Positions 1 to 64,000 of a DNA stretch of 64,000 bases are shown piece by piece. This DNA comes from Chitinophagales bacterium (GTDB lineage Bacteria; Bacteroidota; Bacteroidia; Chitinophagales; Chitinophagaceae), in the NCBI GenBank assembly GCA_026931325.1, contig JAIXLO010000160.1, positions 62,001-126,000 of the forward strand. The letters are read 5' to 3'. The position numbers and the translations under genes are program-made. Each line of letters starts with the position of its first letter. The first letter of the stretch is position 1. The notes beneath the pieces are model-generated. The model made no database searches and had not been told where the DNA came from. It saw nothing but the letters and a program-made list of their open reading frames with translations.

Positions 1-330
1 GATCTTCTTCTTAAATTAGAAGAAGTAAGATGTGAAAATAAAAAAATTATTATTACTGCAAACAAAATTTTAAATTTTGATGCTTCATTAATTAGACCTA
101 AAAGAATAGATTATATTTTAGAATTTACTCCTCCGAATCTTGAAGAAATTCAACAAATGGTGGATTTTTATTCACAATCTAAAAATATTGAAGAAAAAGA
201 AAAATTTTCGAAACTTATGTTTGAAAATCAATTTACTCACGCTTATGTTGTTGACTTGGCTAAGAAATTAAATAACAATTTTGAGGATGTTTCAAAATAT
301 GTAGAATTTCTAAAGAAGATAAAGAAATGA
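1..330 (+). CDS. AAA+ ATPase, C-terminal part (5' end outside window)
   Basis: The first 110 codons are open from base 1 and stop at TGA 328-330. The peptide has a sensor-1-like ITANKI, an LIRPKRID arginine-finger segment and a helical lid. It aligns along its whole length with the C-terminal third of the AAA+ ATPase at 21623-22729, which has TANKI, LIRPGRID and the later THAYVVDL/SHAYIVDL motif. It is therefore a paralog. The Walker A and B motifs would lie upstream of the window. The substrate is unknown; the family (BCS1/FtsH-like AAA) remodels proteins. The next gene starts within the stop codon (ATGA). Confidence 0.8.
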   Translation, partial: DLLLKLEEVRCENKKIIITANKILNFDASLIRPKRIDYILEFTPPNLEEIQQMVDFYSQSKNIEEKEKFSKLMFENQFTHAYVVDLAKKLNNNFEDVSKYVEFLKKIKK

Positions 331-1031
331 AAAAAAATGCTAAGATGAAAAAACCTGTTGCGGTAGAAAAATCATTATCACAAAAAATATATGATAGGTT
401 AAATGATTGTAGATATGATGTTGAATATGATTATGATAGAGATAGTTCAGGTTGCCAATGCTACGATTACTGTAGATGCTCTAGAATAGTTAATGCAAAA
501 ATAATTTCTATAAATATAGAAAACATAATATTAGACATAACTGATTTTACAAACAATAAAATTTTAAAATACTGTATAGATAGAATTTTATCTATAGGTG
601 ATATTAATAACCTTTCAAATTGGGAAGTAAATATTTGTAATGGTTATTATGGCGAAGAGGCTAATGGCGTAAGTTTAGATAGAAATATTATTAATAATAT
701 TTGTCAAAAAATTGATGAAATTGAAAAATTATCAGATATTGATAAAATAAAAAAAGTATTAGAAGAAGAATATGGTTATCTATTAGATGTTATTAAACCA
801 ATGACATCGGCTAAAATAGAAGTAATTAAAACTTCTGAAATAAATTTTCCAAATGACGTTTATGTTAAAAAATTAGATATTAAAAGAATTGATAGGTATA
901 AAGATTATTTATTTCCAAGAGGAATAGTGTTGAAGAATGGCACTAATTTAAGATTAATTGACGGTTATCACAGATTAACTTCAGCTAAAAAGAATAACAT
1001 AGAAAATATAGAAGTAATTATTTTAGAGTAA
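327..1031 (+). CDS. ParB/sulfiredoxin-fold protein
   Basis: This 234-residue protein ends in a segment typical of the ParB N-terminal/Srx-like fold: a hydrophobic strand, then LIDGYHRLTSAKK, then a short strand at the very C-terminus. The G-x-H-R signature is the nucleotide-binding loop of that fold. The first ~160 residues are charged and cysteine-containing (CQCYDYCRC near residue 43) and unrecognised. Start ATG 327 overlaps the preceding stop as ATGA, suggesting translational coupling. Phage ParB-like proteins can be CTP-binding DNA proteins or nucleases; which applies here cannot be told. Confidence 0.6.
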   Translation: MKKNAKMKKPVAVEKSLSQKIYDRLNDCRYDVEYDYDRDSSGCQCYDYCRCSRIVNAKIISINIENIILDITDFTNNKILKYCIDRILSIGDINNLSNWEVNICNGYYGEEANGVSLDRNIINNICQKIDEIEKLSDIDKIKKVLEEEYGYLLDVIKPMTSAKIEVIKTSEINFPNDVYVKKLDIKRIDRYKDYLFPRGIVLKNGTNLRLIDGYHRLTSAKKNNIENIEVIILE

Positions 1032-1036
1032 AACCC

Positions 1037-1822
1037 ATGAAAAAACTAATTCCATTTATTTGTTTTATTATTGCTTGCGATAAGTCTTCTCCTACAATGA
1101 AAACTAATGTGGAGGAGATTGGTCCTATAAATAGTTCTACTCCACTTCCTATTGAAGTAAAAAAAGAAGAGGAATCAAAACTAAAACAAGAAATGGTACA
1201 TATTACTGGTAAATTTTGTACAAAAGTACAAGAAAAATGTATTCATTGGATGGATGATCCTTCATTGCCATATGCTAGATGCTTGGTATATGAAATGCCA
1301 GTAAAATGTGTTGGTAAAAAAATAGATATGAATTTTTATATTGGCAAATACGAAGAATTTGATGAGAATACAAAACTTCCAATTGGAAATATGTCATTTA
1401 ATCTTTCCAAAGCTCATTGTGAAAAAGATGGACGTAGATTGTGTACGGAAGAAGAATGGATTTTCGCAGCCTCTGGAGAAAAAAATCTTCCATATCCACA
1501 TGGATACAATAGATACGAAGCAGAATGTCACATTGAAACAAGAGAAAAGAAAATTTGTGGAGATCATATTTGTGATCTAAGAAAACCCGTAGATTCATTT
1601 CCTAATTGTAAATCTCCATTTGGTATAATTAGTATGATTGGATCTGAAGATGAATCCGTTGAAGTTAAACCTTATTATGCTCACGGTATTAAGATTAATA
1701 ATGTGTTGAAAGGCGGACATTACCTTCACGGTAGGTCACGGGTCAGACCGGCAACTTTTTCACATGCAAATAATTTTTCTCAAATAACCATAGGTACTCG
1801 TTGTTGTGCAGATATAAAATAG
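1037..1822 (+). CDS. Lipoprotein with formylglycine-generating-enzyme (FGE/SUMF1)-like domain
   Basis: A 261-residue protein. The N-terminus is a lipoprotein signal peptide (MKKLIPFICFIIAC, lipobox Cys14), then a polar linker and an FGE-sulfatase fold domain (about residues 55-260). Diagnostic pieces are the FYIGKYE opening, the C-x2-DGRRLCTEEEWIFAASG core helix, the PYPHGY turn, LKGGHY and the terminal GTRCC. The domain has many cysteines, probably in disulfides, which fits an envelope location. The family includes real formylglycine oxidases, but also many binding proteins such as the variable proteins of diversity-generating retroelements. No reverse transcriptase or template repeat is visible here. 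Likely a host-envelope-targeted moron. Confidence 0.75.
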   Translation: MKKLIPFICFIIACDKSSPTMKTNVEEIGPINSSTPLPIEVKKEEESKLKQEMVHITGKFCTKVQEKCIHWMDDPSLPYARCLVYEMPVKCVGKKIDMNFYIGKYEEFDENTKLPIGNMSFNLSKAHCEKDGRRLCTEEEWIFAASGEKNLPYPHGYNRYEAECHIETREKKICGDHICDLRKPVDSFPNCKSPFGIISMIGSEDESVEVKPYYAHGIKINNVLKGGHYLHGRSRVRPATFSHANNFSQITIGTRCCADIK

Positions 1823-1938
1823 CGCATGGGATTTAATAGAAATTATAATGTTAACGACGTAATTAATAATTTTAAAATTGTATAATTCCCATCTTGGTCT
1901 AAAAAAGTTTACAATAATTTAAAAAAAAAGTATATATC

Positions 1939-2355
1939 ATGAATTTTCAAATACTCGATCCTAGAAAATTAAAATTTTGTCAATATTGCGGATCATCTGT
2001 ACAAGTACCATCTGGATATAGAACATCCTATATGTGTGAAAGGACATTTTCACAAGTACAATTTGGTGTAAGAACATCGGTACCTAGTCCATGTTTTTTG
2101 TACGAAACTGATAATGATGTTATGACAATTGATAATTGTAAAAAATATAGCAATACAATATCAAGAATAAGGCTAGATTTTGATGAATCGTTCTTTAGTT
2201 ATTTAATTAGACCATTTGTTGGAATAAAGTTAAAACAAATTTATGTTTATGTAAATGATAAAGTAGAAGTAATTGATGTAAATGATCATATTAAATTCCC
2301 AATTGATCTATTAAATTATATTCCAAATTTAATTGATATTGAGGAGTATAAATGA
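1939..2355 (+). CDS. Small zinc-ribbon protein (dispersed family, member 1)
   Basis: A 138-residue protein with an N-terminal half zinc ribbon (FCQYCGSS, then a second Cys near residue 33) followed by a beta-rich body and a short leucine/isoleucine-rich C-terminal helix. It belongs to a family of small proteins scattered through the window (1939, 2352, 2801, 12696, 21073, 24359, 32627, 50270). All have a CxxC N-terminus and an acidic, aromatic beta body. Function unknown. The 116-bp gap upstream holds no gene I can support. Its stop overlaps the next start (TAAATGAATGA). Confidence 0.6.
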   Translation: MNFQILDPRKLKFCQYCGSSVQVPSGYRTSYMCERTFSQVQFGVRTSVPSPCFLYETDNDVMTIDNCKKYSNTISRIRLDFDESFFSYLIRPFVGIKLKQIYVYVNDKVEVIDVNDHIKFPIDLLNYIPNLIDIEEYK

Positions 2356-2804
2356 ATGAAATAATTATAGAATCTTTTGATACATGTCCATTATGTAAAA
2401 ATAACTTTGAAAAAAATTCAATGGTTGTAAATGGTTCTTATCAATGTTCAAAATGTGGTATTTTTTGTATTAAAAATATTGGATTTAATTCAAACAATTC
2501 AATATTCGGCGTTCCTACGCTTAGTGCCGGAACAAATAATATTTATGTTAATTCAATGTATAGTATGTACATATCAAGGCATAGCAAAAGTCTGTTAAGT
2601 GTAATTGAATTTTGCGAACAATATTTATATGATGAGCAAAATGTCGCGATAAGACTAAGTATAATAAATAAATCCAATAATGATAAAATATTTCATAAAG
2701 AAATAGATTTAGGCAAAATTAAATTGCCATACAACATCACTTCTATTTATTATGATTTTGAAAAATTATTTGATAAATATTCAATAAACCAAGATATTTT
2801 ATGA
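2352..2804 (+). CDS. Small zinc-ribbon protein (family member 2)
   Basis: This 150-residue protein begins with a complete four-cysteine ribbon: CPLC at residues 13-16 and CSKC at residues 33-36. A beta-rich body and a C-terminal helix follow. It overlaps its neighbours by 4 nt on both sides, so the three zinc-ribbon genes at 1939-3199 are likely co-translated. Such ribbons bind nucleic acid or protein partners. No enzymatic motif is visible. Confidence 0.65.
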   Translation: MNEIIIESFDTCPLCKNNFEKNSMVVNGSYQCSKCGIFCIKNIGFNSNNSIFGVPTLSAGTNNIYVNSMYSMYISRHSKSLLSVIEFCEQYLYDEQNVAIRLSIINKSNNDKIFHKEIDLGKIKLPYNITSIYYDFEKLFDKYSINQDIL

Positions 2805-3199
2805 AAAATATATATCTAAATAAAAATACTTGTCCATTATGCATGTCCAATTTGATTAGACTCGATGATAATAGTATTTATAATGCATACTGCGGTTGTC
2901 ATAAATTTTATTATGCAGAATTTACTCAGATTGAATTTGAATACATATATAGATTTGAGTTTAAATTTCTTTCATCAACAATTAGTAATTTAGAATTAAT
3001 TATATCTTTTGATATTAAAAAAAATTTTGAGATAGAAGTATCTTATTTATTTTTTAGTTGTAGTAATGCAATATACGAATCTTTTGATGAATATAATTAT
3101 TTTGGTGGAATATATAAACCAAATACAGATGTTTCAAATTATATTGAATATGGTTTAAAGTTATTAAGTAAAGTAGAGAAAGCAGAACATTTGGCATGA
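2801..3199 (+). CDS. Small zinc-ribbon protein (family member 3)
   Basis: A 132-residue protein with CPLC at residues 12-15 and a second pair, CGC, about 20 residues later. The same beta-rich acidic body follows, ending in a leucine-rich helix. The start overlaps the previous stop (ATGA) and its own stop overlaps the start of the downstream lipoprotein. Paralog of the two genes before it; function unknown. Confidence 0.6.
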   Translation: MKNIYLNKNTCPLCMSNLIRLDDNSIYNAYCGCHKFYYAEFTQIEFEYIYRFEFKFLSSTISNLELIISFDIKKNFEIEVSYLFFSCSNAIYESFDEYNYFGGIYKPNTDVSNYIEYGLKLLSKVEKAEHLA

Positions 3200-3546
3200 A
3201 ATATATTTTTATTTTTATTTTTATTTCTTCTTTGACTTCTTGTATTGTCAATGTTGAGCAAATTCCAAATCCAGAACCTGACTCAACTGGATATGAAAAA
3301 GACGCAGGAACGGATGATGTCGTTAATAATAACGACGCTTCTAACGATTCAGATAGTGTTGTCACTATTATTGATGAAACTAATGTTTCAAGATTTGGAT
3401 CTGAGCCCAAAAATACAGAACGTAATTACGATCCATGTGAGAGGGCAGATGAGCTTCTACATGGTTGTTTTTGGAAAAAAGATTCTATAAAAGATAAACC
3501 AATGCCCGAACCAAACTATGTTGGATCGCATCTAAGTAAGCATTGA
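3196..3546 (+). CDS. Small phage-encoded lipoprotein
   Basis: This 116-residue protein has a signal peptide MKYIFIFIFISSLTSC with a lipobox ending at Cys16. The mature part is acidic and low-complexity (DAGTDDVVNNNDASNDSD), with a C-terminal segment carrying two cysteines (DPC and HGCFW). It is predicted to be anchored in the host envelope. Function is unknown; superinfection exclusion is one possibility for phage lipoproteins, but nothing in the sequence proves it. Its last codons coincide with a copy of the repeated hairpin element. Confidence 0.65.
   Translation: MKYIFIFIFISSLTSCIVNVEQIPNPEPDSTGYEKDAGTDDVVNNNDASNDSDSVVTIIDETNVSRFGSEPKNTERNYDPCERADELLHGCFWKKDSIKDKPMPEPNYVGSHLSKH
3518..3538 (+). 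repeat. Conserved hairpin element, copy 1
   Basis: First of three copies (also 11513-11534 and 23646-23668) sharing the core YTGGATCGCATCTWAGTA. In the other copies GATG/CATC pairs across a loop containing TGGATCG; here the stem is reduced to ATG/CAT. This copy lies inside the last codons and stop region of the lipoprotein gene. See findings. Confidence 0.6.
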
Positions 3547-3581
3547 GTTTAGTCAGGAAGAGGTGATTCAAGACAATATAA

Positions 3582-3653
3582 ATGATTACATTAATTGTTT
3601 ATTCTTTAGTTATTTTGATTTTGTTTATTGTTGCTAAAAGTTTAATTAAATAG
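3582..3653 (+). CDS. Tiny single-TM peptide (possible)
   Basis: A 23-codon open frame starting ATG 3582 encodes MITLIVYSLVILILFIVAKS plus three residues, a plausible single membrane span with a lysine-rich end. No convincing Shine-Dalgarno sequence lies at the right distance; the nearest purine run, AGAGG, is about 18 nt upstream. It fills the gap between the lipoprotein and the next gene. Listed because the composition is typical of small phage membrane peptides, but it may be chance. Confidence 0.3.
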   Translation: MITLIVYSLVILILFIVAKSLIK

Positions 3654-3661
3654 GTGATAAA

Positions 3662-4048
3662 ATGAGTACTACAAAAGTTGCAGCTCCATTTCGTTTTATG
3701 TATGTTCGTGACCGTCTACGCAATCCAGTAGGTTGTTTGGCTTTTTCATATGAAAAAGGTTCTGATGAAGTAAGATTTAATTTCTCTTCTGTTAATCCAA
3801 AAGATGATCTAGATAAGAAGGTTGGTAGACAGCTTGCTCTAGGTCGTCTAATAGAAGATCCCTTTCTAGTTAAAGGAAAAGTTCTAACATCGACACACGA
3901 AACAGCACTAAGTATGATGAATTATGTTCTTGAAAATAGAAAATCATTTCCTCAAGCTGTAGTAGATTTTGCTCGTCGATGGAAAAATGAAAGTATGAAA
4001 AAGCAAAAAAATTTGGATAAAGGTAATAAAACTTTAGTGGCAGGATAA
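3662..4048 (+). CDS. Conserved-looking hypothetical protein
   Basis: A 128-residue basic protein with no recognised domain. It has a beta-rich N-terminus (FRFMYVRDRLRNPVGCLAFS), then a helical middle and a lysine-rich tail. Its composition is less AT-biased than neighbouring orphans, suggesting a more constrained, well-expressed gene. The start is preceded by AGGTGATAAA. It is followed two bases later by the winged-helix-like gene at 4050. Confidence 0.5.
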   Translation: MSTTKVAAPFRFMYVRDRLRNPVGCLAFSYEKGSDEVRFNFSSVNPKDDLDKKVGRQLALGRLIEDPFLVKGKVLTSTHETALSMMNYVLENRKSFPQAVVDFARRWKNESMKKQKNLDKGNKTLVAG

Positions 4049-4049
4049 A

Positions 4050-4289
4050 ATGGCAGATCATATTGAAGTAACGTTAGACAAAATAAGAGAAATGTATTCT
4101 TATTGTCAAAAAAAAATAGATGAGTTAAAATCTGGAGAAAAATTAAAATCTACAGATTTAATTCCAGAAATAGCAAAAAAATTTAATTATGGTACATCGG
4201 ATGTTTATACCACTTTAAATTTATTTTTGAAAACTCATCCAGATATTGAAGTAAAAAGGGGCGTTAAAGGTGGAATTTACAAAAAATAA
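4050..4289 (+). CDS. Small winged-helix-like protein
   Basis: A 79-residue protein: a charged N-terminal helix, a helix-turn-helix-like middle (TDLIPEIAKKFNYGTSDVYTTLNLFL) and a C-terminal beta wing ending RGVKGGIYKK. The wing and spacing closely match the first ~85 residues of the protein at 14369 (VGVKGGIRLRQ), so the two are paralogs. Probably a DNA-binding regulator; this is inferred from secondary-structure pattern only. Confidence 0.5.
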   Translation: MADHIEVTLDKIREMYSYCQKKIDELKSGEKLKSTDLIPEIAKKFNYGTSDVYTTLNLFLKTHPDIEVKRGVKGGIYKK

Positions 4290-5169
4290 TCACAATATTT
4301 TAGTAGGAACCGCTTTAGGCGATGCCCTTGGCGCTCCATTTGAGAAAGCTAAACCTTCATACGAGAAACTTCTCAAATGGAGCGGCTTGACATTTGAAGA
4401 CTCTCATCCAGACCATTTTATGAAAGTTGAAAAAGGTCATTGGACAGATGATACTTCAATGAGTCTTTTAGTCGCACAATCATTAATTGACAATAAATCA
4501 TTTAATCCGGATGATTTGTCAAAAAGATATGTAGAATGGGTTTATAATGGAAATCCATTTGGTGCTGGTAAAACAACATTAAAAGCCATAGAAAATATAA
4601 AAAATGGTGTACATTATTCTAAATCAGGAATAGAAGGGTCGTGGGGTAATGGTACTGCTATGAGGTCAGCTCCATTTGGAGTATTTTTTAGAAATGATTT
4701 AAAAGCTTTAATAGAATCAGTAGCAATAGATGCTAAGATTACTCATAATTCAAATGAAGCTATAGCTGGATCTATTTCTGTAGCATGTATGATTTATTCT
4801 ATCTATAATAAAATAGATGATCCTATTAAATTTATAACTGAAAAGTTGCCAGAATCAAAAGTAAAACATAAAATATGTAACTTGCCAACTGATAAAGATT
4901 TGTATAATGGATTATTAGAAATTGGTACAAAATTTGATGTTAGGGATACTGCACCAGCAGTAGTCTTTGCTTATATAAAAAATCCAACATTTAATGGGAT
5001 GATTGAACTTATTAAGGCTGGTTTTGATACTGACACGAACGCTAGTATATTCGGAGCTTTTCTGGGCGCTTCAGAAATAAAATTCCCGCAACATCTAATA
5101 GATCAAATATATAATATAGATTACATAAAGAAAAAAGACATGGAGTTATTTTCTCTTCAAATAATATAG
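4270..5169 (+). CDS. ADP-ribosylglycohydrolase (DraG/ARH family)
   Basis: A 299-residue enzyme of usual family length that removes ADP-ribose from modified protein, nucleic acid or small molecules. Motifs in order: GTALGDALGAPFE (13-25), the magnesium-site WTDDTSM (58-64), GNGTAMR (126-132), THNSNEAIAGS (158-168) and GFDTDTNAS (251-259) with the second pair of metal aspartates, so the dinuclear Mg site looks complete. The start is GTG 4270, inside the end of the upstream gene with AAAGG just before it; there is no better in-frame start before residue 51. It may counter host ADP-ribosylation defences or toxins; see also the macrodomain at 43448. Confidence 0.9.
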   Translation: MEFTKNNHNILVGTALGDALGAPFEKAKPSYEKLLKWSGLTFEDSHPDHFMKVEKGHWTDDTSMSLLVAQSLIDNKSFNPDDLSKRYVEWVYNGNPFGAGKTTLKAIENIKNGVHYSKSGIEGSWGNGTAMRSAPFGVFFRNDLKALIESVAIDAKITHNSNEAIAGSISVACMIYSIYNKIDDPIKFITEKLPESKVKHKICNLPTDKDLYNGLLEIGTKFDVRDTAPAVVFAYIKNPTFNGMIELIKAGFDTDTNASIFGAFLGASEIKFPQHLIDQIYNIDYIKKKDMELFSLQII

Positions 5170-5176
5170 GATTTAT

Positions 5177-5701
5177 ATGGAAGATTTGCATGAAATAAAT
5201 TGTAAAATAGTTAAATATGAGAACAAACTCATCAAACTTAAAGAGCTTAAAAAAGTAAAAGAAAATAAAATTCAAGCGTGTTTAGATGAAAATATAATTG
5301 AATTGCTTCAAAATTCAGAATGGAACGCATATGTTGATGATGCATCAGATGATGATGGTAATATTATAATTAAAGATACTGGCTTATCACTATCTTTAAT
5401 TTATAGTGACAATAATAAGCACATATTTAATTATATTAAGTCTTTTAATCAAACTACATATTATAGTTATAAAAAAAATATATCAAATATTGATTTTAAT
5501 GTATATATAAATTCTCCTTCGATTACCGTACATTGTTTTATGGATTATGTAGATGCGCAAACATTTTTTAAATTAATAAAGCCAAAAATAATGAATAAAG
5601 AATTAGAAGAAGATATTCATACAAGAATAACTTTTATGTGTGAACAAATAAATTTTCTGTCCATAATTTTAGAAAATTTGGTAGAGACAAAAAATGATTA
5701 A
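5177..5701 (+). CDS. Hypothetical protein with N-terminal coiled coil
   Basis: A 174-residue protein: a charged coiled-coil N-terminus (about residues 1-45), then a beta-rich acidic middle and a helical C-terminus (QINFLSIILENLVE). The layout resembles the protein at 6013-6447, so they may be distant paralogs. No motif identifies a function. It is preceded by AGGATTT and overlaps the next gene by 8 nt. Confidence 0.5.
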   Translation: MEDLHEINCKIVKYENKLIKLKELKKVKENKIQACLDENIIELLQNSEWNAYVDDASDDDGNIIIKDTGLSLSLIYSDNNKHIFNYIKSFNQTTYYSYKKNISNIDFNVYINSPSITVHCFMDYVDAQTFFKLIKPKIMNKELEEDIHTRITFMCEQINFLSIILENLVETKND

Positions 5702-6008
5702 TTTATTTGCCGATAATAAGCAAGAAATAAATTTTGAATTAGTTAATGTTTTTAATGATAAAATAAAAAAAGAAATTTTAGAACATATAAAAACTGCAGT
5801 TAAAATTCAAAATACAATAATATCAATAAAACCTATATTTAATCCCGCTATATATGATCAATCATATATAGCGCAGACATGTTGCTTAGATCAAATTGAT
5901 CATGTTAGAGAATCTAATAAATTAATCGAAGAAATTAAAAACTATTTAAGATTTAGTAGACATTCACCTAATCTAATTAATATAGAAGTTATTTTTAAAA
6001 AAATGTAA
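5694..6008 (+). CDS. Hypothetical protein
   Basis: A 104-residue acidic/basic mixed protein, mostly helix with one beta pair. It is unrecognised and sits in a row of orphan genes with 4-8 nt overlaps. A CCLDQIDH segment mid-protein has a Cys pair and His but no second metal-binding half. Confidence 0.45.
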   Translation: MINLFADNKQEINFELVNVFNDKIKKEILEHIKTAVKIQNTIISIKPIFNPAIYDQSYIAQTCCLDQIDHVRESNKLIEEIKNYLRFSRHSPNLINIEVIFKKM

Positions 6009-6012
6009 AATT

Positions 6013-6447
6013 ATGGTTGCAGATAAACTAAAAAAAATTGCAGAAGAAATAGAAAGATTGGAAAAAGAGTATAATTCGACTAATCTAAAAGTTTTAGAAG
6101 AATTAAAACCTTCTATAGAAAAAGAATTATATGATCAAGAAATAGATATGTTTTATAGCGAAGAAGTTTTATTTCTTTATTTAAATAACAATGCTTCACA
6201 AAAAATAATCAATTTGTTGTCTGATTTTACAGATAGCATTAATTTTATATTTGATTATTGTGAAGTTTTAATATCTAAGAATAATAGTGAAGTTTATCTT
6301 TCAATTCAATACGATCATTATAAAAAATGCATATCTCAATATAATTTAAAATTTAGCGATAAATGTGCTGATATATGCCAAGATAAAGTTTTTTATTTGG
6401 TAAATAAAATAGATTTGTTTTCTTTTTTGTTAGAAAGAAAAATATGA
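6013..6447 (+). CDS. Hypothetical protein with N-terminal coiled coil
   Basis: This 144-residue protein starts with a heptad-like coiled coil (KLKKIAEEIERLEKEY). A beta body follows, then a C-terminal helix ending in LFSFLLERKI. The architecture parallels 5177-5701. It overlaps the 2H phosphoesterase gene by 4 nt. Function unknown. Confidence 0.5.
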   Translation: MVADKLKKIAEEIERLEKEYNSTNLKVLEELKPSIEKELYDQEIDMFYSEEVLFLYLNNNASQKIINLLSDFTDSINFIFDYCEVLISKNNSEVYLSIQYDHYKKCISQYNLKFSDKCADICQDKVFYLVNKIDLFSFLLERKI

Positions 6448-6836
6448 AAGTTTTATATACATATATAGGGTTTTCTGATGAAGTTAGAGAATTGTTATTA
6501 AATTTTTGTAAAACTAAATTTGTACTACATTCTAAATTATATTTAGATCATATTACTTTAAATTATTATTCAAAACAAAATTTATTTAAAGAAGATTTAT
6601 ATAAGAATGGCGAAGATGTAAAATTTAATGTTGTTGGTTTTATTGAAGATGATAAATGCCAGGCATTAGTTTGCGAATTGCCTGAAAATATTATTTGTAG
6701 TAATAAAATACCACATATTACTGTTGCCTGTAATGATATTGCTCCTAAATATTCAAATGAGTTATTATTAAAAAAAGAATATATAAAAATAGAAAAAATT
6801 GAATTAACTGGTAAAATTCACAATAAGACAGTATAG
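6444..6836 (+). CDS. 2H phosphoesterase-like protein
   Basis: This 130-residue protein carries two His-x-Thr motifs, H36-I-T38 (LDHITLNY) and H91-I-T93 (PHITVAC), each at the start of a beta strand and about 55 residues apart. This is the hallmark of the 2H phosphoesterase superfamily (LigT/CPDase/tRNA-ligase phosphodiesterase), which opens 2',3'-cyclic phosphates or degrades oligoadenylate-type signals. It is shorter than LigT (about 175), as in the fungal-tRNA-ligase CPD-like subgroup. It lies directly before a PPP-type phosphatase gene, so a joint role in RNA end repair or in hydrolysing a defence signal is possible (inference). Confidence 0.6.
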   Translation: MKVLYTYIGFSDEVRELLLNFCKTKFVLHSKLYLDHITLNYYSKQNLFKEDLYKNGEDVKFNVVGFIEDDKCQALVCELPENIICSNKIPHITVACNDIAPKYSNELLLKKEYIKIEKIELTGKIHNKTV

Positions 6837-6844
6837 AATATATT

Positions 6845-7606
6845 ATGAAAACCAAACCCATTGCTATAATTAGCGACATTCATTGTTGTTTCACAGAATT
6901 GGAAGAATTATTAAATACTATTAATTATAAAGACTTTAGAATTATTTCTCTAGGCGATATTTTAGATCGTTATATTTATGGTCCAGAGTGTCTAAGATTG
7001 CTTCGCTCAATAGGAGCGGAGATTGTTTGCGGCAATCATGACTCAAAAGCTGTTCGTTGGATGAAACATCATAAAAAATTTTTGCAAGATGGAACTCCGC
7101 ATCCAATGAAAAAAGTAAAAGAAGAAGATTATAAATATTATCTTAAACTTACCGATGAAGAATTGGATTATTTGGCTAATTTGCCTCCTCATATTAATTT
7201 TGCAGAAAATTGGTATGCAGTTCATGGCGGATTCCAACCTTTTGTTCGTTTAGATAAACAAAAGTTTGATTTAATGATAAGATGTAGATTTGTTGATGCA
7301 AAAAATGGTAAACCTGTTCAATTACCAAAATCAAAAAAACAGCCAGATGGATCTGTATTTTGGACAGAATTGTATGATTTACCACATAATGTTATATATG
7401 GTCACCATGTTCACCAAAATTTTGAAGTTAGAATAGATAAAAATAAAAATAATACATGTATAGGCATTGATACCGGATGTGTTTTTGGTGGACATTTAAC
7501 TGCAGCAATTATTAAAAATCCAGAAACATTTACTGCAGATGACATTGAATATGTTAAAATAAAAGCAAAAAATACATATTATCAAGTATTGAATAATGAA
7601 GAATGA
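6845..7606 (+). CDS. PPP-family metallophosphatase (PrpE/ApaH-like)
   Basis: A 253-residue calcineurin-like phosphatase with all metal motifs: SDIHC (Asp/His), GDILDR, GNHDSKAVRW, VHGGF and GHHVHQNF, ending in GIDTGCVFGGHLTAAI, which is characteristic of the serine/threonine phosphatase and diadenosine-tetraphosphatase branch (PrpE, lambda phosphatase, Pnkp phosphatase domain). It may dephosphorylate protein, Ap4A or RNA ends. It follows the 2H phosphoesterase by 8 bp and overlaps the next orphan by 11 nt. Confidence 0.85.
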   Translation: MKTKPIAIISDIHCCFTELEELLNTINYKDFRIISLGDILDRYIYGPECLRLLRSIGAEIVCGNHDSKAVRWMKHHKKFLQDGTPHPMKKVKEEDYKYYLKLTDEELDYLANLPPHINFAENWYAVHGGFQPFVRLDKQKFDLMIRCRFVDAKNGKPVQLPKSKKQPDGSVFWTELYDLPHNVIYGHHVHQNFEVRIDKNKNNTCIGIDTGCVFGGHLTAAIIKNPETFTADDIEYVKIKAKNTYYQVLNNEE

Positions 7607-7877
7607 GTTAGATATTTTTCTAAGTACATATTTTTATTATTATTCAGATGGGCTATATTTAAATAAATATAGAGCAAAAGATAAAACTTTTGCAATCATT
7701 CATACATATGAAACATATATTGTTGAAATACGCGAAGCTTATCTTAACTTATTTAATAATGAATGGTATTTTGTTTCAGAAAATGAATTGTTTTTTAAAT
7801 TTGAACATATTATATATTTTTCTGATAATGACATTGAAATAATAAAAAAATTTAATACTTTAAAAGATTTAGAATAA
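7596..7877 (+). CDS. Small orphan protein, tandem family member 1
   Basis: A 93-residue, tyrosine/phenylalanine-rich acidic beta protein. It ends in a helix (YFSDNDIEIIKKFNTLKDLE) that matches in pattern the C-termini of the next three genes (…LDKYDKIIELK, …TDKAKKIKELE, …KSKTAKIKDIG), suggesting repeated duplication. Start ATG 7596 overlaps the phosphatase stop by 11 nt. Function unknown. Confidence 0.5.
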   Translation: MKNELDIFLSTYFYYYSDGLYLNKYRAKDKTFAIIHTYETYIVEIREAYLNLFNNEWYFVSENELFFKFEHIIYFSDNDIEIIKKFNTLKDLE

Positions 7878-7886
7878 ATTGTTACA

Positions 7887-8237
7887 ATGAGTCAAATAAA
7901 AATATATGATTATAGAAGTATAGCTCCAACCCCAACTGCACATGTTTTGCATAATAATATTTATTGTCTTATTGGTACTAAATATATGTGCGATAGTAAT
8001 ATTTATTATTATATTGGCGTTGTAAAAAACTATACAAACATTTCTGAATTTGTTTCTCAGATATCCAATCCAGAAATTGGGTTTTATGCTCATACTGTGT
8101 CAGAATCAAGGTTTGAAGACAGACTCTTTATTATTAACAGTACGGCTCACATTCAATTATATAAATATATATTATATTTATCAAAAGATCTTACTGTTAT
8201 ACTTGATAAATATGATAAGATAATAGAATTAAAATGA
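7887..8237 (+). CDS. Small orphan protein, tandem family member 2
   Basis: A 116-residue beta-rich protein with several aromatic residues. The C-terminal helix LSKDLTVILDKYDKIIELK resembles that of its neighbours. It overlaps the next gene by 4 nt (ATGA). No recognised domain. Confidence 0.5.
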   Translation: MSQIKIYDYRSIAPTPTAHVLHNNIYCLIGTKYMCDSNIYYYIGVVKNYTNISEFVSQISNPEIGFYAHTVSESRFEDRLFIINSTAHIQLYKYILYLSKDLTVILDKYDKIIELK

Positions 8238-8533
8238 ATACATTTTGTATCGACGGCGTGACATTTAAACGTTCACTACAATCAAAATATAATTTTCCAT
8301 TATTTGTACCAACTGATGGTATATTATACTTTCATTTCGATGGAAGTATTTTTAAAATAAAATATATTTATTATACTCATAAAAATTTAAAAATATTTTA
8401 CGAGCCAATATCAGAATTACATAGACAAGGTTACGGACAAATTGTTGTAAAAGATTTAGATTACGATGAATTTATTTCTTCTAATTTAGATTTAATTACA
8501 GATAAAGCAAAGAAAATAAAAGAATTAGAATAA
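8234..8533 (+). CDS. Small orphan protein, tandem family member 3
   Basis: A 99-residue protein. It is a clear paralog of the following gene: both open MN[TS]F-x-ID-x-V-x-F, have a PVxGxLxF strand followed by a short I[FY][KR]I strand, and end in a SSN[LY]DL-x-helix-KIK[ED] segment. Likely a small beta-barrel or PH-like fold; function unknown. Confidence 0.55.
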   Translation: MNTFCIDGVTFKRSLQSKYNFPLFVPTDGILYFHFDGSIFKIKYIYYTHKNLKIFYEPISELHRQGYGQIVVKDLDYDEFISSNLDLITDKAKKIKELE

Positions 8534-8823
8534 TGAATAGTTTTCATATAGATAAAGTAAAATTTTTAAGATTTAAAAAAGATTCAGAACTTACATGGTT
8601 TTATCCAGTAAAAGGGACACTATTTATTTTATATAAAAATTCAATTTATAGAATTGTTTCATTTCGATATTATAATTTTTATAATAAATTTTCTGTAAAA
8701 TTAGAGCCAGAAAAAGGAATGCCTATGTTTGGTCAAGAAATACCTGTTTCTGATATTGAAATGTATTCTTCAAATTATGATTTGTTGAAATCTAAGACAG
8801 CAAAAATAAAAGATATTGGTTAA
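8533..8823 (+). CDS. Small orphan protein, tandem family member 4
   Basis: A 96-residue paralog of 8234-8533 (see there). Its start codon shares the last base of the preceding TAA stop. The beta core GTLFILYKNSIYRIVSF and the tail YDLLKSKTAKIKDIG align with the neighbour. Tandem duplication is the simplest explanation. Confidence 0.55.
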   Translation: MNSFHIDKVKFLRFKKDSELTWFYPVKGTLFILYKNSIYRIVSFRYYNFYNKFSVKLEPEKGMPMFGQEIPVSDIEMYSSNYDLLKSKTAKIKDIG

Positions 8824-8859
8824 GCAAAAATAAAATTTGCAGATATATTGAAATAATGA

Positions 8860-9243
8860 ATGGATATTTATATTTTAGTAAAAAATGAATTCGCTTACTC
8901 AACAATGTTTTCCTTTTGGGATAAATCTTCATATTATTCAATAATAGAAGCTTTTGTTGAAAGAGAAGAAGCAGAAAATAAATCAATGAAATTGACTTTA
9001 AAAAAAGTAAAAGATTCTTTTAAAGATGATAAATATTTTAAATATTACAGATTGTCTTCGTTGGATCAATCATCTATTATTACATTGAAAACAGATTTTA
9101 ATATTAATATTAATGATAGAGAATTTTTATCAAAAAAAGATTTCGACAAGTTACCAGATGAACAAATATTAAAATTATTAAAATTTTTTAATATTGCTTT
9201 TTACTCAGTTAAAGATTGCAAACTACATTCTATATTGGATTAA
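8860..9243 (+). CDS. Hypothetical protein
   Basis: A 127-residue mixed alpha/beta protein with a lysine-rich middle (LTLKKVKDSFKDDKYFKYY) and no family recognised. ATG 8860 is chosen; an out-of-frame ATG lies 4 nt upstream. It is followed 4 bp later by a membrane-protein gene. Confidence 0.45.
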   Translation: MDIYILVKNEFAYSTMFSFWDKSSYYSIIEAFVEREEAENKSMKLTLKKVKDSFKDDKYFKYYRLSSLDQSSIITLKTDFNININDREFLSKKDFDKLPDEQILKLLKFFNIAFYSVKDCKLHSILD

Positions 9244-9247
9244 TATT

Positions 9248-9583
9248 ATGAATTATGCCGTTAAACTTATTTATGTTTTGCTAAGAAGTCTACTTATTAA
9301 ATATTGTTTTGATTGGTTTATTGTAGCAAAATTTAATATTGCTGCACTAACTGGTATTCAAGCTATAGGAATATCATCTTTTTTGTATTTTATGGAAATT
9401 ATAAAACATGATTTTAATGAATTTAAAATGAGCATGGCTCTTATAGATCAAAAATCTACAGAAGAGCAAAAAGAAATATATTCTAGAGAACTTGCAGATA
9501 AAAATCTTTTTGACATAGTTGCTAATTGTCTAAATGTCTTGGCTGGCTTGGCAATTTGCTATATATTGCATCTTTTTATGTAA
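9248..9583 (+). CDS. Small membrane protein, two TM segments
   Basis: A 111-residue protein with hydrophobic spans at about 25-50 (NIAALTGIQAIGISSFLYFMEI) and at the C-terminus (NCLNVLAGLAICYILHLFM), separated by a polar loop. ATG 9248 is preferred over an upstream in-frame start that would overlap the previous gene by 50 nt. A holin or superinfection-exclusion protein would fit the topology, but no sequence evidence decides it. Confidence 0.5.
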   Translation: MNYAVKLIYVLLRSLLIKYCFDWFIVAKFNIAALTGIQAIGISSFLYFMEIIKHDFNEFKMSMALIDQKSTEEQKEIYSRELADKNLFDIVANCLNVLAGLAICYILHLFM

Positions 9584-9584
9584 C

Positions 9585-9833
9585 ATGAATGATATAGATA
9601 ATTTTATTAATTTGAAATATAATAAATATTTAAAAAATAATATTGAAGAGATTATAATAACAAAAAATGATGACGTGATTAAGTTAATCGGGAAACCAAT
9701 TATTTTAGGTCATATTGATAAAGTTAAGCAAGTGTTAAATTATATTAATATTAAAAATTTTAACATAGTTGAAACACAATTTAAAAACTTTGTTTATTGT
9801 GAGATTAATGAGAATTTCTTAAAAGAAAGATAA
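9585..9833 (+). CDS. Hypothetical protein
   Basis: An 82-residue protein. ATG 9585 follows the previous stop by one base and is chosen over an upstream ATG inside the membrane-protein gene. A short alpha/beta pattern (DVIKLIGKPIILGHIDKVKQVLNYI) is visible; nothing is recognised. Confidence 0.45.
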   Translation: MNDIDNFINLKYNKYLKNNIEEIIITKNDDVIKLIGKPIILGHIDKVKQVLNYINIKNFNIVETQFKNFVYCEINENFLKER

Positions 9834-9836
9834 TTT

Positions 9837-10967
9837 ATGATTAGACCTCAAATTGATACTGTTTATGTTAATAAAAAAAGTATTTCTTCTGTTATATTCT
9901 TGAATGTAAAAAAAGCAAATCCGAAAGCTAAATTTATAGAAATTTCTACAAATACGAAAGTTACAAAAGAAGAATATGGTCTTATTTCTTTGTCTTGGAA
10001 AAATAGGGCTAAACAAAAAAATCATACAATTTCCATTCTGCACAGAAATGCAGAATGGAAATTAGATCCGAACGGAAGGTCTACAGATTTTTTGCCAAGT
10101 CAAATGATTCAATCTGGCTGTTTTGGACCAGCATTGTGTGGTTATTGTTATTTAGATAGGCATGGTGTTAATTATTTAAAACTTTATGACGATTGCTATA
10201 AATTTATTGATTTTTGTTCTAATCTAGAAAATAATAAAGAAGAAGCAAGGAGACTTTTTTATAAAGTTAATAATAAAGATCTAGAACAATACAGAGATAA
10301 AAAACATAAGCCATATATTACAATTGATATTGGATGTGATGATCAGATAACAATGTCAAATTTTACATCTAAGTCTGAAAATTATCCAGGTCATATTGTT
10401 GATATTGTAAATCAAGTTAATGATAATACAAAAGAAATAATGCTAAGCTTTGCCAGCAAGGATCATGATTTTGATGATTATGCTCCATATATAAAAAATC
10501 CTGATAGAAATAGAATAAGATTAAGTATTATGCCAGAGGAGCATAGAAAAATACTTGAGCTTAATACTTCTAAAATAGAAGACAGGCTAAAATCTATAAA
10601 TAAACTTGTTGATCTAGGATTTGAAGTTCATATTAATTTGAGTCCAATAGTTGTTACAGATAAATTTGAAGAAGAATATGAACAACTATTTCAACTAATA
10701 AATGATGCTTTGTCTGATAAAGCAAAAGAACAAATGGCATATGAAATTATCTTTGTTACTCATGAAAAAATAGTTGATGAAAATATGAAATCATATATGC
10801 CAAAAGCATTTGATATGATTTGTAATGGTCCAGCAAGGCTTGAGCCAAAATGGAATAAGCCAAATATTTTTTCCTATACCAAGGATAGAAAAAAGTTTCT
10901 AAAAGAAAAAATTAATAGTATGGTTGATAAGTATACTCCTTATGCTAGAATTAGGTATATGTTTTAA
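9837..10967 (+). CDS. Radical SAM enzyme, spore photoproduct lyase-like
   Basis: A 376-residue protein with a cysteine cluster at C95, C101 and C104 in the phrase GCFGPALCGYCYLDRHG. Downstream strands (ITIDIGCDDQ, VHINLSPIVV) and a C-terminal R-I-R-Y pattern resemble the SPL family, which repairs UV-induced thymine lesions with SAM and a 4Fe-4S cluster. The opening RPQIDTVYVNKKS also resembles SPL-family proteins. The cluster is Cx5Cx2C rather than the usual Cx3Cx2C, so the function could differ. It is probably a DNA repair enzyme carried by the phage. Alternative: another radical SAM family of unknown substrate. Confidence 0.65.
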   Translation: MIRPQIDTVYVNKKSISSVIFLNVKKANPKAKFIEISTNTKVTKEEYGLISLSWKNRAKQKNHTISILHRNAEWKLDPNGRSTDFLPSQMIQSGCFGPALCGYCYLDRHGVNYLKLYDDCYKFIDFCSNLENNKEEARRLFYKVNNKDLEQYRDKKHKPYITIDIGCDDQITMSNFTSKSENYPGHIVDIVNQVNDNTKEIMLSFASKDHDFDDYAPYIKNPDRNRIRLSIMPEEHRKILELNTSKIEDRLKSINKLVDLGFEVHINLSPIVVTDKFEEEYEQLFQLINDALSDKAKEQMAYEIIFVTHEKIVDENMKSYMPKAFDMICNGPARLEPKWNKPNIFSYTKDRKKFLKEKINSMVDKYTPYARIRYMF

Positions 10968-11000
10968 ATATATAAATTAGTTGTAATTCAGAATATTCTT

Positions 11001-11366
11001 ATGATTTTTAATTTTCAAACATTTCCAAAAGAGATTAAGCCAAAAGAATATTCTTTTGAATATAATAATATAAAATTTACATTTTTTCCAACCAGCTCAT
11101 ATATAGTTCCGAAAACTAAAGGGTTGTATGGAATAGCATTTTTAGCTAATGCAGTAACATTTATTCAAATTTATAAGATATATACCGGGTATGATAGTAA
11201 AAAAGATTTATATATTCCTATTTATATGAAAATAGGAGAAATAGATACATATAAGACTTCAAAATCTGAAGGTATTATTAATTATGATATCCAATATATT
11301 TTTTATGTATCTGAAGATTATAACGAAATTAAAAATAGATATGATGGAATAATATTGGTGTACTAA
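11001..11366 (+). CDS. Hypothetical protein
   Basis: A 121-residue beta-rich protein with many Tyr, Phe and Ile residues. No motif is recognised. Its stop (TAA) shares a base with the start of the next small gene. Confidence 0.45.
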   Translation: MIFNFQTFPKEIKPKEYSFEYNNIKFTFFPTSSYIVPKTKGLYGIAFLANAVTFIQIYKIYTGYDSKKDLYIPIYMKIGEIDTYKTSKSEGIINYDIQYIFYVSEDYNEIKNRYDGIILVY

Positions 11367-11509
11367 TGAGTAAAATATTGCCAGTTGGTGTTGTTGAAAG
11401 ATTAGTTAACGAATCTTTGGTCGATGAAGTTGAATATACCAATGAACATTTAGCTAGATATTGTGCTGATGTAGCTAAGCGATTGGGTGATGATCCAAAG
11501 ATCAAATAA
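11366..11509 (+). CDS. Small protein (47 aa)
   Basis: ATG 11366 overlaps the previous TAA by one base. The peptide begins MSKILPVGVVERLVNESLVD and ends in GDDPKIK; it looks like a compact helical protein with ordinary coding composition. It is followed 3 nt after its stop by copy 2 of the hairpin element. Confidence 0.5.
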   Translation: MSKILPVGVVERLVNESLVDEVEYTNEHLARYCADVAKRLGDDPKIK

Positions 11510-11512
11510 AAT

Positions 11513-11534
11513 GATGCTGGATCGCATCTAAGTA
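11513..11534 (+). repeat. Conserved hairpin element, copy 2
   Basis: GATG-CTGGATCG-CATC forms a 4-bp stem with an 8-nt loop, followed by TAAGTA. It matches the copies at 3518 and 23646 over about 18 nt. It is intergenic, immediately downstream of the 47-aa gene and about 60 nt before the deaminase gene. Confidence 0.65.
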
Positions 11535-11591
11535 CGTCGCATGTAACAATGTGGCTACAGTCTTTTAAAGTTTTATTGGAACTAATAAACT

Positions 11592-11999
11592 ATGATAGAG
11601 TTTATAAAAATAGCGGCTGAGGCGGCAGTAAAAAAAAATGATGGTAGAACATTTAGAATAGGTGGAATTGCCATTAGATCAGATAATGTAATAGTTTCAG
11701 CTAGTAATGGTCTATCATTTAGTACAAAATATGGCTCTTTTCTTAAAGATATAAGAAGTCATTGTGAGGGACGGCTTATAAGAAAATGCGATCATAAATC
11801 AAGAATATTTCTTGCAAGAGTAAAAAAAGATGGAAGCTTTGGGCTTGCAAAACCTTGCGAATACTGTTCGGTTCTTCTAAAAACAAAAGAAGTTCTAAGA
11901 GTAATTTATACAATAGATAATGATACTTTTGGAATTTGGATTCCTAAAACAAATAAAAACTCAATTCATAAAATAAAAAATGAAACCTATTTATATTGA
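11592..11999 (+). CDS. Cytidine/dCMP deaminase-like zinc enzyme
   Basis: A 135-residue protein with the deaminase signature: H57-C-E59 (zinc ligand and proton-shuttle Glu) and P88-C89-x2-C92 (other two zinc ligands), with the expected strand in between (RIFLARVKKDG). The substrate could be free cytidine, dCMP or a modified base; length and motifs do not decide it. Its tail overlaps the AlkB remnant by 20 nt. Confidence 0.8.
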   Translation: MIEFIKIAAEAAVKKNDGRTFRIGGIAIRSDNVIVSASNGLSFSTKYGSFLKDIRSHCEGRLIRKCDHKSRIFLARVKKDGSFGLAKPCEYCSVLLKTKEVLRVIYTIDNDTFGIWIPKTNKNSIHKIKNETYLY

Positions 12000-12132
12000 A
12001 AATTATATTCAAAAAGATTTATTAGAAAATCTTATGCAATACGATCATTTTCATAAAATACCAAAATCAGACAGAAAACAATTAATTCCAAGAATAAGTT
12101 TAACTTTTAGAAATCTAATACAACATGAATAA
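11980..12132 (+). pseudogene. AlkB-like 2OG-Fe(II) dioxygenase remnant
   Basis: A 50-codon open frame encodes an AlkB-like N-terminal start (MKPIYIENYIQKDLLENL) joined to the C-terminal AlkB signature PRISLTFRNL. In full-length AlkB these segments flank about 130 residues carrying HxD and the distal His iron ligands and the first 2OG contacts. All of that is missing here, so it looks like an internal-deletion relic. It may still be translated: ATG 11980 overlaps the deaminase end, and its own end overlaps the SpoU start by 8 nt. Confidence 0.55.
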
Positions 12133-12703
12133 ACATGATCTGCCTTGGGAAGAAAAAACAAAGACATTTAAACCGGAGCATAGTTCATTTCTTTATAATG
12201 TAATTGATAGATATAAAGAGTTTTCAAAAGAAGAAATTATTGCAGATATGAGGAAAAACGAATTTCCTGCTGCGATACTTATGATAAATCTTGAAGCTGA
12301 TTTTAATATCGCAACAGCATTTCGTTCCGGTAATTTTTTTAATTTTTCAAAACTAATGTATTTTGGAAAGAAGAAAAGAGATAAGAGGGGCGAGGTTGGA
12401 GTTTTTAATTACAGTAATATTCAATATCTAGATTCTATTGATAAAATTAAAGAACTAAAAAATGAATATAGATTTGTTGCCCTAGAAAATAATATAGATA
12501 AAAATCCTACAAATATTTCAAAATATAAATGGGACAAAAAATCTCTTATTGTATTTGGTTCTGAGTCTAGAGGAATAGAAAAAGAGATATTGGATTTGTG
12601 CGACGATTTTATAGAAATTAAAGGTTTTGGTAGTTGTCGTAGCCTTAATGCAAGTACCGCTATAAGTATAGCAATGTTTGATTATATAAATAAATATGAG
12701 TAA
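12125..12703 (+). CDS. SpoU/TrmH-family RNA 2'-O-methyltransferase
   Basis: A 192-residue SPOUT methyltransferase. The three SpoU motifs are present: motif 1 (NIATAFRSGNFF, equivalent to N-x-G-x-x-x-R), motif 2 (LIVFGSESRGIEKEIL) and motif 3 (IEIKGFGSCRSLNASTAISIAMFDY). Length is that of a minimal TrmH/TrmL-like domain. It methylates ribose 2'-OH in tRNA or rRNA, and may protect phage or host tRNA. Its stop overlaps the next zinc-ribbon gene. Confidence 0.85.
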   Translation: MNKHDLPWEEKTKTFKPEHSSFLYNVIDRYKEFSKEEIIADMRKNEFPAAILMINLEADFNIATAFRSGNFFNFSKLMYFGKKKRDKRGEVGVFNYSNIQYLDSIDKIKELKNEYRFVALENNIDKNPTNISKYKWDKKSLIVFGSESRGIEKEILDLCDDFIEIKGFGSCRSLNASTAISIAMFDYINKYE

Positions 12704-13058
12704 AATAGATAGATTTTATTATTGGTTAAATTATTATTTTAAATTAAATAATTGTCCAATATGCAATGATAAATATGAGATTTTTAGGGATTACAATTCT
12801 CGTACAGGACATATATCTCAAAAAAGTTGTCCAAGTGGACATATTTACTTGAGCTTTAATGATAGAGTATCTCAAGATCATATACATATCAATGTAATTG
12901 ATGTATATGTCATGGCTGACAATGCTACACACATATTATATTTACTTGGAGACAGTGATTATATTCTACAGGATGATTGGATGGATTTAATATTTCCAAT
13001 AAATAATAATTTAGAGATGATAAAAGATAAACTACAAAAGCTAATAATTTTAAGCTAA
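12696..13058 (+). CDS. Small zinc-ribbon protein (family member 4)
   Basis: A 120-residue protein with CPIC near residue 20, then a second Cys about 30 residues later (KSCPSGH). The acidic, aromatic beta body and terminal helix are the same as in the dispersed family. It overlaps the SpoU gene by 8 nt and directly precedes the candidate structured RNA. Confidence 0.55.
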   Translation: MSKIDRFYYWLNYYFKLNNCPICNDKYEIFRDYNSRTGHISQKSCPSGHIYLSFNDRVSQDHIHINVIDVYVMADNATHILYLLGDSDYILQDDWMDLIFPINNNLEMIKDKLQKLIILS

Positions 13059-13061
13059 ATT

Positions 13062-13180
13062 TTCCTGGGTGGTTCCAGGTTGCTATAGAGGGTAAAATAG
13101 CCAAAATGCTTGACCAGCATAAACCTCCAGCTTCGGGTCCAAGTGCGAATGAGTGCGGCAAAAAGATCCGCGTAAATATA
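13062..13180 (+). ncRNA. Candidate structured RNA (novel)
   Basis: No gene fits this 120-nt stretch, and it is clearly richer in G and C than its surroundings. A three-way junction can be drawn: P1 AGGTT 13077-13081 with AACCT 13122-13126; P2 GCTAT 13082-13086 with ATAGC 13097-13101; P3 ATGCT 13106-13110 with AGCAT 13116-13120. A competing hairpin, CCTGG 13064-13068 with CCAGG 13075-13079, shares bases with P1, as in a switch. GCGG/CCGC (about 13156-13171) forms another helix. A strong terminator follows. It could be a small RNA or a riboswitch for 13283; it matches no known class I can recall. Confidence 0.5.
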
Positions 13181-13225
13181 TAATAAACTGAAAAGTTTAT
13201 TTAATTTTATAATTATATTTACGAA

Positions 13226-13269
13226 TTCTACGGTAGTAGTCTATGACTACTACCGTAGAAACTTTTTTT
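13226..13269 (+). terminator. Strong Rho-independent terminator
   Basis: A perfect 16-bp inverted repeat, TTCTACGGTAGTAGTC 13226-13241 and its complement 13245-13260, with a 3-nt loop, is followed by ACTTTTTTTT. It ends the transcript carrying the candidate structured RNA and separates it from the gene at 13283. Confidence 0.9.
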
Positions 13270-13282
13270 TAAGGTAAAAACA

Positions 13283-13573
13283 ATGAATATTTTACAAAAT
13301 AATAATTCAAAATATGTTATTAAAGATATTATAGTTGAATTTTGTTCGGATGAATTTTTTTTTGAAATTGAGTCAGAAAAAAATGTATATGAAGTAATAT
13401 TTAATACCGTTGCTATTATAGATAATTTTCATTATTTATATTTGGGCGACGTTATTCCGGATGCACAATTAGCAATTAAAGCATTCGAAAAAATATTCGA
13501 AACTAAGTTGTCAGAAGAAGAAGTTATTGATTTTTATCAAAAAAATGAAAGTATACAGCAAATACAAACTTGA
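13283..13573 (+). CDS. Hypothetical protein
   Basis: A 96-residue acidic protein with a beta-rich first half and a helical C-terminus. It is the first gene after the strong terminator and is preceded by AAGG at a good distance. It overlaps the kinase-fold gene by 29 nt. Unrecognised. Confidence 0.5.
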   Translation: MNILQNNNSKYVIKDIIVEFCSDEFFFEIESEKNVYEVIFNTVAIIDNFHYLYLGDVIPDAQLAIKAFEKIFETKLSEEEVIDFYQKNESIQQIQT

Positions 13574-14117
13574 TTTTAATAAGTATCCAGTAGGTAATTT
13601 TATTGGCGGAAATGCCGACGGAGAAGTTTTTTCTTCTGGAGAAAATGTAATTAAATTTACCGAAATAAAAGATAGTAAAAAAAATGCAAATATTAAATAT
13701 TTTAATAATAAAAAAGCAATAGAATACATTATAGATAATGATATCAAACATTTTTGTAAAATTTATGATTTTGGTCTAGTAAAAGTTTTTGAGAATGATT
13801 ATAGAATAATTTATTTTTATTTGATGGAAAAACTTAATCCATTGTCGGACGATGAGAGAAAAGTTTTCCATTCAACAATTTCTCATGAAGATTTTAATAA
13901 AATAAAAAGCTTTGATGAAAAAAGAATTAATAATATTGTTAATGAGATGAGCCATTTTTTTGATTTTGATAAACAAAAAGTAACTCAATTTATCAATGAA
14001 GTGCAATATTCAAATGTAAAACATTTGGATATTCATCCGAGAAATATTATGAAAGATAATTTTGGTAATTTTAAATTTATAGATTTTGATAGAATACAGA
14101 TAAGGAAGTTAAAATGA
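13545..14117 (+). CDS. Small kinase-fold protein (protein kinase/APH-like)
   Basis: A 190-residue protein from ATG 13545. The N-lobe has a glycine-containing loop and a VIKF strand (residues 35-38) that would supply the ATP-binding lysine. The C-lobe has H160-L-D162-I-H-P-R-N167 (catalytic loop HxDxxxxN) and I179-D-F-D-R (DFD in place of DFG, with metal Asp180). It is shorter than typical kinases (about 250), so the C-lobe is minimal, as in APH/RIO-like families. It may phosphorylate host proteins or a small molecule. A TTG start 18 nt upstream is possible but less likely. Confidence 0.65.
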   Translation: MKVYSKYKLDFNKYPVGNFIGGNADGEVFSSGENVIKFTEIKDSKKNANIKYFNNKKAIEYIIDNDIKHFCKIYDFGLVKVFENDYRIIYFYLMEKLNPLSDDERKVFHSTISHEDFNKIKSFDEKRINNIVNEMSHFFDFDKQKVTQFINEVQYSNVKHLDIHPRNIMKDNFGNFKFIDFDRIQIRKLK

Positions 14118-14359
14118 TAGATCTTACATTGTTAAAAAAATTGGTTGCTGAATTAGAATCACAATTGAGTCTTGCAGATTCATGCAAAGATAATGATAAA
14201 GTTATTCAATATTCAAAAGCTTTAGGTTTATGCGTAGGGATAAATTCTGAATCTTCGCTACTTATGCAAGATATTATGCATCTGTCTGCAAGTGGACAAA
14301 ATACTCAAGAGATGGCAATTCCTCTCACTAATATAAAAAATATAAAAGGTTCAAATTAA
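14114..14359 (+). CDS. Hypothetical helical protein
   Basis: An 81-residue, mostly helical protein (LLKKLVAELESQLSLADSC). Its start overlaps the kinase-like gene stop (ATGA), so it may be its partner. No recognised domain. Confidence 0.45.
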   Translation: MIDLTLLKKLVAELESQLSLADSCKDNDKVIQYSKALGLCVGINSESSLLMQDIMHLSASGQNTQEMAIPLTNIKNIKGSN

Positions 14360-14368
14360 GAAAGGTAA

Positions 14369-14788
14369 ATGATGTCAGTAGATAATTACTTAAATAAGAT
14401 TAAAGGGTATTTAGATTCGGTTGAAAAATTTTTATCAGAGCAAACTACTTTTCCAATTAAAGTAGAAACTGTTATGGCTAAGTTACAAACAGACTTTAAT
14501 TTAAATGCTTATGATAAAAGAAAAGTTGATACAATAGTAAGAATGTTTCTTTCGCAACATGATAAATATGAAATATCTGTTGGCGTTAAAGGTGGTATTA
14601 GACTAAGACAAGAAGACAAGTCTTCAAAATCTTCAAAAATAAAAGAGCAGGTAAAAGAAAATATTGATAAAAAACTAGAATCAATGAAGGCTCAACAAAA
14701 ACCAATTGAAATTTCATCAGATAATGATGATTTTATTGAGCATGACGCTGGAGCTGAAACTGAAACAGATGAAGATTTATTAGATTAA
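14369..14788 (+). CDS. Winged-helix-like protein with acidic tail
   Basis: A 139-residue protein with a good SD (AAGG 14361-14364). Residues 1-85 match the small protein at 4050: a long first helix, a helix-turn-helix-like middle (AKLQTDFNLNAYDKRKVDTI) and a wing ending VGVKGGIRLRQ. An acidic, low-complexity C-terminal tail follows. Probably a DNA-binding regulator with a protein-interaction tail (inference). Confidence 0.5.
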   Translation: MMSVDNYLNKIKGYLDSVEKFLSEQTTFPIKVETVMAKLQTDFNLNAYDKRKVDTIVRMFLSQHDKYEISVGVKGGIRLRQEDKSSKSSKIKEQVKENIDKKLESMKAQQKPIEISSDNDDFIEHDAGAETETDEDLLD

Positions 14789-14795
14789 CATGTGC

Positions 14796-14815
14796 GTATG
14801 TGTGTGTACACATAC
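14796..14815 (+). other. Intercistronic hairpin
   Basis: GTATGTGT 14796-14803 pairs perfectly with ACACATAC 14808-14815 across a GTGT loop. No U-tract follows, so it is more likely an mRNA stability or processing hairpin than a terminator. It lies between the winged-helix gene and a lipoprotein gene. Confidence 0.5.
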
Positions 14816-14832
14816 ATAAATGGATTTAAACC

Positions 14833-15342
14833 ATGAATAGACTAATTTTACTTCTTATGCTTATGACTTCTTGTAATAATAATATAAAGAAAGAAGTTAT
14901 AGTGGAACCAACTCATCCAATAGAGATTATAGAATCTAAGGATATTGAAATTGATGGGAAAGTTTCTTATATAAAACTAAATAATGAATGGGAGTCTTTA
15001 ACTCCGTCAGTAGAGCACAATGATCTTGTAGCTTTGCATCATAGAACAAAAATATTGTTGGTAGTATCATATGAAGACAATGTAGAGTCTTATGATGACT
15101 ATGTTTTGCAAAATCTTAGAATTCTAAGAAGACAAGAAATAACAATTGAAGATTATTCATCTACATATATAAATGATGTAAAATTTTGCTTTACAAGTAC
15201 AAAAAATGATGAGCTTAAAGTTTGGCATTTTTTTGGAGTAAAAGATAATAAAGGATTTACTGTATCTTGTGGAGCAGATAAAGATCAAATTGATCTGGAA
15301 GATCTGTGTAAATATGCGATAGATAATCTAAGGTTTAAATGA
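14833..15342 (+). CDS. Phage-encoded lipoprotein
   Basis: A 169-residue protein with signal peptide MNRLILLLMLMTSC (lipobox Cys14), an asparagine-rich linker and a beta-rich mature domain with one Cys pair (SCGADKDQIDLEDLC). It should be an envelope-anchored protein. The pattern resembles small host lipoproteins more than any phage protein I know; function unknown. It overlaps the exonuclease gene by 4 nt. Confidence 0.6.
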   Translation: MNRLILLLMLMTSCNNNIKKEVIVEPTHPIEIIESKDIEIDGKVSYIKLNNEWESLTPSVEHNDLVALHHRTKILLVVSYEDNVESYDDYVLQNLRILRRQEITIEDYSSTYINDVKFCFTSTKNDELKVWHFFGVKDNKGFTVSCGADKDQIDLEDLCKYAIDNLRFK

Positions 15343-16160
15343 AAGATAAAATATTATTAATTGATTTTGCAAACCAAGTTTGGAGATCGACGATAGGATT
15401 TGGTAAGCAGCCAGAAATGTCACAAAATACTATTGTGTTTAATTTTTATAGAAATCTTAGACCAATTGTAGAAATGTTTTCTCCAAATAAAATCTTTTTT
15501 GTTTTAGAAGGACATCCTCAATTTAGATATGATTTATATTCTGAATATAAAGCAAATAGAATAACAAAAACAGCCTCTAAAAAAGAAGCAGTAGATAGTA
15601 TCTACGAAGCCAAGAAAATAATCTTAGAAATTGCTAAACATTTTCCTGTGACTATTGCAAAGGCAGATAATTATGAATGCGATGATATCATTTATTCATT
15701 ATGCTTACTAATGCAAGATGAAGATCTTACAATATTAAGTAATGATTCTGATTATATTCAGCTATTGCAATTAAACATTGAAAATATAAAAATATATAAT
15801 CCAATAAAAAAATGTTTTATGGAAGCTCCTGCTTTCCCATACGTTGTGTGGAAAAGTTTAGCCGGAGATAAAAGCGATAATATTAAATCTTTAGTAAGCG
15901 CTAATAAAGCCGAAGACCTTTGTTTAAATCCAGAAAAATTATCTTCTTTTCTTGATGTTGAGGAAAATAGAGCAAATTTCTCAATTAATCATCAATTGAT
16001 AAAATTCGCTGAAGTTCCGCACGAAGAAATAATTATAGAATCTGGAAATTTTAATGCTGAAGAAATAAAAAAATCTTTTATTAATTTAGAATTTAATTCT
16101 TTAATAAAAGATAAAACTTGGGAAAAGTTTATTAAAACATTTAATTGTGTAACAATATAA
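15339..16160 (+). CDS. 5'-3' exonuclease (FEN/T4 RNase H-like)
   Basis: A 273-residue protein with the metal-binding acidic residues of the 5' nuclease family in order: LLIDFANQVWR (first Asp), FVLEGHPQFRYDLYSEYKANR (arch-region basic residues), ECDDIIYSL, LSNDSDYIQLL and SLAGDKSDNI, which precedes the helix-hairpin-helix region. It removes RNA primers and flaps during replication, acting with the helicase and RNase HII in this window. The start overlaps the lipoprotein stop as ATGA. Confidence 0.9.
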   Translation: MKDKILLIDFANQVWRSTIGFGKQPEMSQNTIVFNFYRNLRPIVEMFSPNKIFFVLEGHPQFRYDLYSEYKANRITKTASKKEAVDSIYEAKKIILEIAKHFPVTIAKADNYECDDIIYSLCLLMQDEDLTILSNDSDYIQLLQLNIENIKIYNPIKKCFMEAPAFPYVVWKSLAGDKSDNIKSLVSANKAEDLCLNPEKLSSFLDVEENRANFSINHQLIKFAEVPHEEIIIESGNFNAEEIKKSFINLEFNSLIKDKTWEKFIKTFNCVTI

Positions 16161-16331
16161 TTATTTAATTGCTTTTGTGAAAAGCTCAACTAATGCGTTG
16201 TAATATTTTTGTCGCATTAGTTCTGCAACATCTTCTTCGGTTAATGGCTTTTCTTCTAGCTGTAAATCTACCGTTGGAATAAATTTTTCAACATCTGCTT
16301 TTTTCTTTATATTTTTCATAACTATATTCAT
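16161..16331 (-). CDS. Small acidic helical protein (56 aa)
   Basis: Minus-strand gene. ATG at 16331-16329 overlaps the TGA of the large upstream gene (ATGA coupling). The peptide starts MNIVMKNIKKKADVEKF, has an acidic middle (LEEKPLTEEDVAELM) and ends in a helix. An internal ATG at 16319 is an alternative start. It is convergent with the exonuclease gene, touching it end to end. Function unknown; it probably works with the 888-residue protein. Confidence 0.55.
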   Translation of the reverse strand: MNIVMKNIKKKADVEKFIPTVDLQLEEKPLTEEDVAELMRQKYYNALVELFTKAIK

Positions 16332-18994
16332 AAAAATTGATCAATGTCATCATACTGACTAATGAAATCTTCATATTCTGGAGCTTCTTTAGACTCTTCT
16401 TTTACTTCTTTTTCAGGCTCGGGAATATCTAGTGGTTTATATGTTGGAGCTTCTTGGTATGCTTTGGCAACATTATTTCTAAGTTCAATAAGAACTGGTA
16501 AATGTTTCTTTAATGTCAAATATACTCTAAACATTAATTTGACGCCATGTTGTAAAGGCTTAATTTCTTCAGATGTTAAATCAATAAAATTATCTTCAAG
16601 ATAATCAACATTTTGAACAAAAAGTGTAGCAATTTTTTTTGTATCTGCAATTGCTTGATTATACTCAGACATTTTTTTTGCTAATAATTTTGCTGCATCA
16701 AATTTCTTTGATTTATATAGCTCTAAATATTTTTGTTCAAAGTCTTTTTTGATATCTTTGTTTAATAACTCTAAAGTTTTTGTAACATTTATTCTTTTTG
16801 CTGGAGATATTGAAGTGTCCTCAAAAACATCAGTAATTTTTTCTGTTCCTTCGATAAATCCTGTGTCTAGTATTCTTTGAACAATTGAAGTTGCATTATG
16901 CATATATTCTAAGAAGTTAGAAAATCTGTTAATTCTATTGCTTTTCTTTAGTAAATCAATTTTTTCATCAACTGCCATATTAATATTGGCATTTCTTGCT
17001 CTTGTTTTTGCATTGGTTACTTGTTTTAATTTATAATCAAGCTCTTCAAGTTTCTGTTTTACTGCTACAGCGGCAGGAACAATAACATCTTTTCCATATA
17101 AATTTATTAATTTTGCTGTTTTGCCTGTTTTTGAACCTTTGCCTTTAGAGAATTCAATAATTTCAGTAATTAAGCGAGGATTTGCGTCAACACCAAAATC
17201 CGTCTTAAAGTTATTTAAGACCATATCTTTTTGGTCCTTAATTTGAGATTGTGATTCTGTTTCTTCTATTTTTGCGACATTTAATAATTTTGATTGAATT
17301 TCTTTTAAGCTTTTATTATATTCGGAATTTGGATTGAGCATATCTTGTTTTACAATTTCTGCTGCAAGCATTTGTATAGCTTCTTTTCCAAATATATGAG
17401 ATTTATAGTCTCTAAAGTCCTGAACGATTCTATTTAAATCACCATGTATTGTTCCTTTTAATGTAACAAAGTGTTTACTTATTCTTGTGGTGCTTATTTT
17501 TCTATCTTTCTTTGCTTTAATTAAATGATTTATTAATGATTTTATTGTTGAAACGGTTTTATCACTTAACACTTTTGTTGCTTTTATTGAAGCAGCATAT
17601 GTTGTAAGTTTAGCTAATATTTTATAAGGATTTCTATTTACATATTTTGTATTATTTTTTAATTCAAAGTATTCTTGTTTAATAACGTAGTCTAACGCAG
17701 TTTTTATGTCATCTCCAGACATAGTTAATAAATCTTCAATTTTCAATGAAGATAATGGTTTACCATCTATTAAAACATTTTGAGAACTTTGATCAAGCAC
17801 TTCTTTTTCAATTTTTATTAATTCTCTTCTCACCAATCCAAGTTGTTTATAGATATTAAACATTTGAGTATCTATGTCTTGTATTTCTTTCGTTAAGACT
17901 AATTTTGCTTGGAAATATTTTTCTAATTCTTGGGCGGCATTCCAATCATTTTTTTCTTCAATTAATCTTTTTTTAGCTAAATCTTTTTCTTCTACTGTAT
18001 CTGGAATATCTACCCATTCACTTTTTTCATCCATTTTTTTAATTTTAACTTCTTTTAAAGCTAAAGCTTGTTTGAAAATTTCAATCATTTCTTTATGTTT
18101 TTGAATTTCAATATCGCTTTTTAAACTTGGTATTTTATTTTCTAAAGCTCTTATTTGATTATTTATTCGTTCTATAGAACGTTTGCCGGAGGCATTTAAG
18201 CTATGTCCAAAGTTATTAGTTTTATCGTCCCCTGAGAAAGTTCTAGTTTCAAATTCGCCCTCTTGCAGATGCCCTATCTCTTGTTGAACTTCTCTTTTAA
18301 TATTTTGAACAGCTTCGCCCTCAAGAGCTTCTTGTTCTTCTAATAATGAAGTTTGTACTGTTGGGTCTCTTAAATTTTCTATTACATTTTCTAATTCTTC
18401 ATTTATATTATAATCATTTTCCGATGTTATTGCTTGAGATTGTTTAATATTTTCAATGTTTTTCTTTAATGATTCAATAAATTCATAAAGAATAAAACAC
18501 AGGTCATAATTAGGAACGCCTAATGCATCGTCATCTAAACTTAATGTTTCAAAGTCAACATCTTCTTGACCAGCTAAATAATCTACTTCAAAGCTAGATA
18601 TGTTATTTAACAAATAACCATATCCTGATTTATTTTTTATAAAATTTTTATATAGTAAAAGTAATATTTGTAGATCTCTTTTTATATTACCTATCTTGTT
18701 AGTGGATTTATTTATAAAATCACTGACATCTAATTCTGGATTATCTTTCTTTATTTCATTTGCAATCTCTTTTAAATCTAAATCTAAACATTCTATGATA
18801 AATTCAGAATTAAAGCTTTCAAATAGTGGCGAAATATCTGCCGACACTTCATCTTCTACTTCCATTCCAATATCTTCCACAATATTTGAAGCTGTTGCTG
18901 CAACTTTAATAAATGATAATTTATAAAAATTGTTTGCAAATCTACTAACTTTTTCTATCAATTTAAGTAAACTCATAAAATAATAATGTTTCAT
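16328..18994 (-). CDS. Large coiled-coil protein, minus strand
   Basis: At 888 residues this is the largest gene in the window and one of few on the minus strand. The N-terminus is hydrophobic/aromatic (VSRFANNFYKLSFIKVAA), followed by an acidic region and long charged coiled coils (about residues 160-800), and it ends in an acidic proline-containing tail. There is no enzymatic motif. It could be an internal virion or scaffolding protein, or a structural filament. The large protein at 54529 has a similar style (helical, charged, low-complexity segments). An alternative start is Met7 (18976). Confidence 0.6.
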   Translation of the reverse strand: MKHYYFMSLLKLIEKVSRFANNFYKLSFIKVAATASNIVEDIGMEVEDEVSADISPLFESFNSEFIIECLDLDLKEIANEIKKDNPELDVSDFINKSTNKIGNIKRDLQILLLLYKNFIKNKSGYGYLLNNISSFEVDYLAGQEDVDFETLSLDDDALGVPNYDLCFILYEFIESLKKNIENIKQSQAITSENDYNINEELENVIENLRDPTVQTSLLEEQEALEGEAVQNIKREVQQEIGHLQEGEFETRTFSGDDKTNNFGHSLNASGKRSIERINNQIRALENKIPSLKSDIEIQKHKEMIEIFKQALALKEVKIKKMDEKSEWVDIPDTVEEKDLAKKRLIEEKNDWNAAQELEKYFQAKLVLTKEIQDIDTQMFNIYKQLGLVRRELIKIEKEVLDQSSQNVLIDGKPLSSLKIEDLLTMSGDDIKTALDYVIKQEYFELKNNTKYVNRNPYKILAKLTTYAASIKATKVLSDKTVSTIKSLINHLIKAKKDRKISTTRISKHFVTLKGTIHGDLNRIVQDFRDYKSHIFGKEAIQMLAAEIVKQDMLNPNSEYNKSLKEIQSKLLNVAKIEETESQSQIKDQKDMVLNNFKTDFGVDANPRLITEIIEFSKGKGSKTGKTAKLINLYGKDVIVPAAVAVKQKLEELDYKLKQVTNAKTRARNANINMAVDEKIDLLKKSNRINRFSNFLEYMHNATSIVQRILDTGFIEGTEKITDVFEDTSISPAKRINVTKTLELLNKDIKKDFEQKYLELYKSKKFDAAKLLAKKMSEYNQAIADTKKIATLFVQNVDYLEDNFIDLTSEEIKPLQHGVKLMFRVYLTLKKHLPVLIELRNNVAKAYQEAPTYKPLDIPEPEKEVKEESKEAPEYEDFISQYDDIDQFL

Positions 18995-19017
18995 TGGTAG
19001 CTGGATATATTTTATTT

Positions 19018-19905
19018 ATGGAAAAAGAAATTGAGATATTAAAAGCGCCATTTCCTTATTCTGGAGGGAAGTCAAGAGTGGCAAAAATAATTTGGGAAAA
19101 GTTTGGTAAGGTAGATAATTATATTGAACCATTTTGTGGATCATTGGCTGTTTTGTTTGCCAATCCAAATACTTGTATAGAAACTGTTAATGATAAGGAT
19201 TGCGCCTTAACTAATTTTTGGAGAGCGGTAAAAAATAACCCAGAAGAAGTAGCGCATTATGCAGATGATCCAGTAAATGAATTAGATTTGCATGCTAAGC
19301 ATAAATATATTATTTCTAAATTAGATGATGAGTTTAGAAATAATATTGAAAATGATATAAATTTTTTTGATACTAAAATAGCTGGTTATTGGGTATGGGG
19401 AATGTCTTGCTCTATTGGAAATAATTGGCTTAAGCCAAAAGGACTAAAAGCATTACCATTATTATCTAGTGCGGGCAATGGAATAAACAGAAAAAATACA
19501 AATATATATGAATATTTTCAGGACATTGCAACAAGATTAAAAAAAGTTAGAATTATATGTGGCGATTGGACTAAATTAATTAGTCCATCAATAACATATA
19601 AAAACACATCATTGCCAAAAAATGGAATAACTGCGATATTTTTAGATCCTCCATACAATCAAGAAGGTAGATCAAAGATATATAATTGCGAAGATAACAT
19701 TTTTAAAAATGTTGAAAAATATTGCAAAGATAATGAAAATGTACCAAATTTTAAGATAGCGCTTTGTGGATATGAGGGAGATTATGATTTGCCAGGATGG
19801 AATAGCCATTCTTGGCAAACTCAAGGCGGTATGTCGCATTTATCAAAAGAAATTACTCAAGGAAAGATAAATGCAAAAAAAGAAATAATTTATTTTAATT
19901 TTTAA
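19018..19905 (+). CDS. dam: DNA adenine N6-methyltransferase (D12 class)
   Basis: A 295-residue protein from ATG 19018; an upstream TTG is less likely. It has the class D12 layout: PFPYSGGKSRVA (11-22, SAM/adenine contacts), YIEPFCGSLAVLF (35-47, SAM motif I) and the catalytic LDPPYNQ (about 208-214, DPPY). It methylates adenine in DNA. No cognate restriction gene is visible, so it is an orphan methylase that probably shields phage DNA from restriction. It is divergent from the large minus-strand gene with a very short intergenic region. Confidence 0.9.
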   Translation: MEKEIEILKAPFPYSGGKSRVAKIIWEKFGKVDNYIEPFCGSLAVLFANPNTCIETVNDKDCALTNFWRAVKNNPEEVAHYADDPVNELDLHAKHKYIISKLDDEFRNNIENDINFFDTKIAGYWVWGMSCSIGNNWLKPKGLKALPLLSSAGNGINRKNTNIYEYFQDIATRLKKVRIICGDWTKLISPSITYKNTSLPKNGITAIFLDPPYNQEGRSKIYNCEDNIFKNVEKYCKDNENVPNFKIALCGYEGDYDLPGWNSHSWQTQGGMSHLSKEITQGKINAKKEIIYFNF

Positions 19906-19920
19906 ATTGAAAGGAAGACA

Positions 19921-20421
19921 ATGAATATTGATAATTTTATTAAAGTATTAACACAGAATACTCGTTCAACATTTGCTACTATACATAATTATGTTAATTC
20001 AGATGGAGAAGTGAGTGACTATAATTTGGTTTTAAATAGCGATTATGCATCTTTAGTTAAAAGATCTATTGCTAAATTAGAAAAATTTGCGCCAAAAACC
20101 AAAGATGAAAAACAAGCTAAAGAAAAAATTGCAAAAAGCCTGCAAAAATCTTTAAATAGCGTTGCCGATAATTTTGCACAAGTTACAACTAAGGACGGCA
20201 AAGTTGTAAAGGGGTTAAAACAGAATAGAGGAAAATTCTATATTACTGGCATTTTAGTAAATAAGAGAAAATTTAATGATAATAAATCTAAAACAAAACA
20301 ACTAACTTGCGAACAAAAGATATTTAATACATTGCCAATTTCGAGATTTAGACAATTTAAGCTATCTCCAGATAAAAATCTAAAGATAGCTGTAAATGGC
20401 AAATCTATTAAAATTTGTTAA
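19921..20421 (+). CDS. Hypothetical protein
   Basis: A 166-residue, strongly basic protein with a good SD (GAAAGGAAGAC). A short beta/alpha N-terminus is followed by a helical lysine-rich centre and a basic C-terminus with one terminal Cys. It could bind nucleic acid. Unrecognised. Confidence 0.5.
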   Translation: MNIDNFIKVLTQNTRSTFATIHNYVNSDGEVSDYNLVLNSDYASLVKRSIAKLEKFAPKTKDEKQAKEKIAKSLQKSLNSVADNFAQVTTKDGKVVKGLKQNRGKFYITGILVNKRKFNDNKSKTKQLTCEQKIFNTLPISRFRQFKLSPDKNLKIAVNGKSIKIC

Positions 20422-20428
20422 TAGTTGT

Positions 20429-21076
20429 ATGGAATGGAAAAATATAAATTTATCTTTGGGTGAACGTGCTGTAAAATTTATGGAATCTGAAATGGCTATG
20501 AATGTCAGAGAGATTCCTATTGGTTCAAATACATCCCCAAGAATAAAAGAATACTTTTCTATTTGTACAAGATTAATGAATAACAAAGAAGTGCCTATAG
20601 GTATAACGATAGGAAATTGGTGCAGTGCCGCCGTTAGTTATAGCTTATATTCATCAATATTAGATTATGAAACAATGCCTCATGGTTATAGAGTTGGTTG
20701 CGTTGAGATACAAGCGGATATGCAAAAAAATGGTTTATGGAGACAAACAAAATTGGTCAAAGAAGGAAAATTTATTCCTATGGTTGGCGACATTGTTATA
20801 ACTGATAGATCAAATCCAAATGATCCATCTACATCATGGAATAGACATATTTTGAGAGTTTATTCTTATCATAATGATGGATCATTTGAATGCATATCAG
20901 GAAATTCTGGCGATAGATATTCTATAACAAAGCATTTATTAAATGATAAAAATTTAATCGGTTTTGGTGAATATCCAAATTCAAAACGAGATAAAATTGA
21001 TCTTAGTATAGAAGATAATAATAATTATGAAAATTTAATCGACGATTTTTATAATTATTATGAAAAATTAAAATGA
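20429..21076 (+). CDS. CHAP/NlpC-like peptidoglycan hydrolase (candidate endolysin)
   Basis: A 215-residue protein from ATG 20429. The segment REIPIGSNTSPRIKEYF…GNWCSAAVSYSL, with Cys65 in a WCxAxVS setting, is that of cysteine amidases/endopeptidases of the CHAP type. A strand (PMVGDIVITD), a histidine (WNRHILRVYSY) and a GNSGDRY turn follow in the usual order, giving a Cys-His pair. It likely cleaves cell-wall peptide bonds during lysis. No signal peptide. A lysozyme-like second hydrolase is at 49553. It overlaps the next gene by 4 nt. Confidence 0.65.
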   Translation: MEWKNINLSLGERAVKFMESEMAMNVREIPIGSNTSPRIKEYFSICTRLMNNKEVPIGITIGNWCSAAVSYSLYSSILDYETMPHGYRVGCVEIQADMQKNGLWRQTKLVKEGKFIPMVGDIVITDRSNPNDPSTSWNRHILRVYSYHNDGSFECISGNSGDRYSITKHLLNDKNLIGFGEYPNSKRDKIDLSIEDNNNYENLIDDFYNYYEKLK

Positions 21077-21453
21077 ATATTATAGATAAAATTTTAGATA
21101 TAAAAAATAAAAATACTTGTCATATATGTGGTTCTTCTTTAGTAATTGAAGAAAATGAAAAAACAGATAATAATCCAATAATAGAAAAAACTCTATCTTG
21201 TAAGAAAGCTAATAGATATTGGCATTATTTATTAGTTTTAGATTTACATAAGGAAAATTTAAAAAATATTATTTCTTATATCCATATTTCAGAAGATAAT
21301 TTTATTTTTATAGATGATGGATTTAAAACCAAATCATTTGTATTTTATACACCAAATAAAGCATATTGTACAGAAGATATGTATGATTTATTTATAGATA
21401 TAGAGTTTGATTCACTAAATTATAAATTGTTAAAATATATAGAGCTAATGTGA
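21073..21453 (+). CDS. Small zinc-ribbon protein (family member 5)
   Basis: A 126-residue protein with CHIC at residues 16-19 and a third Cys near residue 43 (LSCKKANRYWHY). It has the same size and acidic beta body as the dispersed family. The second metal half is incomplete (one Cys and a nearby His). ATGA overlap with the hydrolase gene. Confidence 0.5.
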   Translation: MNIIDKILDIKNKNTCHICGSSLVIEENEKTDNNPIIEKTLSCKKANRYWHYLLVLDLHKENLKNIISYIHISEDNFIFIDDGFKTKSFVFYTPNKAYCTEDMYDLFIDIEFDSLNYKLLKYIELM

Positions 21454-21463
21454 ATTTACTTGA

Positions 21464-21610
21464 TTATTAATTTTTATTTATGGCAATGAATATATTCATA
21501 ACGGCGATAAGATATTAATGGACTTTAATTGTACCGTAGGAAAAATATTTTTAGACTGTAATTCAGTCGAAGAAACTAAAAAGGTATTTAAAAATATAAA
21601 ATTATTATAA
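21464..21610 (+). pseudogene. Orphan coding remnant without start
   Basis: The frame from 21464 to TAA 21610 reads like real protein (…YGNEYIHNGDKILMD, then FNCTVGKIFLDCNSVEETK) but has no start codon upstream of an internal ATG at 21518, which would give only 30 residues. It is probably the C-terminal relic of a small beta-rich gene. No relative was identified. Confidence 0.35.
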
Positions 21611-21622
21611 TTAAGGACTTAT

Positions 21623-22729
21623 ATGCAGACTATTTTAGACCTTCTAAATGATATATATTGCAGTTTGCCAAGCGAAGGAGATTCTGAAGTTCAAAAAATA
21701 ATAAAATACACAATGTTGCCTGGAAATTTAATCAGTGCATTCGGGTCATTTAAACATTCATTGGAAAAAGAACAATTGCTTTTTGTAAAAAGCGATTTGT
21801 TATTTTCTATAATTAATTGTGATCCATTAAAAAAGTTTTATAAAAAATATATTAGAAAAGTGTATATTGATACAGATCCTAATCATCAAGCTGTATATGA
21901 TTTTAAGGATATTGGTCAAATATATTTTATTGTAAATAAAATTAATAAAATTAAAGATAAGCATACTGCTATTTATTTAAGTAAAAATTTTAATTTAAAG
22001 GCATTGGGCGATTTAATTTACAAAACATTGGGAAATAAAATTTTTATTGAACATAAAAGAACTGGATATACTGGACGTGATGATGGCGAAGGAACTTCCA
22101 TTGGAGAATATTTTTTAGACATTGTAGAACATTCAGATAAAATTCTTTCATTTTCATCTCATAAAGAAACGAAAGAAATAACATCGAATCCTGGAACATA
22201 TTTATTTTTTGGTCCTCCTGGAACTGGAAAAAGCACTTTTATTTTTTCTGATCATTTAAAAGATAAAAGATGTATTAAAATGTTAGCGGAGGATTTTGCA
22301 GCACTCTCAACAATAGAATTAAAAATATTATTTACAACATTTGCTCCAGATTTAATTTTGCTAGAAGAATTAGACAAATCTAATTATAAACTTAATGACA
22401 TTTTAATTTTTCTAGAAAGAATAAGAAAAAATAAAATGAGTATTGTTTTTACAGCCAATAAGATTAATGTATTTGACAAATCATTAATTAGACCTGGCAG
22501 AATAGATAAACTGGTAAAATTTAAACTACCGGAAAAAAATGAAATTTTAGAACTTGTAAATTATTTTTCTCCTTGTACGCAAGAAATTAATGATAAGTTA
22601 ACTGAATTGTTCTTTGAAAAGAAAATGTCACATGCTTACATTGTTGATTTATGTAAAAGGGTAACAAATAATAATTATGATGAAGTAGAAAAATATTTAA
22701 ATTTTTTGGATGAGATAGATAAAGAATAA
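21623..22729 (+). CDS. AAA+ ATPase (BCS1/FtsH-like)
   Basis: A 368-residue protein. An unrecognised N-terminal half (about 1-185) is followed by an AAA+ core: Walker A GPPGTGKS (197-204), a Walker B-like strand (DLILLEELDK, with Glu where the first Asp is usual), sensor 1 (VFTANKI) and LIRPGRIDK with the arginine finger. The lid helices end the protein. Its last third is paralogous to the partial gene at 1-330. The N-terminal part presumably selects the substrate. It may unfold or remodel a virion or host protein. Confidence 0.8.
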   Translation: MQTILDLLNDIYCSLPSEGDSEVQKIIKYTMLPGNLISAFGSFKHSLEKEQLLFVKSDLLFSIINCDPLKKFYKKYIRKVYIDTDPNHQAVYDFKDIGQIYFIVNKINKIKDKHTAIYLSKNFNLKALGDLIYKTLGNKIFIEHKRTGYTGRDDGEGTSIGEYFLDIVEHSDKILSFSSHKETKEITSNPGTYLFFGPPGTGKSTFIFSDHLKDKRCIKMLAEDFAALSTIELKILFTTFAPDLILLEELDKSNYKLNDILIFLERIRKNKMSIVFTANKINVFDKSLIRPGRIDKLVKFKLPEKNEILELVNYFSPCTQEINDKLTELFFEKKMSHAYIVDLCKRVTNNNYDEVEKYLNFLDEIDKE

Positions 22730-22797
22730 AATCATAGTTTAATGAAAAACATTTATTTTATAATAAATATATTGGAGCAATACCAATTGATTTTGCG

Positions 22798-22830
22798 AGG
22801 TTTATTAACCTTATAGTTCATTTGAACTAT
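22798..22830 (+). promoter_or_regulatory. Two adjacent leader hairpins
   Basis: AGGTT 22798-22802 pairs with AACCT 22807-22811 (TATT loop). ATAGTTCA 22813-22820 pairs with TGAACTAT 22823-22830. They sit just before the SD TAGGAG of the tiny lipoprotein gene. They may control its translation or mRNA stability. TATAAT at 22759-22764 upstream is a possible -10 box, without a good -35. Confidence 0.45.
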
Positions 22831-22848
22831 TTATAGGAGTCATTGAAA

Positions 22849-23007
22849 ATGAGATCGTTAATTATAGGTATACTTTTAAGTGTAGCAATGTTGAATTGTG
22901 AATCATCAAAGCATGTGGAAGGGGGTGATAAAGCTGGTGCTGGCGGTTCCGCAAATGTAGTTAATTCTGCAAGTGCAGGGTCTACCGCTGCTCCTGCATC
23001 TTCGTAA
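22849..23007 (+). CDS. Tiny lipoprotein (52 aa)
   Basis: ATG 22849 has a good SD (TAGGAG). The peptide starts MRSLIIGILLSVAMLNC, a lipoprotein signal with lipobox Cys17, followed by a mature part of only about 35 residues rich in Gly, Ala and Ser. This resembles phage lysis or entry-exclusion lipopeptides and host entericidin-like peptides, but assignment is not possible. Its higher GC than neighbours hints at recent acquisition. Confidence 0.65.
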   Translation: MRSLIIGILLSVAMLNCESSKHVEGGDKAGAGGSANVVNSASAGSTAAPASS

Positions 23008-23017
23008 ATAGTAAAGT

Positions 23018-23067
23018 AGAATATTAGTTAAGGGACATAAAGTTGGGTTCGATTCCCAAAATATTCT
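23018..23067 (+). tRNA. tRNA-like element lacking an anticodon arm
   Basis: AGAATATT 23018-23025 pairs with AATATTCT 23060-23067 (8-bp acceptor). TTGGG 23043-23047 and CCCAA 23055-23059 close a canonical T loop, TTCGATT. Between them lie only 17 nt, enough for a small D-like arm (TTA-AGGGACA-TAA, with the loop GG) but no anticodon arm. The 3' flank reads CAA rather than CCA. It is therefore a tRNA mimic or deletion derivative, not a decoding tRNA. Confidence 0.5.
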
Positions 23068-23080
23068 CAAAGGAATTTTT

Positions 23081-23638
23081 ATGGATATTGAAAGTCTTAA
23101 TTGGATTGAAATTAATTTACCGTACTCAATTGAAACTGAAACACAGTATATTATTTCTCTTTTACCGTATGAAATATCTGATGCTTCTAAAAAAAAATTA
23201 AATATTTTTTATTCAATTTTTTCTCATCTTTTGAATATAAGAGATAATATTTTAATAAAACATGAATATGATTTTTCTAGAATGAAAATTTATACAGAAG
23301 ATTATAATCTATATCTAAAGTGTACAGAAAAACTAAATAAAATTGTTAATGATAGACAAGCTATTCGTAATAATGATGACTTAGCATTAAGTATACGAGA
23401 TATTAATCATATTATTGCAGTTAGCAATAATGATATTTTAGCAAAATTATGTTTTTTATATAGTGAATATAATTCTCCAGGATACTTAATAGAATACAAA
23501 AATCATTCTGATATAAAAAAATTTGCATTAATTGGGTCTAATATTACGGATATTGTTGAGCGATCTACCCATGGAAATATTTTTGTAATTAGGGCAGCAA
23601 AGGTAATTGACGAAAATATCCTTAACATTTTGGAATAA
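23081..23638 (+). CDS. Hypothetical protein
   Basis: A 185-residue, helix-rich acidic protein with a good SD (AAAGGAA). No family is recognised. A central helical pair (KLNKIVNDRQAIRNN) and a C-terminal beta segment are visible. Copy 3 of the hairpin repeat follows immediately. Confidence 0.5.
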   Translation: MDIESLNWIEINLPYSIETETQYIISLLPYEISDASKKKLNIFYSIFSHLLNIRDNILIKHEYDFSRMKIYTEDYNLYLKCTEKLNKIVNDRQAIRNNDDLALSIRDINHIIAVSNNDILAKLCFLYSEYNSPGYLIEYKNHSDIKKFALIGSNITDIVERSTHGNIFVIRAAKVIDENILNILE

Positions 23639-23645
23639 AATAAAA

Positions 23646-23668
23646 AGATGTTGGATCGCATCTTAGTA
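23646..23668 (+). repeat. Conserved hairpin element, copy 3
   Basis: AGATG 23646-23650 pairs with CATCT 23659-23663 across the loop TTGGATCG, followed by TAGTA. This is the best-paired of the three copies. It lies between the preceding stop and the HNH promoter. Confidence 0.65.
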
Positions 23669-23683
23669 ACTTGTCCCTGGGAG

Positions 23684-23713
23684 TGGACATCTAAATCTTG
23701 CAGATTATATAAT
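23684..23713 (+). promoter_or_regulatory. Sigma70-type promoter for HNH gene
   Basis: TGGACA 23684-23689, an 18-nt spacer and TATAAT 23708-23713. Transcription would start around 23720, only about 10 nt before ATG 23730, where no Shine-Dalgarno is visible. A (near-)leaderless message is implied. Confidence 0.55.
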
Positions 23714-23729
23714 AAATATTTATCATTAT

Positions 23730-24311
23730 ATGGATTTTGACAAGATGAAGGTTTATGGACCTTATTCAAAAAGTAATGGAAGGCAAATTGTTATCGTAAT
23801 AGAGCCTGATGGATCTAAGAGAACTGTAAGTTATCCAAAATGGATAATGGAAAAGCACTTAGGTAGAAAATTAGATCCAGACAGAGAAACAGTTGATCAT
23901 GTAGATTCTGATATTAATAATAATGATATTTCTAATTTAAAATTAATACCAAGAGATGAGCATTCTGCTAATGATACAAGAAGAGTTCTTCCCGTAGTTT
24001 TAAAATGCTCTTGGTGCAAAAAAGCTTTTGAAAGAAATCCAAGAGTAGTAAGAGATAAGCATAGGAAAAAAGTTGGAGGAGCATTTTGTTCTAGATCATG
24101 TTCTGGGAAATATGCCAGAGCAATTCAACTTAAGTTGATAACAAAATTTAAGCCGCCTCCAAAAGTTAAAAGTAAATATTATAAAAGAAAATACGTTATT
24201 GCTTCTATTCAAGATATTTATTCTTTTTGTAATCAATATTTGATTGATTCATTGGAAGAAGATTTTACTTATGAAAATTTAATATTGCATAATTATGCAG
24301 AAAATAAATAA
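23730..24311 (+). CDS. HNH endonuclease (homing type) with zinc finger
   Basis: A 193-residue protein. It has an N-terminal DNA-binding strand region (SNGRQIVIVIEPDGSKRTVSYP), an HNH_3 core (DPDRETVDHVDSDINNNDISNLKLI, with the DH pair and Asn), then a treble-clef zinc finger (CSWC … CSRSC) and a basic C-terminus. This arrangement is typical of free-standing phage homing endonucleases, which spread by cutting related genomes lacking them. It has its own promoter and lies between orphan genes, as mobile genes often do. Confidence 0.8.
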   Translation: MDFDKMKVYGPYSKSNGRQIVIVIEPDGSKRTVSYPKWIMEKHLGRKLDPDRETVDHVDSDINNNDISNLKLIPRDEHSANDTRRVLPVVLKCSWCKKAFERNPRVVRDKHRKKVGGAFCSRSCSGKYARAIQLKLITKFKPPPKVKSKYYKRKYVIASIQDIYSFCNQYLIDSLEEDFTYENLILHNYAENK

Positions 24312-24358
24312 ATTAATAATTTATAATATTTTGATTTATAGAAAGTTTATTTTAAATA

Positions 24359-24760
24359 ATGAAAACAATATTTGAACATATTGCAGAATGCAAAAAATGC
24401 ATTTTTTGCAATTCAGAAATATATATAGGTGCTTATTCTGCATACTATAGCTGCACTAACTGTCGCCATAAATTACCATCAAATACACTTGATGATACTT
24501 TTTTTGTAAAAATACAAGACAATAATTGTGTTTTTATATTTATTAGGCTAGATTTTTTAAGAATTAGAATGTGGAACGAATTAGATGAAAAAGGTGTATC
24601 CCAGTCAGTGGAAATTTATGATTTTCATGAAAATATGATGAATTATTCTGAAGAAATAAAAATTGATTATTATATGAATAGCAAAGATTTTAGTAAATTT
24701 GCTATTGATTTGAATGATAAAATCAAAAATAAAATTGAATTAGAAAAAATTTTGTCGTAG
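24359..24760 (+). CDS. Small zinc-ribbon protein (family member 6)
   Basis: A 133-residue protein with C11-x2-C14-x2-C17, then C32-x2-C35 later in the N-terminal 40 residues, and the acidic aromatic beta body of the family (IFIRLDFLRIRMWNELDE). A C-terminal helix is present. Function unknown. A promoter region starts 4 nt after its stop. Confidence 0.55.
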   Translation: MKTIFEHIAECKKCIFCNSEIYIGAYSAYYSCTNCRHKLPSNTLDDTFFVKIQDNNCVFIFIRLDFLRIRMWNELDEKGVSQSVEIYDFHENMMNYSEEIKIDYYMNSKDFSKFAIDLNDKIKNKIELEKILS

Positions 24761-24763
24761 GGC

Positions 24764-24831
24764 TTGACAAATAATTTTTCAATGTTATTTTTAGAGAGAA
24801 GCTTGACGAAGGAAAGCTTCTCATATATTAT
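24764..24831 (+). promoter_or_regulatory. Promoter region with inverted repeat (putative operator)
   Basis: A near-consensus promoter, TTGACG 24803-24808, 17-nt spacer, TATTAT 24826-24831, lies just before the gene at 24855. A perfect 9-bp inverted repeat, GAGAAGCTT 24796-24804 / AAGCTTCTC 24814-24822, overlaps the -35 box and spacer, a good place for a repressor. A second possible promoter upstream is TTGACA 24764-24769 with TATTTT after 16 nt. Confidence 0.6.
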
Positions 24832-24854
24832 ATTACGATCTTGGAGAATTGTTA

Positions 24855-25121
24855 ATGTATTTAATTTTAATTAGTTATTATACTATAAATGATTCTATTT
24901 TACATAAAATAGAATCAAAGTGCGTTGATTATGTTAAAATTCATTCCGGCTGTCTTTTAGTAAAAACTAAATTTTCAATAAAAGAGCTAATGCAGGAAAT
25001 TGAAGATTCTCTGAAAATCAATTCAAATAAACTTTTTATGGTTGAAGTATCGAAATCTCAAATAGATGGAATTTTGCCAAAATCTGGATGGCAAAAGATA
25101 AAAAATATTATTAAGGATTAA
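24855..25121 (+). CDS. Small Cas2-fold/SinR-like protein
   Basis: An 88-residue protein from ATG 24855, which has GGAG 8 nt upstream. The strand-helix-strand pattern (MYLILISYYT … HSGCLLVKTKFSIKELMQEI … NKLFMVEV … GWQKIKNII) matches the small Cas2-like ferredoxin-fold proteins often annotated as SinR family, with the S/C-xLVKT strand and the closing W-x2-I helix. No cas genes or repeat array are near, so it is not part of a CRISPR locus. It is the first gene behind a regulated-looking promoter and is coupled to the cupin gene. Confidence 0.45.
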   Translation: MYLILISYYTINDSILHKIESKCVDYVKIHSGCLLVKTKFSIKELMQEIEDSLKINSNKLFMVEVSKSQIDGILPKSGWQKIKNIIKD

Positions 25122-25438
25122 TGAAAAAATTTAATTTAAAAGATATGGTTGGCGGCTGGTTTGTTGGTAATTTTGAACCATCTGTTTTAAAGCAAGATTG
25201 CGAAGTTGCCGTCAAATATTATAAAGCTGGCGATAAAGATAAAAAACACCATCATAAGGAAGCAGTTGAATTAACAGTAATTATTAAAGGTAAAGTAAGG
25301 ATGGGAAATTCTATTTATCAAGATGGTGATATTATATTAGTAGATCCCAATGAATCTATAGAGTTTGAATGTATTGAAGATTGTATAAATGTTGTATTTA
25401 AAAATAAATCAGTTAAGGGCGATAAGTATTTTGATTAA
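25121..25438 (+). CDS. Single-domain cupin
   Basis: A 105-residue protein with cupin motif 1 (KKHHHKEAVELTVIIKGKVRMG, with the metal His cluster and Glu) and a motif-2 strand pair (YQDGDIILVDPNESIEF). The motif-2 His is replaced, so metal binding may be incomplete. Small cupins bind sugars, amino acids or act as sensors; no specific substrate is indicated. Its start shares a base with the previous stop. It converges with the minus-strand gene at 25435. Confidence 0.65.
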   Translation: MKKFNLKDMVGGWFVGNFEPSVLKQDCEVAVKYYKAGDKDKKHHHKEAVELTVIIKGKVRMGNSIYQDGDIILVDPNESIEFECIEDCINVVFKNKSVKGDKYFD

Positions 25439-25692
25439 AGTTCTTGTACATTTATTTTTACAAAAAAGCCTAAATCATTTAATTGCAGTATATTTGAAGT
25501 AATTTTTTCCTTAAGCTCATCGGAAAAATCTACTGAGTATGGAAATGTTATTTCTAGATTATGCACTGGCTCATCTGCACTTGCAGAAAAGTTAATTTTC
25601 TGTATTAATCCAATCTTTGTTCCATTCATTGAAACAACAACATTTGCTGGTGAGCCAGAAGAAATTTCTATCGTTAATTTATTTTTATCCAT
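25435..25692 (-). CDS. Small conserved-looking protein, minus strand
   Basis: An 85-residue protein from Met at 25692, chosen because AAAGGA lies 3 nt upstream on the minus strand. It is a beta sandwich-like peptide (KLTIEISSGSPANVVVSMNG … IGLIQKINFSAS … LEITFPYS) ending in an amphipathic helix/strand. The balanced composition suggests a structural or binding protein. It converges with the cupin gene by 4 nt and is divergent from 25714. Confidence 0.5.
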   Translation of the reverse strand: MDKNKLTIEISSGSPANVVVSMNGTKIGLIQKINFSASADEPVHNLEITFPYSVDFSDELKEKITSNILQLNDLGFFVKINVQEL

Positions 25693-25713
25693 AATTCCTT
25701 TAGGAGATATTAA
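25693..25713. promoter_or_regulatory. Divergent start region with two-strand SD palindrome
   Basis: The 21 bp between two divergent start codons contain TCCTTTAGGA, a palindrome that supplies AGGA to the + gene (7 nt from ATG 25714 with AGGAG) and AGGA to the minus gene (3 nt from its ATG). Each promoter must lie inside the opposite gene. The same design occurs at 50261-50269. Confidence 0.55.
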
Positions 25714-26151
25714 ATGCAAGAAATATTAAGTTTATTTAGAAATGCTTTCAAAGATGAAGAATATTTTAGATTTGCCGATATCGTAGATAATAAAATAGTT
25801 GCATATGTAGATAAACTTAATCTAGATATATTACATAAAATTCCTGAAGTATATAATGGAGTAAGAGTATTAGTGCATTATGCTGGTAGTAAAAATATTT
25901 GTGAGAATATATACACAAAATATGTTGATTTAGAAATACCAACAATAAGAAAAAGATTAGTACAATTAGTTTCTATTTACGGTAAAAAAAATGTTGTTTT
26001 AGGATTTTATGAATATGAAGATAAAGAAAATGTTTTTGTATCTGTTTTAGATAAATATCCGCATCTAGAAGTTGAGATACATTTTCTTAGAGATAGATAT
26101 GAATTTGAAAGATTAATAAATGAACTTGAAAATCTTTCAATTACTTATTAA
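25714..26151 (+). CDS. Hypothetical protein
   Basis: A 145-residue alpha/beta protein. A basic strand-turn (GVRVLVHYAGSKN) and a strand-helix C-terminus (PHLEVEIHFLRDRYEFERLI) are visible, but no family is recognised. Good SD AGGAG. Confidence 0.45.
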   Translation: MQEILSLFRNAFKDEEYFRFADIVDNKIVAYVDKLNLDILHKIPEVYNGVRVLVHYAGSKNICENIYTKYVDLEIPTIRKRLVQLVSIYGKKNVVLGFYEYEDKENVFVSVLDKYPHLEVEIHFLRDRYEFERLINELENLSITY

Positions 26152-26182
26152 TATAGCATTTTAGTGAGCCCAAGGAGGCTTT

Positions 26183-26515
26183 ATGAAAAATGCAAAATAC
26201 TTTTCTTCGATAAACAGAGATGAAGTCCAAGACAATGAATCAACTCCAATTGATATATCAGAAATAATTTATATATGTAGAGAATTTGCTACATTAGGAT
26301 ATTCTATTCAATATCAAATTGAAAATATATTGGAAAATGGAGTCGAAATGTGTTTAAGGAATGGTTTAGTAAAACAAGAAAGCTTACCACATATAAAAGA
26401 TTTTTTGATAAAAATTAAAGATAACTATTATTTTGGTGATGCCGCAACCCAAGCAGTTGATTGCATTGAGCAAATTTCAAGGTTTGAAAAAAATAAAAAT
26501 ATTAATTTAAATTAA
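26183..26515 (+). CDS. Hypothetical helical protein
   Basis: A 110-residue, mostly helical, acidic protein with a strong SD (AAGGAGG). Composition is balanced, suggesting good expression. It is followed by a strong terminator, so it ends a transcription unit. Unrecognised. Confidence 0.5.
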   Translation: MKNAKYFSSINRDEVQDNESTPIDISEIIYICREFATLGYSIQYQIENILENGVEMCLRNGLVKQESLPHIKDFLIKIKDNYYFGDAATQAVDCIEQISRFEKNKNINLN

Positions 26516-26540
26516 TAGTAAATAAAAATTAAGCAATTGT

Positions 26541-26574
26541 AGGGATCGAATTGGTTTTGGTCCCTTATTTTTTT
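26541..26574 (+). terminator. Rho-independent terminator
   Basis: AGGGATC 26541-26547 pairs with GGTCCCT 26559-26565 (one G-T pair), followed by TATTTTTTT. It ends transcription before the RNase HII gene, whose SD AGGA lies just after the U-tract. Confidence 0.85.
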
Positions 26575-26582
26575 AGGATTTT

Positions 26583-27182
26583 ATGGAAAAAGAAAAACTA
26601 GTTTTAGGAATAGATGAGTGCGGAACAGGAGCGTGGGCTGGAAGCTTTTATATTTGTGGAGTATTAGCAATAGAAAGTTGGACATTTCAAGGTCTCAACG
26701 ACTCAAAGAAGCTAACAAAAAATAAAAGAGAAAGTGTAGCTAAAGCCTTAAAAGAAACTGATTTAAGCTATTATTTGTATAGATGTGATAATTCAAATAT
26801 TGATAAAATTGGATTAGCCCAATGTTTAAAAAATGGATATAATGAAATAATTAACAATTTTTTACAATTTTCTCCAAAAATAATAATAGATGGAGACAAT
26901 ACAAAAGATATTATTGGAGATCCTATTTTTTTACCAAAAGCTGATGGATTAGTGTCTCAGGTTATGGCTGCTTCTATATTGGCAAAAGTTACTAGAGATA
27001 ATGAAATGAAAGAATTATCTAAAATATATACTAACTATGGTTTTGAATCCCATGTTGGCTATGGAACAAAATTACATAAGGAAATGTTAGAAAAATTTGG
27101 TCCATGCGACATACATAGAAAATCTTATAAACCAATAAAACAATTGTTAGAGAATAATGGAATTAAAAATATTACCGGCTGA
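26583..27182 (+). CDS. rnhB: Ribonuclease HII
   Basis: A 199-residue protein with all RNase HII motifs: GIDECGTGAWAG (residues 9-20, first Asp-Glu pair), NDSKKLTK, the IIIDGD acidic strand, KADGLVSQVMAASILAKVTRD with the catalytic Asp, and YGFESHVGYGTKLH. It cleaves RNA in RNA-DNA hybrids, removing primers or misinserted ribonucleotides. Standard length and complete active site. The next gene starts 26 nt before its stop. Confidence 0.95.
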   Translation: MEKEKLVLGIDECGTGAWAGSFYICGVLAIESWTFQGLNDSKKLTKNKRESVAKALKETDLSYYLYRCDNSNIDKIGLAQCLKNGYNEIINNFLQFSPKIIIDGDNTKDIIGDPIFLPKADGLVSQVMAASILAKVTRDNEMKELSKIYTNYGFESHVGYGTKLHKEMLEKFGPCDIHRKSYKPIKQLLENNGIKNITG

Positions 27183-27528
27183 TACAAAAGAAGTTAAATT
27201 AAATTTTGTAATAAAAACAATAATAGGTCCTGGAGTAATGGTTAATTCTAGAGGAATTAATAGGAGTCCAAAATTTACATATCATGATGAATTTAAAATA
27301 AGTTTAGGTGGAACTGAACATGATATTTTAATTACAAAATATGATTCATTAAAAATGATTAAGTTTATTGTTCAAAATGAAGTAGCGTTTAGTTCTATAT
27401 GTTTTAATACAATAAATAATAAAATTGATTACAATAGTAGTTCATACAATGCAATAGATATGATTAAATATAATAAAAATTTAGAAGATTTTATATTTAA
27501 ATATTGTAGAAATATATGTTTGATGTAA
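27157..27528 (+). CDS. Hypothetical protein
   Basis: A 123-residue beta-rich protein starting inside the RNase HII gene (26-nt overlap; no better later ATG). A KTIIGPGVMVNSRG strand-loop and two cysteines near the end are visible. Unrecognised. The 150 bp after it holds no gene I can support. Confidence 0.45.
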   Translation: MELKILPADTKEVKLNFVIKTIIGPGVMVNSRGINRSPKFTYHDEFKISLGGTEHDILITKYDSLKMIKFIVQNEVAFSSICFNTINNKIDYNSSSYNAIDMIKYNKNLEDFIFKYCRNICLM

Positions 27529-27680
27529 ATTAATGACAAAAATATTGATTTAGAATTATTCAGTGGTTCTTAAAATTAAAAGAAAGATAAATATGATACT
27601 AATATAGGTAATGAGATGATAGATAAATTGGTAAAATTTAGTGAAAATATATAGAGAATATAAAATTATTGTGAGGTTAG

Positions 27681-28058
27681 TTGTTTTATTATTTTAATTT
27701 TGAAAGCGCAGAAAAAGAAGATATTTTAAGTTTAAAAGAAAAATTAAAAAAAATTGTTGATAAAAATATTTCAATTGCGGAACCTGATAAAAGCTTTACA
27801 ATAGTGTGTAAGGTCAATGCCTTTTCTGTAAGGATGGAGGTTTTCATCTTGGAAAAGATGATTAAAACATCAGTTTTTGATAAAAATGACTTTATTTTAA
27901 ATAAAAATAAATTAGTCTCACTTTTATCAGAATTTGATGAATGTATTGACTCTGAAGATAAAATTATATTAGATATTACCGATGATAATATAGTTGACAT
28001 TATATTGCAATTTATGTTAATTATTTATAAATTTGGAATAAATAATATTTATATTTAA
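27681..28058 (+). CDS. Hypothetical protein
   Basis: A 125-residue alpha/beta protein. The start is probably TTG 27681, with GAGG 7 nt upstream; no ATG occurs before the middle of the protein. Two strand-helix units and a hydrophobic C-terminus are visible. Unrecognised. Confidence 0.45.
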   Translation: MFYYFNFESAEKEDILSLKEKLKKIVDKNISIAEPDKSFTIVCKVNAFSVRMEVFILEKMIKTSVFDKNDFILNKNKLVSLLSEFDECIDSEDKIILDITDDNIVDIILQFMLIIYKFGINNIYI

Positions 28059-28066
28059 GGTAGGTA

Positions 28067-28930
28067 ATGGAAGAAATTAAGTTAATGTGCTCAGACGAAG
28101 TAGACTATTTCTATTTTGATAATAATGAAAAAAAAGTTGGCATAGGATATATAATAGGAAAAACAAAGAAAAGTGTTTCTGACGACATTTTTTACCTTAC
28201 CCAAGAATTAATAGGATTATCTAACTTTAATCATGAGCTAAAAGAAATTAAAATTAAAAATAGTTTTTCTAGTTGTAGAATAATTAGTAAAAAAACTATT
28301 CCATTTTTGTTATTAGATGATAAATATATTTTAAAGCTAGGACTCAATAACTTAGTGTCCTTACTACAGCAAACTCATATTGATAAAATGGTCATCAAGA
28401 ATAATGAGTTTTTTTTATATGATAATTCTAAAAATGGTTTATTAGAAGTTAATGTAGGTACATTAAAAAATGAAGACGCTGAAGAAAAAATAGAAAAAGT
28501 GCTTCCTGGTGATATTTATAAAACGCCAGCCAATAATTATTTTATTTATCTAGGAAAAATGCAATATTGGGATTTTTATAGAGATAAAAGCGTGAGGCAT
28601 TATGCACACATTTCTATAAAAATAGATGAAGATGATTTGGCTTATTCTGATGAAGAAATTTTTTCTGCTTCGAGGAAATATAATAAATTTTCAAATATAA
28701 GATATAATGTTACCGCACCAAAAGCTAGCATAATTGTTAGAAAAATAGATCCTGAAAAAAAGATTATTCAAATAAAACATGAAGCAAAAAAAGAATGTAA
28801 ACATGAATTTGTAAATAATCAAGACAAAAAATATTATAGACCAAGCTATTCATACTTAATAGCTGCTAATATTGGCGTAGATAAAAAAGAAGATTTGTTT
28901 GATTTAGATAAAGAGAGATTGTTAACATGA
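28067..28930 (+). CDS. Hypothetical protein with C-terminal PGDIY domain
   Basis: A 287-residue protein. The N-terminal half (1-140) is unrecognised. From about residue 143 a domain begins VLPGDIYKTPANNYFIYLGKM, followed by a beta-rich stretch (YAHISIKIDEDDL). The same domain opens the protein at 29135 (LVPGDIY … VNYFIYVGKI), so the two are paralogous over that part. It resembles small beta-barrel/SH3-like folds (inference). Good SD (AAGGTAGG). Confidence 0.5.
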   Translation: MEEIKLMCSDEVDYFYFDNNEKKVGIGYIIGKTKKSVSDDIFYLTQELIGLSNFNHELKEIKIKNSFSSCRIISKKTIPFLLLDDKYILKLGLNNLVSLLQQTHIDKMVIKNNEFFLYDNSKNGLLEVNVGTLKNEDAEEKIEKVLPGDIYKTPANNYFIYLGKMQYWDFYRDKSVRHYAHISIKIDEDDLAYSDEEIFSASRKYNKFSNIRYNVTAPKASIIVRKIDPEKKIIQIKHEAKKECKHEFVNNQDKKYYRPSYSYLIAANIGVDKKEDLFDLDKERLLT

Positions 28931-29172
28931 AAATAAGAAAAATATCATTAGATACAACAACAAAAAACCTGAACAAACATAAAGATTTTAATTTTTTTAT
29001 GGATGCCTCAAATAAAAGAGATGATGTTTTAGCTTGGTTTAAAGAAACAATGAAGGATTTAAATCCGCATTATTCTATTTATGTTCAGTATAAGGATACT
29101 GAAGTTGATGCCGGATTTACAGTTCAAGGATTTGATGAAATTAAACGAATACTCACAGAATCTATTAGTTAA
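28927..29172 (+). CDS. Hypothetical protein
   Basis: An 81-residue alpha/beta protein (ATGA overlap with the previous gene). It may be the N-terminal part of a protein once continuous with the next frame: the downstream PGDIY-domain protein begins where this one ends, in another frame. Both frames overlap by about 38 nt. Confidence 0.4.
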   Translation: MKIRKISLDTTTKNLNKHKDFNFFMDASNKRDDVLAWFKETMKDLNPHYSIYVQYKDTEVDAGFTVQGFDEIKRILTESIS

Positions 29173-29608
29173 ATTGGTCCCAGGTGATATTTATTTAAAG
29201 GGTGTTAATTATTTTATTTATGTTGGTAAAATAAACACATTTATGCCTTTAGACTTTTCATTTGAAAAATTAGAAAAAAAACAGTATAATTTACACTTAA
29301 GAATAAATAAATCCCATTTAGATAATATTAATGATTTGTTTTTCAAGTCAAAGTCAAACTTGTTATCAAGAGTAAAATTTTACTCAATAAATAAATTTTC
29401 TAAATTAACATTTTCACAATATATAAAAAATATAGAAATTGATAAAGATAAAATTGTATCTAATTTAAAAATAATTTCTAAAGAAAAAATAATAAATATG
29501 TGTGAAAAGAAGCATTATCAAAGTAATTTTATTGATATAGGACTTAAATTAATAAATGTTGATAGAGAGGTTGCAGTAAATTTTAAAGATTTTAAAATGT
29601 TAATATGA
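29135..29608 (+). CDS. Hypothetical PGDIY-domain protein
   Basis: A 157-residue protein from ATG 29135, with AAGGA 4 nt upstream but overlapping the previous gene. Residues ~13-50 (LVKLVPGDIY … NYFIYVGKI) are paralogous to the domain in 28067-28930. The rest is lysine-rich alpha/beta. It overlaps the helicase start by 4 nt. Possibly one half of a frameshifted gene with 28927. Confidence 0.45.
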   Translation: MKLNEYSQNLLVKLVPGDIYLKGVNYFIYVGKINTFMPLDFSFEKLEKKQYNLHLRINKSHLDNINDLFFKSKSNLLSRVKFYSINKFSKLTFSQYIKNIEIDKDKIVSNLKIISKEKIINMCEKKHYQSNFIDIGLKLINVDREVAVNFKDFKMLI

Positions 29609-31470
29609 ATTATTCTGAGTATCAAAAAACTATATTTAATGATATACATTCGGGGACCGGCAATACAGCTATAATAGCTTTTGCCGGCAGTGGTAAAACT
29701 TCTAGCTTAGTTGAGGGTTTAAAATTTATTCCAAATAAAAAATCAAAAACATTGGTAATAGCATTTAATAGATCTATTGCTGAAGAATTGAGAAATAGAA
29801 CTAAAACAATAGAAAATATTGATTGTTTTACTTTTCATGCTTTGGGGTACAGGGCAATTCAAAATAAATTTGGTAAAGTTGAAATAGATGAATATAAAGT
29901 GCAAAACATAGCTGAAAAATATGTTAGCTCAATATATGAAGATAGTATACCGGACTTATGTAAAACCGTTTCACTATGTAAATTTTCACTACAAGATAGT
30001 CCAGAAGAAATAGAATATTTAATGGATATTTATAATATTGATCCATATCCATTAAAAAAAGAACTATTTATACAATCAGTAATTAAAATATTAGGTAGAT
30101 GTAAGGAAGAAAAATCAATCATAAATTATGATGATATGGTTTGGTTTCCATTCGTACATAATATGTATGTAGGAAAATGGAATAATATTTTTGTAGATGA
30201 ATGTTTTCCATATTATCAACGTATCTTAACTATAAATGGTGAAGAAGAAATAGGAAAAATTTATGATAAATTTAAAAATAATCAACCGTTGCCATTAGTT
30301 AAAAGCTTTAATGAATTAACTGAACAATTTGAATATTGTAAAATAAATAATGCTTGGAATCGTGGAATTAAAAGATTAGTTGAAGTTCATGCAGGTAAAA
30401 TAAAAATTAAATGTACAGAAAATCATAAATTTTTAACTAATTTTGGTTGGGTAGAGGCTAAAAATTTACATCCTGGAGTTTTAATTAAAACCTCAGCCTC
30501 CGATCTCATTAATAACCAAAATTTTGGATACTGTGCTATAAATAATGTTATTCCTACAAATTTTTATGAAGAAGTTTATGATATTGAAGTTGATAAAAAT
30601 CACAATTTTATAGTTTGCTCTAATAGCAGCCCCGAATCAAATAATGGACTAATTGCTCATAATTGTCAAGATTTAAATAGAGCGCAATTAAATATCGTTG
30701 AAATAGCTAGGAAACCTAATACTAGGACATTTATCTTTTTAGATAGATTGCAAGCAATATATAATTTTATGGGTTCAAATATAGATACAGTCAATCATGT
30801 AATTAAACGTTTAGATTGTAAAGAATTGTATTTGCCTATATCATATAGATGTCCCAAAAGTGTTGTAAATTTAGCTAAAGAGTTTGCCCAAGAAATTAAA
30901 GCATCAGAAAATGCTATTGATGGCAACGTTTATACAATAAAAAAAGATCAGCTTCTATCACATATAAAAGCCGGATCTTTTATTTTATCGAGATTTAATG
31001 CGCCGCTGATTACATATTGTATGATGTTATTAAAAAATAACATACCGTCAATTATAAAAGGAAAAGATATTGGTTCTAATCTTTTGTCATTTATAAAAAA
31101 ATCAAAATCTAGAAATATAGATTCTTTTAGAACGTATTTGAAAAAATGGAAGCTTTCGGAAATTGAAAAATTGACAAAGGAAAAAAAATCTATAGATCAT
31201 ATTCTAGATAAATATGAATGTTTGGATTCATTATGTCATGAAGTAAATGGTATAGCAGAGTTAAGAAATATGATACAAAAACTATTTATTGATGTTGATG
31301 ATAAAGATAAAGTGATATTATCAACAATCCATAAAGCAAAAGGGCTTGAAGCGAATAATGTATTTATAATTTCTTCTACCTTAAGAAAAGGTGTAAATCA
31401 AGAAGAAAATAATTTAGTGTATGTTGCTATTACTAGAAGCAAAGAAAATCTATTTTTTATAGAAGATTGA
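29605..31470 (+). CDS. UvrD/Rep-type SF1 DNA helicase, intein-interrupted
   Basis: 621 residues as encoded, about 467 after splicing. Helicase motifs: I (AFAGSGKTSSL, ~25-35), Ia (LVIAFNRSIAEEL), a TFHALG motif, then motif II (NIFVDE-CQDLNRAQ) split by an intein between Glu199 and Cys354. Motif III/IV (FIFLDRLQAIYNFMG), LPISYRCP, and motifs V/VI (LSTIHKAKGLEANNVF … LVYVAITRSKENLFF) follow. It unwinds DNA by 3'-5' translocation. Splicing must restore the DEcQD ATPase site before the enzyme can work. Confidence 0.9.
   Translation: MNYSEYQKTIFNDIHSGTGNTAIIAFAGSGKTSSLVEGLKFIPNKKSKTLVIAFNRSIAEELRNRTKTIENIDCFTFHALGYRAIQNKFGKVEIDEYKVQNIAEKYVSSIYEDSIPDLCKTVSLCKFSLQDSPEEIEYLMDIYNIDPYPLKKELFIQSVIKILGRCKEEKSIINYDDMVWFPFVHNMYVGKWNNIFVDECFPYYQRILTINGEEEIGKIYDKFKNNQPLPLVKSFNELTEQFEYCKINNAWNRGIKRLVEVHAGKIKIKCTENHKFLTNFGWVEAKNLHPGVLIKTSASDLINNQNFGYCAINNVIPTNFYEEVYDIEVDKNHNFIVCSNSSPESNNGLIAHNCQDLNRAQLNIVEIARKPNTRTFIFLDRLQAIYNFMGSNIDTVNHVIKRLDCKELYLPISYRCPKSVVNLAKEFAQEIKASENAIDGNVYTIKKDQLLSHIKAGSFILSRFNAPLITYCMMLLKNNIPSIIKGKDIGSNLLSFIKKSKSRNIDSFRTYLKKWKLSEIEKLTKEKKSIDHILDKYECLDSLCHEVNGIAELRNMIQKLFIDVDDKDKVILSTIHKAKGLEANNVFIISSTLRKGVNQEENNLVYVAITRSKENLFFIED
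30202..30663 (+). mobile_element. Mini-intein (154 aa) in helicase motif II
   Basis: It starts at Cys200 (block A, CFPYYQRILT) and ends His352-Asn353 followed by Cys354 (block G, GLIAHN-C). Block B has CTENHKF (TxxH), block F VYDIEVDKNHNFIV. The whole is only 154 residues, with no LAGLIDADG or HNH endonuclease domain, so it is a minimal splicing domain that can no longer home by itself. All residues for standard Cys/Asn/Cys splicing are present. Confidence 0.9.
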
Positions 31471-31977
31471 TTTGTTTAAAATGGCAGCAAATTTATCTTT
31501 TGATTTTAATAAATCTGGATTTACTTTTAATGGTATTCCTGGATTTGTTACGGCTTCATGTTGAGCTATCTCTTCTTCACTCATTTGAGATTTTAATTCT
31601 TCTTCTTGTGTTTTTAAGAAATCTTGTTGTTGAGCTTTAATTGCTTTTATTTTTGAAATAATTTTATTACAATCTTCTATCATTAGAACAACCAATGGTA
31701 AAGATTTTAAAAATAATTTTTTCTTATTTAATTTATCGTCGATTTCTTTTAATCGCTGTAAATTTAATTTTAACATCATTTTAGTTACGATAAAAAAATT
31801 AAGATCTACGTCGCCAACTTGATGAGTTAACTCTTCTATAGATTTTCTAAAAAAAACTAAGTCTTCTGGTACTGCAATATTTCTACCAGAAAAAGTAGCC
31901 ATATCATAATTTACATAAGCTTGTAGCTTAGAAATTTTATCTAAAAAATTTTGTTTTAGTTCTGACAAATGTTCCAT
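31450..31977 (-). CDS. Hypothetical coiled-coil protein, minus strand
   Basis: A 175-residue helical protein with a central lysine-rich region and a coiled coil (IKAIKAQQQDFLKTQEEELKS… then an acidic helix). It converges with the helicase gene, overlapping its last 21 nt. No SD is evident. The style resembles the large minus-strand coiled-coil protein at 16328. Function unknown. Confidence 0.5.
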   Translation of the reverse strand: MEHLSELKQNFLDKISKLQAYVNYDMATFSGRNIAVPEDLVFFRKSIEELTHQVGDVDLNFFIVTKMMLKLNLQRLKEIDDKLNKKKLFLKSLPLVVLMIEDCNKIISKIKAIKAQQQDFLKTQEEELKSQMSEEEIAQHEAVTNPGIPLKVNPDLLKSKDKFAAILNKSIFYKK

Positions 31978-32014
31978 AAAAATATTAAATTTTATTATGA
32001 GAATTTGGAGGCTG

Positions 32015-32042
32015 TTGATTTATAAGTTTAAAAAATTATAGT
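32015..32042 (+). promoter_or_regulatory. Possible promoter before nuclease-like gene
   Basis: TTGATT 32015-32020, 16-nt spacer, TATAGT 32037-32042. The first base transcribed would be at or near ATG 32049, which has no SD, so a leaderless mRNA is implied. Weak evidence in an AT-rich background. Confidence 0.3.
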
Positions 32043-32048
32043 AAAGAT

Positions 32049-32624
32049 ATGTATTTATATAAATTTGACGAACAAGAAATAAATAAATGTAGAGAATTTT
32101 CTGAAAAAATTGATACTTCTTTTTATGCAGCAAGAAATCAATTTGATAATGAAAAAAGAAAAAATGACCAATTAGTTGGAAAATTGGGAGAGATTTTATC
32201 TTTTAATTACTTAAAAGATAAAGTAAATAATTTAACGTACCCAGATTTTAAAATTTATGATAAAAAAAATAAATCTTGGGATTTTGATTTAAAAGGAGAC
32301 AAGGCAAATATTCATGTTAAGAGTCAAAATATAATACAATCAAATAGATATGGGGAATCTTGGATATTTCAGGCTGGGAATAAAAAATATAAAAACTATG
32401 ATAAAGAAATTTTTGATAAAATTTCTGATAATCAATATGTTTGTTTTTGTATAGTGGATTTAAAGGAATTTGTAGGTTATTTAAAAATAATTGTATCGCT
32501 AGATGTATTACACAATAACAATTTATTTAAATTGCCAAAATTAGAAAAGTTGCAACAAGCCAATAAATTGGCTGTTTATTATTCTGATCTGAAATCTCTA
32601 AACTTGGAATTTGCTTTTAAATAA
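32049..32624 (+). CDS. PD-(D/E)XK-like nuclease fold protein
   Basis: A 191-residue protein. A conserved-looking helix (VGKLGEILSFNYL, with the nuclease-fold Glu) precedes a short strand (YPDFKIYD) and the putative active site WDFDLKG … NIHVKSQ (D-x20ish-hVKsQ), as in restriction endonuclease-like proteins. The C-terminal half has strand-helix units. It could be a repair or anti-host nuclease. The motif is suggestive, not decisive. Confidence 0.5.
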   Translation: MYLYKFDEQEINKCREFSEKIDTSFYAARNQFDNEKRKNDQLVGKLGEILSFNYLKDKVNNLTYPDFKIYDKKNKSWDFDLKGDKANIHVKSQNIIQSNRYGESWIFQAGNKKYKNYDKEIFDKISDNQYVCFCIVDLKEFVGYLKIIVSLDVLHNNNLFKLPKLEKLQQANKLAVYYSDLKSLNLEFAFK

Positions 32625-32626
32625 GC

Positions 32627-32950
32627 ATGATAAAATGTCCGTTTTGCGATAAACAATTATTACAATATGATACGAAATATACAAGGCTTTTAATACATTA
32701 TAAATGCCCATTTGAATTTGAATTTGATCCTAAATCTAAAATGGTTAGATTTAGCACAAATAAATATTTATGTTCTATTTATTTAGACTATAAATATGAA
32801 ATGATAACAGATTCAGACATTATGCAAAAAAAAGATAGCTTATATCATACAACAAAAATAAGTTTAAAGGGTTTGCATTGTTTAAATCTTTTTGAGAGTA
32901 CAAAAGAAGAGCTAGATAGAAAGATAGATTTAGTGAGTGAATATGAATGA
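32627..32950 (+). CDS. Small zinc-ribbon protein (family member 7)
   Basis: A 107-residue protein with CPFC at residues 4-7; the second metal half is reduced to a single Cys (HYKCPFEFEF). The shorter beta body and C-terminal acidic helix fit the dispersed family. It overlaps the following membrane-protein gene by 8 nt. Confidence 0.5.
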   Translation: MIKCPFCDKQLLQYDTKYTRLLIHYKCPFEFEFDPKSKMVRFSTNKYLCSIYLDYKYEMITDSDIMQKKDSLYHTTKISLKGLHCLNLFESTKEELDRKIDLVSEYE

Positions 32951-33242
32951 ATTGATATTTTTTCTTGCCGTATACGCCATAGCTTATATCATTGTGTATA
33001 AGCCTGGACCATTTTCACTTATTTTTATAGCAAAAGAATATTTATATTCTATAGAATTTGCTAATATAGGAACAGAGCTATATAAAATGCTTAACTGTGT
33101 TTTTTGTTTAAGTTTTTATATAAGCTGCTTTTTATATTTGATAATTAATCACCAAAATATTTCTGTTATTTGTTGCTTAATGTATGGTTTAGCTTCTTCC
33201 GCAGTTTCATATATTATACAGAGTATAGTTGGAGAAAAATGA
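32943..33242 (+). CDS. Small membrane protein (DUF1360-like)
   Basis: A 99-residue protein from ATG 32943 with three hydrophobic spans. The middle segment LNCVFCLSFYIS has the C-x2-C-x2-[FW] pattern of DUF1360-type membrane proteins (found in bacilli and phages), whose function is unknown. It overlaps the next gene by 4 nt. Confidence 0.5.
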   Translation: MNELIFFLAVYAIAYIIVYKPGPFSLIFIAKEYLYSIEFANIGTELYKMLNCVFCLSFYISCFLYLIINHQNISVICCLMYGLASSAVSYIIQSIVGEK

Positions 33243-33433
33243 AAGTAAAAGAATTAATAGAATTATTACAAAAAATGCCACAGGGCGCATCAGTAATAAT
33301 TCCTAGTGGTTATTTAAAGTGGGAACGTGCTAATAGAGTAAGGCTGGGGATATTTTATCCGCATTCTATGGAGTTTGTGCCAGACTCAAACGACGAAGAT
33401 GATGCAAATTCTGTTTTAATAGACACTGAATAA
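33239..33433 (+). CDS. Hypothetical protein (64 aa)
   Basis: ATG 33239 has GGAG 5 nt upstream and overlaps the previous stop. The peptide starts MKVKELIELLQKMPQGASVI and has a short strand-loop-strand body with an acidic tail (SNDEDDANSVLIDTE). This opening (KELI-x-LL-x-xMPxxAxV) occurs in many small phage proteins of unknown function. Confidence 0.6.
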   Translation: MKVKELIELLQKMPQGASVIIPSGYLKWERANRVRLGIFYPHSMEFVPDSNDEDDANSVLIDTE

Positions 33434-33440
33434 GGATTAA

Positions 33441-34127
33441 ATGAGAATATGTCACATTAGCGATTTGCATGGTGAATGGTTTGATATTCCATCAAATTGC
33501 GATATAGTTGTAAATTCTGGTGATTGGCTTATAAATACAAGATATTGGTACAATAAAGTATTAGAAGCTGAATATCAAAAACAATATTTGTTATCAAATA
33601 TAAATAAATTTAAATCTTCATTAAATGATAGACCATATTTTTTTATATTGGGCAATCATGATTTTGTTGCAGCAAATGAAGTAGAAGAGATTTTAAATAA
33701 AAATGGAATCAAGGCATTTAATCTAGAAAATAAATTGGTAACATATAATCAAATTAATTTTTATGGATTTCCATGGATTCCTTATATTAATGGTAAATTC
33801 AACTTTGAATTAAGAGAAGATGAGATGTCAGCAAAAGTTGATGAGCTGATAACTAAAATAAATGAAAATACAATTGATGTTTTAGTTCTTCATTGTCCAA
33901 TAAAAGGTGAGTTATCATTGGAAGTATTTAATGTTGGACAAAATCAATATACTAGCACTGATTATGGTAATAAAATATTAGCTGATAAATTAGATGCAGT
34001 TGTCGAAAGATTGCCGGATTTGTGTTTAGTAGGACATTTACATTATGCTAATGGCATAAAATATAGCAATAGATATAAAATGCTTATTGTTAATTCAGCG
34101 ACTACATTAAATATAATAGATTTTTAA
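33441..34127 (+). CDS. Calcineurin-like metallophosphoesterase
   Basis: A 228-residue protein: ISDLHGEW (first metal Asp/His), NSGDWL (GD), ILGNHDF (GNHD), LVLHCPI (H) and VGHLHYANG (GHxH) in the proper order and spacing. It is related to the YfcE/MPP class acting on nucleotides or phosphodiesters. It is distinct from the PPP phosphatase at 6845 and SbcD at 62827. The substrate cannot be told. Confidence 0.8.
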   Translation: MRICHISDLHGEWFDIPSNCDIVVNSGDWLINTRYWYNKVLEAEYQKQYLLSNINKFKSSLNDRPYFFILGNHDFVAANEVEEILNKNGIKAFNLENKLVTYNQINFYGFPWIPYINGKFNFELREDEMSAKVDELITKINENTIDVLVLHCPIKGELSLEVFNVGQNQYTSTDYGNKILADKLDAVVERLPDLCLVGHLHYANGIKYSNRYKMLIVNSATTLNIIDF

Positions 34128-34136
34128 GGTGCAAAT

Positions 34137-34592
34137 GTGAAACTTATTATTAGAACTTTTGATTATTCCTTTATTGCAGATAAGGTGATTTTAAAAAAAA
34201 TTAAAAAATTAACACTTTCTGATAGTATTTATTGTTCTGGTATGCAATATGAATTGCATAAGATAAGTAAAAAGAAAACAAAACCGAAGGTTAAAATAAT
34301 TTGTTGCTATGCTAAAGGCAATCTTATTGGATGGGGTTTATGTTCAAAAGAAAGAATAAACAAAGAACAAGTAGATTGGTTTTTCAATAAAAAACCAGCA
34401 TTAAGTAATAGTTGGGTTTTTCAAGTATATGTTGAACCATATATGAGAAGAAAAGGTATAGGCAAGAAGATTTTTCATCATGCAATAAAAAAAGTTATTA
34501 AAAATAATAATATATACGTTGCTCCACATGATATTCCATCAAATAGTTTTTTTGATAGTTTTCAAATTAAAAATAAAGTAATTAAAATATAA
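34137..34592 (+). CDS. GNAT-family acetyltransferase
   Basis: A 151-residue protein, GTG start at 34137 with AAGG upstream; the ATG two bases earlier leads straight to a stop. The acetyl-CoA site is in VFQVYVEPYMRRKGIGKKIFHHA (motif A, R-x-x-G-x-G). The preceding strand (IICCYAKGNLIGWGLC) and the final FFDSFQ are also typical. It transfers an acyl group to an unknown amine. Moderate certainty on family, none on target. Confidence 0.7.
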   Translation: MKLIIRTFDYSFIADKVILKKIKKLTLSDSIYCSGMQYELHKISKKKTKPKVKIICCYAKGNLIGWGLCSKERINKEQVDWFFNKKPALSNSWVFQVYVEPYMRRKGIGKKIFHHAIKKVIKNNNIYVAPHDIPSNSFFDSFQIKNKVIKI

Positions 34593-34611
34593 GAGAAAGA
34601 GAAAGATATAA

Positions 34612-35778
34612 ATGGCTAAAGATAATAAATTAGTAACTTCTGATTACAACTTAATTAAATTAAATCCATCTTCCTTAGAAGAAACACTCAAGGCTTCTAT
34701 TGAGTCCGGAATTTCTATGGCTGTCTTTGGAAGAAGAGGCACAGGAAAAACACAAATAAGCAAACAAGTAATCAGTGATTTAGCAAAGCATGAGCAATAT
34801 GCTAACTTATCTGTTTATGAAAGAGTGGATATGGGCGGCTATCCAAATATGATGAAGGATTCTAAATTCGTTGATTTTAGATTACCTGCATTTTATGAAA
34901 AAATGATTGAAGGAGATAAACCTGTTGTAGCTCTATTGGATGAAGTTGATAAAGCAGATCCAAGTTTGTGGGCTCCTCTTCTAGAATTCGTGCAATTTAA
35001 ATCAATTAACGGTATTAAATTGCCAAACTTAAAGTGTGTCATAATGACAGGCAACTTAATTTCTGAAGGCGGAAATAAACCATGTCTACCTCTATTAGAC
35101 AGAACTGCAAAATTTTTGGTAGAGCCGGACGTAAGTTCATGGCTAAAATGGTCTGCCGACAGAGGAAAAATTCACAGTTCAATTACAGCATATATAAATG
35201 ATAATGGACCTGATCTTTACGGTGATGTAGATCCAGATAGCAGTTATGCAGATCCATCTCCCCGTTCTTGGGAGCTTGCATCAAATGCAATTAAATTTGG
35301 TGAAGCTAATAACTGGTCACCTCATACAATTATCAATATGGTTTCTGGGTGTATAGGAAATTCAATTGGTCTAAAATACAAAGCTTACTTCGATCATTAT
35401 CAAAAAATAGTTCCTTTTGTTAATAAAGTCTTTAAAGGAGAAAATGTTAAAAAAGAATATGACGCGCTAAAGCCAACTGAACAAATGGTTGCTTGTATGC
35501 AAACTTGTGCTAGATTATGTGTATTAATTGATCAATATGCTGAAGCTAGTGGTAAAACACGCCAAAGATTCATGAGCGTTACTCCAGTAAAGATTCCAGA
35601 AGATCTAGACAAAGCATTGACAAATACTGCTAAGTTTTTAGATATAACATCTCCAGAAATATTTTTAATTGGATTTAGAACACAAATAACAATTAAAAAA
35701 TTAATTGTTTGTGGATTAGATGAGCACCCAGAATTTAGCAAAGTAATTGAAAAAGTAAGAAAACAAATTAAAGAATAA
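34612..35778 (+). CDS. MoxR-type AAA+ ATPase
   Basis: A 388-residue protein: Walker A FGRRGTGKT (39-47), Walker B VALLDEVDKAD (about 105-115), sensor MTGNLISEG, and arginine-finger region LDRTAKF. It is a MoxR/RavA-like protein, which with a VWA partner acts as a chaperone that inserts metal or remodels complexes. The next gene encodes exactly such a VWA partner, so they likely form one machine. Strong SD (AAAGAGAAAG). Well-balanced composition suggests high expression. Confidence 0.85.
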   Translation: MAKDNKLVTSDYNLIKLNPSSLEETLKASIESGISMAVFGRRGTGKTQISKQVISDLAKHEQYANLSVYERVDMGGYPNMMKDSKFVDFRLPAFYEKMIEGDKPVVALLDEVDKADPSLWAPLLEFVQFKSINGIKLPNLKCVIMTGNLISEGGNKPCLPLLDRTAKFLVEPDVSSWLKWSADRGKIHSSITAYINDNGPDLYGDVDPDSSYADPSPRSWELASNAIKFGEANNWSPHTIINMVSGCIGNSIGLKYKAYFDHYQKIVPFVNKVFKGENVKKEYDALKPTEQMVACMQTCARLCVLIDQYAEASGKTRQRFMSVTPVKIPEDLDKALTNTAKFLDITSPEIFLIGFRTQITIKKLIVCGLDEHPEFSKVIEKVRKQIKE

Positions 35779-35789
35779 TTGTTGTATCT

Positions 35790-35809
35790 GGGAGAACTCG
35801 GTTTCTCCC
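35790..35809 (+). other. Intercistronic hairpin
   Basis: GGGAGAA 35790-35796 pairs with TTCTCCC 35803-35809 (6-nt loop). No U-tract follows (TCGCCCC), so it is an unlikely terminator; it may set the relative expression of the MoxR and VWA genes by RNA processing. Confidence 0.5.
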
Positions 35810-35856
35810 TCGCCCCTAACATTCGTTTATTTAATAATTAAAAATAAGGAATTAAA

Positions 35857-37551
35857 ATGAAGTTTAGTAGAGTATCTAAGGGTATTGACCCAAAAATTGT
35901 AGAAAAATGTGAAGAAAAGTTGTCAAAATTATTTTTATTGCTATCTTTAAGATACGATCAAAAAGGCAACGACGCCAATGAAATTGGAGGAGATCCATTA
36001 GTATCTCTTTTATTAATTCCTTATGAACATGTTTTAACAAATGTCATACCAACGGCTGCAACGGATGGCAAAAGATATTTTTGGAATCCTGACTTTTTAT
36101 TAAAATTAACTTATTTGGGTACAAGATTTGTTGGGGCGCATGAAGCCTTCCACGCATATTTTATGCATCCAGAAAGAGCGGCTGGTAAAATTCCAAAATT
36201 ATGGAATATTGCCGTAGACTACATTGTTAATGGCTTTATTATGGAAGATCTTTCAAAAAGAGGATTAAAATCATCGAATGAATTTACAAGACATCTTGGT
36301 AAATTTATGACATTAAAAAATTATGCCGAGTTGTTAAAAAATCCATTTAATCCTCCAAAAGAAGTTAAAGAGATAATGGGAGATAGCAAAGAGTACCATT
36401 CATCTGTAGAATTGCCAGATGTATATTCAGAAGCAGAATTAACAGAAGAGCAAAAAAAAGAAATACAGAGAAGAAGAGAAATGAACAGTTTCTTTTTTGC
36501 AGATCCAGATTTAGAAAAAGATATGAAAAGTCCTGAAAAAATATATTCATATTTATATTCTATGTTGCCAAAATGTCCAGAATGTGGAAAAGTTGGTGTA
36601 TATGTAAATCCAAAATCAAAACAAAAAAACAAAAACAAAAGCGGCGGAAATTCTGGCGGATCTAATAATGATGGCGATAAAGATAAATCGCAATCGCAAT
36701 CGCAATCACAATCGCAATCTGGAGATGGTGGCGATAAAGATGATTCAAAGAATCAGGGAAATAGTAAAGGATGTTCTCATGGTTGTTCTACTTGTGGAGG
36801 AGCAGAATCTATAGATATATTTGGATTTGGTGATACATTAGATCAACACATAGATCCAAAAGAAACAAAAGAAGAAATGGCTCATAGACTTGCACAAGCA
36901 ATTGATCATGCAAAAAGACAAATGAGTTCTCATAATGTTGGTCACATTCCGGGAGGATTAGAGGATGAACTTGGAGAGCTTATAAAACCTCAAATAAGAT
37001 GGCAAGATCATATTAAAGCTAAAATGGCAAGAATAAGACAAGGCGGTGCTAAAAATGACTGGACTAGATTTAAATCTAGACCATTATCATATCATGCAAT
37101 AATTCCAAAAAGAAGAGAGTATTATTTAAATTTTGTATGCTTGCTAGATACTTCTGGAAGTATGTCAAATGATGATATTGTATATGGATTATCGCAATTG
37201 CAATCATTAGATACAAAAGCTGAGGGTTGGGTAATACCAGCAGATGCAACTGTTTATTATGATCAAGCAACACAAATAAAAAAGTGTGATTCTGAAACAT
37301 TAAAGAAAACAAAAGTTGTAGGTCGCGGAGGAACTTGTTTTACTAGCTTTTTTTCAGAATATAAAAATCATTTTGGCGATGCAGATTTCTTAATAGTTAT
37401 CACAGACGGATGGCTTTCTCCAGGAGAACTAGAAGCTGCAACTAATCCAGGAATTCCTGTATATTTCATAATTACCTCTGACCACTCATCATTTCATCCT
37501 CCATTTGGTAAAACATTTAAATTAAGAAATGGTGATACTACAGCTAAGTAA
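35857..37551 (+). CDS. Putative metallopeptidase plus VWA-domain protein
   Basis: A 564-residue protein. The N-terminal DUF2201-like domain has HEAFHAYFMHPE (about 95-106), an HExxH-type zinc site. The middle has a CPECGKVGVY ribbon and a low-complexity linker (Ser-Gln repeats, then Cys-rich CSHGCSTCGG). The C-terminal VWA-like domain has the MIDAS DTSGSMS near residue 430 and TDGW. Proteins of this fused type sit beside MoxR ATPases in bacteria and phages. Its likely role is as substrate adaptor or protease of the MoxR machine. Confidence 0.8.
   Translation: MKFSRVSKGIDPKIVEKCEEKLSKLFLLLSLRYDQKGNDANEIGGDPLVSLLLIPYEHVLTNVIPTAATDGKRYFWNPDFLLKLTYLGTRFVGAHEAFHAYFMHPERAAGKIPKLWNIAVDYIVNGFIMEDLSKRGLKSSNEFTRHLGKFMTLKNYAELLKNPFNPPKEVKEIMGDSKEYHSSVELPDVYSEAELTEEQKKEIQRRREMNSFFFADPDLEKDMKSPEKIYSYLYSMLPKCPECGKVGVYVNPKSKQKNKNKSGGNSGGSNNDGDKDKSQSQSQSQSQSGDGGDKDDSKNQGNSKGCSHGCSTCGGAESIDIFGFGDTLDQHIDPKETKEEMAHRLAQAIDHAKRQMSSHNVGHIPGGLEDELGELIKPQIRWQDHIKAKMARIRQGGAKNDWTRFKSRPLSYHAIIPKRREYYLNFVCLLDTSGSMSNDDIVYGLSQLQSLDTKAEGWVIPADATVYYDQATQIKKCDSETLKKTKVVGRGGTCFTSFFSEYKNHFGDADFLIVITDGWLSPGELEAATNPGIPVYFIITSDHSSFHPPFGKTFKLRNGDTTAK
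36688..36720 (+). repeat. TCGCAA tandem repeat in VWA gene
   Basis: Five near-perfect copies of the hexamer TCGCAA encode a Ser-Gln linker between the ribbon and VWA domains. Slippage here would change linker length by whole codons only, without disturbing the frame. Confidence 0.8.
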
Positions 37552-37554
37552 CGG

Positions 37555-37577
37555 TTGGTTAAAGTCACTTTAACCAA
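37555..37577 (+). promoter_or_regulatory. Leader hairpin before rIIA-like gene
   Basis: TTGGTTAAAG 37555-37564 pairs perfectly with CTTTAACCAA 37568-37577 around a TCA loop. It lies between the VWA stop and the SD (AAAGGG) of the rIIA-like gene. No U-tract, so it is more likely a regulatory or processing hairpin. Confidence 0.6.
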
Positions 37578-37593
37578 TCATAGAAAGGGTTTA

Positions 37594-39663
37594 ATGGAAG
37601 TATTTGATATAAATAAAGTAAATATTAGCGATGGTTTAGATGGTAAAAATTTTTCTATAGACGATAATCCGTTTATTTTTGAAATTTTAAGAAGTAGGAT
37701 GTATAGTAATCCTATTGGTACTATATGTAGAGAAATTTCTTGTAATGCTCGTGATGCACATAGACAAATTGGAAGTGATAAGCCTATAGAAATAACTTGT
37801 CCTACATACAGTTTGCCTATCTTTAAAGTAAAAGATTATGGTCCAGGCATCTCACCAGACCTAATAGAAAACGTATTTACTAATTATGGCGCGTCTACTA
37901 AAAGACAAGATAATAATTTAACTGGCGGATTTGGGTTAGGTGCGAAAACACCATTTTCTTATACTGATTCATTTAACATAGTAACCAATGTAGATGGAGT
38001 TTGTTATCATTATGTTTGCTATATAGATTCTTCAAAAAAAGGCAAAGCTTCATTATTATCAAAAACAAATACAAGTGAACCAAATGGTACAGAAATAATA
38101 ATAGAAGTAAATAAAAATGATATTAATAAGTTTTATGAAGGTATACAAACATACATTCAGTATTGGGCAGAACCAGTAATAGTAAAAAATTTTACATTTT
38201 CTAAAAAGAATTTTTTATTTACATATGATGATTTTTCAATAGATAAAAATGATTCATATTGGTACTCTAAAACTATTAATGTTTTAATAGATGGAATTTG
38301 TTATTCAGTACAAAATCCAAATATAAAATATACTACATTTTTAAATGATTTAAAGCATAGCGTATTTTTTCACTTTAAAAACGGAGAATTATCATTATCT
38401 GCAACTAGAGAGCAATTATTTTTTGATCAAAAAACAATTAAAGCAATAACAGATAGAATTAACAAGTTTCAAACGCAATTTCAAGAGTATTTTTATAATT
38501 ATTTGAATTCTTTTGCAGCGTTCAAAGATGCTCAAAAAACTTATTCAAATATAGCTTCAAGTTATTTTAATAATGAATATAGCTTTTATAATTTATCACT
38601 AGATTATAAAGGAAAGCCATTTATTAAAAGTAATTCAATTATACTTCCATATAACAATGTGGCATTTGCTCAATATGGCTCTAAAGTAAGAGCAAGTACA
38701 ACTGGAAGAATTTTAGTAGATTCTTCTTCTCTAATTACTTACAATGACTTTGATGATATTGAGCTAGAAATAATAAAACCCTCACATATTAAAAATTTGC
38801 TTAATGATAAAATTAAACTTGTTCAAATAATAGATAACTCACTAATTGAAGAAGCCAAGACAAAAATAGATTTTGATGAGTTTGATATTAAACCATTATC
38901 AAGTTATATAAGCAAACCAAAAATAAAAAAACAAACATCGAGAATAACATTATTTAAATTTAATAATGGTTATTTTGATAGAGTTGCTTATAGAGTAAGT
39001 AGGGAAGACAAAAATAGAGTTATTTTATGTAAATTTTCAAAAGATAAGCAATCTATCATTTTTAATGATAAAAAAGTATATCTAAATAATTTATTGTTCC
39101 TTGATAAAATAGGAGTTTCATTATATGGAGTTAATGAACTTTTATCAGAAGAATCATATGCTGATGTGCTAGAAGATTTTGATAACATAGAAGATTTTAT
39201 AGAAGAATATATAAATGAAAATAAACAAAAATATATTTTAAATCAAGCAAGATTTAATGTATTAAATAAATTTAAATACAAGGATTTATATTTTTATGGT
39301 CATGAGCAATTATTTATTAATTATTTAGGTTTTCATGAAGATTATTTTTCTACTATAGAAAAAATTACAAAAGAATTAAAAATAGATGATGATAGTTTAG
39401 TTTCCTATAGGAATTTTGAAAACATATGTTTAAAAAATAATTTGGAGGAGGAAATATTTGAAGAAGAACAAAGGATTATAAATAGAATTGGAACAATAGA
39501 TGTTGAAGTTCTAAATGAAGATTTTATAAAAAAATATCCTTTATTTGAAGAAATATTTAAATCATTCCGCTCTCGTTATGAAAATGAAGATTTTATAAAA
39601 AAGGCTTGCGATTATATGAATGCGCTAAATTTCGTAAATCATAATGTTGAAAAAAATAAATGA
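37594..39663 (+). CDS. rIIA-like GHKL ATPase
   Basis: 689 residues from ATG 37594, chosen because AAAGGG lies 5 nt upstream and the hairpin occupies the bases before. The GHKL (Hsp90-type) ATP site is clear: N-box REISCNARDAH (46-56), DYGPGIS (81-87) and GGFGLGAKTPFSYTDSF (111-127). Phage rIIA proteins share this layout; T4 rIIA with rIIB affects lysis inhibition and exclusion. No rIIB is visible beside it. It may function with the MoxR-VWA pair (context inference). Confidence 0.8.
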   Translation: MEVFDINKVNISDGLDGKNFSIDDNPFIFEILRSRMYSNPIGTICREISCNARDAHRQIGSDKPIEITCPTYSLPIFKVKDYGPGISPDLIENVFTNYGASTKRQDNNLTGGFGLGAKTPFSYTDSFNIVTNVDGVCYHYVCYIDSSKKGKASLLSKTNTSEPNGTEIIIEVNKNDINKFYEGIQTYIQYWAEPVIVKNFTFSKKNFLFTYDDFSIDKNDSYWYSKTINVLIDGICYSVQNPNIKYTTFLNDLKHSVFFHFKNGELSLSATREQLFFDQKTIKAITDRINKFQTQFQEYFYNYLNSFAAFKDAQKTYSNIASSYFNNEYSFYNLSLDYKGKPFIKSNSIILPYNNVAFAQYGSKVRASTTGRILVDSSSLITYNDFDDIELEIIKPSHIKNLLNDKIKLVQIIDNSLIEEAKTKIDFDEFDIKPLSSYISKPKIKKQTSRITLFKFNNGYFDRVAYRVSREDKNRVILCKFSKDKQSIIFNDKKVYLNNLLFLDKIGVSLYGVNELLSEESYADVLEDFDNIEDFIEEYINENKQKYILNQARFNVLNKFKYKDLYFYGHEQLFINYLGFHEDYFSTIEKITKELKIDDDSLVSYRNFENICLKNNLEEEIFEEEQRIINRIGTIDVEVLNEDFIKKYPLFEEIFKSFRSRYENEDFIKKACDYMNALNFVNHNVEKNK

Positions 39664-39880
39664 AGAGATGTTATGGAAAGCAGCCAATAAGAAAAAATTC
39701 AGTTTTGATGGTTGGGAAAATTATCAAATAAAATATAAGTTGGTTTATAATGGATTTATACAAGGTGTCATTCCGTTAGCTAAATTTTTAAAAGTAAAAT
39801 ATCCTTTAGATAATTGTGATTGTTTTGAGTGTAAAAATAAAACTATTAAAAATATTATGGAAAGATTAAAATATGAATAA
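39644..39880 (+). CDS. Hypothetical protein
   Basis: A 78-residue protein with a pair CDCFECK near the C-terminus. The start may be ATG 39644 (20-nt overlap) or ATG 39668. Unrecognised; it overlaps purA by 8 nt. Confidence 0.45.
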   Translation: MLKKINEEMLWKAANKKKFSFDGWENYQIKYKLVYNGFIQGVIPLAKFLKVKYPLDNCDCFECKNKTIKNIMERLKYE

Positions 39881-41015
39881 TATAGCAATACTAGACCCAC
39901 TTTGGGGCGATAATGGTAAGGGCGGATGGACGCATAAATTTTCACCTCAATTTGATTGGGTGGTAAAATGTGCCGGCGGTAATAATTGTGGGCATACGTT
40001 ATACTATATGGATAAAAAATATGTGCATCATTTAGTACCATCTATTAATTTTGAAGAGTCTGATGCAAAAGGGTTTATATCGTGTAATACTGTAATTGAC
40101 TTACAGGCTATGTATGATGAAATAATAGATTTAGAAAAATCATTTAAAGGCGTTGGATCTAGATTATATGTGGATGTAAATGCCCATGTAGTTACAGAAT
40201 CTCATAAAACAGAAGATAGAGAAGCCAATAAGCATATTGGAACTACCGGAAAAGGAATTGGTCCTTGCTATAGAGACAAAATAAATAGATCTGGCACAAG
40301 AATAAAAGATCTATTTAATAATAATGATGTAAAGAAATTAAAAGAAATTGGTGTAACATTTACAACATTTTCTGCTTTATATGATAATTTTATGAAGTCA
40401 AAGTTATTATTTGAAGGATCTCAAGGAATTCTATTAGATATAGATCATGGTACTTATCCATATGTAACATCATCTCAAACTAATTTAGCTTCTATAGTAG
40501 CCTCTGGATTTGCAAATAAACACTTATTACCAAATAAAGTATTTGGTGTAGCTAAATGTTATGCTACTAGAGTTGGCAATGGTCCATTCCCAAGTGAACT
40601 AATGAATGATGTTGGAGAAAAACTAAGAGAGCTTGGTAAAGAATATGGAGCAACAACTGGAAGACCAAGAAGAGTTGGATGGTTGGATATTCCTTTATTA
40701 AATTACTCATGTAGAGTAAGTGGCATAACTAATCTTATATTTACTAAATTTGACGTACTAAACAATTTTGATGATTTACATGTTGTAACTCATTATAAGC
40801 TGGGCGAACAATTTGTATCAAGAATAGATGATTTAGATATTATAAAAAATAAAACTGTTAATGACTTAAGTTTAGAAAAAGTTTCTAAATGGAACGATGC
40901 TTCAAATATACAACAATTAAAATCATTTTTTAATATTGTTGATAAATATGTTGATGTTCCAGTAGAATATATATCTTTTGGTACAAAGAAAGAAGATTTT
41001 AAAAAAATTGGATGA
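39873..41015 (+). CDS. purA: Adenylosuccinate synthetase
   Basis: A 380-residue protein with the family's motifs: LDPLWGDNGKGGWTH (catalytic D13), GGNNCGHTLYY (H41), TTGKGIGPCYRDK, EGSQGILLDIDHGTYPYVTSS, GVAKCYATRVGNGPFPSEL and TTGRPRRVGWLD. It joins IMP and aspartate with GTP to give adenylosuccinate. The usual D13 is kept; phage PurZ enzymes for the 2-aminoadenine (Z) genome carry a Ser-type replacement there, so a normal AMP pathway role is more likely. It is shorter than bacterial PurA (about 430). Confidence 0.9.
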   Translation: MNNIAILDPLWGDNGKGGWTHKFSPQFDWVVKCAGGNNCGHTLYYMDKKYVHHLVPSINFEESDAKGFISCNTVIDLQAMYDEIIDLEKSFKGVGSRLYVDVNAHVVTESHKTEDREANKHIGTTGKGIGPCYRDKINRSGTRIKDLFNNNDVKKLKEIGVTFTTFSALYDNFMKSKLLFEGSQGILLDIDHGTYPYVTSSQTNLASIVASGFANKHLLPNKVFGVAKCYATRVGNGPFPSELMNDVGEKLRELGKEYGATTGRPRRVGWLDIPLLNYSCRVSGITNLIFTKFDVLNNFDDLHVVTHYKLGEQFVSRIDDLDIIKNKTVNDLSLEKVSKWNDASNIQQLKSFFNIVDKYVDVPVEYISFGTKKEDFKKIG

Positions 41016-41016
41016 T

Positions 41017-41976
41017 ATGGTTAACATTGATCATAAGCAACAACTAGAGCTATTTATATTTAGAGATTTTGGCTACGATGAAAATATCATAGGCAGTATT
41101 ATTGAAAACAACATTACCTTGAGTTTTTCTACTATTGAAAGACTATATAATATTTCATCACTAGACGAAGAATATTTTCAAAAAAAAATATCACAGATAA
41201 TTGATTTATGTAATTATGAAAAATGTTTAGTATTATATAACAAAATATATGATTTTTTTCATAAGCAATATTTTTCCACCTTAAAAGATAGGAAAAAAAA
41301 TAAAAAGAATAAGAATTATTTCTTTTATTTTTTGAAAGAAATTTCAAAAAAAGATCACGGCGAACTAATAGCTATTTTTTTAGATGATGTAATTTTAAAA
41401 TGTAATAAGTTTTTAAAAAAAAGAATTGTTGGTGAGCTTGCATCATATATAGATGTAAAAAAAGTTGATAATCGATCATATACCAGAGATGTTCTTTTTA
41501 ATATAATAATGCTTGGCAAAAAAATAGATTTGTGCCAAGATGATATAAATGTAATAATTTATAATTCTGATAGAGCTGAACTTATTCAATTAATATTATC
41601 TGGTATATTGGATCATTACATGCATTTAATATCTCCCACTGAGATAAAACATATATATGAAACATTAATTTCAGTTAATTATACAACTTTTGATATTTTA
41701 TTTAACTATAAAATATCAGAGTTTATACTTAATAAGTTTAAAATTGAGCCATATAAAGTATTGGAAGATACTACAAATTATTTAATGGACGATGTTGAAT
41801 ATGATGATTTAGAAGATATATTTTTTGAAAAATATATCTCGGCGTGCAAAAAGTATTGTAATTATTGGAACATAAAATTTAATTTGATTGCAATACAACT
41901 TTATGAAAATAAAAGGACTAAACATATTATATTAAGAAAATGCCCAGAAGACGCAGCATACGCTGGATTAATATAA
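41017..41976 (+). CDS. Hypothetical helical protein
   Basis: 319 residues from ATG 41017, one base after the purA stop; an in-frame ATG at 40978 lies inside purA. It is all-helical, lysine/tyrosine-rich and repetitive in hydrophobic spacing, as in helical-repeat proteins. It resembles in style the broken gene that follows. No family is recognised. Confidence 0.5.
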   Translation: MVNIDHKQQLELFIFRDFGYDENIIGSIIENNITLSFSTIERLYNISSLDEEYFQKKISQIIDLCNYEKCLVLYNKIYDFFHKQYFSTLKDRKKNKKNKNYFFYFLKEISKKDHGELIAIFLDDVILKCNKFLKKRIVGELASYIDVKKVDNRSYTRDVLFNIIMLGKKIDLCQDDINVIIYNSDRAELIQLILSGILDHYMHLISPTEIKHIYETLISVNYTTFDILFNYKISEFILNKFKIEPYKVLEDTTNYLMDDVEYDDLEDIFFEKYISACKKYCNYWNIKFNLIAIQLYENKRTKHIILRKCPEDAAYAGLI

Positions 41977-42000
41977 TAATACAATATTTGTTTCAGAGAA

Positions 42001-42701
42001 ATGAATATAGATCCAAATATAATAGAAGATATTTATCATGCTATATCTTACATAAGGTGGGACAGGTTATTTAAGGATAAGCCTGTTGATTATATATTCG
42101 ATTATATTGTAAATAATAAAGATAAATACTTTGCTTATTTTTATTCTAGTAGATTCAAATATAAAAAAGACGAAATAGAAAATTTGATTTTGAAATTGAA
42201 TGATTCGAGATTTTTGTATCTATATTATAAGAATATAGATTGCGATAAAGATAAATTTTTACAAAACAATTTTAAAAATAAAAGTGTAAAATATATATTT
42301 AAATTGGAAATTTAAATACTAAATATTTTAATGAAGTAAAAAAAATATTATTTAGTCAGAACACAAAAAAGCCATACTATGCGGCTAAGTTATTAAACAT
42401 TTATCCAAAGAACAAAAAACTTATTAATTATATCTTAAAATCTAGAAAACCGAAGTATTTGTTAAATTTGGTAAAAATATGTAAATCTAAAAATGTATTT
42501 AATAAAATTAAAAATATTTTAATAGAAGATAAAAATGTAAAATGGTTGATAAAACTATTTAGTATAGGGAGTAAGATATTTAAATTAAATATTAAAAAAT
42601 TTGATAGAATTATTATGTGTTTAGGCACTATTGATGAAATTATTTATTATATTGATAAGTTTAAAAGAAAGAATCTTGACTATGTAAGATTGCTTTCATG
42701 A
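42001..42701 (+). pseudogene. Frame-disrupted helical protein gene
   Basis: Two open frames read as one protein of about 230 residues: frame 1 from ATG 42001 to TAA 42315 (104 aa), and frame 2 coding-like from about 42303 to 42701 (NTKYFNEVKKILFSQ … LLS) without its own start until ATG 42459. A single-base deletion, or a -1 shift, near 42290-42310 would join them. Composition is helical and lysine/isoleucine-rich, like the gene before it. Confidence 0.55.
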
Positions 42702-42711
42702 GGATAAAAAA

Positions 42712-42930
42712 ATGATGCGTAGATTTCATTTAGAGAGGATAAAAGATATATCTGGAATAAGTGGATGTGGTGTTGTTGCCGAAGGTGTTGAATTTTTAGA
42801 TACTAGACAAGTTGTTTTACATTGGATTGGTGATCATCCATGTACAAATATTTATCAATCTATAGAAGACGTTAAATATATTCATGGTCATGGTGGATCA
42901 ACCATAGTAGTTTTTGATGATAAAGAGTAA
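42712..42930 (+). CDS. Conserved small protein of unknown function
   Basis: A 72-residue protein of a type common in phages and mobile DNA: RFHLERIKDISGISGCGVVAEG … VLHWIGDHPCTNIYQSIEDV, then YIHGHGGSTIVVF. The S-G-x-G-x-V-A-E-G core and the I-H-G-H-G-G end are characteristic. Function unknown; a small beta-barrel binding protein is likely. GAGG lies upstream. Start may also be the second ATG (42715). Confidence 0.65.
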   Translation: MMRRFHLERIKDISGISGCGVVAEGVEFLDTRQVVLHWIGDHPCTNIYQSIEDVKYIHGHGGSTIVVFDDKE

Positions 42931-42936
42931 GGAAAA

Positions 42937-43113
42937 ATGAGATTATTAGTATGCCCTGTTTGTGAAGGCGAGATGGAAGTTTTTGGTCATCATTTAGATC
43001 AAAAAAAGAAAGTAAAGTGTACGTATTGTGGATTTAAAAATTTTGAAGAAAAAAAACAACCAGTAGTTGTTTATAATAAACGTCAAACAAATAATATAGA
43101 GGATAAAAAATGA
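42937..43113 (+). CDS. Small zinc-ribbon protein (58 aa)
   Basis: ATG 42937, with AAGGA just upstream, gives MRLLVCPVCEGEME … KCTYCGFKNF, a clean two-CxxC ribbon (C6, C9, C28, C31) plus a basic tail. It overlaps the Hsp20 gene by 4 nt. Such mini-ribbons often bind RNA polymerase or ribosomal partners. Confidence 0.65.
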   Translation: MRLLVCPVCEGEMEVFGHHLDQKKKVKCTYCGFKNFEEKKQPVVVYNKRQTNNIEDKK

Positions 43114-43451
43114 AGAATATGCCTTTCAATTATTTTAATAATATCTTTGATACTTTTAGTATTTTTAATGCTTTTGATGCTTTTGATAATATTGATAGCT
43201 TAAAATATAGTTATGAAGATAAAGACGGTAAGCTATTTTTAAATGTAGAGGTTCCTGGGATTGATCCACAGAGAATTAAAGTTGAGTATGTAGGTAATTT
43301 ATTGCTTATTGAAGCTGATAATAAAAAATTAGAATTAACATGTATTTATAATATGTCAATGATGACTGCTGAAGTAAGAAATGGTATGTTATACTTAATA
43401 ATTCCGACCCAGAGACAAAATGCTGGCAAGGTGAAGGTAGACATTAAGTGA
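43110..43451 (+). CDS. Small heat-shock protein (Hsp20/alpha-crystallin)
   Basis: A 113-residue protein. A phenylalanine-rich N-terminus (NAFDAFDNID) precedes an alpha-crystallin domain: LFLNVEVPGIDPQRIKVEY, LLLIEAD, and a final G-M-L-Y-L-I-I-P strand with a short tail. Phage Hsp20 proteins act as ATP-independent holdases, useful during head assembly. Compact, with no C-terminal I-x-I motif. Its stop overlaps the macrodomain GTG start. Confidence 0.8.
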   Translation: MKNMPFNYFNNIFDTFSIFNAFDAFDNIDSLKYSYEDKDGKLFLNVEVPGIDPQRIKVEYVGNLLLIEADNKKLELTCIYNMSMMTAEVRNGMLYLIIPTQRQNAGKVKVDIK

Positions 43452-43937
43452 TTGAAGTAATTGGAAATTTGTTTGATTTTGTTAATATTGCCGATGCTAT
43501 TTGCATTACAACAAATGGCATTGTAAAATCAAATCAAGAGGCTGTTATGGGGGCTGGGATAGCTTTACAAGCCGCTGAAAAATTTCCATTTACCTAAAAG
43601 ATTAGGAGGGTTTTTATTAAAGTTTAATGAAAATAAACCTTATATTTTAGGAGCAATCAATGACAATGCATTTTACATTCCTAAAAAAGAAGATATTGGA
43701 AAAAAAAGATGTATGATTTTTAGTTTTCCAACCAAAAATCATTTTAGTGAGAAATCAAATATTAAATTAATAGAAAGCTCTGCCATAAATTTATTAAATT
43801 ATGTAAATAAATATAATTTAAAATATATATGTTTACCAAAAGTTGGTTGCGGTCTTGGGGGATTAGACTGGCATAACGATATAAAACCGTTATTAATAAA
43901 TATATTTGACGACAGATTTAAAATTTTAAATATATAG
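43448..43937 (+). pseudogene. Macrodomain (ADP-ribose binding/hydrolase), frame-disrupted
   Basis: Start GTG 43448 gives a macrodomain N-terminus (VIEVIGNLFDF, CITTNGIVKSN, AVMGAGIALQAAEKFP) that stops at TAA 43597. A second frame, from 43590 to 43937, continues it exactly: LPKRLGGFLLKF, MIFSFPTKNHF, LPKVGCGLGGLDW and DDRFKILNI. One extra T in the run at 43589-43591 explains the break. It would be about 163 residues of the TARG1/ADP-ribose-glycohydrolase type. Either a decayed gene, +1 recoding or a sequencing error. Confidence 0.75.
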
Positions 43938-43943
43938 GAAAGT

Positions 43944-44720
43944 ATGAATTATTTATCAATTTGTAGTGTAATGTTAAATGAGGAAGACTATGTTGAAGAT
44001 TTTGTAAATTTTCATAAATTTTTAGGTGTAGAACATTTTTATATTTTTGACAAATCTAATGATGGATTAGATAAAGTTTTGGGGAAAAGGGATTATGTAA
44101 CATTAATAAAGGCTCCAAAAGATATGTTACACGCGGTTGCTTGGCAACAAGGAGCCCAATTGACAAAAACAAAATCTGAATGGGTAGCATTTATAGATTG
44201 CGATGAATTTTTAGTTCCCCATACAACTTTAGATTTAAAAGAGCTTATGTCAAAATATGAAGCATATTCCTCATTACAACCAAATTGGTGTTTATATGGT
44301 AGCTCTGGACATATTGAAAAGCCGAAAGAAAATCAATTGCTAGCTTTTACAAAGCGGGCTAGAAAAGATCATCCAATAAATGCACATACACAATCAATTA
44401 TTAAACCAAAACATGTTGTAAATAGAGCAACAGATGATCCGCATCATTTTCCATTACTTCCTGGAAAAGTTTCAGTAAATGAAAATAATGTATTAATTCC
44501 AAATTCTCCTTTTTCATCTCCACCTTCTCAGAATAAAATTCAGATAAATCATTATTATACGAGAAGTAAAGAGGAAGTAAAAATAAAGCTTACAAGACGT
44601 AGGTGTGATGTTAAAGATTTGGCGTATCATGAAAATTTATTTGAAGAAACAAATGTTTATGCTAATGAAGAAGAAGATCTATGTGCGGCAAATATTTATA
44701 AAAAAATGATGGGAATATGA
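43944..44720 (+). CDS. Glycosyltransferase (GT92/GT2-like)
   Basis: A 258-residue protein with YLSICSVMLNEEDYVEDFVNFHKFLGVEHFYIFDKSNDG in GT92-type arrangement (in pieces: NE-x-x-Y, H-x-x-x-G, D-x-S-x-D), the DxD-like FIDCDEFLVP, W-x-L-Y-G-S-S-G-H and a terminal INHYYTRS-x-EE. It transfers a sugar to an unknown acceptor. First gene of a sugar-related block to 48837 with 4-nt overlaps, suggesting modification of phage or host surface glycans. Confidence 0.75.
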   Translation: MNYLSICSVMLNEEDYVEDFVNFHKFLGVEHFYIFDKSNDGLDKVLGKRDYVTLIKAPKDMLHAVAWQQGAQLTKTKSEWVAFIDCDEFLVPHTTLDLKELMSKYEAYSSLQPNWCLYGSSGHIEKPKENQLLAFTKRARKDHPINAHTQSIIKPKHVVNRATDDPHHFPLLPGKVSVNENNVLIPNSPFSSPPSQNKIQINHYYTRSKEEVKIKLTRRRCDVKDLAYHENLFEETNVYANEEEDLCAANIYKKMMGI

Positions 44721-45382
44721 AAACGGCAATATGTTTTTCAGGATACTTAAGAACATATAAATTAACTTTTCCGACTATAAAGATAAATTTGTTAGATAAA
44801 TTAAAACCAGATGTTTTTATACATACATGGGATAGAGTTGATTTTAATTCTTTCCCAATATTTTCTCAAGAACTAAATAAGATTTTTTATCCCAAACTTC
44901 TGCTAATAGAAAGAATGAATAGATTAAGAGGCTCCGAATATAGAAAATATCTAGTTGATAATAGGAGCGCTGAAAATGTATCTAATATGTTTTACTCTAT
45001 ATATAGAGCAGACGAACTACGTCAACAATATGAAAACAAAAATAAGTTTAAGTATGATTTAGTTATTAGATGTAGATTTGATTTAAAATTTTTAGAAAAT
45101 TTGCCCGAGATTGATTTATTAAGTCTTAATTTACCAAAAGATGGCAAATTTTCTGGAGAAAATGATCAATTTGCTATAGGTAATTCCGACATAATGACAA
45201 AGTATTCTTCATTGTATTTAAATTTAAATAATATAGTAAATCAAATAGATTTTAGACCAGAATCATTATTAAAACAACATTTGAAAAATAATAACATTGC
45301 AATTAAGCATTGTCCAATAAGATATGTAATACAAAGATCAAGAGATAGGTTTTTTGACAATGCGATTCATTCGCCAGGATAA
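44717..45382 (+). CDS. Glycan-related protein (DUF7796-like domain)
   Basis: A 221-residue protein. Shared features with the C-terminal domain of 47323-48837: [IV]-C-[FI]-S-G-[YH]-L-R-T near the start, MFY-[SN]-[IM]-Y-x(3-4)-[LM], YDL-[VI]-I-R-[CT]-R-x-D-L and NDQFAIGN. This domain occurs in giant-virus and phage sugar clusters and is thought to be a glycosyltransferase-like fold. Translationally coupled (ATGA) to the GT92 gene. Confidence 0.6.
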   Translation: MKTAICFSGYLRTYKLTFPTIKINLLDKLKPDVFIHTWDRVDFNSFPIFSQELNKIFYPKLLLIERMNRLRGSEYRKYLVDNRSAENVSNMFYSIYRADELRQQYENKNKFKYDLVIRCRFDLKFLENLPEIDLLSLNLPKDGKFSGENDQFAIGNSDIMTKYSSLYLNLNNIVNQIDFRPESLLKQHLKNNNIAIKHCPIRYVIQRSRDRFFDNAIHSPG

Positions 45383-45397
45383 TTAGGAAAAAAATAA

Positions 45398-45880
45398 ATG
45401 TTAAAAATAATAAGTCATAGAGCAAATCTTATGGGTGCCAAATCTTCAAGAGAAAATCATCCTGAAGATATTTTAAAAGCAATTAATTTAGGTTTTGATG
45501 TAGAAATAGATATTTGGCATATTAATGGAAAAGAATATTTGGGACATGATAATCCAGAATACGAAATAAAATATTCTTTTGTTTTAGATAATTGTGAAAA
45601 ATTATGGATTCATTGTAAAAATTTTGAAATATTAGATTTATTTGCATCATTAGACGATGATAAAATAAATTTCTTTTGGCATCAAGAAGATGATTTTGTT
45701 TTAACATCCCAGAAGTTTATATGGACATATCCAAGAAAATTAAATATTGGAGATTGTTCTGTTTTAGTTATGCCAGAGAAATTGCCCAAAGAATCAGAAT
45801 ATACTTTAGAGCAGTTGCTATCTGTTTATGGAATATGTACAGATTACCCAATTAGGTATAAAGATATTTTAAAATTATAA
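45398..45880 (+). CDS. GDPD-like phosphodiesterase domain protein
   Basis: A 160-residue protein. ISHRANLMG … ENHPEDILKAINLGFDVEIDIW is the GDPD/PI-PLC barrel signature (H-R-x … E-N … A-x-x-x-G-x-D-x-E-x-D). Further strands LWIHCKNF and a TDYPIRY C-terminus agree. It is shorter than full enzymes (about 240), as in a subgroup linked with sugar genes. Could hydrolyse a glycerophosphodiester; the sugar cluster suggests a polar-headgroup substrate. Confidence 0.65.
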   Translation: MLKIISHRANLMGAKSSRENHPEDILKAINLGFDVEIDIWHINGKEYLGHDNPEYEIKYSFVLDNCEKLWIHCKNFEILDLFASLDDDKINFFWHQEDDFVLTSQKFIWTYPRKLNIGDCSVLVMPEKLPKESEYTLEQLLSVYGICTDYPIRYKDILKL

Positions 45881-45934
45881 AAAAATTGAGATTATAATAT
45901 TAAATCATTTTCTTTGAATAATACTTAAGGGAAT

Positions 45935-47323
45935 ATGATTAAATTAATTATAAGCGATTTTGACGGCACACTTGTATCAAGTGTTGAAGCACATTATTTA
46001 GCTTTAAACAGAGCTTTAGAAGAAGTAGCTGGAAAAGAATTCGTAATTTCTGAAGATGAGCACAAATCTACATATAATGGTTTATCAACTAAAACAAAAT
46101 TAAAAATGTTGGTAGCTGATAAAAATTTAGATAAAAATTTAACAGATTTAATAAATAAAAAAAAGCAGGAATATACATCATTATTTTTAGAATCTTCGAT
46201 AAAAGAAGATAAGCGATTAAGATTTGAATTAGAGAAATTAAAAAAAGATGGCTATAAATTACACTGTGCTTCAAACGCAATTTATAAGACAATAGAGGTT
46301 GGGTTAAAGAAATTAGGAATATTCGACTTATTTGATTTTGTTATAGGCAATGAAAATATAAAAAGGCAAAAACCTAATCCAGATATTTTTATAGAATGTT
46401 TTTTACATGCAGGAGTTGATCCAAAAGAAGCTTTAATAATAGAAGATTCTAAACATGGAAGAGAAGCTGCCTATAGATCAATGGCTAATGTTTGTACTGT
46501 AAATGATCCGTTAGATTTTTCTTATGAATATATAAAATCACATCCATCATTTTTTAGCACTAAAAAAGTTCCATGGGTTGATAGTAAATTAAATATTTTA
46601 ATTTTAGCCGCTGGTCTTGGATCTAGATTTTCTAATGTCGGTTATGAAATGCCAAAACCTTTAATTGATTTTCATGATAAAACAATGATAGAACATGTTA
46701 TTAACAATTTAAATATTGATGCAAATTATATTTTTGCAATTCAAGAAGATCATTGTAAAAAATTTAATTTAGATAAAATATTAAAAGCTATTAAACCTGG
46801 CTGTAAAATTATTAAAGTTAATGGATTAACTGAAGGCGCAGCTTGTACAGCTTTATTAGCAAAAGAAATAATAAATAATGATTATCCATTAATAATAGCT
46901 AATTGCGATCAAATTGTTGATTGGGATTCATGCGAATTTGTTTCTAAATTAATATTTAATAATGTTGATGGAGAAATTTTAACTTTTAAGATTAATAATC
47001 CAGATAAACGATGGAGTTATGTCAAATTAGATGATAATGGGTATGTCACAGATGTTCAAGAAAAAAATCCGATAAGTAATCATCCAACAGTTGGTATATA
47101 TGGATTTAGATTTGGTAAAGATTTTGTTAAATATGCCGAATCTATGATAAATAAAAAAATAAAAGTTAATAATGAATATTATTTAGCTCCAGTATACAAT
47201 GAAATGATTTTAGATAATAAGAAAATAATAAATTTTGATTGCAATGAAATGTGGGGGATTGGAGATCCTAGTAGTTTAAATAAATATTTAGAATTATTTC
47301 CTAGTTATCATGGAGGGGTATAA
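45935..47323 (+). CDS. HAD phosphatase fused to sugar nucleotidyltransferase
   Basis: A 462-residue protein. Residues 1-205 are a beta-phosphoglucomutase-like HAD domain (ISDFDGTLVSS, SNAIYK, KPNPDIF, IEDSKHG). From about 222 a nucleotidyltransferase domain follows (LILAAGLGSRFSNVGYEMPKPLIDF, IANCDQIVDWDS, YGFRFGKDFV, MWGIGDPSSL). The fusion could make NDP-sugars from sugar phosphates and remove others. Its stop shares one base with the next start. Domain fusions like this are seen in phage and giant-virus sugar clusters. Confidence 0.8.
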   Translation: MIKLIISDFDGTLVSSVEAHYLALNRALEEVAGKEFVISEDEHKSTYNGLSTKTKLKMLVADKNLDKNLTDLINKKKQEYTSLFLESSIKEDKRLRFELEKLKKDGYKLHCASNAIYKTIEVGLKKLGIFDLFDFVIGNENIKRQKPNPDIFIECFLHAGVDPKEALIIEDSKHGREAAYRSMANVCTVNDPLDFSYEYIKSHPSFFSTKKVPWVDSKLNILILAAGLGSRFSNVGYEMPKPLIDFHDKTMIEHVINNLNIDANYIFAIQEDHCKKFNLDKILKAIKPGCKIIKVNGLTEGAACTALLAKEIINNDYPLIIANCDQIVDWDSCEFVSKLIFNNVDGEILTFKINNPDKRWSYVKLDDNGYVTDVQEKNPISNHPTVGIYGFRFGKDFVKYAESMINKKIKVNNEYYLAPVYNEMILDNKKIINFDCNEMWGIGDPSSLNKYLELFPSYHGGV

Positions 47324-48837
47324 TGTGGGGAGATAATTATTCTGAATGGAATAATAAAAAAATAAAAGCCATTTTAGATTTTTATGGACATAAATTTTTT
47401 TATATGAAAAAAATTTTGGACGTTGGCGCTGGACACGGTGACATAGGCGGATTTTTTTCTAGACTTGGAGCAGAAGTAACTTCTGTTGATGCAAGACAAG
47501 AACATTTAAAGCTTATAGTAAAAAAATATCCGAACATTAAAATAATTAAATCAGATTTAGATGGGGAATGGATATTTAATGGTAAGCCATATGACATAAT
47601 TTTTGATTTAGGAGTTTTATGTCATCTATTAAATGTAGAAAATCATATAAGAAATATATGCAAGTCAACGTGTCATTTGGTATTAGAGACTACAGTTTGT
47701 GATTCTCTGGATACTTCTAAGATTCAGCAAGTAAATGAAAATAAAGATGCATTTGATTTATCTTTTAACGGTATAGGCTCAAGACCTTCAACTGCTTTAA
47801 TAGAAAGATTATTGACAGAAAATAATATGAATTTTATTAGAATAGATAACGTAAAGTTAAATGCAGATAAATACAAATATGATTGGCAAGAAAAAAATAA
47901 TAATGAATGTGATTTTTATAAACGTAGAATATGGTTTTGTGTAAAGAAGAATAGTTTGGTAAATTTTTCACAAAGCGCATTAAATAAATCAAGTAGTACT
48001 AATGCTGTTAAGAAACATACTCCAATTACCTTACCACAAAAGGCAACATCTGGAGATACTTTTGGAAATATAGAAAATCTTAAAGTGGCGATATGTATTT
48101 CTGGTCACCTTAGAACATTTGATAAAACATACAATAGCTTTTTATCAAATGTAATTATTCCAAGTCAGGAAAAAGTTGCAAGATTAAATACATTTATAAG
48201 TACGTGGGAAACCATTGGAACACACGGATCAAAAGGTAATAGTGACGATCATTTATCAAATATAAAAACAATTGATAAAAAGTATGAGATAGAAAAAATA
48301 TTAAATCCGGTAGATCTTCATATAGACCAGTATTATGAATATGAAGAATTTTTACAAAAATTTAGAAAAGATATTAACAATCATCATGTTGATACATACG
48401 TTGCTATGTTTTACAATATGTATAATTTAAAAAAAATGATTGAAAAGTATGAGAATGAAAATAACATTAAGTATGATTTAATAATAAGAACTAGATCAGA
48501 TCTTTTATTTAGAAGTAAAGTAAATTTTTGTGATTTTCAAAAAGATTATGTATATTCTCCAACAATAGGCAGATATTTTCAAAATGGAATGAATGATCAG
48601 TTCGCTATAGGCAACAATGAAAATATGAAGATTTATTTTAATATATTTGAAAAATTAGCAGAATATATTAAAACTAGAAGAGATTTGCCTAGACCAGAAC
48701 ATTTAATAAGACATCATTTATTTAGCAATGGTGTCCCATTGAAAAACTTTCAAGTAAATTATGCTATACTTAGAGCAAATGGTTTCGCAACCGAGCAAGT
48801 TGAATTTGGACAAACGTGGAAAAAGATAAGTAAATGA
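47323..48837 (+). CDS. SAM methyltransferase fused to DUF7796-like domain
   Basis: A 504-residue protein. N-terminal class I methyltransferase (about 1-210): ILDVGAGHGDIGGFF, TSVDARQEHL and IIFDLGVLCHLL. A Ser/Thr-rich linker (~212-245) follows, then a glycan-related domain paralogous to 44717-45382 (ICISGHLRTFDK, MFYNMYNLKKM, YDLIIRTRSDLLF, MNDQFAIGN). It probably modifies a sugar by methylation or transfer. The last gene of the sugar cluster. Confidence 0.75.
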   Translation: MWGDNYSEWNNKKIKAILDFYGHKFFYMKKILDVGAGHGDIGGFFSRLGAEVTSVDARQEHLKLIVKKYPNIKIIKSDLDGEWIFNGKPYDIIFDLGVLCHLLNVENHIRNICKSTCHLVLETTVCDSLDTSKIQQVNENKDAFDLSFNGIGSRPSTALIERLLTENNMNFIRIDNVKLNADKYKYDWQEKNNNECDFYKRRIWFCVKKNSLVNFSQSALNKSSSTNAVKKHTPITLPQKATSGDTFGNIENLKVAICISGHLRTFDKTYNSFLSNVIIPSQEKVARLNTFISTWETIGTHGSKGNSDDHLSNIKTIDKKYEIEKILNPVDLHIDQYYEYEEFLQKFRKDINNHHVDTYVAMFYNMYNLKKMIEKYENENNIKYDLIIRTRSDLLFRSKVNFCDFQKDYVYSPTIGRYFQNGMNDQFAIGNNENMKIYFNIFEKLAEYIKTRRDLPRPEHLIRHHLFSNGVPLKNFQVNYAILRANGFATEQVEFGQTWKKISK

Positions 48838-49588
48838 TGGATGTAAAAGAAAGATTAGATTCTTATTGTGAACAAACAAATTATAAACTTTTGGCAAGGC
48901 TTCCAATTATAGTTCATTTAAATGGAAGAAATTTTAATAAAGTAACTTCGTTGCTAAATAAGCCATTTTGTCAATTATTATCAACTTGTTTCCAATTAAC
49001 ATTAGAAAAAACTTGCAATGAAATTGAGGGATGTGTTTTTGGTTATTCATTTAATGATGAATTTTTATTTGTAATTAGAAATGATCAAAATAAAGAAACA
49101 AATCCATGGTTTGATAATAAGATACAAAAAATAAATTCAGCTATAACTTCTCTTATTACATATACATTTTTTAATAATATAAATAATGTTGGATTAGATA
49201 TATTAGGAGATCCAGTATTTAATTGTCATATTTTTACTGTACCAAATATAACAGAGCTTGTAATTATATTATTTATCAACAAAATAAAAATTTTATAAAA
49301 TCTCTACAATTTGCATGTGAATATGAATTATTAAATAAAAACTATAATAAAACACAAATAAAAGAATTATTGTATGGACTTAATATAGATGAGAAGAAAA
49401 ATTTATTACTATTGAAATGCAATAAAAATTATTTAGATTATCCTTCAGAATTCAGAAGAGGGATAACCTGTAATAAAGAACAAGTAGACCACTTAAAATA
49501 TAAATGGTTAATAAATAATAAAGTTGATATTTTTTCTGAAACGAAAAATACATTACTTGCTATCCTTGGAAAAAATATTGGCAATTAA
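48834..49588 (+). pseudogene. Thg1-like 3'-5' nucleotidyltransferase, frame-disrupted
   Basis: N-terminal frame (48834-49298): tRNAHis-guanylyltransferase-like sequence, YKLLARLPIIVHLNGRNF, YSFNDEFLFVI and KINSAITSLITYTF. A second frame (to 49588) continues with NYIIYQQNKNFIKSLQFACE, then IKELLYGLNID and FRRGITC. Joining needs one added base near 49258-49262 (GTAATT to GTTAATT). Also, the first metal Asp of Thg1 (R-x-D-G-R) is Asn30. So the gene is both frame-broken and catalytically altered, unless the break is a sequencing error. Confidence 0.65.
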
Positions 49589-50260
49589 GGTTTTTAATCT
49601 TTGCCAAAGTGTTAATTGAATTGGTTTATCAAGATCATTTGAATTATTTGCTGTATCAAGATCAATAACTATTGGAAAATGTGGCAATGGTTTTTCCGGC
49701 TTTGAGTTTTTATATTCATTTTGTATTTGTTTTATACTTTTTTCAAACATATCTGATTTCATGAATTGGTTAAAGTAAAAGCTTAAACCTTTTATATAAT
49801 CTTCTACTGGTGCAGTATAGTATCTTTGTTGTTTTAACTTTACAGCAAAGTCTACAGGATCTCCGGTTAAAACGGCAGACCACGCAAGTTTCCAACGTTT
49901 GCCAGATAAAAATTTAAAATGATCAATAACTCCTTCTTCAAGACTATCAAATGCTCTAAACCATGCCCCAGGATTTTCTTTATCAAGGATAACTTTTTTT
50001 GAATTAATAATTTCCCAAACATTATTTAATGCTATATACTTTATTTCTTTACCAGGAACATCTACTGCTTTTATATTTCCGATGTTAAAGTTCCAGCAGT
50101 ACTTGCCTTGTCCGCTTTCAAGCGACCATTGAGCAAATATTACGCCTATATTTTGTTTGGTTGGAAATTCTTCAAAAAGAGCAATCCATGCTTTTATAAA
50201 AGCATACGTCATCTCTTGCAAGCTAAATTTAGTTTGTTTAGTTTCTACTCTTATTAACAT
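49553..50260 (-). CDS. Lysozyme/glucosaminidase-like cell-wall hydrolase
   Basis: A 235-residue minus-strand gene. Lysozyme-fold signature: FAQWSLESGQGKYCWNFNIGNIKA (catalytic Glu48), WFRAFDSLEEGVIDHFKFL, and QQRYYTAPVEDYIKGLSFY, as in FlgJ-type glucosaminidases and phage endolysins. The last ~70 residues are a proline-containing, charged tail ending in a basic helix. No signal peptide. It is a likely virion-associated or lytic hydrolase. It converges with the Thg1 gene and is divergent from 50270. Confidence 0.8.
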   Translation of the reverse strand: MLIRVETKQTKFSLQEMTYAFIKAWIALFEEFPTKQNIGVIFAQWSLESGQGKYCWNFNIGNIKAVDVPGKEIKYIALNNVWEIINSKKVILDKENPGAWFRAFDSLEEGVIDHFKFLSGKRWKLAWSAVLTGDPVDFAVKLKQQRYYTAPVEDYIKGLSFYFNQFMKSDMFEKSIKQIQNEYKNSKPEKPLPHFPIVIDLDTANNSNDLDKPIQLTLWQRLKTLIANIFSKDSK

Positions 50261-50269
50261 AGGACCTCT
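50261..50269. promoter_or_regulatory. 9-bp divergent start region with two-strand SD
   Basis: Start codons of two divergent genes are only 9 bp apart (AGGACCTCT). The + strand gives AGGA before ATG 50270; the minus strand gives AGAGG before its ATG at 50260. CATAGGACCTCTATG is nearly palindromic. Both promoters must lie within the opposite gene. Confidence 0.6.
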
Positions 50270-50806
50270 ATGATAGATATAATAAAATCTCTTTCAGCAC
50301 AATACAAGTGCCCTTACTGTCTTAAAAAATATAATTATGTTTGTTTATATCCAATCGACAATAATGTAAATTATTGGTATCTGTTTAAATTAAATGATAA
50401 TAAATTTGCTAATCGAGATGATTATGCGCCAAATGAATTTATATATTTAATAGATTTTGATGATTATAATGATTATATAGATATAAATTATAATCATTTC
50501 GATTTTATTCATTTTTGTCAAGAGAGTCAAGCGCCGTTATTTGAAGAGTCTAAGTTGTTCTGTAGAGACAATGTATTTGAATATAGATTTTATCTATGGG
50601 AAGATGATTATAATAATATGAAGTATCCATATACCATGGATCATAAATTTAGTCTAATCATAGAAAATAAAAATAGTTATTATGTATTAGATGACAATCC
50701 TGATAATGTTATAGAAGATACAGATCATAATTATACTTATGAAGAAATTGTATATTTAACACAAAAAATGAAACCCAAAATAGATAAGTTAATATGTTTA
50801 AGATGA
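50270..50806 (+). CDS. Zinc-ribbon-type protein (family member 8, long form)
   Basis: A 178-residue protein with CPYC at residues 14-17. The rest is a very acidic, Asp/Tyr/Asn-rich beta body with two further cysteines and a C-terminal helix (QKMKPKIDKLICLR). The second metal half is missing. It looks like an expanded member of the dispersed family. Divergent from the wall hydrolase gene. Confidence 0.45.
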   Translation: MIDIIKSLSAQYKCPYCLKKYNYVCLYPIDNNVNYWYLFKLNDNKFANRDDYAPNEFIYLIDFDDYNDYIDINYNHFDFIHFCQESQAPLFEESKLFCRDNVFEYRFYLWEDDYNNMKYPYTMDHKFSLIIENKNSYYVLDDNPDNVIEDTDHNYTYEEIVYLTQKMKPKIDKLICLR

Positions 50807-50885
50807 GGTGATTTGTATGTAAATACAAGTGCTGCAAATTAGTTTGGTTAGTATTAATTGATTATAAATTGAATAGGAAAAAAAT

Positions 50886-51071
50886 ATGTCTAAAAATTTT
50901 AGTTTAAAATTAAATCCAAGAAAAGATTCAGAAGGTAGAACATTTTATGTAGCTAAAGTAGAAGCTCCGGTAATGATAGATTGTAGGGAAGGTGCAGCAT
51001 TTTTAGTTTTCATTGCAGAATCTGGAAAAGAGGAGCTGCAAATAGCGGTAGACAAAGACTTTAGAGACTAA
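50886..51071 (+). CDS. Conserved-looking small protein (61 aa)
   Basis: A 61-residue beta protein beginning MSKNFSLKLNPRKDSEGRTF and ending in AAFLVFIAESGKEELQIA. AGGA 6-7 nt upstream. Balanced codon choice suggests real expression. No known family. It shares its last base with the next start. Confidence 0.55.
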   Translation: MSKNFSLKLNPRKDSEGRTFYVAKVEAPVMIDCREGAAFLVFIAESGKEELQIAVDKDFRD

Positions 51072-51316
51072 TGAAACATTTCCAAGAGTTATGGGTTGAT
51101 GCAGAAAATTGTGAACCACTAGATACACAAGAAAATATAATAAAAGAAATTAAAATAAAAATAGAACTATATGATTCTATAAAACATTTAGATGATAAGA
51201 CAAAAGAGCAAGCTTTAGGAGAGTTATTATACTCTATAGCAAAGCTAAGTAAAACCGATAACATTAATGTTTATACTGGATTAAGATCGGCAATAGTTAA
51301 ACGATTAATTGTTTAA
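51071..51316 (+). CDS. Hypothetical protein
   Basis: An 81-residue helical protein (KIKIELYDSIKHLDDKTKEQ). TAATG junction with the preceding gene. It converges with the Dps-like gene by 12 nt. Unrecognised. Confidence 0.5.
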   Translation: MKHFQELWVDAENCEPLDTQENIIKEIKIKIELYDSIKHLDDKTKEQALGELLYSIAKLSKTDNINVYTGLRSAIVKRLIV

Positions 51317-51745
51317 TGCTTGTTTTAGTAAGTAAACAGATTCTTCTCTGCTGCTGGCAATAGCCATTATCATATCATCTAATCCTAATGTTAACTCTTC
51401 TTCTTGTTCAAAACATGTGTAGGCATACTTTGAAAATTTTAAAAAATCTAATTCTATCTTTAAACTTGATTGTATTGGATCTGATTCGTTTTTAAATTTT
51501 TCTAAAATTTCATATACTAATTTATTTTGAACAGATAGATCGAGGCATTCAGATCCAAATAGTCCTATAAATTTTTCTGCCGCTAAATCTAAATCTTTTA
51601 AAGATGATTCGTACAATCTTTGGAAAAGTTGATGGTTGCCATAAAAATTGACACCATTTGTTACCCAATGATTTTGTTGATGTATAAAATATATTGCTTT
51701 TAAGGAGGCGATATATACCGCTGCTGTTTTTTGACATTTATTCAT
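51305..51745 (-). CDS. Dps/ferritin-like protein
   Basis: A 146-residue minus-strand gene. LKAIYFIHQQNHWVTNGVNFYGNHQLFQRLYESSLKDLDLAAEKF (read in pieces: Q-x-H-W … G-x-N-F-Y-G-x-H … D-x-A-A-E-K) is the Dps dodecamer signature with ferroxidase-site His, Asp and Glu residues. Dps binds DNA and oxidises iron. A phage copy may shield DNA from oxidants or be packaged. It faces the + strand genes on both sides. Confidence 0.7.
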   Translation of the reverse strand: MNKCQKTAAVYIASLKAIYFIHQQNHWVTNGVNFYGNHQLFQRLYESSLKDLDLAAEKFIGLFGSECLDLSVQNKLVYEILEKFKNESDPIQSSLKIELDFLKFSKYAYTCFEQEEELTLGLDDMIMAIASSREESVYLLKQALNN

Positions 51746-51762
51746 AACAAGATATAAAACAT

Positions 51763-52092
51763 TTGATGGATTTAAAAAATAATTATGATGTCGAAGGGTT
51801 CTTATATTTTTTTAAAAATAAAAACAAAAGAAAACGTGGTTTTAAAAAACAAAAAGAATTAATAAAAAGGGTAAAGGAGTCGCTAGGTGACGCAGCATTA
51901 GAAAGTGAAATAGAATTGTTTATAAGGCTTTATTTTGATAAATTTGTTGAGGTTTTATTAAGAGGAGAAAGTGTTCCGATACCGCATATATTTAAAAAAG
52001 TCAAAATACATGTAACTAAAAATAATAGAATAAAATTTAAAACAGAGTCATGTTTGGAGATAGAACAAGAATATGAAATCCTTGATTGGTGA
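51763..52092 (+). CDS. Hypothetical basic protein, possible HU/IHF-like fold
   Basis: A 109-residue protein with a basic N-terminus (KNKNKRKRGFKKQK) and a helix-pair then strands (IRLYFDKFVEVLLRGESVPIP … KIHVTKNNRIKFKTES) recalling the HU/IHF topology. The evidence is pattern only. It is divergent from the Dps gene (17 bp apart). Confidence 0.35.
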   Translation: MMDLKNNYDVEGFLYFFKNKNKRKRGFKKQKELIKRVKESLGDAALESEIELFIRLYFDKFVEVLLRGESVPIPHIFKKVKIHVTKNNRIKFKTESCLEIEQEYEILDW

Positions 52093-52306
52093 ATCGATAA
52101 AAAAAATATCTTCTAAAACAATTTGTTCAATAATAGCTTTATATACTAAATATAATATGGATAAAATTTTTTTAGAGGGCTGCATGAATGAATTATCTTC
52201 AAGAAGATTAAATGGAGAAATATTTAATTTTGAAGATGAGATTCAAAACAAATTAAAAGAGTTTGCAGAAATAAAAGTAGATTATAATGAATTATTTAAC
52301 GAATAA
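52073..52306 (+). CDS. Hypothetical helical protein
   Basis: A 77-residue, helical protein (KKISSKTICSIIALYTKYN). It overlaps the previous gene by 20 nt and the next by 20 nt. Unrecognised. Confidence 0.4.
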   Translation: MKSLIGESIKKISSKTICSIIALYTKYNMDKIFLEGCMNELSSRRLNGEIFNFEDEIQNKLKEFAEIKVDYNELFNE

Positions 52307-52766
52307 TATATGTAGATATATTTTTGAGAATTTTGGAATATTTTCAGAAAAAAAATTTTCAATAATATCTGATGATTTTAAATTGGATAAAGGTATTTTA
52401 TTTGATGATAAGAAAAATAATATCTATGGAGTAGAGTATTTTTTAGATGATTTTAAGATAGAAATATTATGTGCTGATTGTACGATAGATTCCAAAGAAT
52501 ACGCTATGTATGTAGGAATAGATAATGGTGGCTTTGGTTTATTTTTATCAGAAGATTACGAATGTGGAAACATATCATATTTATTTGAAAATAAATATGT
52601 TGAAGCAAGTGTACAGCAGCAAGCAAATTTATTATCATCATTAGAAGCGCTAAAAAATTATAAGTTTTATAATTTAGAATTAAGAAAGGTTAGTGATTAT
52701 TCATATAATGAATTAATTAAATACATAGAACATGTTGTTATTTTACTAGGTAATAATGGTCAATAA
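52287..52766 (+). CDS. Hypothetical protein
   Basis: A 159-residue acidic alpha/beta protein. Strands GVEYFLDDFKIEILCADC and YVGIDNGGFGLFLSEDY suggest a beta core. No known family. It sits in a chain of overlapping small genes leading to DksA and ClpP. Confidence 0.45.
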   Translation: MNYLTNNICRYIFENFGIFSEKKFSIISDDFKLDKGILFDDKKNNIYGVEYFLDDFKIEILCADCTIDSKEYAMYVGIDNGGFGLFLSEDYECGNISYLFENKYVEASVQQQANLLSSLEALKNYKFYNLELRKVSDYSYNELIKYIEHVVILLGNNGQ

Positions 52767-53028
52767 AGAGATGTTAGAATTAGTCGCGCAAGAATCAAAA
52801 GGAATTCTTGATTATAATAAGTGTAGTATTATATCTGAATTTCTATTTAAAGAAATGGCAGCTTCGATAAATGAAAATGAGGAATTTGTTTTATTTGAAG
52901 TTGGAGTTATAAAAGGATACAAAAGAAAAAATAGGAGAATAAGTAATCAAAGGTTATATAAATTTGCTCCTAGAATATTTGCTTCTGATGAATTTTCAAG
53001 AAATTTAAAAAAATTTAAAAAGAGTTAA
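52756..53028 (+). CDS. Small basic protein, possible HU-like
   Basis: A 90-residue protein. An N-terminal helix pair is followed by FVLFEVGVIKGYKRKNRRISN, a strand with a basic arm, then LYKFAPRIFAS, which resembles the HU beta-arm region. It is not decisive. The basic arm suggests DNA or RNA binding. Confidence 0.4.
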   Translation: MVNKEMLELVAQESKGILDYNKCSIISEFLFKEMAASINENEEFVLFEVGVIKGYKRKNRRISNQRLYKFAPRIFASDEFSRNLKKFKKS

Positions 53029-53034
53029 GGATAA

Positions 53035-53394
53035 ATGCATTATTCAAAATTAGAATATTTTAAACAAAAATTAATAAATGAAAAACAAAATCTGTTAACA
53101 ATGTTATCTAATTCTCAAAAAAATATCAATATAGATAATGATGGAGATGAGGTTGATGAAATTCAAGCGAATCAAATTCAAGGTATAGATTCACAAATAT
53201 CAAAAAGAGCTACACAGAAATTAAATCTTATTTCAATAGCTCTAGATAAAATTGATAATGAAGGATATGGTAATTGTGAAGATTGCGGAGAAGAAATTTC
53301 GGAGAAAAGATTAGACTTTAATCCATGTTTTAGTACGTGCGTACTTTGTGCAGAAGAAAGAGAGTTTGAAAATAGGCAAAAAGGAATTAGATGA
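53035..53394 (+). CDS. DksA/TraR-family zinc-finger protein
   Basis: A 119-residue protein. N-terminal coiled coil (LEYFKQKLINEKQNLLTML), an acidic tip segment (DNDGDEVDE) and the DksA zinc finger GNCEDCGEEISEKRLDFNPCFSTCVLCAEERE. It binds RNA polymerase through the secondary channel and can mimic the ppGpp response, altering host promoters. It is translationally coupled to the ClpP-like pair that follows. Confidence 0.85.
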   Translation: MHYSKLEYFKQKLINEKQNLLTMLSNSQKNINIDNDGDEVDEIQANQIQGIDSQISKRATQKLNLISIALDKIDNEGYGNCEDCGEEISEKRLDFNPCFSTCVLCAEEREFENRQKGIR

Positions 53395-53972
53395 ACAATA
53401 TTATTTTGGAGAATGTCATAAGTAATGAAATGCCTTCCGATATATTTCAAAAAATGTATGCGGAAAGAACAATATTTATTTCTGATATTATCAGCGATGA
53501 AGTTGCCTCTGGAATTGTGGCTACATTGTTATTAATGGATTCAAAAAGTGACGATAAAATTACTATATTTTTAAATTCTGAATTTAGCTTAATACAAAAT
53601 GTTATGCCAATATATGATGCAATGAGAATTACAAGATCTCCAAAAAGCGTTATTTGTATGGGGTCAGCAATAGGCGAATCAGCTTTAATTTTGGCTGCAG
53701 GAACTAAAGGATTAAGATTTTCAACACCAAATGCTTTAATAGGATTAACTAAAGCTTCATTTGATAATCCTATGTATTCTGATTTAACAAATGTAAAAAT
53801 AGAGTTAGATCAAATGAAAAAATATAATAAAATGTATACTAAAGAATTGGGCATATGTTGTAATAGATCAAAAACAATAGAAAAAGATTTAGAAAAGCCT
53901 TTATTTTTAAATCCTAAAGAAGCCAAAAAATTTGGTGTTATAGATGATATTATAAAACATGGAAAAAGTTAA
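53391..53972 (+). CDS. Inactive ClpP-like subunit (ClpR-like)
   Basis: A 193-residue ClpP fold, but all three catalytic residues are replaced: Ser position is Gly95 (CMGSAIGESALILAAG), His position is Thr120 (IGLTKA), and the Asp position is Pro (LEKPLFL). The SPGG oxyanion loop is also altered (NSEFS). Fold-defining parts are kept (IYDAM, LAAG, KEAKKFGVID). It overlaps the active ClpP gene by 14 nt, so it probably forms mixed rings, like ClpR in cyanobacteria and plastids. Confidence 0.8.
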   Translation: MNNIILENVISNEMPSDIFQKMYAERTIFISDIISDEVASGIVATLLLMDSKSDDKITIFLNSEFSLIQNVMPIYDAMRITRSPKSVICMGSAIGESALILAAGTKGLRFSTPNALIGLTKASFDNPMYSDLTNVKIELDQMKKYNKMYTKELGICCNRSKTIEKDLEKPLFLNPKEAKKFGVIDDIIKHGKS

Positions 53973-54507
53973 TAGATTTTCAGATATTTACGTAGAGCTT
54001 TCGAAGTATAGAAACATATTTTTATGTGAAGAGGTAACTAAGGATGTCGCTGTTACAATGTCCGCATTACTTTTTTATTATGACGCTATAAATAATGATC
54101 CCATTAGAATTTATATAAATTCTAATGGCGGAGATGTTATGGCGTTATATAATATTTATGATGTAATGCAGATAATAAATTCTCCAATATATACAATATG
54201 TATTGGTAAGGCATACTCCGCTGCTGCTGTTATATTGGCTGCAGGAAGTCCAGGACATAGATATGCGTTTAAACATTCAGATGTTATGATACATGGATTA
54301 CAATGCTTATTTGCTACAGAAAAAGATGCCCAAGCTTCTCAACATTATTTTGAAAATAAATTAATAAAAATAAATGATAATGTTTTGAAACTTGTGGCGA
54401 AACATACAAAACAACCACTATCAAAAATCAAAGAAGATTCTAAAAGAGATTTTTTTCTTCAAGCATCAGAAGCTAAAAAATATGGTATAGTAGATCATGT
54501 TCTCTAA
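53959..54507 (+). CDS. clpP: ClpP-like serine protease subunit
   Basis: A 182-residue protein with an intact triad: Ser87 (CIGKAYSAAAVILAAG), His112 (DVMIHG) and Asp164 (KRDFFLQ). It has the NSNGGD oxyanion loop and an N-terminal region. ClpP rings degrade unfolded proteins fed by ClpX or ClpA ATPases; no Clp ATPase is seen in this window, so the host's or the AAA+/MoxR proteins here may serve. Phage ClpP is known as a prohead protease fold too. Confidence 0.85.
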   Translation: MEKVNRFSDIYVELSKYRNIFLCEEVTKDVAVTMSALLFYYDAINNDPIRIYINSNGGDVMALYNIYDVMQIINSPIYTICIGKAYSAAAVILAAGSPGHRYAFKHSDVMIHGLQCLFATEKDAQASQHYFENKLIKINDNVLKLVAKHTKQPLSKIKEDSKRDFFLQASEAKKYGIVDHVL

Positions 54508-54528
54508 CTAATATGATTCTATTTTAAT

Positions 54529-56493
54529 ATGGAAAAAAATGCAAGATCAAAATCAAAAGATCAGGCGCAAGAATCTATTAGATCTTCTAAAGAAAATTGG
54601 AATAAACGTGTATCAAAATTTATAGATGATACAATCCATTTAAAGAAAATGGTTAATGGGTATCCATCTAAATTTTATTTGCAGCGAGGAAAAATAACTC
54701 AACCATTACCAGTTGAGCCATCTAAAATATTAAGCTTATTAACTTCTGAATATAAAGAAATTGCTGATGAATATTTAGAAATAGCTAAAATGCAGCAAGA
54801 TTATGCAACGAAGCGTATGCAAAAAGAATCAAGTATTAATATTGAAGCCAGTAATAAACTAACTAGATTTAGATCTTATTTATCTGGTCCATTTTTTGGA
54901 GATGATGAAAAAGCTGAATTAAATAGAATGAGGAAAGTTATACTTTCCTCATTTGCAGATATTTATTATGCAACAAAAAAATTAAATTCTAATATTTTAA
55001 AAAGAGACGCTGAAAGTATACATGAAGCGGCAAATAATTTTAATACATTTACGGATAATTTAAATGCTATTATAAAATTGATAAAATTAGAAACATCAAA
55101 AAAAGAAGTGCATGATAAACCAGAGCAGCAACAAGAACAGCCTGCCAAACCACCAGAAAGTTTAGATAAGGATAAAAAAGATAAAACTACTTCGGACAAA
55201 AAGAAAGAAGACAAGAAGGAAGACAAAAAAATAAAGGAAGATAAGCCTAAAGAACAGGCTGTTGAGCAGCAAAAACCTTCTGTACCGACTGAAGAAATAC
55301 AAAGATTACAGCCTGGGCAACGTATACAAGAACCAATTGTTCCTAGTGTTCAAGAAAAAGAGCCTGAATTAAAATCAGAGCCAGAGGCAAGTGTGCAGCA
55401 AGAACCAACAATTTCTGAACCAGAAGCCCCTAAAAAACAAGAACCAAAAGTAGAAGAAAAACAAAAATCAATTCGTAAAGAATCTCCATCAATTGATGAG
55501 TTATTGGTTTCTAAATATGATAAATATTTGGAAGAAGCTGAAGAAAATAAAAAAGCTGGCAAAAAAGGATTACCAAAGGTTGATATAAATAAAGCTCAAA
55601 TAGAAAATAACTTAATGGCTGTTATTACAAGTGATTATTTTAAAGAGTATGTTTCAGAACTTCCTGGCATTGAAGTAGAAGTAATAATCAATGCTGCCAA
55701 AAATTTAACAAAATATTATAGAATGATGCATGTTTACTTGAATAAAAATCTTGATTATTCATTTAGCACAAATGCAGTAAAATTTATAAAAGACAAAATA
55801 AAATTAGATGTAACATCTTATACAGAATTTAAAGCATTATTAGCGAACAAATTAAATGAAATTGGAATAGCTCTTTTATCTCTTGGATTTGTTTATAATC
55901 ATTTAAAGAAAAATGATGAAGTTCCAGTTGAAGATAAAGGTGAGGTTTTATTTTTAGCAGACTCTAAGTTAAAAAGATTTATAAATTATTTTACTAAAAA
56001 TGCAGAATTATTTAATCATATAGGTGTTCCAAGAGACATGCCTGGTACAGTAATAAATAAGATATTTTCAGAGCAGCCAAAAAAAGAGGGGCATATCAAT
56101 AATACTTTTGTAAAAGAAGGAATTAAAGCAATAGATTGGACGAACAAACTACTACATCAATTGCGCTTCTATGACAAAACTTCTCCAATTAGACTAAAAA
56201 TATCTAAATTTTCAGAACTTGTCATGAAAGTAATTGATAATGAAATGAATTCTTTAGAAGCAGATTTAGATTTTGGTAGATTGTTTAAAACAATTAGCGA
56301 TTTATCTTTATTACAAAGTAAAATTTTTGAATTAATGCAAGATTTAGCTGACATAGCCAGAAATACTAAATATACTGGAGATATTCAATCGTTATTGAAG
56401 GAACGATATTATTATGATACAGGATTGGATGAAGATTTGGTAAAGAAATTGGAAAAGAGATTGAAAGAGCAACAGCTACGTAGGTTACTATGA
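54529..56493 (+). CDS. Large coiled-coil protein with acidic linker
   Basis: A 654-residue protein. N-terminal helical part (to about 185), then a long Lys/Glu/Pro/Gln-rich low-complexity region (about 190-320), then a helical C-terminal half. No enzyme motif. It resembles virion or scaffold proteins in style, and also the 888-residue minus-strand protein. Function unknown. It overlaps DUF192 by 4 nt. Confidence 0.55.
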   Translation: MEKNARSKSKDQAQESIRSSKENWNKRVSKFIDDTIHLKKMVNGYPSKFYLQRGKITQPLPVEPSKILSLLTSEYKEIADEYLEIAKMQQDYATKRMQKESSINIEASNKLTRFRSYLSGPFFGDDEKAELNRMRKVILSSFADIYYATKKLNSNILKRDAESIHEAANNFNTFTDNLNAIIKLIKLETSKKEVHDKPEQQQEQPAKPPESLDKDKKDKTTSDKKKEDKKEDKKIKEDKPKEQAVEQQKPSVPTEEIQRLQPGQRIQEPIVPSVQEKEPELKSEPEASVQQEPTISEPEAPKKQEPKVEEKQKSIRKESPSIDELLVSKYDKYLEEAEENKKAGKKGLPKVDINKAQIENNLMAVITSDYFKEYVSELPGIEVEVIINAAKNLTKYYRMMHVYLNKNLDYSFSTNAVKFIKDKIKLDVTSYTEFKALLANKLNEIGIALLSLGFVYNHLKKNDEVPVEDKGEVLFLADSKLKRFINYFTKNAELFNHIGVPRDMPGTVINKIFSEQPKKEGHINNTFVKEGIKAIDWTNKLLHQLRFYDKTSPIRLKISKFSELVMKVIDNEMNSLEADLDFGRLFKTISDLSLLQSKIFELMQDLADIARNTKYTGDIQSLLKERYYYDTGLDEDLVKKLEKRLKEQQLRRLL

Positions 56494-56831
56494 GATCTGG
56501 CAAATTAAAAATTAATGGAAAACCATTTAATGTAGTTATAGCTGAAACCGCCGAAGATCAAGAAAAAGGATTAATGTTTAATAGTAATCCACCAATTATG
56601 TGTTTCCCATATCCATCAGCAAGATCGGTTAATTTTTGGATGAAGAATACTCCAGTTCCATTAGATATTATTTTTTGTTTAAATGGTCAGATTCTATCTA
56701 AAAAAGAAGGAAAGCCGTATTCTACGGAATTAATCCCAGGAGGGATGGTTGATTTAGTTATAGAAATGAAAAAAGGCATGTTTTCTGCTTTAGGAATGAA
56801 AGTTGGAGATAGAGTTGTATTAGAAAAATAG
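56490..56831 (+). CDS. DUF192 family protein
   Basis: A 113-residue protein: VVIAETAEDQEKGLMFNSNPP, FPYPSARSVNFWMKNTPVPLDIIF and VIEMKKGMFSALGMKVGDRVVL are the family signature (E-x-x-x-G-L-M-[FY], F-W-M-K-N-T-x-x-P-L-D-I-x-F). These are usually secreted or lipoprotein forms; this one has no signal peptide. Function unknown in the family. ATGA overlap with the preceding gene. Confidence 0.85.
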   Translation: MRSGKLKINGKPFNVVIAETAEDQEKGLMFNSNPPIMCFPYPSARSVNFWMKNTPVPLDIIFCLNGQILSKKEGKPYSTELIPGGMVDLVIEMKKGMFSALGMKVGDRVVLEK

Positions 56832-56864
56832 CATTTCAATTTGAGAATTTAATTTTGATAGAAA

Positions 56865-58616
56865 ATGGAAGAAAATATGAAGTTAGTATTATGTGAAAGC
56901 CCTGTAAAAAAAGAAAAAATACAAGAATATTTAGGAAAAGATTATCTTGTTATTGCTACTAAGGGACATATGACAGAGCTTAGTAAGCAGGGATATTTTA
57001 ATTTAGGTATTAATATTGATAAAAATTTTGAACAAAGACATATTATATCTGATGGAAAAATTGACTTATTTAAAAATATAGTAAATAAGGCAAAAGAATC
57101 GGATGAAATTTATATGGCACAAGACCCAGATTCAGAGGGAAATTTAATTGCTTATTTAATAGCAGATAAATTAAAAGATTGTTTATATGATAAAAAATTT
57201 AAAAGATTAAAATTTAATCAAATAAGCAAAAAGAAAATAATTGAATCTTTAGATAATATAAAAGATTTGGATGAACAAGAAGCCATGTTCGGTAAAACTA
57301 GAATGGCTATAGATAGAATCGTAGGATTTTTAGCTTCACCATTTGTATCAAATGTTTTTGGATCTGCATTAAGCGCAGGAAGAGTGCAAAGTGTAGCGGT
57401 TAAATTAATTGTCGAAGCTGAAGAAGATATAGAAAATTTTGTACCTGAAACATTTTATACTATTTCTGGAACACTACAAACTTCTTCAGGAGAAGAGTTT
57501 AACGTTAATTATCCTTTAAAATTTAAAGATAAAGCAAAAGCAGATTTAGTTTTAGATGAGCTACAAAAATCTACTTTTAATGTTTTTAATATTGAAGATA
57601 ATATAGAAAATAAAAATCCACCGCCTCCAATGATAACTTCCACATTACAACAAACAATGTCTAAATTGTATGGTTTTAATGCAGAGAAAACAATGGAGTT
57701 AGCTCAAAAATGTTATGAGGCTGGATACATAACATATTTAAGAACAGACAGCACTAGAATAGAGCCAGAAGCAGTTCAAGACGCTAGAGATTTATTGACA
57801 AAAAATGGTCATAAAATACCAAATAAACCAAATGTTTTTAAAAACAAAAGTGCTGTGCAAGACGCTCATGAATGTATAAGACCAGTAACAATAGAATTCG
57901 ATGCTTCAAAATTATCTTTTCAGGATAAGGATGAAGAAAAATTATACGATACAGTTTGGAAATATTTTATTGCTTCGCAAGCAAGTCCAGCAAAGTATTC
58001 TACAAGAAAAGTTGTAATAAAATCCAATGAATTTGGTCATGAATTAAAATGTAGTGGTAAATGCTTAATAGAAGCTAATTATTTAGATATTTTAGGAATA
58101 AAAGATGGCTCAAAGATTGAAATTCCTAATTTAGTACAGAATGAGTCTTTACAATTAGTAAAAGATACATTTGATATTACTAAAAAGAAAACACAGCCAC
58201 CGCCAAGATTCACCTTGAGTGAGTTGATTAAAACTTTAGAAGCGCGAGGAATAGGAAGACCAAGTACTTATGCTCAAGTATTATCTACAATAGAAGCAAG
58301 AGGTTTTTGCGAATTAAAAGGAAATGTTTATCATCCTACTGAGTTAGGTAGAAAAGTAATAAAATTACTGGATAAGAAATTTTCATTTATGGATTATGAT
58401 TTTACTAAAAAAATGGAAGAAGATTTAGAAAAAGTAGAAGTGGGTGAATTAAGTTATGTTGACATGTTAAGTAAATTTTATCCTTTATTTAAAAAGGAAA
58501 TAGTCAATGCATACAATGAAGCCGGAATAAAATTATGTTCAAAGTGTGAATCTCCTTTAAGGAAATCGAAGGATAAAGATTCTTACTTTTGTTCTAATTA
58601 TAAATTTTGTAAATAA
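56865..58616 (+). CDS. topA: DNA topoisomerase I (type IA)
   Basis: A 583-residue protein. TOPRIM: VLCESPVKKEKIQEYLG and AQDPDSEGNLIAY (D-x-D-x-E). Active site YLRTDSTR with Tyr291. Also SAGRVQSVAVKLIVEAEEDI, DAHECIRPV and ARGIGRPSTYAQVLSTIE. A single C-terminal zinc finger (CSKC … CSNYKFC) replaces the three of E. coli. It relaxes negative supercoils. Start may be ATG 56877, with GGA-rich SD, instead of 56865. Confidence 0.93.
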   Translation: MEENMKLVLCESPVKKEKIQEYLGKDYLVIATKGHMTELSKQGYFNLGINIDKNFEQRHIISDGKIDLFKNIVNKAKESDEIYMAQDPDSEGNLIAYLIADKLKDCLYDKKFKRLKFNQISKKKIIESLDNIKDLDEQEAMFGKTRMAIDRIVGFLASPFVSNVFGSALSAGRVQSVAVKLIVEAEEDIENFVPETFYTISGTLQTSSGEEFNVNYPLKFKDKAKADLVLDELQKSTFNVFNIEDNIENKNPPPPMITSTLQQTMSKLYGFNAEKTMELAQKCYEAGYITYLRTDSTRIEPEAVQDARDLLTKNGHKIPNKPNVFKNKSAVQDAHECIRPVTIEFDASKLSFQDKDEEKLYDTVWKYFIASQASPAKYSTRKVVIKSNEFGHELKCSGKCLIEANYLDILGIKDGSKIEIPNLVQNESLQLVKDTFDITKKKTQPPPRFTLSELIKTLEARGIGRPSTYAQVLSTIEARGFCELKGNVYHPTELGRKVIKLLDKKFSFMDYDFTKKMEEDLEKVEVGELSYVDMLSKFYPLFKKEIVNAYNEAGIKLCSKCESPLRKSKDKDSYFCSNYKFCK

Positions 58617-58636
58617 TTTTGAAAGGTATATTAAAT

Positions 58637-58948
58637 ATGTTAGAAGAATCAATTCAATACAAACCATTACAAGTATCAGTATCAGATAGTTCACATGAAG
58701 CATTTTACAGAGCTTTAAGCGTTTTTAGAGCGATGGTTCAAAAAGAAAAAGTTTTATCATTTTATAAACGTTCTACTGTTTATGAAAAACCATCAGAAAA
58801 AAGAAGAAGAAAAGTAAATGAAAGTAAGCAAAAAGAATTAGAGATGAGAAGAGAGTTAGGTGAAGACACCGGACAACAAAAGAAAAAAAAGAGAAAGAAA
58901 GATAAAAAAGTAGCAAAAGAGTTTACGAATGATTATGACTTATTTTAA
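58637..58948 (+). CDS. rpsU: Ribosomal protein bS21
   Basis: A 103-residue protein from ATG 58637, which has AAAGG upstream. The core HEAFYRALSVFRAMVQKEKV … YEKPSEKRRRKVNES is bS21. A ~40-residue C-terminal extension is very basic (KKKKRKKDKKVAK), then acidic. bS21 sits near the mRNA exit/anti-SD site of the 30S subunit. Phage copies are thought to replace host S21 and bias initiation towards phage mRNA. Confidence 0.85.
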   Translation: MLEESIQYKPLQVSVSDSSHEAFYRALSVFRAMVQKEKVLSFYKRSTVYEKPSEKRRRKVNESKQKELEMRRELGEDTGQQKKKKRKKDKKVAKEFTNDYDLF

Positions 58949-58954
58949 GGATAA

Positions 58955-59275
58955 ATGAGTTACACCCCCAACTATATTTTATTAAATATAAAACCAGAAG
59001 AAAAAGAATTTTCAAGTCCAAAAGATAATACAGATAATAATTCTGTAGAATCATTTGATGATGTGCAAGGCTTTCAATTTGAAAATTCAAATTTACTATT
59101 TAATATAAAAGATGATAATTATATTATTATAGACAATGATTTTGCATGTTTATTTATGGGCACTAAGGAAGAGTTATCTAAATTTGTTGATGAAAATTTA
59201 ACTAATTTAATATCAAAAGATATCATTATAATGAAAAAAGTACCATTTAAATATTCTATGATAGTTGGGGATTAA
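58955..59275 (+). CDS. Hypothetical protein
   Basis: A 106-residue acidic protein with a disordered N-terminal third and a beta C-terminus (FACLFMGTKEELSKFVDENL). AAGGA upstream. No family recognised. Its stop shares a base with the next start. Confidence 0.45.
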   Translation: MSYTPNYILLNIKPEEKEFSSPKDNTDNNSVESFDDVQGFQFENSNLLFNIKDDNYIIIDNDFACLFMGTKEELSKFVDENLTNLISKDIIIMKKVPFKYSMIVGD

Positions 59276-59922
59276 TGGAAAACAAAATAATTGAAGAATT
59301 AAAAGAAAAGATAGACAATCTTAATAATCAAATTTCTTCTCAAAATTTAATTTTAAAGGCTCAAGCAAATAGATTAAATGAAATATCTATACAATTACAA
59401 GCTTTATTGTTCGATAAGAAACCTGAACCTAAACTAGAAGAAAAAAAACCAAAAATAAAAATAGAACCTGCGGTACAAGTGCCAATTTCCAGCAATGTAA
59501 CAGTAATTGAGGAAAATAATCAATTACCAAACCAAGTTCCATTATTGCCAGCCAGGCATAACAGAAAAGAATCATATGCAGAAGAAAATGATTTTGAAGA
59601 ATTTTTATCTGGTGAAAAAAAAGAAGAGCAGCAGGTTACTAATGTAAAAAATATAAATATTTCACAAAGAGTTGTTGATGCTAATCAAAAATCAATATAT
59701 CTAGCTGCAGTAGAAATAAGAAATCCTGGAAGTAAGGAAAATATCGTTAGAGTATTAACTACACCAAATGGTAAATGGAAAGCTTCCTTGCCTCCAGGAA
59801 AATATGAAATATTTATAAAGAAACAAACATCTTTAAATAGACCGAGACTTGAACATAATTTTGAAATAAATTTAACGAATGATAAAAATGATGTTGAACT
59901 AGAAACAATTAAATTAATATGA
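59275..59922 (+). CDS. Coiled-coil protein with C-terminal beta-sandwich domain
   Basis: A 215-residue protein. N-terminal coiled coil (~1-45), a charged linker, then a transthyretin/CNA-B-like domain (VRVLTTPNGKWKASLPPGKYEIFI), of the carboxypeptidase-regulatory type. Such trimeric coiled-coil plus sandwich proteins are common in phage fibres or baseplates, but no neighbours confirm this. Confidence 0.5.
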   Translation: MENKIIEELKEKIDNLNNQISSQNLILKAQANRLNEISIQLQALLFDKKPEPKLEEKKPKIKIEPAVQVPISSNVTVIEENNQLPNQVPLLPARHNRKESYAEENDFEEFLSGEKKEEQQVTNVKNINISQRVVDANQKSIYLAAVEIRNPGSKENIVRVLTTPNGKWKASLPPGKYEIFIKKQTSLNRPRLEHNFEINLTNDKNDVELETIKLI

Positions 59923-60446
59923 AACGTACATTACTATTAAATAATGATTATGATCCATTAACTTTTTTAGCTGAGCGAAGAGTATTTAGATTTTTAGCTA
60001 AAGATAAGGTTGAAATAATTTCCGTATGGGATGATCATTTTTATATGAATGGTGTAGAATGTAAATTTCCTGCAACGCTAAGGCTAAAAACTTATATTAG
60101 AAAAAATTACAGATCTGTAATTTTTAGTAAAAATGAAGTAATTAAACGCGATAAAGGTATTTGTCAATTTTGCGGCAAACATTTATCACCAAATAAAATT
60201 ACAATAGATCATATCATACCAAAATCTAGAGGCGGTGAGAACAGTTTTTATAATTGTGTAGTTGCATGTTTTGAGTGCAATAATAAAAAAAATAATTTAT
60301 TATTAGATGAGGCTGGCATGAAGTTATTAAGGAAGCCAGAATATCCTAAAAAATATATAAGAAATGTGTTTGAAGATAAAATAAAATCTTGGCATGAGGA
60401 TTGGAATTGGTATTATGATAGATATAAGATAGTAAACCAAGATTAA
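59919..60446 (+). CDS. HNH endonuclease
   Basis: A 175-residue protein. N-terminal NDYDPL domain common to phage HNH proteins, then a canonical core: CQFCGKHLSPNKITIDHIIPKSRGG (C82, C85, DH97-98) and FYNCVVACFECNNKKNN (C117, C120). It cleaves DNA non-specifically or at homing sites. ATGA overlap with the preceding gene. Confidence 0.9.
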   Translation: MKRTLLLNNDYDPLTFLAERRVFRFLAKDKVEIISVWDDHFYMNGVECKFPATLRLKTYIRKNYRSVIFSKNEVIKRDKGICQFCGKHLSPNKITIDHIIPKSRGGENSFYNCVVACFECNNKKNNLLLDEAGMKLLRKPEYPKKYIRNVFEDKIKSWHEDWNWYYDRYKIVNQD

Positions 60447-60454
60447 AGGTTACA

Positions 60455-60631
60455 ATGAAAAACTCAAATTGCTATATATGCGGAGAAGAGCTTACGGTAG
60501 AATTGGCAAAAAAATTTGCTAATATTTGTATTTGCCAAGCTTGTTTAGATTTGTCAAATCCAGAAGATGATTACAAAGAAGTTAAAAATATATTAGAAAA
60601 TCTTAATATATTGAAGAAAGGCTCCAAATGA
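60455..60631 (+). CDS. Small zinc-ribbon protein (58 aa)
   Basis: ATG 60455 with AAAGG upstream. MKNSNCYICGEELT … ICICQACLDLS: two Cys pairs (C6, C9; C27/C30) form a ribbon, then an acidic helix. 4-nt overlap with the next small gene. Confidence 0.55.
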   Translation: MKNSNCYICGEELTVELAKKFANICICQACLDLSNPEDDYKEVKNILENLNILKKGSK

Positions 60632-60819
60632 TATGTAGTAATTGTTCAAAATTATTGTTAAAATACACAGTAAAACAATGTACTTTATGCTCTAATAAAG
60701 TCTATGTTAATATAGCATCTCTTTGTGATTATTGTTCTAATACATCAAAGTCATGTAGTATTTGTAAAAAATCTTTAAGCTCCTCAATTGGTAGAGGATG
60801 TAATAGTTGTGGAAAATGA
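60628..60819 (+). CDS. Cysteine-rich zinc protein (63 aa)
   Basis: A 63-residue protein with five CxxC pairs (CSNC, CTLC, CDYC, CSIC, CNSC) evenly spaced, enough for two zinc ribbons plus one pair. ATGA overlaps at both ends. Likely protein- or RNA-binding; unknown function. Confidence 0.6.
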   Translation: MICSNCSKLLLKYTVKQCTLCSNKVYVNIASLCDYCSNTSKSCSICKKSLSSSIGRGCNSCGK

Positions 60820-61331
60820 TTATAAAAAATAATCCAGAAGCAATTTTATTAAATTGTGAAGAAGTAAGAGAATCTGAAGTTGGAGAATTAATTTCATTGC
60901 TTGAAAGGGAGTTATTGTTATCCGAATTAAATGGTGAACCAGGAATAGGATTGGCTGCTCCCCAGCTAGGAATTGCAAAAAAAATAGCAATAGTAAGAAT
61001 AGATAATACTAAAATAAATTTAGTTAATTGTTCAATAGATAAATATTATGATCCATTTATATTTAAAGATGAGGGATGTTTATCTTTTCCTGGCAGAGTA
61101 GAAAATACTAAAAGATTTCAAGAAATAGTTATTAAAAATAATCTTGTATATCCTAAAAATTTTATTGCTACTGGATTAGTAGCAGTATGTTGCCAGCATG
61201 AAATTGAGCATTTTAATAATAAATTATTTTTTGATAATAAAGTAAAAGAAAATATAAAAATAAAGCAAAAGCCAAATGATCTATGTAATTGTGGATCAAA
61301 TAAAAAATATAAAAAGTGTTGTGGTAAATGA
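60816..61331 (+). CDS. def: Peptide deformylase with SEC-C zinc tail
   Basis: A 171-residue protein from ATG 60816. PDF motifs: GIGLAAPQ (43-50), EGCLS (86-90, metal Cys) and QHEIEH (127-132, HExxH). It removes the N-formyl group from new proteins. The C-terminus adds a SEC-C zinc motif (LCNCGSNKKYKKCC, 157-169), which is unusual on PDF. SEC-C binds ribosomes or partners (as in SecA). A host-like enzyme on the phage may speed maturation of phage proteins. Confidence 0.85.
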   Translation: MIIKNNPEAILLNCEEVRESEVGELISLLERELLLSELNGEPGIGLAAPQLGIAKKIAIVRIDNTKINLVNCSIDKYYDPFIFKDEGCLSFPGRVENTKRFQEIVIKNNLVYPKNFIATGLVAVCCQHEIEHFNNKLFFDNKVKENIKIKQKPNDLCNCGSNKKYKKCCGK

Positions 61332-61660
61332 ATTATGTTTTAGATTTAAAAGATATTGATTATACAAAAAACATTTGTTTATATTTTTATGCCAATTGGC
61401 TACCATACAATAAAAATATAAATAAAATAATTACTTCTTTTGAATTAAAAAATAAAAATATTATTTTCTATGCTATAGATGTTGATACATTTAAAACAAT
61501 AACTAAATCGCTAGAAATAAAATCGGTTCCAACATTTGTATTTTTTTCCAAAAATAAAGAAATTGATAGATTTGTTGGGAACACTTTATCGAAAGGATTT
61601 AATAGTTTTTGTATTAATTTTTTAAAAAAAGTTGAAGAGGAAAAAAATGGAAAAAAGTGA
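61328..61660 (+). CDS. Thioredoxin-fold protein without active cysteines
   Basis: A 110-residue protein. The fold is clear: ICLYFYANWLPYNKNI at the active-site position, IDVDTFKTITKSLEIKSVPTFVFF with the cis-Pro. The WCGPC motif is replaced by W24-L-P-Y-N28, so no disulfide exchange is possible. Probably a binding or clamp role, as in T7 polymerase with host thioredoxin (analogy only). Overlaps the PDF and next genes. Confidence 0.65.
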   Translation: MNYVLDLKDIDYTKNICLYFYANWLPYNKNINKIITSFELKNKNIIFYAIDVDTFKTITKSLEIKSVPTFVFFSKNKEIDRFVGNTLSKGFNSFCINFLKKVEEEKNGKK

Positions 61661-61907
61661 AGATACCGTTAAATTAGATCTTTGGGAAATGATAAAAAAT
61701 AGAAGCTTAGAAATTTACGGCTTACCAAATCAAACAGTAGAAAAACATTGTGCCGTAGATCTAAAAATGTCAAAAATAGATAGGAAGAAATTATATTTAC
61801 AATTAAAGCACGCCTCGGTGTTACCAGCATTAGAAGAGGCATGTAAAGATTTTGAATTTGAAATAACTAAGTTAGGTGTTGTCGCAACGAGAAAAAATGG
61901 CGTTTAA
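61647..61907 (+). CDS. Hypothetical protein
   Basis: An 86-residue protein from ATG 61647 with GAGG upstream. Helical, balanced charge; a basic stretch (KIDRKKLYLQLKHAS) precedes an acidic helix. Unrecognised. Overlaps neighbours by about 10-14 nt. Confidence 0.5.
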   Translation: MEKSEDTVKLDLWEMIKNRSLEIYGLPNQTVEKHCAVDLKMSKIDRKKLYLQLKHASVLPALEEACKDFEFEITKLGVVATRKNGV

Positions 61908-62316
61908 AGAAGAGTATGATGAAATAGATGATGGCAAAAAGAAAGGTACTTTTGCCACCCCATCAAACATAAAAAGTAAACCCAAATTAAAAAGTTTTGA
62001 AGACAAAGTAAAAGACGCGGAAGAGACAAAAAATCTTTATAAAAAAGAAGCTAGTCTTTTATCATTAAAATATAAAAAAATGTTGGAAGATAAAACTTTG
62101 GTTCAAAATAAAAACCAACTTAATTTGGAAATAGAGTCCGACGTACTAAGACAATTAGTTGACTTAGGCACAAGAATAAATAATGATCAAAATGAGCAAG
62201 AAGGCATGGGATCTATGACATTAATAATTTTATTGCTAAAGTGCAATTTATTATTAAGAGATAAAATAAATGATTTAGAGTATAAATTATCATTAATTCA
62301 AAAAAATGGAAAATAA
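61897..62316 (+). CDS. Hypothetical coiled-coil protein
   Basis: A 139-residue protein from ATG 61897. Charged N-terminus, a coiled-coil centre and a hydrophobic stretch (SMTLIILLLKCNLLL) followed by another short coil. May be an oligomeric or membrane-associated protein. Overlaps the primase-like gene by 11 nt. Confidence 0.45.
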   Translation: MAFKEEYDEIDDGKKKGTFATPSNIKSKPKLKSFEDKVKDAEETKNLYKKEASLLSLKYKKMLEDKTLVQNKNQLNLEIESDVLRQLVDLGTRINNDQNEQEGMGSMTLIILLLKCNLLLRDKINDLEYKLSLIQKNGK

Positions 62317-62845
62317 TGAAAATTGGGATGACGACTTTAATCATAAAGTAGAAATTGCCAAAAGATATCCGCTATTAGAATTATTTAAAAAGTATAATTT
62401 AAATATTAATAAATTTAACAATAAAATTACATGCCCTTTTCCCTTCCATAAAAACGGAAGGGAAAAGACAAGTTCATTCTTTTATTATGATAGCACTAAT
62501 ACATATTGGTGTTTTGGATGCAAGTCAGGATCTACTCCAATAGATTTTGTAAAAAATATTGAAAGTATTCCATTTAACATAGCATTAAATAAGCTCATAA
62601 ATTTGTCTGGCAATTATAAAGCTAAACCTATTATAGTTAGTAATGATAATTATAAATTGTACACAGAAAAAAGTATAGAGTTTGCCAACTATATTAGGAA
62701 ATTATTAAAAAATGATGATACTAAGATTTTAGGAGAAGAAGTTCAGCTTACATTTGATACGTTAAACAAGAAATATGAAATGGATGAAAATAAAATAATT
62801 TTTTTAATTGAAAAGTTAATGGAAAAATGTCAAAAAAAATCTTAA
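62306..62845 (+). CDS. CHC2 zinc-finger primase domain protein
   Basis: A 179-residue protein. CPFPFH (C43-H48) and CFGCKSG (C69, C72) form the CHC2 finger of DnaG-type primases, with FFYYDSTNTYW between. No TOPRIM catalytic domain follows, so it is not a complete primase. The catalytic part may be a separate gene outside the window. Overlaps SbcD by 19 nt. Confidence 0.8.
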   Translation: MENNENWDDDFNHKVEIAKRYPLLELFKKYNLNINKFNNKITCPFPFHKNGREKTSSFFYYDSTNTYWCFGCKSGSTPIDFVKNIESIPFNIALNKLINLSGNYKAKPIIVSNDNYKLYTEKSIEFANYIRKLLKNDDTKILGEEVQLTFDTLNKKYEMDENKIIFLIEKLMEKCQKKS

Positions 62846-63987
62846 TATTGGGCGATGTCCATTTAGGTAAGTCAACAAATCTTGGAAAAAACAGTTTAAC
62901 TACAATATATAATTCTAAATTATTTGATCAAATTAAAATATTAGATTTTGTATTAGATGAAGCAATTCATAATATGATTGAAAATATTTTCATAACTGGA
63001 GATATTTTTGAAGATCCTAAACCAGATCACGAAATAATTAACGAATTTGCAAAATTTTTAAAATCGTGCGAAGTTAACTCAATTAATGTACATATAATTC
63101 TTGGCAATCATGATTATCTAAGAATAGATAATAATATTTATTCTCCGCTAGACATATTTAGATCATTAGAACTATCAAATGTGCATATATATTACTCAAA
63201 TACATCTATTTTTTTTGACGATGTGTCTGTTACACTGTTGCCATTTGTTGATAGAAAATATTTAAAATGTGATACCATAGAGGAAGCTAAAGATAGAGTA
63301 AAATTATTAATAGATTCAGAAATAGAATTAATTCCAAAATTTTACACTAAATTGTGCATAGGTCATTTAGCTCTAGAGAACTCAATATTTATTGGGGATG
63401 AAATCTCAGATATAACAAATGAAATTATTGTTCCTTTAACTTATTTTAATAATTTTGATTATGTTTGGATGGGACACGTACACAAGTATCAAGAATTAAA
63501 TAATACTCCATTTATTGGGCACATAGGCAGCATGGATGTTTCTGATTTTGGAGAGGTTGATGAATCAAAATATATTATTATTTTTGATATTGATGAAAAA
63601 ATATATGAAAAGAAAAAAATCCCTACAACTAAATTGAAAAAAATAGTGATAGATGTTCCTGAAGATCAAGATTATTCTGAGTATGTAAAATCAGCTCTAA
63701 GTAATTTTGATTTAAAAGATTTAACTGTAAAAGTTGAAATAAACTATGGTAGTGAAAATTCTTTAGGTAAGAATAAAATAAGTAAATTTTTGGAAAATTC
63801 TGGAGCCAATTCTATTAAAATAGTAGAAAAAAGAAAACCAAAATTAAAAGATACTACAAAATCTAAAAACTTTTCATTTGATGAATCAATTGAAAGCAAT
63901 TTAAAAAAATATGCAGAGAGTTTACCAATTGAAATTAAAGATAAGTTTTTACAAAAAGGTTTAGAGATTTTAAGTGAGATTAAATGA
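62827..63987 (+). CDS. sbcD: SbcD/Mre11-like exonuclease subunit (T4 gp47-like)
   Basis: A 386-residue protein. LGDVHLGK, FITGDIFEDP, ILGNHDYLR, IGHLAL and MGHVHKYQ are the five nuclease motifs. The C-terminus is helical as in the SbcC-binding part. With SbcC it processes DNA ends. It overlaps the next start by 4 nt. Confidence 0.9.
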   Translation: MSKKILILGDVHLGKSTNLGKNSLTTIYNSKLFDQIKILDFVLDEAIHNMIENIFITGDIFEDPKPDHEIINEFAKFLKSCEVNSINVHIILGNHDYLRIDNNIYSPLDIFRSLELSNVHIYYSNTSIFFDDVSVTLLPFVDRKYLKCDTIEEAKDRVKLLIDSEIELIPKFYTKLCIGHLALENSIFIGDEISDITNEIIVPLTYFNNFDYVWMGHVHKYQELNNTPFIGHIGSMDVSDFGEVDESKYIIIFDIDEKIYEKKKIPTTKLKKIVIDVPEDQDYSEYVKSALSNFDLKDLTVKVEINYGSENSLGKNKISKFLENSGANSIKIVEKRKPKLKDTTKSKNFSFDESIESNLKKYAESLPIEIKDKFLQKGLEILSEIK

Positions 63988-64000
63988 TTCCTATTTATTT
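63984..64000 (+). CDS. Probable SbcC/gp46 (start only)
   Basis: ATG 63984 overlaps the SbcD TGA. The first codons give MIPIY, as many SbcC proteins begin (MIPxxL). The rest lies past the window. The sbcD-sbcC order supports the call. Confidence 0.4.

Follow-up and report, generated by a model that had tools for sequence, protein, structure and literature searches.

A pair of overlapping genes on a large phage contig encodes two ClpP-like proteins, here termed A and B, of which A has lost all three catalytic residues and B has kept them. We tentatively favour the interpretation that A and B form a phage-encoded mixed core, similar to ClpR/ClpP, which would dock on the ClpX of the host. No report of a phage-encoded inactive ClpP was found in a literature search that covered few subscription papers. 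If the interpretation is true, the phage pair would provide another system, small and easy to express, for asking why rings keep inactive subunits. Moreover, a phage would be seizing regulated proteolysis by means of its own core, going beyond an adaptor such as Gp53 of phage SPO1 (available portion of PMC6873191).

Locus and Phage Contig

The window analyzed is a stretch of 64,000 nucleotides, positions 62001-126000 of a 383,427-bp contig (C75) in a 3.1 Mb bin; positions given below are those of the window unless C75 is named. Genes for a terminase, portal, tail sheath, baseplate wedge, DNA polymerase, and RIIA are found on C75, which by this gene content is a jumbo phage or phage-like contig. 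Comparison of its first 3 kb with its last 3 kb revealed no terminal overlap. A and B are its only ClpP genes.

ClpP-like A (53391-53972, plus strand) is 193 amino acids long and ClpP-like B (53959-54507, plus strand) 182. Matches to the Pfam family CLP_protease (S14) span nearly the whole of both proteins (7.2e-34 for A and 1.3e-51 for B), and the best hit in a sequence search of solved structures was a ClpP in each case (E 4.4e-25 and 6.3e-36, respectively). As read directly from the open reading frames, A runs 14 nt into B in a different frame (53959-53972, plus strand), and fusion of the two by frameshift would require a +1 shift. The open frame of B comprises 183 codons, so its start could not lie much further upstream. 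The frame of A is unbroken over 193 codons. GC3 is 0.166 in A and 0.170 in B, compared with a mean of 0.165 for 16 other open reading frames of the window. A and B share 28% identity (49 of 176 aligned residues) and are 30% and 40% identical to E. coli ClpP, respectively.

Upstream, a gene for a DksA/TraR-like zinc-finger protein of 119 amino acids (53035-53394, plus strand) overlaps A, whose ATG is at 53391, by 4 nt, again as read directly from the frames. Its matches to PF01258 (2.3e-6, over the cut-off) and phrog_54 (6.4e-11) place it with the DksA/TraR C4 zinc-finger proteins. Just ahead of it, a small open reading frame (52756-53028) matches the HU family (PF00216) weakly, at an E-value of 0.008 that falls below the cut-off.

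The pairing of phage and host is putative and is based on binning and on similar G+C content, which ranges over 0.25-0.28 in 4-kb stretches of the window and 0.27-0.30 in eight stretches of the host. The bin has a clpP and a clpX of its own, adjacent on another contig (C176), and this ClpX contains an IGF motif. In three loci of the host family (L067, L069, and L082) the gene order is clpP1-clpP2-clpX, and all six of the encoded ClpPs have intact triads. In the source genome only one of host clpP1 and clpP2 was found; since the clpP contig (C176, 5.3 kb) and the trigger factor contig (C11, 4.5 kb) are short, the second copy was possibly lost at a contig break. None of the bin's seven AAA_2 unfoldase matches lies on C75, and neither does its single ClpS match, which is located elsewhere in the bin.

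Active-Site Residues

A and B were aligned with E. coli K-12 ClpP. Ser97, His122, and Asp171 of the E. coli enzyme correspond in A to Gly95 (GGC, 53673-53675), Thr120 (ACT, 53748-53750), and Pro170 (CCT, 53898-53900). In B they correspond to the catalytic residues Ser87 (TCC, 54217-54219), His112 (CAT, 54292-54294), and Asp164 (GAT, 54448-54450), all codons being on the plus strand and located from the alignment and the DNA. In A the SPGG loop is replaced by SEFS (codons 63-66, 53577-53588, plus strand, also from alignment and DNA), with Glu-Phe-Ser in place of Pro-Gly-Gly. Further losses in A include both glycines of this loop, together with Met98 (Glu in A), Gln123, Pro124, and Arg170 in E. 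coli numbering. The last, the oligomer sensor of ClpP, is Lys in A. B has an SNGG loop in which both glycines are kept and Asn replaces Pro; relative to E. coli ClpP it also has Ala for Met98 and an altered loop after the catalytic His. Taking a Ser-His-Asp triad with an SPGG-type loop as the mark of an active ClpP, B carries it and A does not, and B would by its residues be an active-type ClpP peptidase. The first-pass annotation had described a phage-encoded pair of overlapping ClpP-like genes next to a DksA-like gene, the first lacking Ser, His, and Asp (as Gly95, Thr120, and a Pro) and the SPGG loop and the second keeping its triad, and each of these points was recovered here.

Predicted Folds, Termini, and Docking Surface

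Single-chain AlphaFold2 models were obtained for both proteins. The model of A reached a pLDDT of 90.3 and a pTM of 0.85 with an alignment of 51 sequences, and this alignment of homologues aids the confidence; the model of B (pLDDT 91.0) has a confident ClpP fold. Foldseek comparison of the A model with ClpPs in the PDB gave TM values of about 0.86-0.89. The ClpP fold of the dead protein, on which the first-pass annotation had made its reading depend, is thus borne out by prediction.

The A model was compared with BFVD, which holds predicted structures of viral proteins, as well as with the PDB, and the B model with BFVD only. The best BFVD match of A was A0A6J5RS39 (38% identity to A, 33% to B) and that of B was A0A6J5RRW5 (48% identity to B, 29% to A), each also being within the first three matches of the other query. 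Such separate best viral matches are expected if another phage carries both lineages. Both entries are labelled "uncultured Caudovirales phage" and have alphabetically close accessions, and therefore may come from one genome. As structure matches, they hint that the pair may be conserved in another phage.

The ends of the two proteins differ in length. The stretch ahead of the first conserved Asp comprises 16 residues in A and 8 in B. Mature E. coli ClpP has 17 residues there, and the minimum among 57 other aligned ClpPs, whose start codons were picked by script, is 12. The N-terminal segment of ClpP is the axial pore loop. After the conserved Asp near the C terminus, 3 residues follow in B, 8 in A, and 7 in the E. 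coli protein, and a C terminus at most 3 residues past this Asp was also found in 4 of the 57 other ClpPs. Much of the unfoldase-docking pocket stays hydrophobic in both A and B by alignment; changes were found at positions 60, 114, and 192 in A and at 22, 26, and 60 in B.

In the mixed core that we tentatively favour, A would be a non-catalytic ClpP-fold subunit, resembling ClpR of ClpP3/R in its working, and B would contribute the Ser-His-Asp sites. Through its N-terminal axial segment and C-terminal tail, A would form the pore for entry and contribute to the surface on which an unfoldase docks. As no AAA_2 unfoldase is found on the phage contig, host ClpX is the unfoldase that the core would employ, and ClpX working with a phage core could change the choice of proteins degraded during infection. 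We infer co-expression and co-assembly of A and B, docking on ClpX, and altered substrates; the overlap of the genes on one strand was counted in favour of a mixed core. A division of labour like that of ClpR and ClpP is supported indirectly by the N-terminal segment, which is found in A and not in B, and by the hint of a pair in another phage. Based on the complementary ends, long at both termini in A and short in B, it was proposed that pore and docking surface belong to A and the catalytic sites to B. A stronger form of this proposal is rather unlikely: that neither subunit works alone, that the arrangement arose independently of ClpR and has been kept in a phage lineage including the A0A6J5RS39/A0A6J5RRW5 phage, and that the phage reprogrammes host ClpX with it.

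Alternatively, A could be a dominant-negative decoy that joins host ClpP rings or caps host ClpX and so blocks ClpXP, with B working by itself or protecting the phage. In favour of this are the N-terminal segment and the many hydrophobic pocket positions retained in A. Host Clp is also a known target of phages, Gp53 of SPO1 being described as binding the ClpC of ClpCP (available portion of PMC6873191). Moreover, there are two ClpPs in the host family, and mixed rings may therefore be normal in the host. However, A is about 28-32% identical to host-type ClpPs, which is low for joining foreign rings, and an active partner encoded alongside it would be needless for a pure poison. We regard the decoy as doubtful.

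Divergence and Relatives of A

At 45 well-conserved alignment columns (at least 80% conserved), the conserved residue is kept at 19 in A and 31 in B, compared with 24-45 in 49 other ClpPs. In A, 12 of the 14 columns of the active-site shell have lost the conserved residue, compared with 14 of the 31 columns outside it (Fisher p 0.02, for a shell drawn after the conservation table was seen); B has no excess loss in the shell (p 1.0). A diverges throughout, and not at the active site alone. Its terminal branch measured 4.05 and 4.42 in two trees, neither of which held a ClpR sequence, compared with a median near 0.35, and its placement is without support. B groups with viral ClpPs (L143/L148) with support of 99/94, and of 91/94 in a smaller set. 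A and B as sisters, as expected from duplication, were not rejected (p-AU 0.399), nor was a grouping of A with L117 (p-AU 0.269). Two sources of A were tried and rejected, namely capture of a host ClpP2 (p-AU 0.023) and the phage "type 2" ClpP, whose profile gave A 11.6 bits. As the type 1 profile gave it 105.0 bits, A is closer to ordinary ClpP; B scored 67.0 bits with type 2 and 163.5 bits with type 1.

Close relatives of A were not found by pattern in scans of viral contigs or genome contigs. The best tblastn identity to A was 32.1% in 74 phage records and, among the matches listed, 34.2% in 115 plasmid records. Among 395 genomes of the phylum the best match outside the source genome had an E-value of 3.2e-26. 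Only the source genome matched at E ≤ 1e-30 among 394 genomes of the family, and at E ≤ 1e-28 among the genomes searched from the class (395) and the order (396), these genome sets overlapping. No second ClpP was found in the stretches fetched near nine genome-contig relatives of B, and pattern searches gave no viral relatives of the neighbouring gene (54529-56493) or of the DNA polymerase.

This divergence, with 19 of the 45 columns kept and no close sequence relative, speaks against a mixed core, as do the Lys for Arg170 in A and the altered docking-pocket positions of both proteins, and the fast change leaves room for degeneration as well as for poisoning of host ClpP. A might then come from a duplicated or captured clpP that is decaying and no longer functions, and B might be the sole working phage ClpP. 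A duplicate would fit the sister grouping that was not rejected, and decay would fit the branch of 4.05-4.42, the 26 of 45 conserved columns lost, and the lack of close sequence relatives. It accords poorly with a 193-codon frame that is unbroken, overlaps its neighbours on both sides, and has phage-like GC3, with the confident predicted fold (helped by the homologue alignment), and with the 38% match in another phage. The unbroken frame, GC3, and predicted fold suggest that A has been retained as a protein rather than being an evident pseudogene; its degeneration is accordingly judged unlikely.

The rarity of a dead viral ClpP was examined by two pattern scans of IMG/VR, which matched 217 and 155 loci; the best 80 of each were taken, some contigs occurring in both. 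These 160 loci gave 164 ClpP open reading frames, 124 of them distinct: 120 with Ser-His-Asp, 3 with Ser-His-Asn, and 1 ending before the Asp. None of these 124 from the best 80 loci of each scan, and none of another 35 ClpPs from phages and bacteria, has lost Ser or His, both sets having been gathered by similarity or motif and being biased to intact proteins. As the patterns relied partly on the Gly-Gly loop, dead ClpPs other than neighbours are under-sampled. A triad of Ser-His-Asn instead of Ser-His-Asp was noted in the phage ClpPs L145, L130, and L168-L171, and also in L001-L004; ClpP1 of Listeria reportedly has such an Asn triad.

A second ClpP frame was present in the fetched flank of 4 of the 160 loci (L154, L164, L175, and L229), directly adjacent only in L175. 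Whole records contained two or three ClpP genes in 12 of 50 IMG/VR contigs (50 of the best 80 loci of the first scan) and in 6 of 10 named phages. The copies are at least 34 kb apart in these six phages and within about 1.5 kb in 3 of the 50 contigs. By these counts two ClpPs are ordinary in a large phage, and an overlapping pair with one dead member is not.

Genomic Surroundings

A and B are located at 115.4-116.5 kb of C75, with genes for DksA-like, DUF192, and topoisomerase proteins as neighbours. A very improbable reading makes them a protease of head maturation together with a scaffold-like partner that lacks catalysis; many ClpP-fold proteins of phages carry a head-maturation annotation. 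In its favour, the best PHROGs matches of B belong to this class of protease (phrog_94, E 7.1e-21), and no prohead protease was recognized in seven proteins scanned around the portal and capsid genes (a partly scanned region). However, the pair lies outside the head and packaging cluster, with about 42 kb between it and the portal gene at 158.6 kb, and beside the neighbours named, a position for which the PHROGs label was rated low, and B is more like a full cellular ClpP (Pfam 1.3e-51).

Several other phage genes were noted. C75 encodes a trigger factor (C75 130816-132060, PF05697 1.3e-20), one of two in the bin, and the window contains genes for an Hsp20-like protein (43110-43451), a peptide deformylase with a SEC-C motif (60807-61331), and a thioredoxin (61328-61660). 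An adenylosuccinate synthetase is encoded at 39873-41015 (PF00709, E 1.8e-101); enzymes of the PurZ kind make 2-aminoadenine. The terminase (C75 155624-158527), helicase (window 29605-31470), and UvsX-like protein (C75 138808-141066) contain stretches matching other families. The matches of these stretches across the set are to LAGLIDADG phrog_11023, phrog_16259, and terminase profiles, and the stretches are possibly inteins. At C75 188532-194288, four adjacent minus-strand frames of 463-483 amino acids were found, three of which have similar starts and appear paralogue-like.

Comparison with Known Systems

The clpP1-clpP2(-clpX) loci of the host family resemble A and B in having two neighbouring clpP genes. 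They differ in that all six of their triads are intact, and the grouping of A with host ClpP2 was rejected (p-AU 0.023). The single ClpPs of jumbo phages (PA5oct, CBB, Atu_ph07, Lak, and uncultured phages of 634-642 kb) have the protein family in common with A and B; however, where copies are multiple they are at least 34 kb apart, and the aligned copies keep Ser and His. The ClpP of some jumbo phages is possibly used against the host, according to the available portion of a review (PMC7824862). An adjacent pair of ClpP-family frames also exists in a viral contig (L175), but both of its members have Ser-His-Asp, and the first matches ClpP much more distantly (E 2.5e-17).

A close parallel in working is that of ClpR, which lacks the triad, is inactive, and is found in cyanobacteria, plastids, and apicoplasts (available portion of PMC7966870). 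Cyanobacterial ClpP3/R is a working mixed core with three active and four inactive subunits per ring, and in Synechococcus its partner is ClpC (available portion of PMC4673316). A shares the features of a ClpR-type protein, being a ClpP homologue without triad that has an active-type partner, B, in the same genome. The likeness to ClpR/ClpP pairs drawn at first sight is apt in the sense that a triad-less A beside an active-type B would work like them. Unlike ClpP3/R, A and B are found in a phage rather than in a cyanobacterium or plastid, their genes are adjacent and overlapping, and they are known here from genes and single-chain models. Furthermore, B is without most of the N-terminal segment, and the nearest candidate unfoldase for the pair is host ClpX, whereas that of the Synechococcus core is ClpC.
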